From: Chaetoderma sp. LZ-2023a
Taxonomy: Eukaryota > Mollusca > Caudofoveata > Chaetodermatida > Chaetodermatidae
Assembly: GCA_034401795.1 (NCBI GenBank)
Contig: CM067366.1
Coordinates: forward strand, 76,470,207 to 76,534,206
Direction of reading: 5' to 3'
Length of the DNA: 64,000 nucleotides
The notes below the pieces were generated by a model. The model searched no databases, was not told where the DNA came from, and saw only the letters and a program-made list of their open reading frames with translations. The position numbers and the translations under genes are program-made. Below, piece after piece: positions 1 to 64,000 of the stretch (positions within the stretch are counted from its first letter, which is position 1; every line of letters starts with the position of its first letter).

Positions 1-1969
<1,969 letters not shown>

Positions 1970-2046
1970 TAGTTGACGTTCTAATATCCTATTTTTCACA
2001 ATATGCCACCTAGATCTGGATGATGTTTATATAGAGGTGGGGCCAC

Positions 2047-2577
2047 CGCAATCTGACGACGTTTTCAGAATTAGTCCTGAAGGAGGTGTCATTGACTTTA
2101 TAACTATTTTCAATGATTACTATACTATCCCCACCTGTTCGTGTTTTTTTATATAAAAAAAAGGAAGTAATTTTACATTCCCATGCTCATCATAATCTGC
2201 CCGTCCGTCTGTCTATAGAGCTGACTATCTGTCTGCAAAGGTTTATTGGAATTTGACCAAGATTTTATGTGAGCTACATATATGATTTTGAATTTCGAGA
2301 TGCCGTTTAAATTAGCCCTGACGCTCCCCACCCCACCCCTCGTGTATACCATGGGTGGGGATTGTACAGAATTCTAAAATTTGCAGAATTAAAAAAAAAT
2401 GTGGTATGTGAGTTACCATATGATTGCAGATCGCAAGACTCTGCTCACTGGTACGTGAGGGGTGGGGTGGATGTGATTTCAAGGTTCTTTAATAAGACAT
2501 GCTGAATTACAGTAGCATAGTTCTTGGCACACTTCATTTCTGCGTGCAGCTATATTTATTATTATTATTATTATTAT

Positions 2578-2643
<66 letters not shown>

Positions 2644-2671
2644 TAGTAGTAGTATGAGTAGTAGCAGCAGC

Positions 2672-2730
<59 letters not shown>

Positions 2731-2743
2731 GAGTAGTAGCAGC

Positions 2744-2805
<62 letters not shown>

Positions 2806-2844
2806 CAGTATTACTAGTAGTAGTAGTAGTAGTAGTAATAGTAT

Positions 2845-2924
<80 letters not shown>

Positions 2925-3677
2925 TTGTCTGCTAACTGAAACCCCATCTTAAATCTTAGCACAGTGTAGCCATCCGTTATATTACAAGATCATTGTTTCA
3001 GTCCACACCGATCCATCGTTATTGTACGGATATAAGGACGGATCGGTTTGTACTGAGATTGGGCCAATTAGTGTTAGTCACAGTCACCGTGTAATGCAAT
3101 GTGGATGGCTAAACTTTGCACAGTGTTGTGCTAGGATTTGCGTCACGTACACATATAGTGCACGTCCTAAACGTCTTAACTGCACTTGGCTACTATATCC
3201 ATACAAATTAGCTAAGCAAAGACGTATATTTTCGTTAAGCTAAGTGGAAGCCAGTTTATTCATCGCCCCTAGGGAAGAATCGCGATGATGGAAAGTCGAT
3301 TCACTTCAGACAGGAACAATAACGTTAAATTAGCAGAGATCGTATACTTGGAATGCACAAGGATTTGACTCCAAGACATCCCAAGAGGTATTCTGGGATG
3401 GCTAGCCATATTAATAAAGGATATCTTGGGAGAGATAACAACACTGATGTATGATCCTCGAACGGATAGGACAATAAATACTGCTTTCAATGAGACAAAC
3501 CGACTAAGGTGCATTCACTATAATGAAAAACATTTAAATACTTAACTTGCATCGAAGGTGTTAGGGCGTAAGGCAGGACTTCACCGAAAACATTTACGAT
3601 CACCACCCTACTCCGCGACAGTACCCGGAAGAATATACACTCGGATGGTAATTGATGCTCTCTAATTGTTGCTGAAA
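2047..3677. repeat. Tandem segmental duplication, copy 2
   Basis: Second copy of the block at 1-1655, starting CGCAATCTGACG and ending GCTGAAA. After 3677 the sequence departs from copy 1: here it continues into unique sequence starting GCACGCG, whereas copy 1 runs into a GT/GGGT array. About 390 bp of array and flank separate the copies. Confidence 0.93.
2553..2925. repeat. (ATT)/(AGT) trinucleotide microsatellite, second copy
   Basis: Counterpart of the array at 507-903 in the duplicated block, about 24 bp shorter but with the same order of interruptions. Confidence 0.95.
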
Positions 3678-4122
3678 GCACGCGTTGTCTAACTCTGTTG
3701 CTGACTGCCGGCCATTGGTTCTTCTGTATATTCAGAAGTACATTTTCATTCGTACTCGCATTCAAAGGCCGGAACATTCTAATAGGCAGAAGCAATCTAT
3801 ATTTCTTTATAATATTGGAAAATTCGGTGTCATGGAATCTGAAGAAAATTTCTGAACAAACGCGATGACAACTTAGAGGCAAACGGTAAGAAGGACACAT
3901 ATACCAGACACACGTCTATCACACTATCTTCTTGGAACAAGTAGACTACAAGGAAAGGTATCATTTAGATAATGAACATACTGTGTAATCTTTCTCTAAG
4001 CGACAGCAATCGTTCGAACCATGTTAACATATTTTTGAAAAACACAACACCACCCACTACCACACCCAGTTACAACAACGACGACGACAACGACGACGAC
4101 GACGACGAAGGCGACTACAAAG

Positions 4123-4153
<31 letters not shown>

Positions 4154-4298
4154 CGACGATGATGATGATGACGACGACGACGATTGCAGTGCCAGTCATC
4201 TAAACATGGTGCAAATGCTTCCTACCCAATAGAATCAGCACCCAGTTATGTTCTTATAATAGCGTCTCTTCATTGATAACGTGGTATTAAGTTTGGCT
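3678..4298. other. Intergenic stretch with (GAY)n array
   Basis: No recognisable gene. A GAC/GAT array at about 4074-4185 produces a poly-Asp open frame. The stretch ends at the left target-site duplication of the large element. Confidence 0.75.
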
Positions 4299-4304
4299 GG
4301 TGTG
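4299..4304. repeat. 6-bp target-site duplication, left (GGTGTG)
   Basis: GGTGTG directly precedes the AGTAGTTAAGGG terminus and recurs at 12282-12287 directly after the right terminus. A different 6-bp duplication at the same point in copy 2 supports the element boundary. Confidence 0.88.
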
Positions 4305-4359
4305 AGTAGTTAAGGGGGCGGCTGAGCGTTATTGTTCTTCCCAGCAGGGGGTCTTCGAG

Positions 4360-4490
4360 AACAATGGGTTTTTCAGGTGAACAAAAGAAAAGCTAGCAGA
4401 ATGGAATGTTGAGAACAATGGTGCTCAGGGGCACACGCATTCTAGAGAACAATGGCGAACAGCGGCACACGTTTTTCTCGATAACAATGG
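4360..4490. promoter_or_regulatory. Four subterminal AACAATGG (SOX-type) sites
   Basis: AACAATGG occurs at 4360, 4414, 4448 and 4483, mirrored in the right arm. CCATTGTT/AACAATGG is the established SOX HMG-box consensus. The spacing is 34-54 bp. In copy 2 the same positions read AACAATGG, AACAATGG, AACAATGT and AACAATGA. They could be sites for a transposition protein or for host SOX factors; the function is inferred. Confidence 0.5.
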
Positions 4491-5102
4491 CGAACAGCCA
4501 CACATGTATTTGAGAATCTGCAACACTGGAATGTTCTATTATTTTGAATGAGTTAACCCTTAAAAGTATAAAAGTTGTGTATTTTACGTTTGAACGTAGT
4601 GGCAGTGCTCCCCCCCCCCCCCTCCGCGGTTATCTACCGTTGTAAAAATAATAGAGTTTGATGAGTGATAATAGTAAAATAATAGAGTTTAAGAGGTGGT
4701 CCGATAATGGAGGTCGTAGGAGGAGGAGGATGTAAGAGGGATTACGGTATTGATGTTTGGAAATAAGTGCTGTTACTGTCTTAGTAAGCAACAGGTACCA
4801 GATAGATTAGCAACAAAATATTAAAAATAATCTCGTATTAATGGTATGTTCGGTTGGAATGGTAACCAAGACTTAGTGGTGGTGGATTGTATCATGGGTT
4901 AAAAAGAAGTTAACCCTTTCACCGATGAATATATAGTTCATTTTCTATCAATACCATACAGGTAAACTGTTGAATATTTTGAAAATAATTTGACTGCCTG
5001 TGTCAGTTGAGGCGGAATGCTATAGTATCCCTCCTCAGTTGATATTGCTGGATGATTATGAGGGTGATGCTAGCGTACTTGTTTACAAGGTATGCATGAT
5101 GT

Positions 5103-5270
5103 ACGAATATTTTGATAATTTGTTGCTGAATATTTTGCTAATTTGAGTGGTAGCTGAATATTTTGATAATTGGTTGCTGAACATTATGATAATCGGTTGC
5201 TGAATATTGTGATTGGTTGCTGAATAAAAAGATTGGTTGCTGAATATTTTGAAAACGATTTGACTATGTA
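5103..5270. repeat. Subterminal AT-rich repeat array (TTGCTGAATATT units)
   Basis: About seven imperfect 22-28 bp units built on TTGCTGAATATTTTGATAAT. The same array is at 11335-11485 (inverted), 49303-49465 and 59110-59262. Subterminal arrays like this often bind transposition proteins; that role is inferred. Confidence 0.7.
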
Positions 5271-5793
5271 CATTTTAATTTCTTATTAGGTAAGAGAGAG
5301 GTGGTCTTATAACGGAGGTCGAAGGAGGAGGGAGGAATGCTATCTAGGCCATCAAAATATGTTCACCAGTCATTTAATTTTCAAAAATCAGACACGTACA
5401 CAGTAAATTTTCCTATGCTATTATATAGATAGTGTTATCTATCGTATTTATGTCTCTAAAATGGCAGTCATTTAATTATTAAATTTTCAAAAATATGGAC
5501 AAAATGCATTCCTTGTCAATGGCAATGCATTAATCGACCGCGAACAATAGCGTACAGATGCCCATTTAGAACAGTATCGTTGGTATTGATAATAGTAAAA
5601 TAATAGAGTTTAAGAGGTGGTATGATAATGGAGGTCGTATGAGGAGGAGGATGTAAGAGGAATTACGGTATTGATGTTTGAAAATAATTTGACTGTTTCG
5701 TCGCTAACGTTATTAGTATACTGTAGAATATTTAGAGACTGTCCGTAAGCTGTTAGTAAGCAACAGCTACCAGACAGATTAGCACCAAATATT

Positions 5794-7430
5794 AAAAATA
5801 ATGTATTAATGGTATGTACGGTTGGAATGGTAACCAAGACTTGGTGGTGATGGATTCATTGGATTCTATCATGGGTTAAAAAAATAACCCTTTCACCGAT
5901 GAATATATATCTCATTTTCATCGATACCATACAGGAAAACTGTTGAATATTTTGAAATTAATTTGACGTTGCTAACGTTATTAGAAAAACTATTTTTTGT
6001 CGAATATTTTTATTGACTTTTAACCATCATTACGCACAAATTGTATTTTAAATACTTTGCAATAACGTCAGACGTTTTAGATACGATGGTTAACATGTGG
6101 TCATTATGTCTCTGAGGGTACCGTTTATAGAATTGTATGTTGAGTGTACTTATGCTAAAAAGATTATTTGGTGCGTATGATTTATCCATACGTCTTGAAT
6201 AGCCGTGGGATCGGTCCTTAATCGAGTTACAAACACGGCACATGTTAATAACGAAAGAATGTTAAAGCACCAAGATCAATCTTGAATTGACATACAAACA
6301 TGTCATGTGTTAAGGAATACTATAAGAATATACCACCCGTCTCGTTCTAAGCATGGGATATTACAATGTCCTCGCCGAGAGTTTGTGAAAATCGATAATA
6401 ACGCCCGCTCACTGGCAATTGCTGTTTACCGGCGCTTAAAGATACGACAATTAAGAGCAACATTTTGAGCGTAGTAGCATAATCATAGATGACCGTTTAC
6501 TTCAAATATAAATATATCCTTTTGGCTACAGAGCAGTGATACGTTATAACCATGTTTTTTACTTTATAATTCAGTCCTGCCCTAAGCGACCACCTCGTGT
6601 TGCGCCATTACATGGACGCTATTAACCCTTTTAACCCTCGAATTTCTTCAAGAAAATGTCCATTTTCTTCATCATATTACAAGAGAAGACTATTTTTGAA
6701 ATTTTTTTATCAGAATGACTGGCACTGCAGGCTATCCATTTGTCTAGTCATTGCGCCGGCAAACACCCTCCACCAACACCTACCACCACCAACACTACGA
6801 CCTACACCCAACACCATGCGTTAACCCCACCACCACCCACGCACCCGCCAACCCATAGCGAATTTCTTCATATTCATACTTGCATCCTTAGAGAACACTA
6901 TTTTTGAAAATTTATCATCGGAATGACTGGCACTGCAGGCTATCCATTTGTCTAGTCATTGCACCGGCAAACACCCCCCACCAACCACCATCATCATCAC
7001 CAACACCCACCACCACCACCACTATGACCTACACCCAACACCATGCGTTAACTCCACCACCACCACCACCCACGCACCCGCCAACCCATAGTGAATTTCT
7101 TCATATTCATACTTGCGTCCTTAGAGAAGACCATCTTTGAAAATGTATCATCGGAATGACTGACTTTGACAGTTATCCATTAGTCTAGATATTGTGGTCA
7201 TAATGTGTGAGAGCGCGGTGTCTGAAAAATGCTATGTAGGTTGGAGAGGGTATGTCATGAGGGTTTGATATAGGTCACGCTCGTATGAACATGTGCTAAT
7301 ACGCGATACTGCTAGTTATACGTTGTACCCTTGTGCGTGCGTGCATTCCGCGGTGTGCGCCCTTGTGTGCATGCGTGCGCCAGAAGACTTTTTGAAATTT
7401 TTTCATCGGAATGACTGGCTCTGCTGGCTA
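5794..7430. repeat. Interior of copy 1 upstream of the minisatellite
   Basis: Matches about 52690-54400 in copy 2. No gene seen. The part at 6620-7165 repeats a unit ending in a CACCAACAC-rich stretch. Each unit starts with TTTTTGAAA and then GAATGACTGGC, the latter found again near 7411. Confidence 0.6.
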
Positions 7431-7432
7431 AA

Positions 7433-8218
7433 ATGTATACGTACATGTGCGAATGCATGCGGTCCGCATGTTGTGAATTTGTGGGCGTATCTTGCGGATT
7501 GCGGGCGCATGATGCGGATTTGTGGGCGTATGTTGCGGATGGCACCAAGTGTATGTACATGCCTGAACACGCATACATGCCAAAATGCATGCATACATGT
7601 GCGGCCACATGCAGGCCGCATTTGCGGATTTGCGGGCGTATGTTGCGGATTGCGGGCATATGATGCGGATTTGCGGGCATATGTTGCGGATTTGCGGGCG
7701 CATGATGCGGATTTGCGGGTGTGTGTTGCGGATGGCACCAAGTGTATGTACATGCCTGAACATGCATACACGCCAAAATGCATGCATACATGTGCGGCCG
7801 CATGTGGGCTGCATTTGCCGATTTGCGGGCGTATGTTGCAGAATGCGGGCGCATGATGTGGATTGCGGGCATATGTTGCGGATTGCTGGCGTATGATGTG
7901 GATTTGCGGGCGTATGTTGCGGATTTGCGGGCGCATGATGCGGATATGCGGGTGTGTCTTGCGGATGGCACCAAGTGTATGTACATGCCTGAACATGCAT
8001 ACACGCCAACATGCATGCATACATGTGGGCCGCATGCAGGCCGCATTTGCGGATTTGCGGGTGTGTGTTGCAGATGGCACCAAGTGTATGTACATGCCTG
8101 AACATGCATACACACCAAAATGCATACATACATGTGCGGCCGCATGCGGGCCACATTTGCGGATTTGTGGCCGTATGTTGCGGATTAGCGGGCGCATATT
8201 GCGGATTTGCGGCCGCAG
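7433..8218. repeat. GC-rich minisatellite upstream of gene A, copy 1
   Basis: Built of GCGGATTTGCGGGCGYATG units and a longer higher-order segment containing GGCACCAAGTGTATGTACATG and ACATGTGCGGCCGCATG. The long segment occurs about four times (near 7534, 7728, 7964 and 8073). The array lacks stop codons in many frames on both strands, so it gives overlapping long open frames that are not genes. It ends in GCGGCCGC, close to the TATA box of gene A. Confidence 0.9.
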
Positions 8219-8230
8219 TACATATAATCC

Positions 8231-8296
8231 TATAAATGGTACAAATTCAATCCCTTTTCTCATTCCAGTTTAAACATCGCAAAGTGGTTGGACGTA
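8231..8296 (+). promoter_or_regulatory. Core promoter of gene A, copy 1 (TATA, Inr, DPE-like)
   Basis: TATAAA at 8231-8236. The Inr TCATTC has its A at 8262, exactly 31 bp from the first T of the TATA box. GGACGT at +29 matches the DPE consensus, displaced by one base. The same arrangement precedes every gene copy in both elements. The predicted 5' UTR is about 117 nt. Confidence 0.7.
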
Positions 8297-8378
8297 TAAC
8301 TGCAGAGTAGTAAGGCAGTCAGATTTCTTTGAAGATCCTTGTAACTTGAATACTTGCTAGATTTATGCTATAATCACT

Positions 8379-8959
8379 ATGCCGAGACATAAATGTTTTG
8401 AATGTGGTTCAACTTTTAATAGGTCAAATGACCTGAAGCGGCATAAGATCCGATTCCATAACGATGAGGATAGCGAAAATCTAGACAGTGAAGATGAAGA
8501 AATGACAGAGATGAAGAGTGAAGATGATGCGTCAGCGCAGTCGGAGAGTGAAGCCGGTAATGACTCAGCGGAGACTGAGTGTGAAGATGAAGGTGAAGAT
8601 GAAAAAGAAGACATAGGCAATGAGGAACTATTTACCATATTCCAAAATATTAAGCAGGTCTTAGATGCTGAACAATCAGACCTGCATGGTGTAGGCAATG
8701 TGCCTATTTCCGTATATGCTGATGCTTTAGTTACAAAGTGTATAGACATAATGCTCCAGTCGAGAAGATTACAGAACTCTATGCTCATTAAAATAATTCG
8801 TCAGGAAATTAAAGATTTTATCGACGAGGGGTATGCATACGATGAAGCAGTCTTCTCAGCCTTTCGAGAACGAGAGTTCTGACCAAGAAGTACATAAGGA
8901 ACCATCTAGATGCTTAGGATAATGATGATGATTCTGTCGGCGATAGATCTGATCCATAA
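8379..8959 (+). pseudogene. Gene A copy 1: broken C2H2 zinc-finger/acidic protein
   Basis: The degenerate counterpart of the 204-aa gene at 54940-55554. The N-terminus is intact: a C2H2 finger (C6, C9, H22, H27, with F13 and L19) followed by an acidic Ser/Glu/Asp stretch. It lacks 33 bp in the middle, after 'DAEQS'. A single-base deletion near 8870 replaces the last helix and brings a stop at 8880-8882, after 167 residues. In the original frame a second stop (GAG to TAG) follows near 8913. The homologous end of the gene is at 8959. The cellular role is unknown; a nuclear DNA-binding role is inferred from the finger. The promoter and poly(A) signal are still present, so a truncated protein could be made. 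Confidence 0.78.
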
Positions 8960-9071
8960 GGAATCAGTCATCGATAAATGGATCTCCAGAACATTGACTA
9001 TTTCTTTATGCTACTGCAACTATACGTGTTATCATATGTAATATTTACTTCAATGTGAACATATGGATACA

Positions 9072-9077
9072 AATAAA
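9072..9077 (+). terminator. Poly(A) signal AATAAA for gene A, copy 1
   Basis: AATAAA lies about 113 bp past the homologous stop and is followed by a GGT-rich region that could act as the downstream GU-rich element. It is conserved at 55667-55672. Confidence 0.6.
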
Positions 9078-9167
9078 ACATTGGTTCTTTATGCATGTGT
9101 TTGATGATTGTAGTTTCCCAGCCGGGTCTCCCCACATCCCTCGATATACAAATTGGAGTGCTGATGC

Positions 9168-9345
9168 TGTTGGTGGTGGTGGCGGTGGTGGGGTTGGTGG
9201 ATGATGAAAATAGGTGTTGTGGTGGATGATGGTGGTGGGGTTAATGCTTGGTGGTGGGTGTTGGTGCTTAGTGGGTAGTGGTGCTGATGGTTATAGAGGG
9301 ATGGTGGTGGTGGTGATGGTGGTAATGGTGATGATGGTCGGTATT
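9168..9345. repeat. (GGT)-rich simple repeat
   Basis: A GGT/GAT-rich tract downstream of gene A, repeated at about 55772-55985 in copy 2. Confidence 0.85.
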
Positions 9346-9479
9346 GGTTGTAGGTGGTTGCAGCCGCAATGTGCAGACAATGGTTAGCCAACTATATTAT
9401 TTTTGTTGTCGGGGGTCTCATTGACTAGGTACTCATAATGCATTCATACTGTGTGTACCCGGACATGGTAATTTTTCCT

Positions 9480-10640
9480 AGTTTTATTAACTTTAACTGG
9501 CTGACTGGCGAGGTGTTTCAGACATTCCAGGGATCTACTTCCTAGCAAAATATTATGGAAACGATTTGAGCAAAAGTTGATGCAGAGAGTCAAATTATTT
9601 TCAAAATATTCACTAAATAGCATGGACATGATTTGAGAGAAAGTTGTCGCTAACACCTCAGTCAAATTATTTTCAAAATATTCGTACAACGCGCATTGTC
9701 AGCCTTGTAAACATGTATGCTAGTATACCTCATCCCTCGTGCCAGGCAGCACGGCGCTAGCATACATCATCCCTTCTCCTCCTAACTCGTTTGACCTCAA
9801 TTAGGCGACCACCTCTACACTCATTCCAGAGATGTTATTTTCTGATTCTTCAAACCTATATCATGGCGCATTGGTAGTTTAAGCGAATAGTTTTGATACT
9901 AATTTGACATAGGAAGCTACAATTCGCCCTAGCGCCTTCGTGCACACAAACTCTTAATAAAGTGCTGTTCAATGCGACAATTTGACATAGGAAGCCATGA
10001 TTCAGCTTAGTTTCAAAATACATTTTTACTACAACCACGAGGGACCGCATCGACCACCTAATACGTTAAACGATACAAGGGTGCGCATCAGTATTTGTCA
10101 ACGATGACGATGGTGGGCATTGTTCCCACTATTTTTTTAACAATTTTTAAAATTTAATAATTAAATGACTGCCGCTTTAAAGAGCACTCCTTAAATACGA
10201 GATGCATGATTATTATCTATATAATATTATGGATACAACATCGCTTGGCTTAGCTATATATTACCCGCATAGAGATGTACTTTGCCCTCTGTTAAAAAAA
10301 TTAAATGACTGGTAGGAAGCCGCTTAGTTTTAAGGGTTTTAGATGAAGGTTAACGCATTTGCATACAAATTGAAGGATTAAAAGCGAATCATAGATGCTT
10401 TATGCACAATAACGAGGTGGTCAGAGAAAACATATTTCCCTGGATACTTTTTTAACGCGCACAAATTTTTATGCTCATATACCATTTAACAAACTGATCC
10501 ATGGCGTCTATCCCGTGAACATATCCAAGATTTTCGCCTGCATGTATGTGTCATTATATGGAGGCCAGTACGGGACAGTTTTTGATAGGACGCTAGTCAT
10601 CTCACGCGATATTCCTTACATTTTTTTGTAGTAGAGCGAT
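9480..10640. repeat. Inner arm segment shared with copy 2
   Basis: Matches 56070-57260 directly and 51600-52690 inverted. Copy 1 has it only on the right side, while copy 2 has it in both arms. No gene is seen. It contains GACATAGGAAGC and TTTCAAAATA blocks and several CAGTCAAATTATTTTCAAAATATTC motifs (written here as a family; individual copies vary). Confidence 0.75.
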
Positions 10641-10682
10641 GTAGTATAAATGTAAATGTTAATGTACATTCGGCTAAAATAT

Positions 10683-10830
10683 GTAGCAGATTTGCGGGCG
10701 CGTGTTGCGGATGGCAACAACTATATGCACATGCCTGAACACGCATACATGCCAAAATGCATGCGTACATGTGCGGCTGCATGCAGGCGCGTGTTGTGGA
10801 TTTGCGGGCTCGTGTTGCGGATTTGCGGCC
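10683..10830. repeat. Short GC-rich minisatellite, right side of copy 1
   Basis: Same unit family as 7433-8218, here only about 150 bp, ending in GCGGCCGC beside an orphan promoter. Confidence 0.85.
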
Positions 10831-10846
10831 GCAGTACATATATTCA

Positions 10847-10880
10847 TATAAACGGTACAAATTCTATCCATTTTCTCATT
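10847..10880 (+). promoter_or_regulatory. Orphan copy of the shared promoter
   Basis: TATAAA at 10847-10852 and Inr TCATTT with A at 10878 keep the 31-bp spacing. The leader is cut off within a few bases by TIR sequence. It marks where gene B was deleted: the equivalent site in copy 2 drives gene B. Confidence 0.65.
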
Positions 10881-10884
10881 TTAG

Positions 10885-12281
10885 TTTTAATATTTTGTTA
10901 CTAATCTGTCTGGTAGTTGTTGCTTACTAACAGCTTATGGACAGTCTCTAAATATTCTACAGTATACTAATAACGTTAGCGACGAACCAGTCAAATTATT
11001 TTCAAAATATACATCAATACCGTAATTCCTCATACATCCTCAACCTCATACTCCTACGACCTCCATTATCATACCATTGTCCATATTTTTTAAAATTTAA
11101 TAATTAAATGACTACCATTTTAGAGGCATAAATACGATAGATAACACTATCTATATAATAGCATAGGAAAAATGACTGTCTACGTGTCTGATTTTTGAAA
11201 ATTAAATGACTGGGGAACACATTTTACTGGCCTAGATAGCATTCCTCCCTCCTCCTTCGACCTCCGTTATAAGACCACCTCTCTCTTACCTAACATCGCC
11301 TAATAAGAAATTAAAATTTACACAGTCAAATCGTTTTCAAAATATTCAGCAACCAATCAATTTATTCAGCAACCAATCAAAATATTCAGCAACCGATTAT
11401 AAAAATATTCAGCAACCAATTATCAAAATATTCAGCTACCACTCAAATTATCAAAATATTCAGCAACAAATTATCAAAATATTCGTACATCATGCATATC
11501 TTGTAAACAAGTACGCTAGCATCACCCTCATAATCATCCAGCAATATCAACTGAGGAGGAATACTATAGCATTCCGCCTCAACTGACACAGGTAGTCAAA
11601 TTATTTTCAAAATATTCAACAGTTTACCTGTATGGTATCGATAGAAAATGAACTATATATTCATCGGTGAAAGGGTTAACTTCTTTTTAACCCATGATAC
11701 AATCCACCACCACCAAGTCTTGGTTACCATTCCAACCGAACATACCATTAATACGAGATTATTTTTAATATTTTGTTGCTAATCTATCTGGTAGCTGTTG
11801 CTTACTAAGACAGTAACAGCAATTATTTTCAAACATCAATACCGTAATTCCTCTTATATCCTCCTCCTCCTACGACCTCCATTATCGGACCACCTCTTAA
11901 ACTCTTTTGTTTTACTATTATCACTCATCAAACTATTATTTTTACAACGGTAGATAACCGCGGAGGGGGGGGGGGGAGCACTGCCACTACGTTCAAACGT
12001 AAAATACACACCTTTTATACTTTTAAGGGTTAACTCATTCAAAATAATAGAACATTCCAGTGTTGCAGATTCTCAAATACGTGTGCGGCTGTTCGCCATT
12101 GTTATCGAGAAAAACGTGTGCCACTGTTCGCCATTGTTCTCTAGAATGCGTGTGCCCCTGAGCGCCATTGTTCTCAACATTCCATTCCGCTAGCTTTTCT
12201 TTTGTTCTCCTGAAAAACCCATTGTTCTCGAAGACCCCCTGCTGGGAAGAACAATAACGCTCAGCCACACCCTTAACTACT
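10885..12281 (-). repeat. Right terminal inverted repeat of copy 1
   Basis: Inverted counterpart of 4305-5793. In the outer 250 bp it is closer to its own partner arm than to either arm of copy 2. For example, both arms of copy 1 have a GAATCTGCAACACTGG segment, where copy 2 has ATTCACTCTGG. Confidence 0.85.
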
Positions 12282-12287
12282 GGTGTG
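12282..12287. repeat. 6-bp target-site duplication, right (GGTGTG)
   Basis: Partner of 4299-4304, immediately following the terminus CCCTTAACTACT. Confidence 0.88.
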
Positions 12288-14825
12288 AACTATGCCATTT
12301 CTTGTAAGTCATTTATTTACGAAAGCGAACGCGCTTACATTTTAAGATAGCAGAACCCTCCAATCTTCTAACTCTGCAAGAAAAGGGATTGACATATCTT
12401 TTCTATTGTCGAATAGGATCACCACATAGATGGTTGTGTGACTGACAATTGTAATGTATAGTACTGTTGTGGATCATGCTTTTGAAAGAGCACGTGTCGC
12501 AGGTGATATTTAAACGACCCATGTGGCAATTGTTATTTAAATGTCACATGTCATATCTGTTAGTTACGAGTACACACAATAACGACAGCTGATGTCCATT
12601 TATGGATAGGAGCGGGAGAAACAATTACCAAATAACAGCACCAACACAAACTTATGTGTAAAGAGTCACTTATAGGGGACATCGTTGAATTCTTAATTGA
12701 TATGAATCTGTTGCGTGTTATACTAGTGTGTCTTTTAATTGCAGCAGTATCGTAGTGGACGCAACATAACCCAGGAGATGTGTTACAACAACGCTTTATC
12801 TCGAACACAGGTATGAGTATTGCCTCACATAGTGTCCCACAGTCACGTGATACGCGTAGGATATGGGGCGGGGTCAAAATGTCAAATGTGGGCATCAATC
12901 GAGTGTAATGCATATGGCCAAGGATGTGCATGCCATTTGTTATACAGTGATTGCTCTTCCAGACGCAAAATGTTGTTAAGTGTCAAAATGCGACGGCTCT
13001 AGAAAGGTATATGCTAAAGTAATTCACGTTTATCGTAAGACTGACAGCGGCGGCGTCGCCGGCGCAATTAACCGCTGTGGAAACAGCAACATCATCATCA
13101 TCACGTTCCACTACTGACAGAGGCAGTCATCCGATAGTAAATCAACCAGTATTCCTATTAACAACTTGTTATCTCGACATAATCATGGACATTTTCGTTT
13201 TCAAGCGTTCTTATGAAGTAATTCCCTCATCGATCGCATCGGCTATTAGTGCGCATTGGTATGGTATGGTACGGCGGTTATTGTATTTATGTCTGCATCA
13301 TCAGGTTTATATTATCTCAATACCTCGTGCGAGGTTATATTATTTCTAACACTCTTTGCTGTAAGTTGCGGCAGTCTATGGCATCAGCATCGGCTAAGTA
13401 TGGCGATTTCTTAACTGGTCATTCATTCAACACATCTTCAACAGTCGGACATAGTCTGCGCTTGTAGCAAGCAATGACGACGTCGGTGTTTTATGACGCA
13501 GAGATATTTATTATCATCTGTCCTTGACTTCGAGAGAAGTTATTCAACCAGATGATCAGAATGTGATTGTATGAATAGAAAATTGCATTTCCACTCATTC
13601 TGCCGCTCTAATAAACATACGCTCAAGTAATGGATTTAATATCATAGTAACATAACCTAGAATACCATGTACTTACCCGATTTATGCGTGGCCTGCTCGG
13701 AGTTGATGAGGCGGTTAACATCAACAGGTTCCCATTACATACTGTTCGTACTGCACTCACATGACCCAATTAGCGATGGTACAAGTAATTTAAGAGCCTA
13801 TCGAATGCGCCCATCAGGTATGAACAATACAAATACAACCATGCTAATTTACTAAGCAATACATATCAGTAATAGAAACCATGATCTTAGGACACCGTAA
13901 GACCAAGGTCGACGGCACCTTCTTGTGACAATAATTTGAAGGATAAGAACACCATTCGTTAGGCGATCACCGTTTCCCGGATGATCGAGTATTGCAGGGA
14001 TGCCTATGTAATCAATTTCTCCCACTCATACTCGTTTCTTGCATCCCGTCAACCGATTCACCCAAATGAACTAACATTCATCCAGCTATATCAGAACTCT
14101 ACACATACACGTAACACGGGTATGCGATAGATTAGGCCATCCAATCCGCACCATATCAATAAAGATTGAAATACATTGTTAGCATTACACCATCCTATTA
14201 TTCGTGACATATTTATCGATTAACATAACTGGCAAGCTGGCCAGGAAGAAATGCTATTAGAACCACCTCCCCCCCCCCACCCACCTGGGAAATATTTCGA
14301 GATAATATTGGCCACAATCTGGGAATGACTACGAGCATAGCCACATCGCATATCAGTACATCACCAACAGGTGAACAGGCCGAGAGTTGCGTCCAAGTAC
14401 ATTATTGATCTCATGGCAATCACGTGAACATCCGATAACTAGGAAACGCAATTTGATTAGTCATCGAAATGTACGCCACACATGAAGGTAATATAATCTG
14501 CTCTTGAGGCCATTGATATATCAATACACAGAGATGGTCCGTCATTCGAGTACATGTCTTAAATAACCACCACGCCATGCTCCAAATACCATTTTCTCGG
14601 AGTGAACGAATGATCAAATGAACAAACAAACGTACACGCATGTGACGAATGAATGAATGGCTGGACGAAGTAACGCACGAACGAATGAACGCACACGCAA
14701 TTGACACACACACATGAAAGAATGAACGAATGAATAAACAACTGAACAAATGAATTAGTGAACGAACGAGTGAATGTATGTACGATTGAGCAAATGAATG
14801 AATGAATAAGTGAACACACAAATTC

Positions 14826-14946
14826 ACGAACGAACGAACGAACGAACGAACGAACGAACGAACGAACGAACGAACGAATGAATGAATGAATGAATGAATG
14901 AATGAATGAATGAATGAATGAATGAATGAATGAATGAATGAACGAA
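14826..14946. repeat. (GAAC)n(GAAT)n tetranucleotide array
   Basis: GAAC units change to GAAT units at about 14877. Degenerate GAAY units extend from about 14600 to 15060. The minus-strand poly-(Ser-Phe-Ile-His) open frames across it are artefacts of the repeat. Confidence 0.93.
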
Positions 14947-15519
14947 CGAACGAGAGAACGAATGCACGAACGGCTGAGCAAAGAAGCAACCCAACGAATC
15001 AACAAACCAACCAATGAACCAATGGACAGAGCGATGAACGAATGAACGATCATACTAACGAATGACGCAACCATGGAGAAGGTACCTCTGCACTTGATGA
15101 GATGAGTTCTTGAATTGTGTCAATAGCACTAACTGTGGAATGATGAGGACTGGAGCTAGCATGATTTGATGTTTCGTGCTCCATTAGTGTTGATGGATGA
15201 AATTATATCACCTTTGTATTTTACATTCCAAAACTGTAGCAAACCCAACTTCCGAATGATGTACACGTGCGCAGCTCGAGCTTAGCTTGCACATGAATTG
15301 TGAATCCTAGTGATTCTGCAAGAAACATGCGCTACTTGCAATCTATCGGGTAAAATAACAAGTGCAACTCACAAAGGTTGCTGTGCATATGTGTCTTTAT
15401 TAGAAACGCTAAAATCGTGCCAGATCGACAGATCAACGAGCTTACAGAGTGATCGACCAGCCGACAGTTAGACAACCCGACATATACTAGGTGCAAGGAA
15501 TCATCTGCCAACGCATATC

Positions 15520-15890
15520 CAGTTTAGTAATCTCTATCCAAGCTCCACCCACAGCTTGCTCGTGTTGGTATCGATCGATCTCTGAATTCCCTGATCATCA
15601 ATTTCCAATTTAGAAGACTATACATGTAAGCGGTTGAATATTTTGAAATCAATTTGACTGGGTGCTGTTGGGGCCTATGACAGTAACATCGCTCAGTCAA
15701 ATTAGTTTCAGAATATTCAACAACATGTGTATTAAAAAGCAAAAACATACAATTCGTACAACATGCCGGTCTATTAAGCGTTACAGATGGGAAATATTGA
15801 ATCATTCATAATGCCATGAGTATGACGCCAGCATACACGTCACGTATGTGATTATGACGTAATACGATGGATGGATACACTGAAAGGTGA
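15520..15890 (-). mobile_element. Hairpin-centred interspersed repeat, inverted copy
   Basis: Related to 36600-37000 and 44335-44730, in the opposite orientation. It contains GTGGGTGGAGCTT, the ATCGATCGAT block and a central palindrome at 15633-15723. The flank at 15725-15890 also resembles 43945-44125. There is no coding capacity. A non-autonomous DNA element is likely. Confidence 0.6.
15633..15723. repeat. Palindromic hairpin element (GTTGAATATTTTGAAA arms)
   Basis: The left arm GTTGAATATTTTGAAATC and AATTTGACTGGG is mirrored by CAGTCAAATTAG and GAATATTCAAC, giving about 45-nt arms around a short loop. It belongs to a family of about eight in the window. Confidence 0.8.
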
Positions 15891-17397
15891 ATTGCAGCTG
15901 ATTACAAGAACAGCACTGTTGAATGATGTTTATGGCTGCGACAGCAATATTATTACCGAGACCGTTCTCTCTAACTCCATTCAGTTATATGATATTGGAT
16001 GCAACAGCATTCGGGATAGCATTTCTTATCATTGATGAGCCATTCAATCTCAAAATAGAGCCGTGGCTTCAGGCCGAGAATTCTTTTCTAGATCTTGTAT
16101 CAAAGGAGATCATGTGAAGAACCAATGATGAGTCATTGCGTTCTAGCTTGGGGAAATCCAAGTAAATATATTTGGAATTAAACCTAGTAATAGATGCAAA
16201 CAGACAGAATGGTGTATTCATCATTCCCTTGAGCTATATTACGGAATTACAATGGAAGGAATAGGACGGTATAAACGTCTATTCAATTTCGTTTATGTAG
16301 CCACGATATGTGTGTGTACTGTTGAAGTAGAGCCGGTTATCTTACGATCGTATACACACGGATAGAATGCCAGGTGAGAAATGGGATAACTGGGTGAGTG
16401 AGTCAATGATTGCTTGACTGATTGAATGATTGAAAGACTAAACATTGATATAACTGGCCGGCCACTTGATAACCATGCATGCCGATCAATTGTCAGATTG
16501 GGATGGTGGACATGGAGAGAGACGGATTTTTATATAATTCATGTATATAAGAACGCATTGCGAAATTAGGAGTAAAGCCATCTAAGCCCGCAGTATAACA
16601 CCAGGTATTCTTGTGTTTCCCTCCATGTTCTTGACTACTCCAGCATTGTTACCACAGTTCCAATAAACCTAGCAAATTGAGTGCACATTGGCGAAGAGAA
16701 ATTTGGTCTACCTTGACAATCCCCATTTACCCGGGGGTTGGGGGGGGGGGGGATTTCTTCATTTCTTTATTTCACTCGACATAATCCTTTGTACTCTTGA
16801 GGACTAGCATGTTGGGTGATCGGAGCAGTGACCATGCCCTTGGCCTCTACATGGTAATACTTTACTAAGCAAGTAAATATGGAGTGTTCTATAGAGTTTC
16901 GAAGCCAATGTTTTGATTAGATGTAATTGGTTTCAAGTTGTACTAGTCTAATAGGATGACCGATTAGTTTTATTAACCCTTCCATGACGAAGGCGGACAC
17001 TCGCGGCCTCTGTGTTCATCTTCAGAAATGGTAATTTGCATGTCAAGAGAAGACTATTATGTTAAATTATCCACTAGAATGACATCTGCTCATTGCCTGC
17101 AAATGAACATTCAGTGAGAGAGTAATTTTTTTTTGTCAAGTTTAGTCATTAAGGGATAACACAAACTGGATGTCGATTTCGATAAAAAAAAAAAACCCGT
17201 CGAAAACTAAAATTATTAACATTTTTTGAAATTTAAAACCGATTTGACAAATTTTCACAAACACTATCTATATTAAAATCGAGTTTAAAATTGACTATTT
17301 GTGACCTACTAAAAACCACGATGTGACGTCATCGCGTGATTTTTTTTTTTTAACCACGTGGTTTCACATTACGCTCACGTGTTTTGCGATCAGGAGA

Positions 17398-17597
17398 AAA
17401 TGGCGTCTAACAAAGTAGCGAAGCGTAAAACAAGCTCTGCTTCAAGTTCTTGTTTAGTCGAGACGGGCGTTTCCCGGACATGTCATTATACTAAAATCGA
17501 CTACGAGGACATATGTGCACATGATATTGGACACGTTATCGTTAAACCATACCAATTCAAGCCATGTGCGACTGAACGCGACACAGATGATGGCTGA
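17398..17597 (+). pseudogene. Possible transposon-derived exon, weakly P2X7-C-terminal-domain-like
   Basis: An open frame from ATG 17400 encodes about 66 residues: a basic, Ser-rich start, then 'HVIVKPYQFKPCATERD'. The PYxFxP segment followed by acidic residues resembles the start of the P2X7-like intracellular-domain proteins often found in invertebrate transposon-derived genes. That is recall, not a search. The frame stops at 17595-17597, just before a GTAAGA that could be a splice donor. No downstream Cys-rich domain was found. It may instead be chance. Confidence 0.25.
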
Positions 17598-17744
17598 TAT
17601 GTAAGAAGATTGACACCTATTTTAGCGCTCGCCTGGAACATATTTTATTTATTATTGGTAAGCTATTCTTTGCGATCTATCCCAAATGCTACATTTATGT
17701 ATGATAACCATTACTATTTAAATAAGAAAAATGCAATCCCCAAA

Positions 17745-18348
17745 GAAATAACTAATATTGAGCCTGAAATATTCGTCTTGAATTTCCAGTTTGCTTAAGC
17801 TCTAAACGACGCAGGTTTGTTAAAAAGACGGATCGTGTATTTTTGTGAAGATGTTGAAGCGGCTAGTGTTAGCGTGAGAAAACACCAAATGGCCAAGCGC
17901 ACTAAACTTCCCGCATTTCAAGACTCGCGCTTACGCAGGTGGTATGTTAATATTTTTGGGAAGTAGTTTCACATAAACAAATGAGTCAGAAAAGAAATGT
18001 GGGTGTACGCAACTATATATAATATAGTTTATATAATAATACTACTAGTAGTACTAGTAGGCACAAGACAACTTAGTGTTTGTTTACACCCAAATTACAT
18101 TTCTGAGTCTCATTTGTTTATGTGAAAAAACCTTCCAAAATATTAGCAGACCACCTGCATGAACGCGAGCCTTGAAATGCGCGAAGTTTAGAGCGCTTGG
18201 GATCTTTCATGCTAACACTAGCCGCATCAACATCATCACAAAATAGTGAAATACACGATCCGTCTTTTTAACAAACTCGCGTCGTTTCGAACATAAACAA
18301 ATGGGAAATTCAAGGTGAATATTTCAGGACTAAAATTATTTATTTCAT
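17745..18348. repeat. Large palindrome (about 290-nt arms)
   Basis: The left arm (about 17745-18035) pairs with the complement of the right arm (about 18060-18348) around a short AT-rich spacer containing ACTAGTAGTACTAGTA. Arms differ by scattered substitutions. There is no coding capacity. This is a foldback-type or head-to-head inverted element. Confidence 0.85.
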
Positions 18349-18369
18349 ATGAGATCATATAAGAAAGAA

Positions 18370-19250
18370 AAATAGATCAATAGTAGGTCATACTGACCTG
18401 ATTTTCAAACAATGCACATCTCCATTTCCCCATAAGTTGCATCCACATACCAAGTTTCATGATTGTACATATAGTACCTATGGCCCGGACAAACTTGTAG
18501 AGGGAAAACGGACAGATGGACGGAGGGGCAAAGTGGTGAGTAGATGCTACCCTGCTCTACAAACATAACACAATGTGTGAATTATTGTTGAATATTTTAA
18601 AATTAATTTAACTGCAAGCCAGCCAAAGCTCCCACTCAAATTATTTTCTAAATGTTTAACAGCTTTCTTGTATGCCTGACCAGTTTTAAATTCTTATGTA
18701 CCTCTATTTCGATTCATAAGTGAAAGCGCAAGATTGTTAAGACAATATTTACCAAAGTGCAGCTTGCTAAATATTAAATTGTTCTTGGCTAAAGAATTAA
18801 TTTACTAAAAGAAAATTTGGGCAGGCCCAGCATCCAGTCAACTGGATTTCAAAATATTTACTATTTGGATTTAAATTAAATTTCGACTGGTGTTCAGGGT
18901 ACAAAGGGTTAATGTATATTTTTATAGACAGGCATTAATTCATAGAATCGCAATGACGTCAACACAATCAAATTTCCTAGGACTGGGTTATTACAGATTC
19001 TAAGATAAGGGGGACTACAGGATTTTTTGATTTGAGCTTCATGGTAAATGTAAACAATTGCGTTTCTAAAATTCTATGGGCAGTCCTCTTTAGCATGTAA
19101 TAAATTTGCCCCAACTTTAATGGCGGCCTGAACTCAAAATTCCTGGATGTGTGAAACTATGAATTGAGCTTCACAAGTATCAGATCATTCAATATAGCTA
19201 TATTGCGTTGGATTTGGGCCTAGAATCTTGAATCTTGAAACATATGCACA

Positions 19251-19300
<50 letters not shown>

Positions 19301-19660
19301 CAGGGTATCATATAGTAGCCACTTTTTCCCTCCATCCATCTATCTGTCCATTCATCGTCTACCAGTTCGTCCGGGCCACATAGTTTCAAGATTTGTATAT
19401 TTACAAGTTTACAATCATGAAACTTGGTATGTGTATGGATCTTATGGAGAAGGTGTGCATTGTGTGAAAAGTAGGTCAGCATGACCTAATGCTGACCTAC
19501 TTTCCACCTATTTTTCATGGTTCACTGAACATAATTACAATCTAGAAGTTTGTCCAGGTCATAGTTTTAAGATTTGGATGTGTACGATCATGAAAGTTGG
19601 TGTGTGGATGCATCTTGTGGAGAGGATGTGCGATGTGTGAACAGTAGGTAAGTGGCTAAT
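18370..19660. repeat. Interspersed repeat region with GGTCAKNMTGACC motifs
   Basis: Segments at 18380-18540 and 19330-19650 share, in opposite orientations, the phrase around ATCATGAAACTTGGT and GTCCGGGCCA. Two tandem versions lie at 19370-19480 and 19540-19650. TA and TG dinucleotide runs lie at about 19257-19300. No gene seen. Confidence 0.55.
18586..18662. repeat. Degraded hairpin element
   Basis: TGTTGAATATTTTAAAATTA on the left is mirrored by ACTCAAATTATTTTCTAAATG on the right, around CAAGCCAGCC. It belongs to the same family as 36786-36876. Confidence 0.65.
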
Positions 19661-21397
19661 GTGTATCGCAGACCCTGGGAAGATGTTCCTGACTTCGCAG
19701 GCAGCTATGGCTTCCAGTCCAAATAGTTTCAAATTATTTCTAGCACAGTGAAATGGTTTGTTAAATTGACAGGATGGCCTCCACTCTGAGGGAGGGCGGG
19801 TGGCCTGGGGTGGGTGCCTGTATTTACTTGGTAAAATTCAAAAGTATAATTTGCAGGATTTGCTAAACGTATAGCCAAATATATATATCTGACTTCCTTA
19901 TTCAATATATTATTATAGGTCTACCGTCAATATAATGATCTAGCCAATTAATTATATGATAAAATGAAATGGGATAATGATATGATAAAATGTTAAAACT
20001 TTGTCAGTAAAAAGCTTAAGAATTTCATTTAAAATATCCATTTGTAAACCAAGATAATGTTTGGCCAATTTAACTGACTCAGTTACCTACATGTAGCAAG
20101 TTATTCCAGTGGTACATTTTCCAAGATATGCCTCTCTTGGTCTGCAAATTGACATTTTAAAACCACTGTATGGAAGCTATTGGTCGACTTGATAATTAAA
20201 CATTTTAATGGTCAAGATAGCAGGTTTCTGCCCAGGATGAAATTAGTGCCAGGCATTTTTACGGAAATTTTACAAAGTCCCTTAAAATAAAGCTTAATTT
20301 CAACAAAATATGTGAAAAGTGGTGGTTAAAAAAGATAGTTTAGTCTTTAGTGATGGTTAAAATTGTTGAGTGGTGGCTAATCCCGACCAGTGCCGACCAG
20401 TGTGGGCAGAACCCTGAGATTGCTAAAGAAAACTTAGATTCATTCTTGGTCAATGCCCATTTATAAGGCAATTTTATAGGGCACAGATAATTTTTGGAAA
20501 TTTACCACTGAAATGACTAGCTCGTTTTATATATCAAGCCAGTCATTCCAATGTTTACTTTAAAGAAGTACTCTTCTTTTAGCTGGAAAAAGCCGCAATG
20601 GACATTCCTCAACACCCCTGCAGATGCCAATTTGCCTGTCTTGGTCAATAAAGGGTTAAACAAAAATGTTAAAAGCTATTATTTTGAAAACTTCCTATTC
20701 TACATGTATATCTATTAGATATAAAGAAAGAGATATTTTAACCTTAAACCCTTTAACTCTCAAGCTGGCCAAAATTGGTCTCTGCACAGTAGTCTTGAGA
20801 ATGTCCATTTGTAGGCCAAGATAATATTTTTGAAAATTTACCACTGGAATGACTGGCTCGATAACCAAGCCAGTCATTCCAGTGGTAAATTTCCAAAAAT
20901 AATCTCTGACAATTGGACATTTTGTCAATGAACATTTTGAATGAAAAAATTCAAATTTTGTTGAAGAAATGTAAGTGTTAATTATAATTTAAATACTATT
21001 TTGTGGATGAGAATATTGTATTTTGGCCATACTTAGGGCTTGCAAACTAACTTTTTGACAATAATCATTAGTTCACCTGGTTTGAAAGGCTGAGTGACCT
21101 TTTATGCAATGGGGACTGCCCAGACAAAATTTGTATTTGGAAGCCAATTTTCAATATTTGTTACTCAAATACTGATATTCCAGACCTGTACAAATTAAGA
21201 AGTGCATGCCCCTCGCGTTACAATACATGGTATATTAACTTACATTTACTGTGTTCCTAAGTAATATTCATTAGAATTAGCTAGGATATAATACATGTAA
21301 GTCAAAGCCTAATGATAGTACTGGTTGACTGTTTACATTTATGTTACTGAAATCTGTCTGTCTTAGACAGCATCAGCTTATACAAACGTTGTTTATT
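19661..21397. other. No gene; AT-rich repeat-derived DNA
   Basis: I see no coding signal. It includes the hairpin at 20822-20904 and a diverged relative at about 20490-20560. Confidence 0.55.
20822..20904. repeat. Palindromic hairpin element (ACCACTGGAATGACTGGCT arms)
   Basis: The left arm TTTTTGAAAATTTACCACTG, then GAATGACTGGCT, is mirrored nearly perfectly by AGCCAGTCATTCC, then AGTGGTAAATTTCCAAAAAT. Loop of about 9 nt. The arm resembles the TTTTTGAAA...GAATGACTGGC motif repeated inside the large element near 6701-6723, 6900-6932 and 7389-7422. Confidence 0.85.
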
Positions 21398-22070
21398 AGC
21401 TCACCTGGCCAGAATGGCCAAGTGAGCTTATGCCGTGGCGAACGTCGGCTTGTCTGCGCATCCATCAACCTTTGCTTTAAAATGTATCTGCTAAACCGCT
21501 TGACAGATTTTAGTCAAATTTGGCTAGAAGGATCCTATCGAGGGAGGCTCTAGAACAGCTGTTCAGATTTTTGATTTTTAGCTCACCTTGGCTGAAAGGC
21601 AACGTGAGCTTATGTCGTGGCGACCGTCCGTCATGTGTCTGCTGTCCATCAACTTTTCCTTTAAACGACTTCTTCTCAAGAACTGCTAGGCCAATTTCAA
21701 TTATATTTGGCAGGAAGCATCCTTAGGGCATAGGGATCTAAGTGTGTTCAAATGAAGCTGATCGGCCAATTAGGCCGGCAGCCATCTTGAATTTTGTCTG
21801 ATATTTAGAAACGTCTTTAAAAATGTTCTTCTCCGAAACTGCTTGAGGGATTGAAGGAAACCTCATGAAATATGATCTAGGGCAGGAGCTCAACCAAATT
21901 TGTTCAAGGGAACTTAATTGGTCAAATAGGTTGGCGGCCATCTTGGTTGACCTAGCTTTAGCAAAAATAACTTCTTCTCCAGAACCAATGAAGGGATCAG
22001 GCCAAAATTTAGCAGATATGATTAGGGACTAAGGGCCAGTATGGTTTGTTCAAGAGAAGTTGATCCGTCA
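21398..22070. mobile_element. TTAGCTCACCTGGCC-type repeat, nested copies
   Basis: Two starts are visible: TTAGCTCACCTGGCC at 21398 and TTAGCTCACCTTGGC at 21578. Each has a small hairpin (GGCCAGAATGGCC) followed by AGTGAGCTTATG. The body repeats phrases such as 'GCCATCTTG' and 'CCAATTTCAATTATATTTGGC'. This repeat type is abundant in mollusc genomes, from general knowledge. No protein is encoded. Confidence 0.7.
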
Positions 22071-22074
22071 AAAA

Positions 22075-22430
22075 ATCATGGTCGTCAAAAGGTAAAAAAT
22101 CGAGGTTATATGACTTACTGCATCCCGAAATACACATTTTCAGCCATAAATCAGGAACGCAAGTACGTAGAATCACCAAATTGAGCAAATACATTGATAT
22201 TATTGGTGGATAGAAAATGTTTTAGATTGTGGTCAAAAGGTAAAAAACAAAGGTCACAGGGGCACTTAGTGCATCCTGAAATACACATTTTTAGCCATAA
22301 ATCAGGACCGCAAGTAGGTCGAAGCACCAAATGTGGCAATATGAGTGCATAGAAAATGATTTAGTTTGGGATCAAACGGTAAAAAATCGGGGTCACTGGG
22401 TTACTTAGTGCATCCCAGAATACACTTTTT
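22075..22430. repeat. Tandem repeat of about 145 bp, interrupted by an insertion
   Basis: Units contain GGTAAAAAATCG, GCATCCYGAAATACACAT and CCATAAATCAGGAMCGCAAGTA. The third unit is split after 22430 by the element at 22431-23333 and resumes at 23334-23470. Confidence 0.75.
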
Positions 22431-23333
22431 ATACGCCCACGCAAAGTGGGGTCATATTATGTGATGGCGCTCGCCATCCGTCCGTCCGTGCTTCTGTCAG
22501 TCCGTCTGATTCTTGTCCGGAGCAGATCTCGAAAAGTTTTGAACCTACACTCACAATTTTTTTTTCAGCCGATATATTGCCTATAGACGAAGTGTCATGA
22601 TTTAGATTCGGCAAAATCCTCCACTATTCGCTAGAGTTATCTCCCTTGAAAACTTAAAATTCGTCAAAATTGTCTTGTCCGGGACAGATCTCGAAGAGTT
22701 TTGAACCTATGCTCACAATTTTTTTCCAGAAGATGTGTTATGTATAAGCGAAGCGTCATGATTTCTGTTACGCAAGATCTTCCCATATTCGCCAGAGTTA
22801 TCTGCCTTGAAAGATTAAAATTCGTCAAAACTGTCTTGTCCTGGCCAGATCTCGAAGAGTTTTGAACCTACTCTCGCAAATAATTTTCCCGGCAGATGTG
22901 TTAGGTATAGAAGAAGTCTCATGATTTCCTTTCGACAAAATCTTCGGTTATTCGTGAGAGTTATCTCCCTTGAAAGATTAAAATTCATCAACGTTTTCTT
23001 GTCTGGGCCAGATCTCGAAGAATTTTGAACCTATACTCACAATCTTTTGTTTAGCAGATGTTTTAGCAATAGTTGAAGTGTCAAAATTTTGTCCCGGCAA
23101 AATCCACCCATATTCGCCAGAGTTATCTCCCTTAAAAATTAAAATTCATCAAAATTGCCATGTAACTGTAATGATCAATGCAGCTGTGAAGGCTTTCAAG
23201 ATTTTTTAGTGACGTCCTTGAATTCCAAATGTGTACCTAATAGAAGTCGGCCCCCCTCCCCTTTCTCAGAGAATTATCAAAGACAAACTCTTCACATCTA
23301 ACATTTCTCAAGCAAGTATGCCCGCGGGCGTAT
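22431..23333. mobile_element. TIR element with four internal 162-bp repeats
   Basis: Begins ATACGCCCACGC and ends GCGGGCGTAT, giving a short TIR of ATACGCCC. The start (ATTATGTGATGGCGCTCGCC, then GTCCGTCCGT) matches a widespread mollusc-type repeat. Inside are four tandem units of 161-164 bp, each beginning GTCCGG-CAGATCTCGAA (starts near 22515, 22677, 22838 and 23001). It sits inside a 145-bp tandem repeat, so it inserted later. It has no coding capacity. Confidence 0.75.
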
Positions 23334-23499
23334 GTTGTTAGCAATAAATCTGGAACGCAAGTATGTCGAATCAACAAATTCTGCACACATTGATATTATG
23401 AGTGGCTAGAAAATGTTTTAGTTTGGAGTCAAAAAGTAGAAAATCGAGGTCATGGTGGGGTCACTAATTGCATTGTCAAAACGCAAAAGCGTGAGTCAG

Positions 23500-24240
23500 C
23501 ATCACCCTTGAGTGTATTCTGATTACCATGGTTATTAACATGACAGTCAGGTTGATATTTCAAATCTAAATTCTGAACCAAGAGCCATTACTTCTAAATT
23601 TTAATTGACAAAATCATGTTATAAAGTCATGGGATTATCCAATGGTCCATGTCTGTCCTAGGTTCCAAATGATTCAATAGTTGATAGTGGTCTACATTGA
23701 CCAGATCGAGAAGTGATCATTTTCACCTTAGATAGGGAATGTACCCAGGTCTTATCTCCAGTCAACTAACAGCATATATGATTCTGAAGCAAATTTAATC
23801 GTCTGTGATATTCTTTGAGGATTGATATAAGTGGCATTAGATCAAAGAATTGATTTGATGTGATTAATAGCAAAACTTAAAGAATAAGCAGGGATTGTAT
23901 CAGCTAGGATCACTTGTCTACTGATAATGGGTGTTTCAATCTAGATCTCACTTCGTCATCATAGGGATCTTGTTTCTATCAAATTTAGTTTTACCAATAT
24001 TCAACAGAGGTCTCAATGGAGGGAGGCAGCGGTTAGTTCAGATCACATATTCTGACACCCTGGTTCAATAGAGCCATATACACAATAAATTATTTCAAAG
24101 AATTATTTAAATATATACAGTATACTACTCATTTAATTTGAATGATTACAAAAGAAAAAAGGCAAGAATGAATGAATATTAATTTATCAAAATCTGTGTT
24201 TGTTTATTTTCCTCTACTATATCCATCTTTTGATGCAATA
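23500..24240 (+). repeat. Dispersed repeat, copy 1
   Basis: Shares long segments with 63480-64000, including CTGTGATATTCTTTGAGGAT, ATTTGATGTGATT and AGCAGGGATTG blocks in the same order. No gene seen. It is probably an old interspersed element. Confidence 0.7.
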
Positions 24241-24779
24241 GATCACAGCTCAAATACTAATGCAGATCACTCTTCCATACATCATGCGAAGATAAGTGTT
24301 GGAATGTATATCGAATCGGTCCTATAAGCTTTGCTTCGAGTAAAAGGATTAACCATTCATAATGGAAATCATATGGCCTACTCCTAGGCATCTGTTTTAT
24401 CATCTCCATTTTTGGGTAAAATGGTGATGGCAATAAAATATTGGGTCATCATTTGATTAATGACGTCACAATAATTACTTATGTTCAGTCTTTTCAAAAT
24501 ATGCAACCGAATTCTTACATTGTATGATGAATTTGTAATATCCCATCTGTATAGTTGAAAGGATGTCTACAAAACCTTCAATAAACTCATCAAAAGACTA
24601 TTGTGAACGATAAAATCACACACAACCCTGTTGATAAAGGACACTCTGGGGACCACACAGAACTGTCCCTTATACACAGCTGTCATAATCCTCATTTATG
24701 AATTAAACCTTTCAATGAGATGTCTGACTAATTTAGCTGACCAGCTTGGATTATCCAAAACTTATCCAGAAATCCTTTA

Positions 24780-25725
24780 AAACATATCGCCTCATAAACT
24801 ACTCGGAAGATTTTAACAAAATTTGGCTGGACGGATCCGATGGTGTTAGCCTCTAGAACTTCTATTCAGAGATTTGATTGGTCATTTTTTGTGGCCATCT
24901 TGGATTTACTGAAGATTTTCAAGACCCATTTAAAATGTTACTCCTTAATCTAGGGTTGTTCTGATTAATCGATTTTATCGATGATTGATTGGTTTGTATT
25001 TTCAACAAACAGATAGATCATGATTTCAGAAATCGATTTTGTTCGTTTATAAATTGATTTTATTAATATATTTTAACTGGTCCAGCTAGAAAAGGTCTAC
25101 TTTTTGAAAAGAATTTAAATTTAATTGTTAGAACTATATAGTATTACTCCTTAGCCTAAGACAGTAAGTCTTTCAGCACTGGAATAGTATGTTAATTTCA
25201 AAGCAACCATACCAATATCATGTTGAATATTTTGAAACCTATTTGAACCTATTTTACTGGAAGCTGTCGCTGCCTAAGGCAGCAACAGCTTCCAGTCAAA
25301 TTAATTCCAAAATATTCAACAGATTATTTCTTAAATAATTAAGAATCTGTCATATCTGCGACTTTGTTTGAAATGGGTAGTTATCCTTGAACCTGCTATA
25401 ATTACTGCACTCAAAATGGGTAAAAAATGAGACCCAGTTATGATCAATCATTAATTGAACATCGTTTAGTATATAAAACCAATCATCGATCAAAAAATAT
25501 AACCAATTCCCAACACTACCTTACTCAAGAACCTGATTTCAATAAAATGTGTGTGGAACGATTCTATGGCCGTAGGCTTCAGCATATCAAACAAGTATTT
25601 TGATTGCTCAATTTGTCTGGTGACCATCTTGGATTTTCCAAAAATTATCCGTTATGACTACACTGTATTTAAATGCAGATGGTTCAAATGCTAATGGTCC
25701 AGGTGAGCATCAACAGGCCCTTGAT
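24780..25725. mobile_element. Decayed TTAGCTCACC-type element
   Basis: Contains the family phrases (AAACTACTCGGAAGATTTTAA, GGCCATCTTGGATTT) and ends CCAGGTGAGC followed by ACAGGCCC, the usual 3' end of this family. A hairpin element lies within it at 25221-25321, and AATCGATTTTATCGATGATT palindromes occur near 24970. Confidence 0.55.
25221..25321. repeat. Palindromic hairpin element
   Basis: TGTTGAATATTTTGAAACCT and GGAAGCTGTCGCTGCC are mirrored by GGCAGCAACAGCTTCC and AAAATATTCAACA. There is a small direct duplication (CTATTTGAAC) in the left arm. Confidence 0.8.
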
Positions 25726-25860
25726 AGGATTGCAAGTTACTTGATTTAATGGAAAATCACGATTATTTTTCAAATCATGAAATTGTTATGATTAAAAATT
25801 AAATAATCGAATAATCGTGAATAATTTTTCCTGCATAACATATTTCCAAACCTACATTTT

Positions 25861-27131
25861 TAGCTCACCTGACCAGAATGGCCAGTGTGTCCATCAACTT
25901 TTTCTTTAAACGACTTCTCAAGAACAACTGGGCCGATTTCAATTATATTTCGCAGGACGCATCCTTAGGGCATAGAGATCCAAGTTTGTTCAAACGAAGT
26001 CGATCGGCCAATTTGGCCGGGGACCTTCTAGGATTTTCGCAAATTTTTAGAAATGTCTAAAAATCTTCTGCAAAGCCCCGAAGGTGAATCGATTCAAACC
26101 TCAGGAAATATCATCTAGGGTAAGAGCTGAACTAAGTTTGTTCCAGCGAACTTAATTGGCCACATAGTTGGCAGCCATCTTGGATGATCTAGTTTTCACA
26201 AAAAACACTTCCCCAGAACTGCTGAATAGATCCGGCCGAAATTTGGCAGATATGATTAGGGACTAAGTTTGCTCAAGGGAAGTTGATCCGTCCAAAAACC
26301 TGGCCGCCGCGGGCCAATCAAAATGTAGCGTGTTTTGCGGCCATATTGGATTTTTTAGTTGACGGATTTTGAGGCCAAAATTGATTTTATATATCTTTTT
26401 GTTCATTCTGATTTCAAATTTACCATTTTAGAAACTGTCGGATAAATGGTTTGGTGGCCATCTTGGACCATTTTTCCACCAAAAGCTCCCATACTAAAGC
26501 AATTGGGAAATTTAAAAAGCTTCGAGAAACACTGGGCCGATTTCAATTATGTGGCAGGAACAATCCTTACGGCATAGGAATACAAGTTTGTTCAACGGAA
26601 GATGATTGGCCAATTTGGCCGGCGGCCATCTTGGACTTTGGCCGACTTTTAGAAATGTCTTTAAAAATCTCCGAAACCGCTTGGGGGATTGCTGCAAACC
26701 TCATGACATATAATCTAGGGCAAGAGCTGAACTAAGTTTGTTTGAGGGAACTTATTTGCTAAATGGTTCGGCGGCCATCTTGGCTGACCTAGTTCTTGCG
26801 AAAACAACTCTAGAACCACTGAACGGATCGGGCCAAAATTTGGCAGATATCATTAGGGCCGAAACGACATTAAAATTTGTTCATGGAACGTTGATATGTA
26901 AAAAAAAACCCATGTCTGCCATGAATCAATCAAAGTTTTGTGTTTTCGGCGGACATCTTGTTCTTTCAGAAAATTTATGAGAAAATCATAAAAAGATGAC
27001 TTATTAACCAGTGGGTCAATTTTAATAAAACTTGGCTAAAGCTTCTTCACAGAAATTTGATTGGTAAATTTTTCCAGTGTTCATCTTGTTTTGTTTGGTT
27101 GTGCCAGTGGCCAATAATTTCAGGTGAGCGA
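25861..27131. mobile_element. TAGCTCACCTG...CAGGTGAGCGA element, near full length
   Basis: Its 11-bp terminal inverted repeats are TAGCTCACCTG and CAGGTGAGCGA. The body consists of diverged units (about 350-450 bp) with 'TTGGCCGGCGGCCATCTTGG', 'CTAGGGCAAGAGCTGAAC' and 'ATTTGGCAGATAT' phrases. After the end comes TACAGGCCCCGTTAAGCCTC. Short open frames within it are not conserved between units. Confidence 0.7.
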
Positions 27132-30100
27132 TACAGGCCCCGTTAAGCCTCTTGTAACCTTTTTATGCAATCGGTCACGAAATTCAGTGAATATATGTTA
27201 ATTTGCAGGTCAAGAGACCATTTTTCAAAATGTATCACTGACGTGAGCAAATGGCCATCTTAAAACCATTGTAGCGTTTGTCATTGATATGCCTTTGTTG
27301 TTATGTCTGAGTAATTTGTATTCAGGCAGCTGCTGATTAATCTAGTAGAGGATTTATCCTGTCCTTGCCCGTTACGGAACGTAAAACGTCATGACTAGGA
27401 CACGCATTGTCTTCTGGGTAAATGTATTAGATACCAGTCTCTAAATTAACTGGATACCAGTCTCTATATCTAAAAATATATTGGGTGTAAAGGTTGCGCT
27501 TATGCGCATGCTCTGGAATCAAGTGGAACAGATTACCCACGGCATGATGTACAATGCGCCTCCTAGTTATGACTTTTTAACTACCGTGATGGGGAAGGAC
27601 ATGATAAATCCTCTCCCGATTAATCGACTAATCACGATTATTTAATAATCTTAATCGATCGTAATAAGCAATGCTTGCACAAGCCTAGCCGTAGGGCCTC
27701 TTGTTGATGGAATATGTTGTCTAGTGTACCATAAAAGCATTTGTTGGCCAGTCATAAAATATAAATTCTTATGCGATGACCGTATCTAGATAGGCTGTAT
27801 CTTATGACTACCGTAGTAGCAATAGGATACATCTATAGCCTTTGGAATCAACATACATGGTCGTAAGAGGGATTAGGGACAAGGCGGTGGTTGCCCCCAC
27901 CACACATACATGCTTGGATCCTGGTATGGGGTGTGTGTGTGTGTGGGGCAGATATAAATTGTGCTCTCCATTTTTTTCAGTCTAAATGTGAAATTCCATA
28001 TTTACCCCCTAAATGCAGATGCCATATCAGAACATCTAAAGTTCCAATTTGTCGGAGTGGGTTGGGGGTGGGAAACCATCCTAACCCAGCCCCAACAACC
28101 CCAAACATATGAAGGTGGTCACATAAAACGGGTTTTGTCTGTGACCAGCAAATTCTATTATGATGCACTAGACCTTGATCATGCATTTAATATGATAAAT
28201 TAACATACCAGCTATCCCTCTAGCCCTACGAAGCCGTGGAGCTGCAGTAGTAGAAATTTACCGCAATCTAGTAGTGATCACGTTCCACTGCCTATAGTGG
28301 CTCATCCAAGTTAATTTTACGTCCTGCAAATCAGGTTGGATATTTTTAGGCTAATTTTATGTAAAGTTGCTGCTGTCTGAGTCAGCAACGTATTCCACTT
28401 GAAATAGCTCCAAATTATTTCACTTGAAATAGCTCCAAATTATTTAACAAACACTTTATCGTAAGGTTGGAAATGAGATTCACGTTTACGCGCATACTAT
28501 ATGACAGGTGGTCTTAGTATAGAGGTGTGTTCTACGCATGCAGACTATGTTAAAGGTGGCCTTAGCATAGAGGTTGTATAGTATAATTCAACCCACCCAT
28601 CCTGCAGTCCCTGAGCATGTATAAGAAGGCCAATACACGTACTTGTCTGTATCTATAGACACTACGGTGTTGATAATTGTGGCGGTAATTCATGAAAGCG
28701 TTATGCAATACCGTTAATAACCGCGAAAACCCAGGCGGTGTCTGTAGTTGCGTCAAAACCCCGGGTCGCTTACAACATTAAAAATAATCTTGTTTTCACT
28801 CTTTCTTGCGAAATTTAGCGTTCTGGACATTGCAAAAGTATTGTACTCGTCGTGACTACAGGGAAAAACCTTCGGTGGTGTGTTTTTCCAACCATTTACA
28901 ACATATTGGCACAATATTGTATAAAATCTCAAGAAATATTATAATATGAAATTCGTAATTTATGCCGATCCGTTATTTACTCATAACTGTCAAAACGATG
29001 TCATGTGATCGTTATTTTATCACGCGATGAGAACAATCAATCACGCGATGACGTCAATAATAACGGATTTTGAATAAAACGACCTTTGCTAACGAAATTT
29101 AATATTTGAGAATTGGAAAATATGGAAATATTATATTTTATTTAAATCACATTATACAAAAGCATCGTTTGGCGTGTTTAACCACCACACACCCACCCTT
29201 AGTTTGGGTTACCCTTTAAAGGGTTACCTGCTGGAATAGTGATATAAATATACCTGCACGCCAATGTGTCTTATTTATTCCAAACTATACATTACAGTAC
29301 ATTACGCAATACACACAGTGAGTTACTTTGACAAATACGCATACATCACGGCATGATTTTATTAAATCATAGAAATTTACCTGATTCTATAAATTCAGTA
29401 AAGGTTTCAGCCTGTGGACATTGTCGTATAGCCCATGCGTATTTTTTACTATGGGAGTGAAATAGACGTTTTTATACTGATTTGTAATTGGTATTCTGTA
29501 ATAATAAAACATGCAGATATTCAGTTTTATGGTAGGCTAACTATACTCTTAAACCCATTCCAATCTAATGTACAGAGTATCCACCTCGTGTAATAAAGAC
29601 AATGTTGTTCTCACAATAGCTCGTTCAGAATGGCATTTCCTGTTCTTTGTTGATAAATCTGATATAAAAGGGGGTTGAATTTCTATGTCTAAGCTGGAAG
29701 CACAATCCGGAAGACATCTGCATTAATTCGGTGAAAGCACTGATCAAGCCTGCTCCGTGCCATCAAAGGAACCTTTACCCTTGCGAAGCTAAGCGTGTTT
29801 TGTTCTACAGTTGACAGTTTATATCACACATTCAAACAAATATGTATAACAGATGCGAAGCGTGGCCAGAATGAGATAAGAGAGTGATTCCGAATTACGT
29901 AAGTAGAGTGGTTGCGAAATCCGAAGCAGGTAGAACTTTGGAAGACGTGCAACTCTGTCATGTAGCATATGCACGGGCGTAGTGATAATTGTTCTAAAAG
30001 CAGTCTGGCTCAAAGCAGACATAGCGAATATTAGTTGAGGTTATACGAAGAATATGGCTATATGGGTGTTTATATTGTCTTGATTTAGCTATGTATATTG

Positions 30101-30148
30101 GTGAGCCCACGCCGGGTGACCCGTGGGTTATCGAGGAGATGATTGAAT
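27132..30148. other. No gene recognised up to the scaffold gap
   Basis: Features visible: AATCGATTAATC-type palindromic AT-rich words near 27620, a short GT run near 27930, two GGTGGYCTTAGYATAGAGGT units near 28510 and 28554, a degraded hairpin at about 28350-28447, and CACGCGATGACGTC motifs near 29025-29055 that also occur near 17325. No coding signal. Confidence 0.5.
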
Positions 30149-30648
30149 NNNNNNNNNNNNNNNNNNNNNNNNNNNNNNNNNNNNNNNNNNNNNNNNNNNN
30201 NNNNNNNNNNNNNNNNNNNNNNNNNNNNNNNNNNNNNNNNNNNNNNNNNNNNNNNNNNNNNNNNNNNNNNNNNNNNNNNNNNNNNNNNNNNNNNNNNNNN
30301 NNNNNNNNNNNNNNNNNNNNNNNNNNNNNNNNNNNNNNNNNNNNNNNNNNNNNNNNNNNNNNNNNNNNNNNNNNNNNNNNNNNNNNNNNNNNNNNNNNNN
30401 NNNNNNNNNNNNNNNNNNNNNNNNNNNNNNNNNNNNNNNNNNNNNNNNNNNNNNNNNNNNNNNNNNNNNNNNNNNNNNNNNNNNNNNNNNNNNNNNNNNN
30501 NNNNNNNNNNNNNNNNNNNNNNNNNNNNNNNNNNNNNNNNNNNNNNNNNNNNNNNNNNNNNNNNNNNNNNNNNNNNNNNNNNNNNNNNNNNNNNNNNNNN
30601 NNNNNNNNNNNNNNNNNNNNNNNNNNNNNNNNNNNNNNNNNNNNNNNN
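30149..30648. other. Assembly gap, exactly 500 N
   Basis: A run of exactly 500 N, the usual placeholder for a gap of unknown size. Order and distance across it are not given by sequence. Confidence 0.99.
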
Positions 30649-30743
30649 GCATGACACGTGTGTTCAATTCATTTCATTCTGTTCGTTACCTATCCAATTT
30701 CTCTCTCCCATGATTCAGTTCTCCGCCACACCAATATCCCAAC

Positions 30744-30746
<3 letters not shown>

Positions 30747-30812
<66 letters not shown>
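30747..30812. repeat. (CT)n microsatellite
   Basis: A pure CT run of about 66 bp, at the same place in the duplication as the CT run at 45101-45180. Confidence 0.95.
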
Positions 30813-30816
<4 letters not shown>

Positions 30817-33436
30817 TCCTCTCTCTTCGCCCCACTTCTCTCTCTCGATTGGCCTTCCTCTGTGTGTGTTAAGACCGATTTAGTGTCAGCTTGTTATGCA
30901 TCCATACATCTATTATTGACCTGAGGGAATAACCCGCTGCATCAACACACTAGGCCACTTAATCACCTGCCATATCATTTGGCATACAGGACAGCATCTG
31001 ATGGTCATATAAACTCCATCTACAAGGCGCCAGTCGCAATTTAAATCAGATAAACGTGATCTAAATACCATATATTATTGATACAATATTCTTGACGGAT
31101 CCCACTGGTCATTACAATTCCACGTGTGGCTACATGTGCATCATTCATCCTGAATATCACGGTTCTTTCATTGAGCATAGCCAAACAACGTGGGAGACTG
31201 AACGTAGTGAAAGTTAATTAAACAATAAGTCGTTACTTCTTCTCACATAGACAACTTTAGGTCAAATGTTTGCCAATACAAACAGCAATAATTGCAACAA
31301 TAGCTAGCATTGCGCAGTGCGGCTCTCATGTAACATGAACTGTGTTACATAGGTGCATATGTTAAACTGATGGTCCACCGGAAGTGTGTACTTGATGGAC
31401 AACCAAAGAATAAGGAGAAATGAGTATAGCTACATTGCTTCAGAGGGAGTTTTGCCGTACTCGGCTGTCTTCGATGTTAGCTATCTGATCCTCGAGGGCC
31501 AAAATGATACAGTGAAGGATATTCCTTCCAGCGAAACATGGGTGATAGTTTATCGATTGATTTTTCCCACTAAGGATCGGATAATACATGCTTGTTATGA
31601 TGCCAATGCTACGACCTCTCATATGTTAAACAAATCACTTTCAAATACATCAGAGTCGCCGCAGTGAAATCAGAGTTCTTATATCTCACCAATATCATTT
31701 TCATCATCCTTATTATCAATTAATATATCGAGGACTCATGCACCGTATTTGCTCATTAGGAGAGTTTCTAAATGCCAAAGCTTATGCATCTTCACTGGAC
31801 ACATCATTGCAGAATAATTGTTCAGATATTTTATGAATATGCAAGAATGTGGTAAATATGTTAAAATATAGGACATATTGTAGACAGTTTGAAATTAAAC
31901 ATGTTTGAAGACGTAGATACATAATAACAACTATAAGTCCAATTATTCTAAGAACAGTTCACATCTTTCTGGCACAGTTACCCTCAGGGTTTTTAAGAGT
32001 TGATGCTTGCACATTTTTTGTATATTCCATAAAATGATCTGGGTGCGGTGCAGTGAATGGGAGTGTGCTAGCGTTTTATACATACCCATTACTCGTAGCT
32101 TCCATTAGAAAGTTCTGTCAAAGGGGATTATATGCTAAAAGTGGTGAATATATCAATTTCTGCTCGGCGCTATCAGCAAAGTTCGATGTTTCCCGCTGGA
32201 TACCGTGGCATTACGAGATTTATTATGATGTTACAGTGTTTATCTATCATCTCTGCTACTTAAGTGACAATTCGTATTTGGAAATTATGCTGAGATTTAC
32301 CCACCGCACACAGTTTTAAAGCAGATATTCCTGAAATATAATTTAATTACAGTTTGCGATAAAGTTTTTAAACATACTATTTATAATTCGCTGGAGATTT
32401 CATAGTTATCTCGTCCTTATTTCTCTATTTGTTACTCCTGCCTTGGGTTCTGCTACACATTGCTCTCGATTATTCCTCAAATGACACTTTTGGAGATATT
32501 AACATTGGAAATGGGTTATAATGTAAATCCATATTTTCAGATTCATGGGTAATTGAATAGATCAGAATATGTGCTAATAAAATGTAAAAACAAAATCCCA
32601 AAGTATCAGTCGGTTATTGAGATTGCATTTAGCGACTTCATATACACAATTGTGACGAAAATCCTCATAGTCTTACAGGCGGATATGATGGCAATGGCAA
32701 TGCTTTAACATTAGTCAGCAATGGTCATATTTAGTTGTCTAGACACGTGTTCTGATTAAGCTGGTTGAGCAGTGCTACATGCGCACGTGGATCTAAATAT
32801 CCATGATTTATATGCATGCACCTCAAACACACTATGGAATACATCAACTCGTATGCTACTGAGTAAACAACCAAGAACGGATGAACTAATCCACAAACTT
32901 GGAAATTGGAATACCTACATAACTTCACTAAAATAATGTGCGTGACTGTGTGCTAGTATGCCGCGCTGCAGTATGCACAATACGTAATTCCATAACAAAA
33001 TTTCAGTGCGAAAACATATTCATGACAGATGCAATTAGTCCTAATTTTCCGCTTAAATAATTTTGTTCTAGAATGTCATGCAAATGTCATTGAGTTTTGC
33101 CTCAATATTCTGAATGTAGTCATCGCTCAATTATATTCTTGAAATCGAAATACAGGAAAGTCCAAAACAAACAATTTATTTAGAGCAAATCTAAATTTCT
33201 CAGTTTTTTGTTCATTCGTCGAGTTGGCGGGTAATTGATGACTGCCATTGCACAATATAGCGCACCGTTAGTACATAGTAATGGTGTTATGTTAGGCAAT
33301 ACATTATTTACTATGCCACTGCGAAAATGGTATTGAAATGAATAACCTCTATCCTGACAGCGTGATGCTAAAACACGCATCAAGAAACTGCTTGAGCGGG
33401 TGGCTCGGCAATAACATCCGCATTTGAGTATCATGA

Positions 33437-33610
<174 letters not shown>

Positions 33611-33980
33611 ACAAGACATATGTTACGTGGGCAATCATAAATTGTAAGCTCTCACAGCATTGCTGCGTCTCTATCATACTACATGCAGCTCAATAATGTT
33701 ATGCACCTCTGGGCCATTTCGCACCTCTTCTAGACATACAGCCCAATCTCAAAATCAACACTTTATAAACTGTGCATTGTGCAAAACGATTCGGACAGCC
33801 CGCAGACGATGGTGTTGAACAAGTTAGTCAAATTGCAGCGATTATGCCTGCTCCGAAAGTTGAAAAATCTCATTGGAAGTGAAAGAAGTGTACATTCTTT
33901 CCAGCTGCAGAAATGAGGCACTCATCAGCATCGTTTTTCAGATCAGGAATTGTTGGTGTCATAAGGAGTGGCCAAATACC

Positions 33981-36599
33981 TGGCACGGCAGCATCAACCT
34001 ATGCTCGAGGTAAGTCAAATCATGCATTTCTAATATTATTTTCAACACCAACTGCTTCAAACTATTATCAATTCAAACTAGAACAAAGTACATAGCTAAA
34101 TTGATCGTGGACGTGTATAAGGCCGGCCAACCCATTCATCCTTTCATTCATGCATCATGTTTGTTTGTTCCTTCCTACGATGAGTGATGGCCAAATACTA
34201 TTTAAAGTAAAATCACATAGCATTAAATGCCCTATCACACGATCATTGTAAAATGACTCAGACGGTGTTAGTTTATGGTCACTATGAAAGCGGCGATATG
34301 TGGGAATCCCACTATTATTAGGTCAGTCCTATTTAAAAGTAGAACAACTTATCCTGACGACATGGTGACGATGCTATTAATGAATATACATATCCGCAAG
34401 ATCACGATGATTGTCGAGGTAGCTAGTTCTCGCGTCCTGTCAGGTCCCATCTTTACAATATATACACAAGTAGGAGAGTGTGCTACTTGAATAAAAAACA
34501 CCAAATACCTTGTGTCGGGTTCACTTTTCCAAAAATGTGAGACATCGAATGACTATGTTAATGTAGATATATTCTATATTTTGTGTGCACAAATGGCTAG
34601 TATTTATATGAAAATAATTTGGCCAGCCCAACTATTTATCAGGATCTAGATGGCATGGTATAACATACTCTAACACATAAACCGTCACGCCAAGACGAAC
34701 CACATACAATGTGTCAAGCTCCAGTTTAATAGGAATAATGCTAACTCAAACAAGAACACGAGTGCACCGGTGTGCGGCCTGAAGGGACTGGCCCAATAAG
34801 GATATTACGCTCTTCGTGTACAGTGTTAGCAAATTTCATCTTCGGTGATAGCTTAATAAAACTTAGTATTTATCTAATTGTTTAACCCAAGTGAAGCGTA
34901 ATTTGTAAAGACACGTTCGTTTTCCTATTAAAACTGTATGGTGAAGAACTAAAAAGCACATTTCACAGGGAGGACAGGAGTCGTTTCCAACTACGGCTAA
35001 TGATAAACTAGACCCATCGTATTCGTGCATGAAATTTCGCAAAATGATACAACTTGTCAGTGAGTGTTAAGTTATATACAATGCCATCTGAGAGTTATCA
35101 TATGAAGGCCATGACGACTGTTTAAGGAAAATGGCCTCCATGTCCCAAACTAATACTGAATATCTCTATAACCAAATGGTATAGAGCCTTCATTTTCATG
35201 TCTATATATAGGTGGTTGGTACCAGAGAGCTTGGAAATTGCTTTGTTGTATGACTCATACTACTGTGTCTACTATTTTAAAAGACTAGCCGCCATATTGA
35301 AAATGGCGGCCTTCTTCTAAAGTAACATACTATAACTCTGCAATTAAATGGGCTAGAACATTCATTTTGATGTCCACTTTTATTTTTTGAATTCCGATAC
35401 CAGCAAGTTGGAAAATGCATAATTTTAAAATGATATATATATGGAATAACTCAGATCACAGAGTATGTTAATGTATTAGTTATTTAGATTGTCTAATGCC
35501 ATAGATTTCTGTCAGATCACAATGTGTTTCTCTAGCAGTCTGAAATAGATCATCGTCATCGTACAGCACCCACTGAACCTGCGAGCGTGTGTGATGAATA
35601 CCACAATTCCAAGATCACAATTATACTCAGTGTCAAAGTTTTCTCCAAACAACCTCGCTTCAGGTTATTATCCTAATATGATGCTTTGTAGAATCGCAAA
35701 TGTACACATTCGACACCATCACGTGATTCATGTATCATCTGATAAATCTAGAAAGATAATTTCCATTATTGAGTTCTTTTTCGGTGCTCTTGATAATTTG
35801 GTTTTAATGTACTTTTCGAACATGTCCATATCGTGTAATAATTCATTTGGCATAGCCAATTACTCGACAGTGTTCTGGTGCTTTTTGTATAGCTTGTGAC
35901 ATGTTTTCTGAAGAGTGAGAATGCCGTCTGGAAAACTATGTAATTTTGCTTGTCATATCACCCATCTCTGATTTCTGGTGAACTCGTACTGACAGCCAGG
36001 ATGCAAGCATATGACTGTGTGGGCATATAGGATGTTCCATGGAGAAGTACGTATGTAATTCAAAGTCATATCAGTTCACTATTAAACCCCCATACCACAC
36101 CACACCTCGCGGGGGTGGGGGGGTGGGGCAAGTGTCCATTTAGGCTCTTACAAATATCACATTAAAAAAAGTAATTAAGTTTTCTGAGAAATTGCAAAAT
36201 GTGTTAATTGATGCGGACTTATTGCACGTCTCGCCTAGCTTTTGTGTTCTACAAGTAACTAAAATTGTAATTCTTGAATACGCCTCTCGTGGTCTCACAC
36301 ACATGTAGAAGTAACAGTAAACACGTTAAGCTAGACACTCATCATTCTTGGCACGCGGTTTTTGATGGAATTACACAGTTATTTGATCATCTTGATTCTG
36401 TATACGTGTTCCTGATAGATGCCTGAGTAACACGAATGAGGCACGTGCCAATACCCATGTAGTGTATCATGTTCCAAGGATATCACATTCAAATGAGTTA
36501 ACTATGTCACGGAAGAGGCCCCATTGTAACAGTCTGAATATTATGGCTTTGGTGAATTTACAAATCAATGCACGTTGAATAGGTTGACACGCATTTGAC
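33981..36599. other. No gene; one interspersed repeat segment
   Basis: At 35110-35420 two related units contain 'CTATAACCAAATGG'/'CTCTGCAATTAAATGG' and 'CATTTTSATGTCYA', around a short palindrome GCCGCCATATTGAAAATGGC. C- and G-runs lie near 36110. No coding signal. Confidence 0.5.
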
Positions 36600-37000
36600 A
36601 TGCAGAATAGGAGGCAATTCACCTTTCCAGAGTACCCACCCATCATATGACGTCATAATGACCTGCGTGATGTGTACAATGACATCATAATGAATGACGT
36701 AGATAAGTACGTCACGAACGTATATTTGAAGACGGTCTATGCGTTGCTGTACACATTGTTTGCTTTTACTGTTTAATAAATATTATGTTGAATAGTTTGA
36801 AACTAATTTGACTGGGCGCTGTTGCTGCCATAGGCAGCAACAGCACCCAGTCAAATTAGTTACACAATATTCAACAGCTCCCCTGTCTAGTTTTCAGGAA
36901 ATGTATAGCTAGGGCATTTGGGAATCGATCAATCCCAACACTGCGAGGTGTGGGTGGAGCTTAGCTAGTGATGGGCGGGGCATAACTAAAATGGTACGGT
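36600..37000 (+). mobile_element. Hairpin-centred interspersed repeat, copy with best hairpin
   Basis: Collinear with 44335-44730. Order: ACCCAYCCATCAT, several TGACGTCA-like sites, GACGGWCTATGCGTTGCTGT, the central 91-nt hairpin, then TCTAGTTTTC, AATCGATCAATCCC and GTGTGGRTGGAGCTTAGCTAG. No open frame. Three or more copies in the window indicate a non-autonomous element. Confidence 0.75.
36786..36876. repeat. Palindromic hairpin element, type example
   Basis: Two 44-nt arms around ATA. The inner 28 nt (ACTAATTTGACTGGG and GCTGTTGCTGCC) pair with one mismatch, and the outer ends read TGTTGAAT and ATTCAACA. The transcript would fold into a long pre-miRNA-like stem. Confidence 0.88.
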
Positions 37001-37212
37001 CCATAGCTCGCAGTCAAATTAATTTTATAAATATATAATAGTTCGAAGTGTTAAGCTCGCTTCAAACAGATATAACATGTGCGCTGAGCTAGAAACGTGT
37101 GGCCATGTGGGAAATGGATCACTATTCCATTTGGACGAAGTCTATAATTATGCATCTGTGGGTGTGCGTGTACGCACTTCCGCAAACAGTGAATACGATG
37201 TATAAAATGTTC

Positions 37213-37293
37213 TGTTGAATATATTGGATATAATTGGATTGGAAGTCATTACTGCCCTAGGCAGAAATGTCTCACAATCCAATTATGTTCAAA
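37213..37293. repeat. Diverged hairpin element
   Basis: TGTTGAATATATTGGATATA and ATTGGATTGG are mirrored by ACAATCCAAT and TATGTTCAAAATGGTC, with CTGCCCTAGGCAG at the tip. Confidence 0.65.
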
Positions 37294-38472
37294 ATGGTCA
37301 TCATGTATGTAGGTTTGTAAACATGGTATGTTATTTCTGACCTGTACTGTAAACTAACCGAAAGCTGTTGTTACCTAGGTTTAAAGGCTGGTCAATATAA
37401 CTGATATCTTTCATCTAGCCAATTGCAACGAAATGAAAGGATCAAATCATTCAATCAAATATTTGATGTTATGATCAAAATATGCCACTTATTAGCAAAT
37501 GTATAATGTTTAGACTAATCAATTGTCTTTGCGAATTACAATCTGGTGGTAACTAATATTGAACAGACGTCATTTGTTGACTGCATATAGTCCATATAAG
37601 ACATGGATATGGTTTGATGTATTCCCTTGATAAAGGTAGCAATGACAAATACGACAGCAGGGGGTTCACTAGATCCTAGCCCAATTAGCTTGTGGACACC
37701 TGATATAGAAAAATGTTAGTACATTTGTGACTATACAATATACATAACAACGAACGTTACACATTATACAAGATTTAGCATAACAGGGGGAAATGACAAC
37801 TTTGACAACATGGCTCACTTGATGATTGATTTTCATAGTATAACTAAATGAGTAAATATACTTCACTCAGTTGGGATGGATTCCGTAACTTGAGAATGAG
37901 TGGTTTCCATGACGATTTAATTTGGCTCTACATAGCCACCGTGGCAGAGAGCCATCTTGACACAGCTCCTGATAGAGTTCCTGGCATCGTTGATGCATAT
38001 CATTAGTAGAAACAGATTCCAAATAATAACACTCGTCTCTTGCCATATGTCCGTGTTAATGTATAAGGGTGTTACACATATAGCGCCTCTCAAATACGTT
38101 CAGCATCATGCCACCAGTCATTCCCCTGCTCTGTCCCTCAATCTAGGTTATTCCAACACGGTTGTCAGTTTTCTTCTGACGGTTCGCACTGCCTCCACAC
38201 TCTCATTCACTCGACGTGTGAGTGTGTCTGTCTGTCAGGGCATTACTTGCATCGCCATCTATCTCTGTCTAAGCATCGATCAATGAACTGGCAAAATCAC
38301 ATGGCCATATTTATGGATGAGTACCGCTCGACAGTGCAATATATCTGCGCTGTGAAAATTAATCCAATTAGTTCCGTCATATGATCTGTTTCTGGATAAC
38401 TCTCGCTCAATCTCGCGAGATCCATCATAATGAAGTGGCATTGATTTCTCAATATTTAGGAATCATCATGCG

Positions 38473-38549
<77 letters not shown>

Positions 38550-41500
38550 AATACGACATAGAGTTTGTTGCAAATTGCAAAAATGTGGAATTTTCCCATC
38601 GGTTTGATAAGTACGCTGGACAATATCAGTCCATTCTATATTGAGTGCCCAGGGATGACCTATTCCAGCATAGTTTTCACATTGAAAACTGAACAATATC
38701 ATGTTGGGCCTTCATGTTGACCTTTCACAGACGTCATCAATACATGCAAATATGCTTATTAAAATGCGCAATAAAATATGGACTTGGCACTATGTTACAC
38801 ATATCAAAGAACACAATAATTATAGGATTATTATCAACAAAACTAAACATTAAGCGATATTTCACCTCGAATTTGTTATTTGAATAATCAAGAACCGATG
38901 AGAGAAGTTAACTAGTATTCCAGGATCTGTGTTATACGCCGCCTGAACAAATAATCGATCTGGCGTTTGGTGTCCAGTTTGCTGTATCGTGCGTGATTTA
39001 GACAGTCATGAATAAAGATACCCGCCTGGATAAGAAATTGCTATGTCAACGAGGCGTCAAATATATCAAGCGGTATGCACCTTGTCGCGCTATAAATCGA
39101 ACGTTAGTAGAGTGGAAATGTCATGTAGGGGAAATCTATGATAATGCTGTGATTCCATGACGTGGTTGTGTTCATGGTTCTAAGACGCATAATGTCGAGA
39201 CAATTACATACAATATACTGTTTTAGACAAATGCCATTTCCATGTGTGATTTAGCAATGAGAAGAGTGTTTAAACTAAATGTGAGCATATCCTAAGATAT
39301 ACCATGCATGATGTTGTATCTGTGGCATGCGTTTTCCGTGATCTCAGTTTCAACAGACAACGATGCTCCAATATTTAATATGCAATACGTTCATGGCTTC
39401 GTTTGGTAAATATTACATTCGTCAAAGAATAGAAACCCAGATTTATCCACCTCGAAACACCACACACACACACGCACGAACGCACGCACGCACGCACTCA
39501 TGTTACGAATATCGCCATTCATATCTGTACATGCTCCTCCTATGTAATGCTATGTATGACGTGCAATATCTAATTTACAACACCATCAGTGGCATAATTG
39601 TAATTGAAGCCTTAATGTTACTAATGTTTCTACTGTGACAGAGTATGCTGAACTAACTATGAGTGAGCACCTAGAAGACCAAACATATTGGAGGGATTCG
39701 ATATGTCACTCAAGCATCAGATGTCATAATCATTTATATCACTAATTATATCAATCTCCGTCATGAACATTTAGAACGTCTGGCATGTGTGCGAAATACA
39801 TGTCTTTGATGGATTTCTGCTTCAATTGCAGATGCCATGATTCCAAATCCTTTTTTAAATCACCGTGCGATTTCGAAGGCTGAACAACGTTAGGATTCGC
39901 TGACAGCTTTCTTCGTTAAAACAATTCTATTTTAACGGAGAATGCTCTCACAGAATCGGAACATTGTTCAGCTTGCGTAATTGTAATACATCGGGAAAAA
40001 AAATTACTTTTTAAACAGACGAATGAATGTTTTGGAATATTTTCATTTGAAATGACTGACTGCGACCCGACATTATGGTTATTTGCCAACGTATTCCAAT
40101 GGTCTCACATTCACTCTATTTCACTCGCATTGTCACCCTTTTCCAGCCACGTCTCGATCCTATGCACACATATATATCGCATCAATACCATCGTCATATG
40201 TATTACATGGTTGTTTACCATTATCACATTCTTCCTCTTGAAACGTCAGCACTGGCTGCCGTATTGGGTAAGATCATGATGCTTGGCGGTGTTGCCAGTA
40301 GTGGGTTCGTTTACACGGCAAAGCTAATATACGGTAATACCACGACTAGTTATATATCTATTAACTGCTAATGATACTTAGCTTTGAGTGTTTCTTAATA
40401 TCCACATCGAGCCCAAGAAATATAAAACCCACATACAAGTACTCATCAATAGACGGGTCAATGCACAGCTATGTCCCGCCCAATATTTACTACAGTTCCA
40501 CCCACCTTTATGTGTGTTGGAAAAAATGTATATATTTTGAACTCTGAATTCACGGGATGCCACTTTCATGGCAATTATGCAGGTAAGGTATTTCATATTT
40601 TTAGAGTAATTCGACTGGGGGCTGTTGCTGCCTATAACAGCATTAGCGCCCCGGATAATTACTTTCTAATCTGTTGAACATTTTTAAGTATGTTTACTGG
40701 ATGCTGTTGCCTAATCTTAAGCAGCTGCTTAAGCAGATTATTTATAAATCCGTCAAGGGCATCCAATTCGTACAATTGACGAACCTCTCAATGTCCATCA
40801 CGGAGCTTGATGCATCACAATATATTGTGACGGTGAGTCTACACCTGGCGTAATTGTTTATGACTTCACCTAATTGAGTGACAGATCGTATCCCTTTATT
40901 GTGGACTTGTTCATCGCATTGTAGACAATACAAGTATTATTAATCCATCGAATCCGAAAGGTATAATACAGACTGTTAAATGCACACAATGCAAGTACCA
41001 TTCAATTATATACTTTAAAGCTAAGCTGGCTGGAATTTTTATCAAATTAGCTCCTAAAGATTCAAGGTGCTACCTTATTGATGCCCATGTTATCTGTATC
41101 TTGAAGCTAAGAGTCAAAGACGTCCGGATTAGCAGGCACTTTTACGTTGATTATAAAGCTCGTGTTTGAGGTAATTCTGTGAATCTCCCTTCGAGATCTC
41201 CCATGAGCCGGTTAAATGCGATCGCATCTGACAGTGTTTGAACGCTTCTATACACTATTTAATTATTCCGAAGAACTTAGACATATTTTCCAGACAACAA
41301 ATTCAATGTTCATGATGCCACATGCATTTAGATACTTCAGCGTAATAGATCTAGCCGTAACATTTCAAGGAATTAGACGTGTGGAACTGCATATTCTAAT
41401 GCTAGACATAATAGAAGGGGAATAGAATGAGCAGTTGACCGAGCACGCAAATGGCAGAAGACTATAGATCGCATCTACATATACATCAATATAAAATGTA

Positions 41501-43284
41501 AAAGGGGACTGGACAAGACGTGTATGCCTGTATCTGAGCTATCAAGGATATAAAGCAGAAGAAGACCATTGCAGCCAGCATTGTACAAGGAGAGGACACA
41601 TGAATGGCAACTGAACTGCATACAGCTATTTTAATCAGTCAAACGTCAACACCATTTGCAAGGATGAATTCTTTTGTCTGTAAGAAATACTATTTCTTCC
41701 ACAAGCTCCTCTGAGGAAAACAGCTTGTGGTAATTTTGAGTGGTATTACATAAACAACAGCAACTGGTCACAGCTGTGCCGATTTTCCAGGAAAGTCACC
41801 TAGATCGCTAAATGGAACTTAATAATTGATGATGCATATTTTCAGTGCCATACTGTATGCTGGAGAGACAGTTATCATATAAATGACAAGATCAGATCTA
41901 AAGTATGTTTGTTTATATTTTGAGACCTGCGGGCAGATGGATTGGAGGACATTCCCGATTTTGCCATATACTAGAATGTGAATATGCAATACGCTTCACT
42001 CATACTGGAGTGTATGTGGACATTGGTTCTGACAAACATATTTTATTAAGCTAATTCTCACAATTCCATAAAAGTACGGACATTCGGCTGTTTTACGCTT
42101 GCTGTCTGTCATATTTCTGAATTTGTCATCTGTGTCTAATTCTCACATTTACGTGCAGTTACACATCATTATTTACAGATAGACATGACGCTACGCCGCG
42201 TCACGCTTCATAGCAGGGCACGACCCATGATCCATGATGAATACAGCGCATGCCAAACTAGGAGGACATTTTGCATGCTCCATCATCAGACGATGGTAGT
42301 CGTATCACTTCCGCTTGTTGCCTAGGTTCTTTCAAAGAAAAGGCACATTCGTATAATTCGCACCCTGTCACCGTCATCCTTAATTACATTTCTGTCATCT
42401 GTAAGGTTATGCTCGCCAAACTGTTTTCTAAACTGGAATTAGCTGCCTAATGTGCTGCCATATTCAAACTGACTAGATACGTGTTAGCTGTTTAAACTGA
42501 TTTTAACCGGGAAAGTAATAATTCGCAAACGCAAAAGAGATCTTTCACTGTGCAAACTAGGGCATAAATGGATTGCTTATCCAGCTGTGTGAGACGAATC
42601 TTGAGGCGAACCCTCAGTATTAACCTATAGCGTTCTTTGCGCTAGTTTCCTGTCCTCATCTGATTATTCTGATTTATATGGCAAGAAAATGAAATTTTGG
42701 AAGGAACACAGCGTATGGCCAAGTATGCCTAATATCTGCCTACAATGGGGCCCAAACCAATATACCATGACATGGTTTTCATATTAAATGTATCATCAGC
42801 AACTATAACAGTCCATATTATTACATATGGTGTTCCATGGGCAACTAAGTGCCCCCTATCATTGTCACATCATGACGTCAGTAGGATTAATACGAATGTA
42901 ATAAACAATGAGTCATTGATCGCGTATAACTTACTATCTATTCGGATTTCCCAATACATTCTACATTTTAAAAAGTCTAAGCGCACTCCTCAAAGGAAAC
43001 ACATTTCAATTAATTATACCCTAATTTGGTGTAGTTTCAAGAGCAGTTGATCAGCCGGAAATAGCAGCACGACTCGTGAGTGCACAGATGACCTGAGATA
43101 CATGGAAACTCCATTCATGCCACCATGCTGAGAAAGAGTACACGCGACCTCATGGCCGAAGCTTGGTCCGGCCTTCGCCCACAAACATTTCCGTGGAAGG
43201 CTGACAGACGCCGAATTCCATTACATTCAATACATGGAAATCAGTATATTGTCCTACTGATACGGTGGAGTGGTCACACTATTG
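37294..43284. other. No gene recognised; simple repeats only
   Basis: A GTC microsatellite lies at 38472-38549 and a CA/ACGC run at 39458-39499. A degraded hairpin lies at about 40589-40670. No open frame here has a recognisable domain. Confidence 0.5.
38472..38549. repeat. (GTC)n microsatellite
   Basis: About 26 uninterrupted GTC units. The poly-Thr minus-strand open frame across it is a by-product. Confidence 0.97.
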
Positions 43285-43930
43285 AGACCACTTAATGGGA
43301 GTATCTATACTTTGGATGCACATGCCGTGAAGACTATTATCTCGCAAGGGGTTGCTCCGAGGGATTGCATGGATATCACAAATAAAAGCAGTGATAGAGA
43401 ACAAAACCTCGTTCTAAGGTTTCATAATATATCCAGCAAAAATAATATTCATAATATTCGACTAATTTTATATATACATTACTAATTCTCATTCCAGTCG
43501 AGCAAATGCCTTTGTATTATCGAGTCCAACCATTATTTCATGAATAGTAAGCCTTATCCCTTTCAGTCGTTTGAATTACATCGCCGATCATAATTGCATT
43601 AGTCTCGAATGAACCAAGTCTTGTCAGAATGTATTACGTCTGTCAGCACAGCAATAAGTGTTAATGACAGAGATCTGAATATAATATTATAATCAAGTCC
43701 ATTCAGGGAAATTGGTCTATAGTTCTTGAGATCTTGGTGATCACCCTTTTCATATATTAACGCTACAGATCTATGTGGCATGTTCTCTGTTTCTCAGAAA
43801 TATTTCACTGACAATTTCGAGGATTGTCTTAACAATATCATGCCAGATTGTTTGATACAAATCTGCAGGAATTCCAACACGCACTGGCGATTTAGGCCCC
43901 CAGTCATATTAGCAAAGGCACTCAGTCAAA
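43285..43930 (-). pseudogene. Non-LTR retrotransposon (LINE) reverse transcriptase fragment
   Basis: The minus-strand frame 43781-43599 reads 'VALIYEKGDHQDLKNYRPIS' and then 'LNGLDYNIIFRSLSLTL', ending 'VIHSDKTWFI'. This matches the RT motif of LINE ORF2 proteins (…KKGD…L.NYRPISL…DYKI…IH.DQTGFI). Upstream (toward 43930), pieces such as 'GIPADLYQTIWHDIVKTILE' in shifted frames match the preceding RT region. Downstream, 'VGLDNTKAFARLE' resembles the V-D-x-x-KAFD-LEW motif, with its Asp residues altered, and a weak '(P)RSNPLRD' resembles RQGDPLSP. Several stops and frameshifts make it dead. The clade is uncertain (L1- or Tx1-like). Confidence 0.8.
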
Positions 43931-43944
43931 TTAGTTTCAAAATA

Positions 43945-44125
43945 TTCGACATAATGTTTATTAAATCGTAAAGCCATACAATTCGTGCAAGGTGTCACAC
44001 TATTGTCCTTTTAAGACGAACTAAATCGAGTCATTCATGCTGTACTTGATTATGCCGCTATCCTCCAAGTCACGCACTTGATTATGACATCATGTGATGG
44101 ATGGATAAATTGGAAAGATCCATTG
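43945..44125. repeat. Interspersed repeat fragment resembling 15725-15890
   Basis: Shares CATACAATTCGT, GATTATGAC and GATGGATGGATA blocks with 15725-15890. It follows a half-hairpin (CAGTCAAATTAGTTTCAAAA) at 43922-43950. Confidence 0.55.
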
Positions 44126-44334
44126 GTACCACCCCGTTCTATACGAGACCATCTTTCTTTCATTGCCAGTATTACCTTATGCAGGAATTGATCATCTGTG
44201 AATATAGGTATTTAGGTGACGCCATGGATGTTTATTTGATCTACACGTAACATCAATTACGCACATGTATATATGGGAACATGTCAGATCACATATAAAG
44301 CTGTGGTCACATGGCGTATAAGATGATCTAATAG

Positions 44335-44730
44335 ATATTTCCACTTTACCCATCCATCATAGGACGTCATAATGAACTAATTGGCCTGTATAATGACATC
44401 GTAATCAATAGCGTTATTATGACGTCATGAATGACGTAGATAAGTATTCCATGAACGCATAATTGAAGACGGACTATGCGTTGCTGTACGAATTGTATGT
44501 CCTTACTATTTAATACATATTATGTTGAATAATTTTAAACTAATTTGACTTGGCGCTGTTGCTGTCATAGGCAGAAACAGAAGCCAGTCAACGTAGTTTC
44601 CAAATATTTAACAGCATATCTGTATAGTTTTCTGGAAATTGATAGTCACGGAGTTCATGGATCAATCGATCCCAGCACGACCGACGTGTGGATGGAGCTT
44701 AGCTAGAGGTGGACAGAGCTTAGCAAAAAC
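44335..44730 (+). mobile_element. Hairpin-centred interspersed repeat, third copy
   Basis: Collinear with 36600-37000, including the CRE-like TGACGTCA region (44360-44440), a degraded central hairpin at 44523-44613 and the AGCTTAGCTAGAGG tail. Confidence 0.75.
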
Positions 44731-45004
44731 TGCAAATACTCCTTGCAACAGGAATCTATTTAAAGAATTTTCATTAATTAGCTCATGGTATTGTCCTTCT
44801 CAATGCGCCTAATGCTTCTCCTAGACGATCGGTTTAAGATTCAACAAGATGACTGACAATATAATCCAAACCTGAGGACATGCCTAATGTTGTCTGGGGT
44901 TATGCTGCTCTTTCCGCTGCCATTGCCTCTCGGCCACTACCGTTATCTTTATTTCCAATCGATTTCTGACTCGCACTCTTTTTATCCATATACAGAGTCC
45001 TGCC

Positions 45005-45097
45005 TACTTACTCTCAATCCATTTCATTCTTTTCGTTAGCCATCCAATTTATCTCTCCCGCAATCCAGTTGTCTGTCCCACCATATCCCAACCACTC

Positions 45098-45182
<85 letters not shown>

Positions 45183-48100
45183 ATATGCCCACTTACCCCC
45201 CTCACCCACCACCCCACCCCGGCCACCGCCTGTGCCCTTCCTCTGTGTTTATCAACATCTATTATTGCGATGAGGGAATAACATCCACACATTAGCCCAC
45301 CTAATCACCTCACGACTTTGATCGTAATATTGTGCAATGATGTGTCATTTGTCATACAGTACATCATCCGAAAGTTATATATTCTCCATCTACAATACGC
45401 CAGTCGTCATTTAATTGGAATAACGGTGATCAAAATACCATATATTATTGATACAATAGTCGGGACAGTTCCCACTGGCCATTACAGACTTGTGAATGTG
45501 CATCATTAATCGTGAATATCACAGCTCTTTCTTTGAACATAGCTAACCACCGAGGGAGGTTGTACGTAGGGAAAGGTAATTGAACAATATGTCGTTACTT
45601 GTTCTCACAGATATAACTTTAAGTCAACTGGTTGGCAATCCAACCAGCGTTATTGCAACAGTAGCCAACAATGCGTAGTGTGGATCTCACGTAACATGAA
45701 CTGTGTGAAATAGGTACATGGGTTAGAAAGATGGTCCAGTGGAGGTGTGCACTTGGATGGACAACTAAAGCATATGGTGAAAAGATCTTAGATACAGCGC
45801 TTTAGAGTGGGTTGTGCCATACCCAGTGGTCTATCCACGATGGCATGATGAAGAAGATGTCATCTAGCCAAATATTTCTATTCTTTTATTGATTCATTTT
45901 TCTCTCTAAAGGTCGGATTAATGAGTGTTTGTTACGAGCTCATGGTTACAACCTCTGATATCTTAAATGAAGCACTGTGTAGTAGTATTGTAATCAGATT
46001 TGTTATAGTCCACCAGTATCATTATCATCATCCGTATTATCAATTAATTTGTCGTGGACCCATGCATCATATTCGCTCATTAGGAGATATTCCAAATGTC
46101 AAAGCTTATGTACAGTAGATACAATGCATGCGGCTTTTATCATTATCAAATTTCTCTTGTTGCCTAGTTTGGATTAGTGGAATATTAATCCAATGAGGAC
46201 CTTTCGCTGGAGATGCTATTATTGAATTATTGTTTAGATATTTTAGGATTATGCAGGAATGTGGTACATATGTTATAGCATAGGACACATTGTCGCCTAT
46301 TTGGAAATTAATTAAGCTTGAAGCCGTTGCAACGTAACAACAACTACTAGTACAATTATCCTATGAACATGTTGCTGGTATAGTTGCCGCCGGGTTGAGA
46401 GAGCTGTCGCTTTCACAGTTATTGTATATTCCATAAATTGATCTGGGTGCGGTGGATGGGAGTGTGATAGCCTTTTATACATATCCATAATCTCATCTTG
46501 CAGTAGAAGGCGTTTTCAAAGGAGATTATATGCTAAACGTTGTGAATACACCAATCTCTGTGCAACGCTATCACCAACGTTCGATGTTCTCCGCTGGATA
46601 TCGTGGTATTAAAAGATTTATTATGATGGTGCAATGTTTAACTATCATCTCTGTTACTTAAAATACAATGCGTATTTGGAAATTATGCTGAGATTTAGCC
46701 ATCGCAAACAGTTGTAAAGCAGATATTCCTGATTAGAAATATCATGTAATTATATTTTGTGTTAAGGTTTATAAATACACTGTTTATAATTCCCTGGAGA
46801 TTGCATAGTTATCTCGTCCTTATGTATCTATGCGTTTCTACCACCCATGGGCATTGCCCTTGGATTCAGCGAGACAGCGCTCGGGATTATTCCTAAATCG
46901 ATACTTTGGAGATACCAAGGTATGAACAGTCTTGCAAAATAAATTCAATATCTTCTGATCCTTGGATAATTGGCAAGATCAGATTATGTGCTAATCAATG
47001 TACAAACGAAATCCGTAAATCGTATTAATAGGTTATTGAGATTACGTTTAGCAACTTCTTATATGCAATTGTGACGAAAATCCTCGTTGCCCTACTGGCG
47101 GGCATGGTTTTAATGGCATTGCCTTAACATTAGTCAGCAATAGCCACATTTAATTACCTAGACCCGCGTGTTCTAATTTTGTCGGTTGAGCAGTGCTACA
47201 TATCGCTGATTTAATGCATGCCACTCAAACACACTATTGAAGGAATCAACTCGTATGCTACTGCATAAGCAATAAAAAATGAATGAACAAATCCACACAC
47301 TTGCAATTTAAGATGTCAACATTCGCGTGACTATGTGCGTGTATTCCCTGATGCGGTATGAAACATAACTAATTCCATGACAAAATTCCAGAGTAAAAAC
47401 TTATTCATGACAGAAGCAATTACTCTTACAGTTCTGCTTCAATAATTTGTTCTAGAAAATGTCATCGAGTGTAACCTCAATATTCCGCATGTAGTCGTCG
47501 CTCGATTATATTCTCGTAATCGAAATATGGGAAAAATCCAAAACAAACAATTTATTTAGAGCAACTCCCAATTCTTCCGTAATTGTGTTCATTCGTGGAG
47601 TTGGCAGGCGACTGATGACTACCATTGTGCACTATAACGCGCTGTTAGTCCATCTTCTATAGAAATGGTATACAGGACAAGCAATCCTTTACTATGCTCA
47701 ATGCGATGATGGTATTCAAATAAATAACCTCTATCCCTACGTCACAATACTTAGAGAATACATCAAGAAACTGCTTGTTCTGGCGTCTCTGAATTATCAT
47801 CCAAATTTCAGTTACGGAACGGATTTCAGATGGACTTAGAGTGATCGCACAGATGTTATGTGAGCACTGAGACATTGTAAGCTCTCACATCTATGCTGCA
47901 TCTATATCATGTTACATGTGTCTCAATAATGTCATTCAACTCTGGGCCATTTCGCACCTCGTGTAGAAATCTCAAATTCAACACTGTATAGACTATACAT
48001 TGTTGCACTCGCTTTGAGGACAGACCCCACATGATAGTGTTGGACATGTTCGCCCAATTCCAGAGAATATACCCGCTCAGAAAGTTAAACAACCTCATTG

Positions 48101-48195
48101 GCGGTGAAGGAAGTTAATGTCTTCCAGCCGCAGACATGAGTCACCCATCAGCACCATTATTCACACCCAGGTGTGCCGGTATAACGAGTGGCCTT
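45005..48195 (+). repeat. Old 3.2-kb direct duplication, copy 2
   Basis: Collinear with 30655-33980. No gene: every candidate open frame of copy 1 is broken here by stops or indels. Element copy 2 begins about 320 bp beyond its end. Confidence 0.85.
45101..45180. repeat. (CT)n microsatellite
   Basis: A CT run with one ATTT interruption, orthologous in position to 30747-30812. Confidence 0.95.
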
Positions 48196-48512
48196 GCAAT
48201 CACGGCTGGGTCATCATCAAAGTGTCCAGCATACATCTAGCGATAAATACATTTTCCTTTGTCTCAAAATGTCACCACCAATTGCCAAGTATCACAATGG
48301 CTCGGCTCTACACGCACATTGCAAATGATCTACTCAGCTCGTACATCCGAAACGAACCCACCACCATGGTGAATTGTGCCAATGTATTGAAAGTTCCACC
48401 ATATTTAGAAATACGAAACTATGAAAATGCCACCGGGAAATAAATATAAGTAACGCCACGGCGTTTTATAGAGAACCAAATGGAGGCAGTGTTTATTAGA
48501 GACATTATTAAA

Positions 48513-48518
48513 TATACA
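48513..48518. repeat. 6-bp target-site duplication, left (TATACA)
   Basis: TATACA immediately before AGAAGTTAAGG, repeated at 60077-60082 immediately after the right terminus. Confidence 0.85.
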
Positions 48519-50330
<1,812 letters not shown>

Positions 50331-50507
50331 TAAATTTTTCAAAAATATGAACAAAATGCATTCCTAGTCAATGGCAATGCATTAATCGGCCACGAACAAT
50401 AGCGTACAGATGGCCATTTAGAACAGTAGCATCCATCGACCACTTTTGATGGATCAGAATGTGTGCTTGCGTATGCATGTGTGAAGCGGGTTGTCGTGTG
50501 TAAAAAC

Positions 50508-50513
50508 TTTATT
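50508..50513 (-). terminator. AATAAA downstream of gene B
   Basis: Minus-strand AATAAA about 87 nt past the gene B stop, next to a genome-encoded A-run (T-run on the plus strand at about 50517-50531). It could act as a back-up polyadenylation site behind the histone-type stem-loop. Confidence 0.45.
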
Positions 50514-50544
50514 ACATTTTTTTTTTTTTTTGAACATATAAAGA

Positions 50545-50582
50545 GTTCTCTTTCAAATGATTTGTGGGCCCTGAAAAGGGCC
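50545..50582 (-). terminator. Histone-type mRNA 3' stem-loop and downstream element
   Basis: On the minus strand, GGCCCTTTTCAGGGCC occupies 50582-50567: a 6-bp stem with a TTTC loop, the established replication-dependent histone 3' stem-loop. It starts 17 nt after the gene B stop. The 5' flank is A-rich (CTCAAAACAC) and the 3' flank is CACAAATCA. About a dozen nt further is TTGAAAGAGAAC, which resembles the purine-rich histone downstream element bound by U7 snRNA (core AAAGAG). The full arrangement matches a histone pre-mRNA processing signal. No histone coding sequence is nearby. Use for gene B is inferred from position. Confidence 0.72.
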
Positions 50583-50599
50583 GTGTTTTGAGATAGGTC

Positions 50600-50908
50600 T
50601 CAGTCTTCGCAGATCTGCACAGGCGCGGTTGTCAGTTTGGTAACAAACTGCGTCATGTTTGCTTTTTGTATATCAGTCGGAGTATCGCCGATTACAGGAC
50701 ACCCATGCGGATACTGCTTGATTGGTAAAAGACAATAGCACTCCTTGCAGGTGTACACCATCTCTTTAGGTACTGTTTTCTTGATCATACGCCTACAGAC
50801 CCTCTCGTGTTTTGACCGTCGGCATATGGTGTAGTGGATATCGATGGAACACCAACGACATCGCACATACCCAGTATCTGATCTGTCAAAGTTTGTACTG
50901 CTGGCCAT
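50600..50908 (-). CDS. Gene B, intact: 102-aa protein with two Cys/His zinc clusters
   Basis: I do not recognise a family. The ATG at 50908 has a strong context (A at -3, G at +4). An upstream in-frame GTG extension through the TA repeat would add only Ile-Tyr repeats and is rejected. Cluster 1 is C17-X2-C20 then H34-X3-C38 (CX2CX13HX3C, C2HC-like). Cluster 2 is C54-X2-C57 (with C59) then H68-X-C70. The region between is basic, suggesting nucleic-acid binding; this is inference. The gene lies in the left inverted arm, reading toward the element terminus. It has the shared TATA-Inr promoter, a 5' UTR of about 270 nt that includes a TA microsatellite, and a histone-type stem-loop 17 nt after the stop. 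The inverted partner at 58091 differs at about five of the first 67 residues but keeps every Cys and His present in the shared part. Confidence 0.72.
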
Positions 50909-50963
50909 TTTAGCCAAATGTACATTAACATTTACATTTATACCACATCGCTCTACTACAAAA

Positions 50964-51086
<123 letters not shown>

Positions 51087-51142
51087 AATATCACGTGAGA
51101 TGAAATCTGACTGCCTAAGGTTACCTAACTACTCTGCAGTTA

Positions 51143-51208
51143 GACATCCAACCACTTTGCGATGTTTAAACTGGAATGAGAAAATGGATTGAATTTGTAC
51201 CGTTTATA
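51143..51208 (-). promoter_or_regulatory. Core promoter of gene B (TATA, Inr, DPE-like)
   Basis: Minus-strand TATAAA at 51208-51203 and Inr TCATTC with its A at 51177, again 31 bp apart, with GGATGT at +29. Sequence is nearly identical to the gene A promoter from the TATA box to about +60, although the genes differ. Confidence 0.7.
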
Positions 51209-51227
51209 GGAATATAAATACTGCGGC

Positions 51228-51593
51228 CGCAAATCCACAAACATGCGGACCGCATGCGGCCGCACATGTACGCATGCATATTGGTGTGTATGCGTGTTCA
51301 GGCATACGCATATACTTGTTGCCATCCGCAACACGAGCCCGCAAAGCCGCACACGCGCCCGCATGCGGTCGCGCATGTACGTATGCATTTCGGCGTGCAT
51401 GTGTGTTCAGACATGTTCATATACTTGATGCCATCCGCAACAAGTTAACAAGTCAACAGCCATAACACGAGCCCGCAAATCCGCAACATGCGCCCCCAAG
51501 TGGCCACACATGTACGCATGCATTTTGGCGTGTATGCGTGTTCAGGCATGTGCATATACTTGTTGCCATCCGCAACATGCGCCCGCAAATCCG
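51228..51593. repeat. GC-rich minisatellite, left arm of copy 2
   Basis: Inverted relative of 57288-57880 but shorter. It directly abuts the gene B promoter through GCGGCCGC. Open frames across it are repeat artefacts. Confidence 0.88.
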
Positions 51594-52690
51594 CATTAAC
51601 ATTTACATTTATACTACATCGCTCTACTACAAAACACGTAAGGAATATCGCGTGAGATGACTAGCGTCCTATCAAAAACTGTCGCCTACTGGCCTCCATA
51701 TAATGACATACATGCAGGCGAAAATCTTGGATATGCACACGGGCTAGATGCGATGGATCAGTTTGGTAAATGGTTTATGCGCATAAAAATCTGTGCACGT
51801 TAAAAAAAGTATCCAGGGAAATATGTTTTCTCTGACCACCTCGTTATTGTGCATAAAGCATCTATGATTCGCTTGTAATCCTTCAATTTGTATGCAAACG
51901 CGGTAACCTTCATCTAAAACCCTCAAACATGAAACTAAGCGGCTTCCTACCAGTCATTTAATTTTTTAAAAGAGAGCAAAGTACATCTCTATGCGGGTAA
52001 TATATAGCTAAGCCACGCGATGTTGTATGCATACTATTACACAGATAATAATCATGCATCTCGTATTTAAGGAGTGGTCTTTAAAGCGTCAGCCATTTAC
52101 TTATTAAATTCTAAAAATTGTTATAAAAACGGTGGGAACAATGTCCACCGTCGTCATCGTTGACGAATAATGACGAGCACCCTTGTATTGTTTAACCTAT
52201 TAGGTGGTCGATGTGGTCCCTCGTGGTTGTAGTAAAAAAGTATTTTGAAACTAAGCCGAATCGTGGCTTCCTATGTCAAATTGTCGCATTGAACAGCACG
52301 TTTTTAAGAGTTTGTGCGCACGAAGGCGCTAGTGCGAATTTTAGCTTCCTATGTCAAATTAGTACCAAAACTATTCGCTTAAACTACCAATGCGCCATGA
52401 TATAGGTTTGAAAAATCAGAAAATAACATCCCTTGAATGAGTGTAGAGGTGGTCGCATAATTGAGGTCGAACGAGTGAGGAGGAGGAGGAGGAGGTATGA
52501 GGTATACTAGCATACTCGTTTACAAGGTCGGCAATGCGCATTGTACGAATATTTTGAAAATAATTGGACTGCGGTGTTAGCAACAACTTTCTATCAAATC
52601 ATTTCCATGATATTTAGTGAATATTTTGAAAATAATTTGACTGTCTGCATCAACTTTTGCTCAAATCGTTTCCATACTATTTTGCCAATG
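51594..52690. repeat. Inner left arm, inverted copy of 56170-57280
   Basis: Matches the complement of 56170-57280 nearly throughout. No gene seen. It starts with a duplicate of the gene B leader (TTAACATTTACATTTATACT), so that leader flanks the minisatellite on both sides. Confidence 0.82.
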
Positions 52691-54411
52691 CAAATAAATA
52701 ATCTTGTATTAATGGTATGTTCGGTTGGAATGCTAACCAAGACTTGGTGGTGATGGATTGTATCCTGGGTTAAAAAGAAGTTAACCCTAATACCGATGAA
52801 TATATATCTCATTTTCACCGATACCATACAGGTAAACTGTTGAATATTTTGAAATTAATTTGACGTCGCTAACGTAAAACTATTTTTTGTTGTATATTTT
52901 GATTGACTTTTAACCGTCATTACGCACAAATTGTTTTTTAAATACTTTGCAATAACGTCAATCGTTTTAGATACGATGGTTAAAATGTGGTCATTATATC
53001 TCTGAGGGTTCCGTTTATAAAATTGTATGTAGAGCGTACTTATGCTAAAAAGATTATTTGTTGCGTTTGATTTAACCATACGTCTTGAATAGCCGTGAGA
53101 TCGGTCCTTAATCGAGTTACAAACACGGCACGTGTTAATAATGAAAGAATGTTAAAACACCACCCATCTCGTTCTAAGCACGGGATATTACAATGTCCTC
53201 GACGAGAGTTTAAAAAAATCGATAATAACTCCTGCAACCGCTCACCAGCTATTGCTGTTTACCGACGCTTAAAGATACGACAATTAAGAGCAACATTACA
53301 AGGGTAGTAGCATAATCAGGGATGGCCGTTTACTACAAATATAAATATATCCGTGTGGCTACAGAGCTGTGATACGTTATAACCATGTTTTTTACTATAT
53401 AATTCAGTCCTGCCCTAAGCGACCACCTCGTGTTACGCCATTACATGGATGCTATTAACCCTTTTTAACCCTCGAATTTCTTCAAGAAAATGTCCATTGT
53501 CTTCATCATAGTACAAGAGAAGACTGTTTTTGAAAACTTATCATCGGAATGACTGGCACTGCAGGCTATTCATTTGTCTAGTCATTGCGCCGGCAAACAC
53601 CCCCCCCCCCACCCCCACCAACCACCATCATCATCACCAACACCCACCACCACCAACACTACGACCTACACCCAACACCATGCATTAACCCCACCACCAC
53701 CCACGCACCCGCCAACCCATAGCGAATTTCTTCATATTCATACTTGCATCCTAAGAGAAGACTATTTTTGAAAATTTATCACCAGAATGACTGACTCTGA
53801 CAGCTATCCATTTATCTAGACATTGTGGTCGGAATGTGTGAGAGCTCTGTGTTTGAAAAAAATGGCATATAGGTTGGAGAGGGTATGGCAATGAGGATTT
53901 AATAAACGTCTCGCCCGTATGCACACGTGCTAATACGCGATACATCTAGTTATACGTTGTGCACTTGTGCGTAGGTGCGTGCGTGCAACACTATGACCTA
54001 CACCCAACACCAGGCATTAACCCCACCACCAACACCCACCCACCCGACAACCCATAGCGAATTTCTTCATATTCATACTTGCAGCCCTAGAGAAGAATAT
54101 CTTTGAAAATGTATCATCGGAATGAGTGCCTCTGACAGCTATCCATGTGTCTAGACATTGTGGTCGTAATGTGTGAGAGCGCGGTGTCAGAAAAATGGTA
54201 TATAGGTTGGAGAGGGTATGTCGTGAGGGTTTAATATAGGTCACGCTCGAATGCACACGTGCTAATACGCGATACTGCTAGTTATACGTTGTGCCCTTGT
54301 GCGTAGGTGCGTGCGTGCCGTGGTGTGCGCGTGCGTGCGCCAGAAGACTTTTTGAAAAATTTTCATCGGAATGACTGGCTCTGCTGGCTAAAATGTATAC
54401 GTGTTGTGATT
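52691..54411. repeat. Central region of copy 2 upstream of gene A
   Basis: Direct match to 5794-7430 in copy 1. CACCACCAACACC-rich tracts follow GAATGACTGGC-type motifs near 53540 and 54370. No gene seen. Confidence 0.65.
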
Positions 54412-54778
54412 TTGCGGGCGTATGGTGCGGATTGCGGGCGCATGATGCGGATTTGCGGGCATATGTTGCGGATTGCGGGCGCATGATGCAGATTTGCGGG
54501 CGTATGTTGCGGATTTGCGGGTGTGTGTTTGGGCTGGCACCAAGTGTATGTACATGCCTGAACATGCATACACGCCAAAATGCATGCATACATGTGCGGC
54601 CGCATGCGGGCTGCATTTGCGGATTTGCGGGCGTATGTTGCGGATTGCGGGGGCATGATGTGGATTGCGGGCGTATGTTGTGGATTGCGGGCACATGATG
54701 CGGATTTGTGGGCGTATGATGCGTATTGCGGGCGTGTGTTGCGGATTTGCGGGTGCATATTGGGGATTTGCGGCCGCA
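54412..54778. repeat. GC-rich minisatellite upstream of gene A, copy 2
   Basis: About 370 bp of the GCGGATTGCGGGCGYATG family with one long higher-order segment, versus about 790 bp in copy 1. Confidence 0.9.
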
Positions 54779-54791
54779 GTACATATAATCC

Positions 54792-54856
54792 TATAAATGG
54801 TACAAATTCAATCCCTTTTCTCATTCCCGTTTAAGCATCGCAAAGTGGTTGGACGT
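54792..54856 (+). promoter_or_regulatory. Core promoter of gene A, copy 2
   Basis: TATAAA at 54792-54797, Inr TCATTC with A at 54823 (31 bp), and GGACGT at 54851-54856 (+29). The predicted 5' UTR to the ATG at 54940 is 117 nt. Confidence 0.72.
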
Positions 54857-54939
54857 GTAACTGCAGAGTAGTTAGGCGGTCAGATTTCTTTGAAGAACCT
54901 TGTAACTTGAATACTTGCTAGATTTATCCTATAATCAAT

Positions 54940-55554
54940 ATGCCGAGACAGAAATGCTTTGAATGTGGTTCAACTTTTAATAGGTCAAATGACCTGAAGC
55001 GGCATAAGATCCGATTCCATAACGATAAAGACAGCAAAAATCTAGACAGTGAAGATGAAGAAATGACAGAGATGAATAGTGACGATGATGAGCCAGCGGA
55101 GTCGGAGTGTGAAGACAGTGATGACTCAGCGGAGACTGAGAGTGAAGATGAAGGTGAAGATGAAAAAGAAGACATAGGCAATGAGGAACTATTTACCATA
55201 TTCCAAAATATTAAGCAGGTCTTAGACGCTGAACAATCAGGTTTAGAAGATGAGGATGGTGAACTGGACACAGACCCAAATGGTGTAGGCAATGTGTCTA
55301 TTTCCGTATATGCTGATGCTTTAGTTACAAAGTGTATAGACATAATGTTCCAGTGGAGAAGATTACAGAACTCTACGCTCATTAAAATAATTCGTCAGGA
55401 AATTAAAGATTTTATCGACGAGGGGTACGCATACGATGAAGCAGTCGTCTCAGCTTTTCGAAAAATAAAGTTTTTGATCAAGAAGTACATAAGGAACCAT
55501 CTAGATGCTGAGGATAATGATGATGATTCTGACGGTGATAGATCTGATCCATAA
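54940..55554 (+). CDS. Gene A, intact: 204-aa C2H2 zinc-finger protein with acidic middle
   Basis: I do not recognise a named family. Residues 5-27 form a classical C2H2 finger (C6-X2-C9-X12-H22-X4-H27, with F13 and L19 in the core positions), so nuclear nucleic-acid binding is likely. Residues about 28-115 are rich in Asp, Glu and Ser, like an acidic activation or histone-mimic region. Residues about 120-190 look helical and conserved between copies ('VYADALVTKCIDIM', 'LIKIIRQEIKDFIDEGYAYD'), ending in a second acidic tail. There is no transposase DDE/DDD pattern. The ATG has A at -3. It is the only gene in the centre of the element, with its own promoter, minisatellite and poly(A) signal. 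The relative in copy 1 is broken, so this is the reference copy. Confidence 0.78.
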   Translation: MPRQKCFECGSTFNRSNDLKRHKIRFHNDKDSKNLDSEDEEMTEMNSDDDEPAESECEDSDDSAETESEDEGEDEKEDIGNEELFTIFQNIKQVLDAEQSGLEDEDGELDTDPNGVGNVSISVYADALVTKCIDIMFQWRRLQNSTLIKIIRQEIKDFIDEGYAYDEAVVSAFRKIKFLIKKYIRNHLDAEDNDDDSDGDRSDP

Positions 55555-55666
55555 GGAATCAGTCATCGATAAATGGATCTCCAGAACAGTGACTATTTGT
55601 TTATACTACAGCAACTATACGTTTTATCATATGTAATATTTACTTCAATGTAAAAATATGGATACA

Positions 55667-55672
55667 AATAAA
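55667..55672 (+). terminator. Poly(A) signal AATAAA for gene A
   Basis: About 113 bp after the stop, followed by a GGT-rich tract. No histone-type stem-loop is present, unlike gene B. Confidence 0.65.
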
Positions 55673-55771
55673 ACATTGGTTCTTTATGCGCGTATTGATT
55701 TGATGATTGTAGCTGCCCAGCCAGGTCCCCCCCCCCACATCCCTGAATATACAAATCGGAGTGCTGTTGTA

Positions 55772-55985
55772 CTTGGTGGTGGTGGTGGTGGTGGCGGTGG
55801 GGTTGGCGGTTGATGAAAATAGGTGTTGTGGTGGATGATGGTGGTGGGGTTAATACTTGGTGGTGGGTGTTGGTGCTTAGTGGGTAGTGGTGCTGATGGT
55901 TATAGAGGGATGGTGATGGTGGTGATGGTGGTGATGGTGATGGTGGCTGTAATGATGGTCGGTATTGGTAGTAGGTGGTTGCGCC
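55772..55985. repeat. (GGT)-rich simple repeat
   Basis: Counterpart of 9168-9345. Confidence 0.85.
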
Positions 55986-56169
55986 ACAATGTCCAGACAA
56001 TGGTTAGCCAACCATATTATTTTTGTTGTCAGGGGTCTCATTGACTAGGTACTCATAATGCATTCATACTGTGTGTACCCGGAGATGGTAATTTTTCCTA
56101 GTTTTATTACCTTTAACTGGCTGACTGGTGAGGTGTTTGAGACATTTCAGGGATCTACTTCCTAGCAAA

Positions 56170-57280
56170 ATATTATGGAAACGCTTTGAGCAAAAGTTGA
56201 TGCAGACAGACAAATTATTTTCAAAATATTCACTAAATATCATGGAAATGATTTGATAGAAAGTTGTTGCTAACACGGCAGTCAAATTATTTTCAAAATA
56301 TTCGTACAATGCGCATTGCCGACCTTGTAAACGAGTATGCTAGTATACCTCATCCCTCGTGCCAGGCAGCACCGTGCTAGCATACCTCATACCTCCTCCT
56401 CCTCACTCGTTCGACCTCAATTATGCGACCACCTCTACACTAATTCAAGGGATGTTATTTTCTGATCTTTCAAACCTAAATCATGGCGCATTGGTAGTTT
56501 AAGCGAATAGTTTTGATACTAATTTGGCATAGGAAGCTACAATTCGCACTAGCGCCTTCGTGCGCACAAACTCTTAAAAAAGTGCTGTTCAATGCGACAA
56601 TTTGACATAGGAAGCCACGATTCCGCTTAGTTTCAAAATACTTTTTTACTAAACCACGAGGGACCACATCGACCACCTAATACGTTAAACAATACAAGGG
56701 TGCTCGTTAGTATTCGTCAACGATGACGACAGTGGACATTGTTCCTACCATTTGTATAACAATTTTTAAAATTTAATAATTAAATGGCTGACGCTTCAAA
56801 GACCACTCCTTAAATACGAGGCGCATGATTATTATCTATGTAATATTATGCATACAACATCGCTTGACTTAGCTATATATTACCCGCATAGAGATGTACT
56901 TTGCTCTCTTTTAAAAAATTAAATGACTGGTAGGAAGCCGCTTAGTTTCATGTTTGAGGGTTTTAAATGAAGGTTAACGCGTTTGCATACAAATTGAAGG
57001 ATTAAAAGCGAATCATAGATGAGTTATGCACAATAACGAGGTGGTCAGAGAAAACATATTTCCCTGGATACTTTTTTAACGTGCACAGATTTTCATGCGC
57101 ATAAACCATTTAACAAACTGATCCATCGCATCTAGCCCGTGTACATATCCAAGATTTTCGCCTGCATGTATGTGTCATTATATGGAGGCCAGTAGGCGAC
57201 AGTTTGTGATAGGACACTAGTCATCTCACGCGATATTCCTTACATGTTTTGGAGTAGAGCGATGTAGTATAAACGTAAAT
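56170..57280. repeat. Inner right arm of copy 2
   Basis: Inverted partner of 51594-52690 and direct match to about 9540-10640 of copy 1. No gene seen. Confidence 0.82.
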
Positions 57281-57287
57281 GTTAATG

Positions 57288-57880
57288 CGGATTTGCGGGC
57301 GCATGTTGCGGATGGCAACAAGTATATGCACATGCCTGAACACGCATAGACGCCAAAATGCATGCGTGCATGTGCGGCCACATGCGGGCGCATGTTGCGG
57401 ATTTGCGGGCTCGTGTTATGGCTGTTGACTTGTTAACTTGTTGCGGATGGCACCAAGTATATGCACATGCCTGAACACACATACACGCCAAAATGCATAC
57501 GTACATGTGCGGCCGCATGCGGGCGCGTGTTGCGGATTTGCGGGCTCGTGTTGCGGATGGCAACACGTATATGCGTATGCCTGAACACGCATACACGCCA
57601 AAATGCATACGTACATGTGCGGCCGCATGCGGGCGCGTGTTGCGGATTTGCGGGCTCGTGTTGTGGATGGCACCAAGTATATGCACATGCCCGAACACAC
57701 ATACACGCCAAAATGCATACGTACATGTGCGGCCGCATGCGGGCGCGTGTTGCGGATTTGCGGGCTCGTGTTGCGGATGGCAACACGTATATGCGTATTC
57801 CTGAACACGCATACACGCCAAAATGCATGCGTACATGTGTGGCCGCATGCGGTCCGCATGTTGTGGATTTGCGGCCGCAG
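57288..57880. repeat. GC-rich minisatellite, right arm of copy 2
   Basis: Four higher-order units of about 110-120 bp, highly similar to each other (repeating from about 57430, 57550, 57660 and 57770). They end in GCGGCCGC at the gene B promoter. High similarity among units suggests recent amplification. Confidence 0.9.
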
Positions 57881-57892
57881 TACATATATACC

Positions 57893-57957
57893 TATAAACG
57901 GTACAAATTCAATCCATTTTCTCATTCCAGTTTAAACATTGCAAAGTGGTTGGATGT
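57893..57957 (+). promoter_or_regulatory. Core promoter of the truncated gene B
   Basis: TATAAA at 57893-57898, Inr TCATTC with A at 57924 (31 bp), and GGATGT at +29. Confidence 0.68.
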
Positions 57958-58090
57958 CTAACTGCAGGGCAGTTAGGTAACCTTAGGCAGTCAGATTTCA
58001 TCTCACGTGATATTCCTTATATATATATATATTTTTTTGGTAGTAGAGCGATGTGGTATAAATGTAAATGTTAATGTACATTTAGCTAAA

Positions 58091-58345
58091 ATGGCCAGCA
58101 GTACAAACTTTGACGGATCAGATACTGGGTATGTGCGATGTCGTTGGTGTTCCATCGATATCAGCGACACCATATGCCGACGGTCAAAACACGAGAGGGT
58201 CTGTAGGCGTATGGTCAAGAAAACAGAACCTAAAGAGATGGTGTACACCTGCAAGGAGTGCTATTGTCTATTACCAATCAAGCAGTATGACTGCTATTTT
58301 AGAGACATAAATACGATAGATAACACTATCTATATAATAGCATAG
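58091..58345 (+). pseudogene. Gene B, truncated copy fused to TIR sequence (84 aa)
   Basis: The first 67 residues match gene B at 50600-50908, including all of cluster 1 and C54, C57 and C59 of cluster 2. After 'LLPIKQY' the frame runs into TIR DNA, giving a 17-residue unrelated tail. The partner His-Cys of cluster 2, the histone-type stem-loop and the poly(A) signal are all missing. The break is a deletion of roughly 260 bp relative to the left arm, with little or no homology at the join. Substitutions relative to the intact copy are mostly outside the Cys and His positions. The promoter is intact, so it may still be transcribed. Confidence 0.78.
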
Positions 58346-58477
58346 GAAAAATTACTGTGTACGTGTCTGATTTTTTTTGAAAATTTAATGACTTTAATGA
58401 CACATTTTGCTCATATTTTTGAAATTTTAATAATTACATGACTTCATCTTTAAAGGATGGCCTTAAATACTTAAGAT

Positions 58478-58542
<65 letters not shown>

Positions 58543-60076
58543 CAACGTAGATCACTATAACCCGTTTAACGCAACGCTCTGATTTTTTTGAAAATTAAAT
58601 GACTGGGAGTTCGTTCATATTTTTAAAGAAATCTAATAATTAAATGATTGACGCTTTAAAGACATAAATATGGTAGATAAAACTATCTGTATAATATTAT
58701 ACAACATCGATCGTCAACGATGACCATTTCAACAACAATTTTGAAAATTTAATAATTAAATGACTGCCATTTTTAAAATGACTTAAACCAAGGAGGAGGT
58801 TAATGGTGACTAAACCACCAGCGGCTTATAATCAATTATTTTCAAAATTTCGTACAGAGATATCGCGCAGGACGTTGCCTCGGCGAATACGCTAGCATAT
58901 ACGTCAGCCATCCTCCTCATCCCTCGCGACACCTCTTTGAGCGACCACCTGCATTTTCTTAAAGGACCACCAGGTGAATAAAGGTGCTCATGCGCGGAGA
59001 ACAATGCCGAGCAGAGGGTGGCCGAGATAGCATTCCTCCCTCCTCCTTCGGCCACCTCTCTCTTACCTAACATCGTCTAATAAGAAAGTAAAATTTACAC
59101 AGTCAAATCGTGTTCAAAATATTCAGCAACCAATCAATTTATTCAGCAACCAATCAAAATATTCAGCAACCGATTATCATAATATTCAGCAACCAATTAT
59201 CAAAATATTCAGCTACCACTCAAATTATCATAATATTCAGCAACAAATTATCAAAATATTCGTACATCGTGCATACCTTGTAAACAAGTACGCTAGCATC
59301 GACCTCATAACCATCCAGCAATATCAACTGAGGAGGAATACTATAGCATTCCGCCTCAACTGACACAGACAGTCAAATTATTTTCAAAATATTCAACAGT
59401 TTTCCTGTATGGTATCGATGAAAATGAGATATGGGGAATTCATCGGTGAAAGGGTTAACTTCTTTTTAACCCATGATACAATCCATCACCACCAAGTCTT
59501 GGTTACCATTCCAACCGAACATACCATTAATACAAGATTATTTTTAATGTTTTGTTGCTAATCTGTCTGGTAGCTGTTGCTTACTAACAGCTTACAGACA
59601 GTCTCTAAATATTCTACAGTTTACTAATGACGTTAGCGACGAAACAGTCAAATTATTTTCAAACATCAATACCGTAATTCCTACATCCTCAACCTCATAC
59701 TCCTACAACCTCCGTTATCAGACCACCTCTTAAACTCTATTATTTTACATTACTCTCTTATTATTTTCACAACGGTAGATAACCACGGATGGGGGCGCGC
59801 CGCCGCTACGTTTAAACGTAAAATACACAACTTTAAAACTTTTAAGGGTTAACTAATTCAAAATAATAGAACATTCCAGAGTGAATATACATGTGCGGCT
59901 GGACGTCATTGTTATCGAGAAAAACCTGGCGTAACTGTTCCCTAGAATGCGTGTCGTTATAGTCGCCATTGTTCTCAACATTCCATTCCGCAAGCTTTTC
60001 CTTTGATCTCCTGAAAAACCCATTGTTCTCGAAGACCCCCTGCTGGGAAGAACAATAACGTCTAGCCTTAACTCCT
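58288..60076 (-). repeat. Right terminal inverted repeat of copy 2
   Basis: Inverted partner of 48519-50330. Its inner edge cuts into the truncated gene B copy at about 58291, so TIR sequence supplies that protein's tail. Confidence 0.88.
58484..58542. repeat. (TA)n microsatellite in right TIR
   Basis: Counterpart of 50027-50127. Confidence 0.93.
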
Positions 60077-60082
60077 TATACA
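60077..60082. repeat. 6-bp target-site duplication, right (TATACA)
   Basis: Partner of 48513-48518. Confidence 0.85.
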
Positions 60083-62924
60083 TTGCAATTAGGAATGTGA
60101 CTTAAGTTCGGAGCCACACTCTGCGCACTGGGTCTCGCAACTGTGTCTTTCAATAGGCCTAATCTGCATTGATCAGTGCCGATGCAAGTTACACAGTTTT
60201 GTTGAAGTGGCATTCTTCATGACATCACTCTTTAGCTCTTTGAATTTCGGTAGTCCATATAAAAATATAATACACAATGTTTTAATTAGCTGATCATAAT
60301 TTGCGCTTAACTTTATATTCTCCAAAAGGTTAAGACACTGGCACAGTACATTGCATCACATTGGAGCCTTGCATGCCCAGTTTACAGTCTAGAAAACAAC
60401 GCGTTTGCCTTTCTACGATCATATTCATTATCGATCCTAGAATTTAATGGGCCTTACTACGAAAATACTCATCATATTATTATCTAATGGGCCTTACTGC
60501 GAACATACTCGTGATAGTAAAATATAATTAATCTTCGCTAAATGTATGTTCGTTGCTGATAGTTAATGGCTTGAACAGGAGAGCCTATGTCCGTATGCCA
60601 TGTATGAATTTCTCCAAACTTTCAAGATGCTGGAATATGTACTCTGCTGCATATGCTTCTGTCGTTACCTAAATTATACTTATCTTTTTTAATTCATATA
60701 TATTTGCCCAGCACTATGTAACCATAGCAATGCCAATGCATCATTCAATATTACCATGGTATGTAAAATTCAATTTTTGTACGGTTAAGTATTCAGATTG
60801 TAGATGGAAGAATATCGGAGGCAAGGCCATGGGAAACCCACGCCTGTATTGCGATGGATGCACACTGAATCTCAGACTCCTATAATTGTGAACGCGTATA
60901 TGTAGAATCCTCTAAATCTTTAACATCATAATGATTAATTTGAAAATTAGTTTACTTAGGTATCCTGTTTCGTATGGCATTAACAGTAAATGAGAAACTG
61001 CCACGGGTAAATGAGTTACTGTTTGGCGCATGAGTGAATCCTGATTTGTGAAATGGTTTTGGTTTCGCAAAGTAATGTCTACAAGAAAAGCTCACTACAC
61101 ACTGGTTACAGTAAACAAGCATACACTTTAATAACATAGAGGTTTTTCATTTGTCTCATGACGAATGTTAGTTAAGTGAAACGTTTCGGTTTTTTCTAAC
61201 TCATACATTACAACACATTCAACAGTAAACACATGTACCTCATCTTAGAACCATTGCTATATGGTCAATGCTGGACAACCAGCATAACGCTAGCAATTGC
61301 GTGTGAAAAATAATCCCAAACATGTCAATCATCAGTTACTGTTTGCTGTGTAAAAGAGGATAGGGAGCTCAAGCATTAGTGTATAGAATGATTCAATTTA
61401 AAATAAGTGTACATTCCTTCATTGAACAGCATACATAGGTGGGATTTTGTTAGCGCGTCAACGAACTGGATGACGTTTCAAAATGGCAAGCTTAGTGCTA
61501 GCAACGGTTGGGTGGGTCGAAGATCTGGCATTGGTAACTACTTGACATTGTATATATTGCATGCAATGATTCATGACATGAACAGATTCATGGTAATGAA
61601 AAGAGTCCTTTCAAAAATTTCGGCTGAGGACAAGACACAGTGGACAAAAGCGAAGAAGGACTGATTCGCAGATGTAGGAGTGTTCTATTATGACGGGCGC
61701 AGAATACAGAAATGATACATACATACTCCTCAGGATTGTGTTGCTACACAGAGTTTTGCGTGATTGATGTGTATGTAGGCAAGGTGTTTGTAGACAACAA
61801 CACTGATTTCAACTTATTTTGATTTTAGTTGTACATATTTATTGGACTGAACTGGAATTGGAAGGGTGGAAAAACAGTAATATACATATATGGTAGCAAT
61901 TCTGTATTCGTTTTATTGAATACGATCTCAAATACAGATATGGAAATGTAGTATTAAGCAACACAATTTTATTTGTTAAACGATGGTAGTCGTTGCTGAT
62001 GTTGATCCCTAAGTCCCTTGAACCTTTAGTAAATTGATGGTGATGCAATCACGTTCTGTAGAGGTACTGACTTTCCTAAATGACAACAATGTCTGTGGAT
62101 GCAGGTTAAATACACGATAAGAGCGTATTTGAAAAATGCATTTTGTAAGTGTGACGACGGTTGCTATCATATGATCGTAAGATCATACATAGCAATCACA
62201 TGTCTATACAATCACGTTAGCTTATGCCACCCGCACCATATTTGGACTCCAAATCCGCTACAATATAGGTAGACAGATTGTTATTCAGTCTTGCATGCTT
62301 TCTGGTTGATTTAATGAAATACATTACTTCATGTCAATTATAAAAGCGTAGGGGATATTCGTAATCGAGATTTACATTTATACACAATTTATATCAGTTA
62401 GAATTAAGATAATTGTATTTGTTATTATGATTAGGTTATAATCAATGTAGATTTCATTAGTTATAAAATGTTTGGAATCTCTATGGATTTTTTGAGCAGT
62501 TATGTAGGAGTTACAAATCAACATGTTGTTGTATATCCGCGTGATCCAGACGGGTCACAATACATTGTGTGCATGTGTTAAAATCGTCGCCTCGACAAGC
62601 ATTCGGTGGTTGGCATTCGTGAGAGTTAGTTGTACCTTAGCGAAGTTGTGATGTAGGCAGCCATCGTCTCACGTGTATATATTTCTACGCTGGCCATATA
62701 CACCGGTGTGGCTAAGAGAATGTTTCCATTGTGAAGTTCAAATATAAAAATGAGTTTATCAGCAGTCCTCATACAGATTCGTAAATAGATATGGGCGCCG
62801 TCTCAGTTTAGGGCCCATTAACAGTTAATTCACGTTTGTCCAGTCAATATACGTTTTGATTTGTGGGCACAATAGGAACTTTCATCCAAGAATCTCTTCA
62901 TGACTTTGGGTCATTAATATCAGC
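60083..62924. other. No gene recognised
   Basis: Ordinary AT-rich sequence. The open frames present are short and carry no domain I recognise. Confidence 0.5.
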
Positions 62925-63165
62925 TATAGCCAGGTCTCCAGCTCCTGGTAATATCATCTGTAGCCAGGTCTCCAGCTCCTGGTATTGTCATCTGCAGCCA
63001 GGTCTCAAGCTCCTGGTAATATCATCCATGACCAGATTTCCAGCTTCAAATAATATCGTGCGTAACCAGGTCTCCAGCTCTGGGTCATCATTAACTATCA
63101 CCAGATAACCAGCTCCTGGTTAACGTGGTTGTGGGTCAGATAACCAGCTTCTGGCCATTCGCTAA
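62925..63165. repeat. 34-bp minisatellite (CCAGGTCTCCAGCTCCTGGT)
   Basis: Six to seven units with a 34-bp period (starts near 62929, 62963 and 62997). The first three are well conserved and later ones diverge. Each unit contains the near-palindrome CCAG-CTCCAGCTCCTGG. The 81-residue open frame over it is a by-product. Confidence 0.88.
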
Positions 63166-63479
63166 TCCATCACATCTTTAGCTTCTGGCGGCCCGTGGCC
63201 AGGCCTTTTCAGCATTTCAGATCCGCCTACGTCATAAGATAAATTCTGGTCGTTTATATTTTTGTGTTACGCGTTCGTCTGGGTGCACCCACATCTTTCC
63301 GTCGTCTTCAATACGATATCAGAATTCGTATTGTGATCATTCGTCCGCAGGACCCTTTCGTCTTCAAGCCACACAGAAATGACTGTTTCTATTGAGCATT
63401 TACTACAGCTATTCTAAATTCAGGTCGTATATTATTGATTTCTTATATGAACATTTTATATTGATTGTTGTCATACCTA

Positions 63480-64000
63480 TTAACACATTAATTAGATTAA
63501 TAGTTTCAAGGTTACTCTCTGAACCAAGAACCGTTAAGTCTTAAGTTTATCGACATAACATCATACATGCTGAATTTTGAGCATTTATGAATTCTGAAGT
63601 GAACTAAATCATCTGTGATATTCTTTGAGGATTGATCTAAATGACATCGGATCGAAAAATCGATTTGATGTGATTGTTATCAAAACTCAAAGAAAGAGCA
63701 GGGATTGGATCAACCAGGATCAATCCGTTGGATCGATAATGGTCGTTTCGATCTAGATATGACTTCAAGGATTAGAGTTCTTATTTTGGGTCAAATTAGT
63801 TTATGAATATTCAACGTAAGAGATTGAGGGTTTCAGTAGTTATAATTTTGAAATCCTGCTTCATCAGAATCATTTTTATATTCATATAATATATCAATTG
63901 TAACAATCATGTCAACTGTAAAATACTGCTATAATTTTGCAACAGATCAGAAAGTAGGCAAAAATGAATGAATATTATTTTTCATATCTGTCTTTGTTTA
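63480..64000 (+). repeat. Dispersed repeat, copy 2
   Basis: Matches 23500-24240 in the same orientation and runs off the window end. Confidence 0.7.

Follow-up and report, generated by a model that had tools for sequence, protein, structure and literature searches.

In a 64,000-nucleotide stretch of the genome of the caudofoveate mollusc Chaetoderma sp. LZ-2023a (contig CM067366.1, positions 76,470,207-76,534,206; hereafter the window), a small gene carried by a mobile element ends in a signal of the histone type, with a stem-loop just beyond the stop codon and a purine-rich block downstream. The element is repeated across the genome, and similar endings lie behind the genes of two further families of repeated elements. 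We consider it probable (roughly 0.7), from the sequence comparisons described here, that accessory genes of transposons in this genome possess a working histone-type (SLBP/U7) 3′ end. In histone genes, the stem-loop is the binding site of SLBP, and the downstream element base-pairs with the U7 snRNP; the pre-mRNA is cut a few nucleotides 3′ of the hairpin, giving an RNA that is stable in S phase. To our knowledge, hardly any gene outside the replication-dependent histone genes is considered to carry this stem-loop. The features of the window are collected in Table 1.

Table 1. Features of the two mobile elements and of the gene B 3′ region (window coordinates).
Feature	Coordinates	Strand	Basis
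Element 1, shorter TTAA-flanked relative of element 2, without gene B or stem-loop	4314..12272	.	
Gene A copy in element 1, 167 aa	8379-8882		
Element 2, body between TTAA copies (48524-48527, 60068-60071)	48528..60067	.	repeat comparison, end reading
Left inverted-repeat arm of element 2, carries gene B	48528..52685	plus	repeat comparison
AATAAA, possible polyadenylation signal, 53 nt past stem-loop	50508..50513	minus	direct reading
Block like the histone downstream element, GAAAGAGAACTCTTTAT, 12 nt past stem-loop	50538..50554	minus	histone-row comparison, R1 model
Histone-type stem-loop GGCCCTTTTCAGGGCC, 6-bp stem and 4-nt loop	50567..50582	minus	pattern search, R1 model, direct reading
Gene B, 102 aa, two cysteine/histidine clusters	50600..50908	minus	ORF; intact in 19/21 copies compared
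TATAAA upstream of gene B	50937..50942	minus	direct reading
Gene A of element 2, 204 aa, between the arms; one C2H2-like finger and an acidic stretch	54940..55554	plus	
Right inverted-repeat arm of element 2	56165..60067	minus	repeat comparison
Truncated second gene B copy, first 66 aa, in right arm of element 2; stem-loop part deleted	58091..58288	plus	

A first-pass annotation of this DNA had reported a histone-like stem-loop 17 nt past the stop of gene B and a purine block about a dozen nucleotides further on, and both proved to be present. Specifically, the TGA stop codon occupies 50600-50602 on the minus strand, the hairpin lies 17 nt beyond it, and the block begins at 50554. The generic stem-loop pattern GGYYYTTYTNARRRCC matched once in the 64 kb, with 0.01 matches expected from shuffled sequence, and the folding energy of the stem-loop, calculated on a 40-nt stretch, was −11.0 kcal/mol. 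The extent of the downstream match had been understated, as similarity to histone endings continues past GAAAGAG into CTCTTTAT-TG, a part also found in the histone genes of this genome (for example, TCGAAAGAGATCTCTTTATCTGC of H4). As to the statement that no histone gene is nearby, our check addressed stem-loops, by pattern and by the model R1 described below, and neither revealed a second one in the window.

We next scored the site with covariance models. The Rfam histone 3′ stem-loop model, scoring with which had been proposed as a check, gave an unfavorable result: Histone3 (RF00032) assigned the gene B site 25.0 bits (E 1.4e-4 in a search of 801 nt) where its gathering score is 34 bits, so that a gathering-threshold scan of the window was empty. 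Under R1, a model constructed solely from histone 3′ ends, nine in number and all taken from this genome, the same site reached 50.3 bits (roughly calibrated E 3.4e-10) and the next best site in the 64 kb 12.9 bits; the R1 match also covers the half of the downstream region that follows GAAAGAG. When the 2.44-Gb genome was searched with the Rfam model, at least 48 sites were recovered from 75 scored of 417,551 candidates. Among 27 loci read around such stem-loop sites, 16 were histone genes (H1, H2A, H2B, H3 and H4) and 11 were non-histone. The host histone genes have a metazoan-type stem-loop, and their typical ending consists of GGCCCTTTTCAGGGCC, 12 or 13 nt, GAAAGAG, a few bases, TCT, and then TTTATCTGC or a near variant; the H2A of L025 and the H1 of L014 depart from this form. 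The stem-loop and block of gene B are 12 nt apart, and most histone rows have a distance of 12 or 13 nt; directly 3′ of the stem-loop, gene B has C and the histone rows have A. In the H4 endings (L003 to L008), the downstream element holds a palindrome, AAAGAGATCTCTTT, followed by ATCTGC, with which U7 could pair beyond its usual core. A search of the genome with the U7 model (RF00066) found no U7 gene among 65 scored of 490,415 candidates; control genomes were equally silent.

Stem-loop, 6 to 16 nt and an exact GAAAGA occur together at 459 places in the genome, compared to 0 for a reversed-pattern control. The same pattern had two matches in a 257-Gb prokaryotic collection, neither with a histone-like frame ahead of it, and 0 in viral contigs. 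Inverted and satellite repeats are plentiful in the elements, and a hairpin here might have arisen by chance or might serve transposition at the DNA level with no bearing on RNA. The first of these is ruled out for gene B by the 0.01 expectation in the window, the 459 to 0 genome count and the match to the downstream block. The extension of the match into that block, together with the lack of such a hairpin in the related element 1, also speaks against a DNA role, and we regard an origin of either kind as highly improbable.

The assignment of gene B to a mobile element was borne out: TTAA copies flank element 2, and both gene B and the arm that carries it are repeated across the genome. Element 2 is 11.5 kb long, with inverted arms of ∼4 kb each (48.5-52.7 kb and 56.2-60.1 kb). 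When 561 nt covering gene B served as the query, at least 40 full-length or nearly full-length copies of 95 to 100% identity were recovered, window included (1038 candidates); a 2461-nt query extending outward from gene B to beyond the terminal TTAA likewise recovered at least 40, window included (4309 candidates). In 22 of the 40 scored arm copies (window included), the match starts at position 1 or 2 of the query and reaches at least 2094; besides the window, seven of those 22 end at 2434-2443, the TTAA being query positions 2434-2437. At two places, C12 34.296-34.307 Mb and C2 121.481-121.491 Mb, two inverted arms lie within ∼10 kb, and only one arm of each pair is listed as having the gene B part. 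The C2H2-like finger of gene A scores 18.8 bits, under the Pfam cut-off of 25.2. Short satellite-like repeats are present inside the elements (7300-8260, 51200-51600, 54280-54790 and 57280-57960 of the window), some of them preceded by the same ∼50-nt segment that is found upstream of gene B.

Both window elements have TTAA at both ends. Directly inside it, the sequence is TTAA-GGG at three of the four ends and TTAA-GGC at the right end of element 2, whereas piggyBac ends are of the TTAA-CCC type. When the window was searched by tblastn with the transposase of a piggyBac element described below (SGNH1), the best E was 8.7 (control L034, E 0.0), and the six window ORFs scanned had no Pfam match to DDE_Tnp_1_7. 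Because a transposase match is absent and the ends read GGG or GGC rather than CCC, we do not class the window elements as piggyBac.

Gene B had been described as a zinc-finger gene. The positions of its cysteines and histidines (C17, C20, H34, C38 and C54, C57, H68, C70) agree with that description, and their spacing suggests two zinc-binding units; no Pfam family matched gene B above its cut-off, the best being zf-UBR with 11 bits (cut-off 25.2). Searches of Pfam, NCBIfam and the PDB sequences returned nothing above cut-off, and an AlphaFold2 prediction with 18 gene B copies had a mean pLDDT of 47.8. Neither gene A nor gene B had a relative, at the thresholds used, in a set of 5.8 billion proteins, a result of little weight as the set is apparently poor in animal proteins. 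Relative to the majority sequence, we counted 66 nonsynonymous changes over 240 sites and 42 synonymous changes over 66 sites, a raw ratio of 0.43 in a sample made up of the window and the best-scoring copies (L066, the twin of L065, was left out). Gene B thus looks to be under constraint as a protein, judging from this ratio.

For the signal itself, we compared the 20 best-scoring copies and the window, a choice biased towards intact copies. The gene B ORF is open in 19 of the 21, with a stop in L056 and a frameshift in L062. Conservation among copies, which the first-pass annotation had named as a check, gave a mixed outcome. Of 20 distinct copies, the window among them, 15 keep the exact 16-mer stem-loop; L051 has a wobble pair and L058 a loop change, and in three a pair is broken without compensation (the same second pair in L052 and L054, the first pair in L059). 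A mixture of this kind would be expected from drift in dead copies. Over the 20 distinct copies, the stem-loop changes at 5/320 positions, a rate like that of the ORF (108/6178) and the downstream flank (43/2240), and the spacer (13/240) and the downstream block (13/460) vary more, so purifying selection on the signal is not visible within the gene B family.

These rates bear on the possibility that a captured histone 3′ end is now a passenger, the downstream AATAAA directing cleavage and polyadenylation of gene B RNA. Such a history would account for the AATAAA at 50508-50513, for a stem-loop and downstream block no more conserved than their surroundings, and for the fact that the gene B ending is nearest by score to an H2A ending. 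The AATAAA 53 nt past the stem-loop, the Rfam Histone3 score under the gathering score, the C in place of A after the stem-loop and the rates of change of the signal among gene B copies all count against a working histone-type end. The passenger explanation is opposed by the retention of the exact stem-loop in 15/20 distinct copies and, across a far deeper divergence, by the SGNH genes described below, in which a useless ending would be expected to have decayed. We consider it unlikely, though the most serious competitor to a working 3′ end.

Two other families, SGNH1 and SGNH2, carry the ending on transposon genes. In SGNH1 (L001, L002, L018-L021), the stem-loop lies 16 nt past the stop of an SGNH-hydrolase-like ORF; in SGNH2 (L022, L026), it lies 24 and 14 nt past the stop. 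Both have stem-loop and downstream block, and R1 scores of ∼70 bits for SGNH1 and 53 to 55 bits for SGNH2. In two copies (L030/L002 and L034/L019), the SGNH1 gene stands beside a divergent DDE_Tnp_1_7 transposase gene, which in L030 matches the family with an E of 1.9e-73 and in L034 is 91% identical to its L030 counterpart. The pair occupies 6616-8505 (-) and 9414-9977 (+) of L030, corresponding to the transposase and to the divergent SGNH-like gene with its stem-loop. The C4 copy of the element, counting later insertions, measures ∼14.6 kb. Its left ends are TTAA-CCC in six of the seven stretches printed, the seventh being an internal break, and its right ends are TTAA-CCC in two of four, with TTAA-TCC in L036 and a degraded end in L035. 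By transposase and ends, the SGNH1 element is classed as a piggyBac transposon. L018, L020 and L021 are internally deleted derivatives from which most of the ORF is gone, with the stem-loop and downstream block kept.

The SGNH1 and SGNH2 proteins share only 32% identity over 195 positions (E 5e-24). Because both families keep the ending at this divergence, its retention argues for long-term selection on it in transposon genes, and at the sequence level this would be the strongest evidence here that the ending functions on such genes. It is possible that the two families gained the ending separately. Several neighbors of these copies, named by eye, were considered and set aside as neighbors rather than carriers: a DIRS-like recombinase by L001, LINEs by L039 and L040, and virus-like ORFs in L041. 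Among the L001 copies, the SGNH part is common and the recombinase is not; for SGNH2, the LINE is present in both copies. The virus-like ORFs (L041:6189-8890, near the SGNH2 copy on C3) include an ATPase with weak similarity to Pox_A32 (17.5 bits against a cut-off of 22.8) and possibly belong to a Polinton-like element.

The 459 genomic matches allowed an estimate of how the signal is distributed. Eighty-six have A after the stem-loop, all of them listed: 72 histone, 6 SGNH1, 2 SGNH2, 4 gene-B-like, 1 at L027 and 1 unclassified. Six of the 72 histone sites were read, and the other 66 lie in three histone-cluster contigs and were assigned by place and type. The remaining 373 have a base other than A; of these, 92 were listed (contigs C1-C4), and 90 of them are of the gene B type by their spacer, the exceptions being C2:98059697 and C3:20530332. 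By extrapolation, gene-B-type endings would outnumber histone endings ∼5:1 in the assembly, in which tandem histone arrays may be collapsed. The other non-histone sites scored 33.3 (L013), 58.2 (L027) and 25.6 bits (L009) with R1. At L013:1506-1600, a histone stem-loop follows a short ORF, and a second, partial copy (CAAAGACCCTTTTCAG) lies ∼50 nt further. L027:1506 and C2:98059697 have similar spacers, with stem-loop and GAAAGA, and L027 is near a retroelement-like ORF.

The excess of gene-B-type over histone endings in these exact-pattern counts would also suit a hairpin that acts as a decoy or recruiter, its transcripts titrating SLBP and U7 or bringing the element to histone locus bodies, with the ending of gene B a secondary matter. 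The signal is placed 14 to 24 nt past the stop in the window gene B, SGNH1 and SGNH2, a position to be expected if it forms the 3′ end of that gene, and we judge a primary decoy or recruiter role very improbable.

To examine where the ending came from, we compared the part of gene B after the stem-loop with other endings. Shuffle z scores were 6.6 and 7.2 for H2A, 3.7 to 6.3 for other histones and 5.8 for SGNH1. The two H2A endings share the same 42 nt, so shuffle noise is of the size of the difference between 6.6 and 7.2. An H2A ending is thus nearest by score, which is not decisive for an H2A origin over convergence; by these scores, capture from a histone gene and convergence cannot be told apart.

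Taken together, R1 and the copies uphold the core of the first-pass interpretation, namely a histone-type 3′ end with a purine element on a mobile-element gene. For the working end that we favor, we propose the following model. Gene B would serve as an accessory gene to a DNA transposon that is present in many copies and has TTAA target sites and long inverted arms. On the transcript, SLBP would bind the gene B stem-loop and the U7 snRNP would base-pair with GAAAGAG, the cut being made between these two sites by the cleavage complex. The message would then end in the stem-loop, lack a poly(A) tail and accumulate mainly during DNA replication, with the downstream AATAAA possibly serving as a fallback. 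The element might thereby gain expression in replicating cells, such as dividing germ or embryonic cells, or an extra copy when it moves from replicated to unreplicated DNA. Processing by the histone route, S-phase expression and benefit to the element are what we infer from this arrangement. A more far-reaching proposal is that several unrelated TTAA transposons have repeatedly, and under selection, put accessory genes under replication-coupled histone-type 3′ ends, such that most histone endings in this genome are now transposon-owned; we consider it about as likely as not. If true, it would amount to a strategy by which transposons time their expression to S phase, and it might bring competition for SLBP and U7.

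We know of no piggyBac transposon with a histone-type ending, and the titles and abstract openings found by a literature search on the histone stem-loop, SLBP or U7 with transposons contained no report of transposons with histone endings. In a paper that tabulates, for Octopus vulgaris, 474 piggyBac insertions of recent activity (PMC13282606), the words "histone" and "stem-loop" occur 0 times in the main text, by word search. A transposon family with many such endings, together with the other transposon genes, would indicate that the ending can be acquired and kept outside histones. These genes would provide a natural assay for the role of the histone ending on non-histone genes, and the coupling of transposons to host replication would become testable at RNA 3′ ends.

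Among known transposons, the window elements share TTAA target sites with Kolobok; this likeness is one of TTAA, no long transposase-like ORF having been recognized in the window elements. With piggyBac they share the flanking TTAA copies and differ in showing no match to a piggyBac transposase and in their TTAA-GGG or TTAA-GGC ends, whereas the SGNH1 element resembles piggyBac in both its DDE_Tnp_1_7 transposase and its TTAA-CCC ends. SGNH1 and SGNH2 weakly match the SGNH/GDSL hydrolases (Lipase_GDSL_2, PF13472; 17.5 and 15.3 bits, respectively) and are unlike them in falling below the cut-off of 32.9, in residing in repeated elements and in being ended by a histone stem-loop. Compared to a replication-dependent histone 3′ end (RF00032), that of gene B belongs to a non-histone, transposon-borne gene, has C for A after the stem-loop and is followed by AATAAA; it resembles the histone end in its 16-nt stem-loop, identical to that of the histone genes of this genome, in its closeness to the stop codon and in a purine block at histone spacing.
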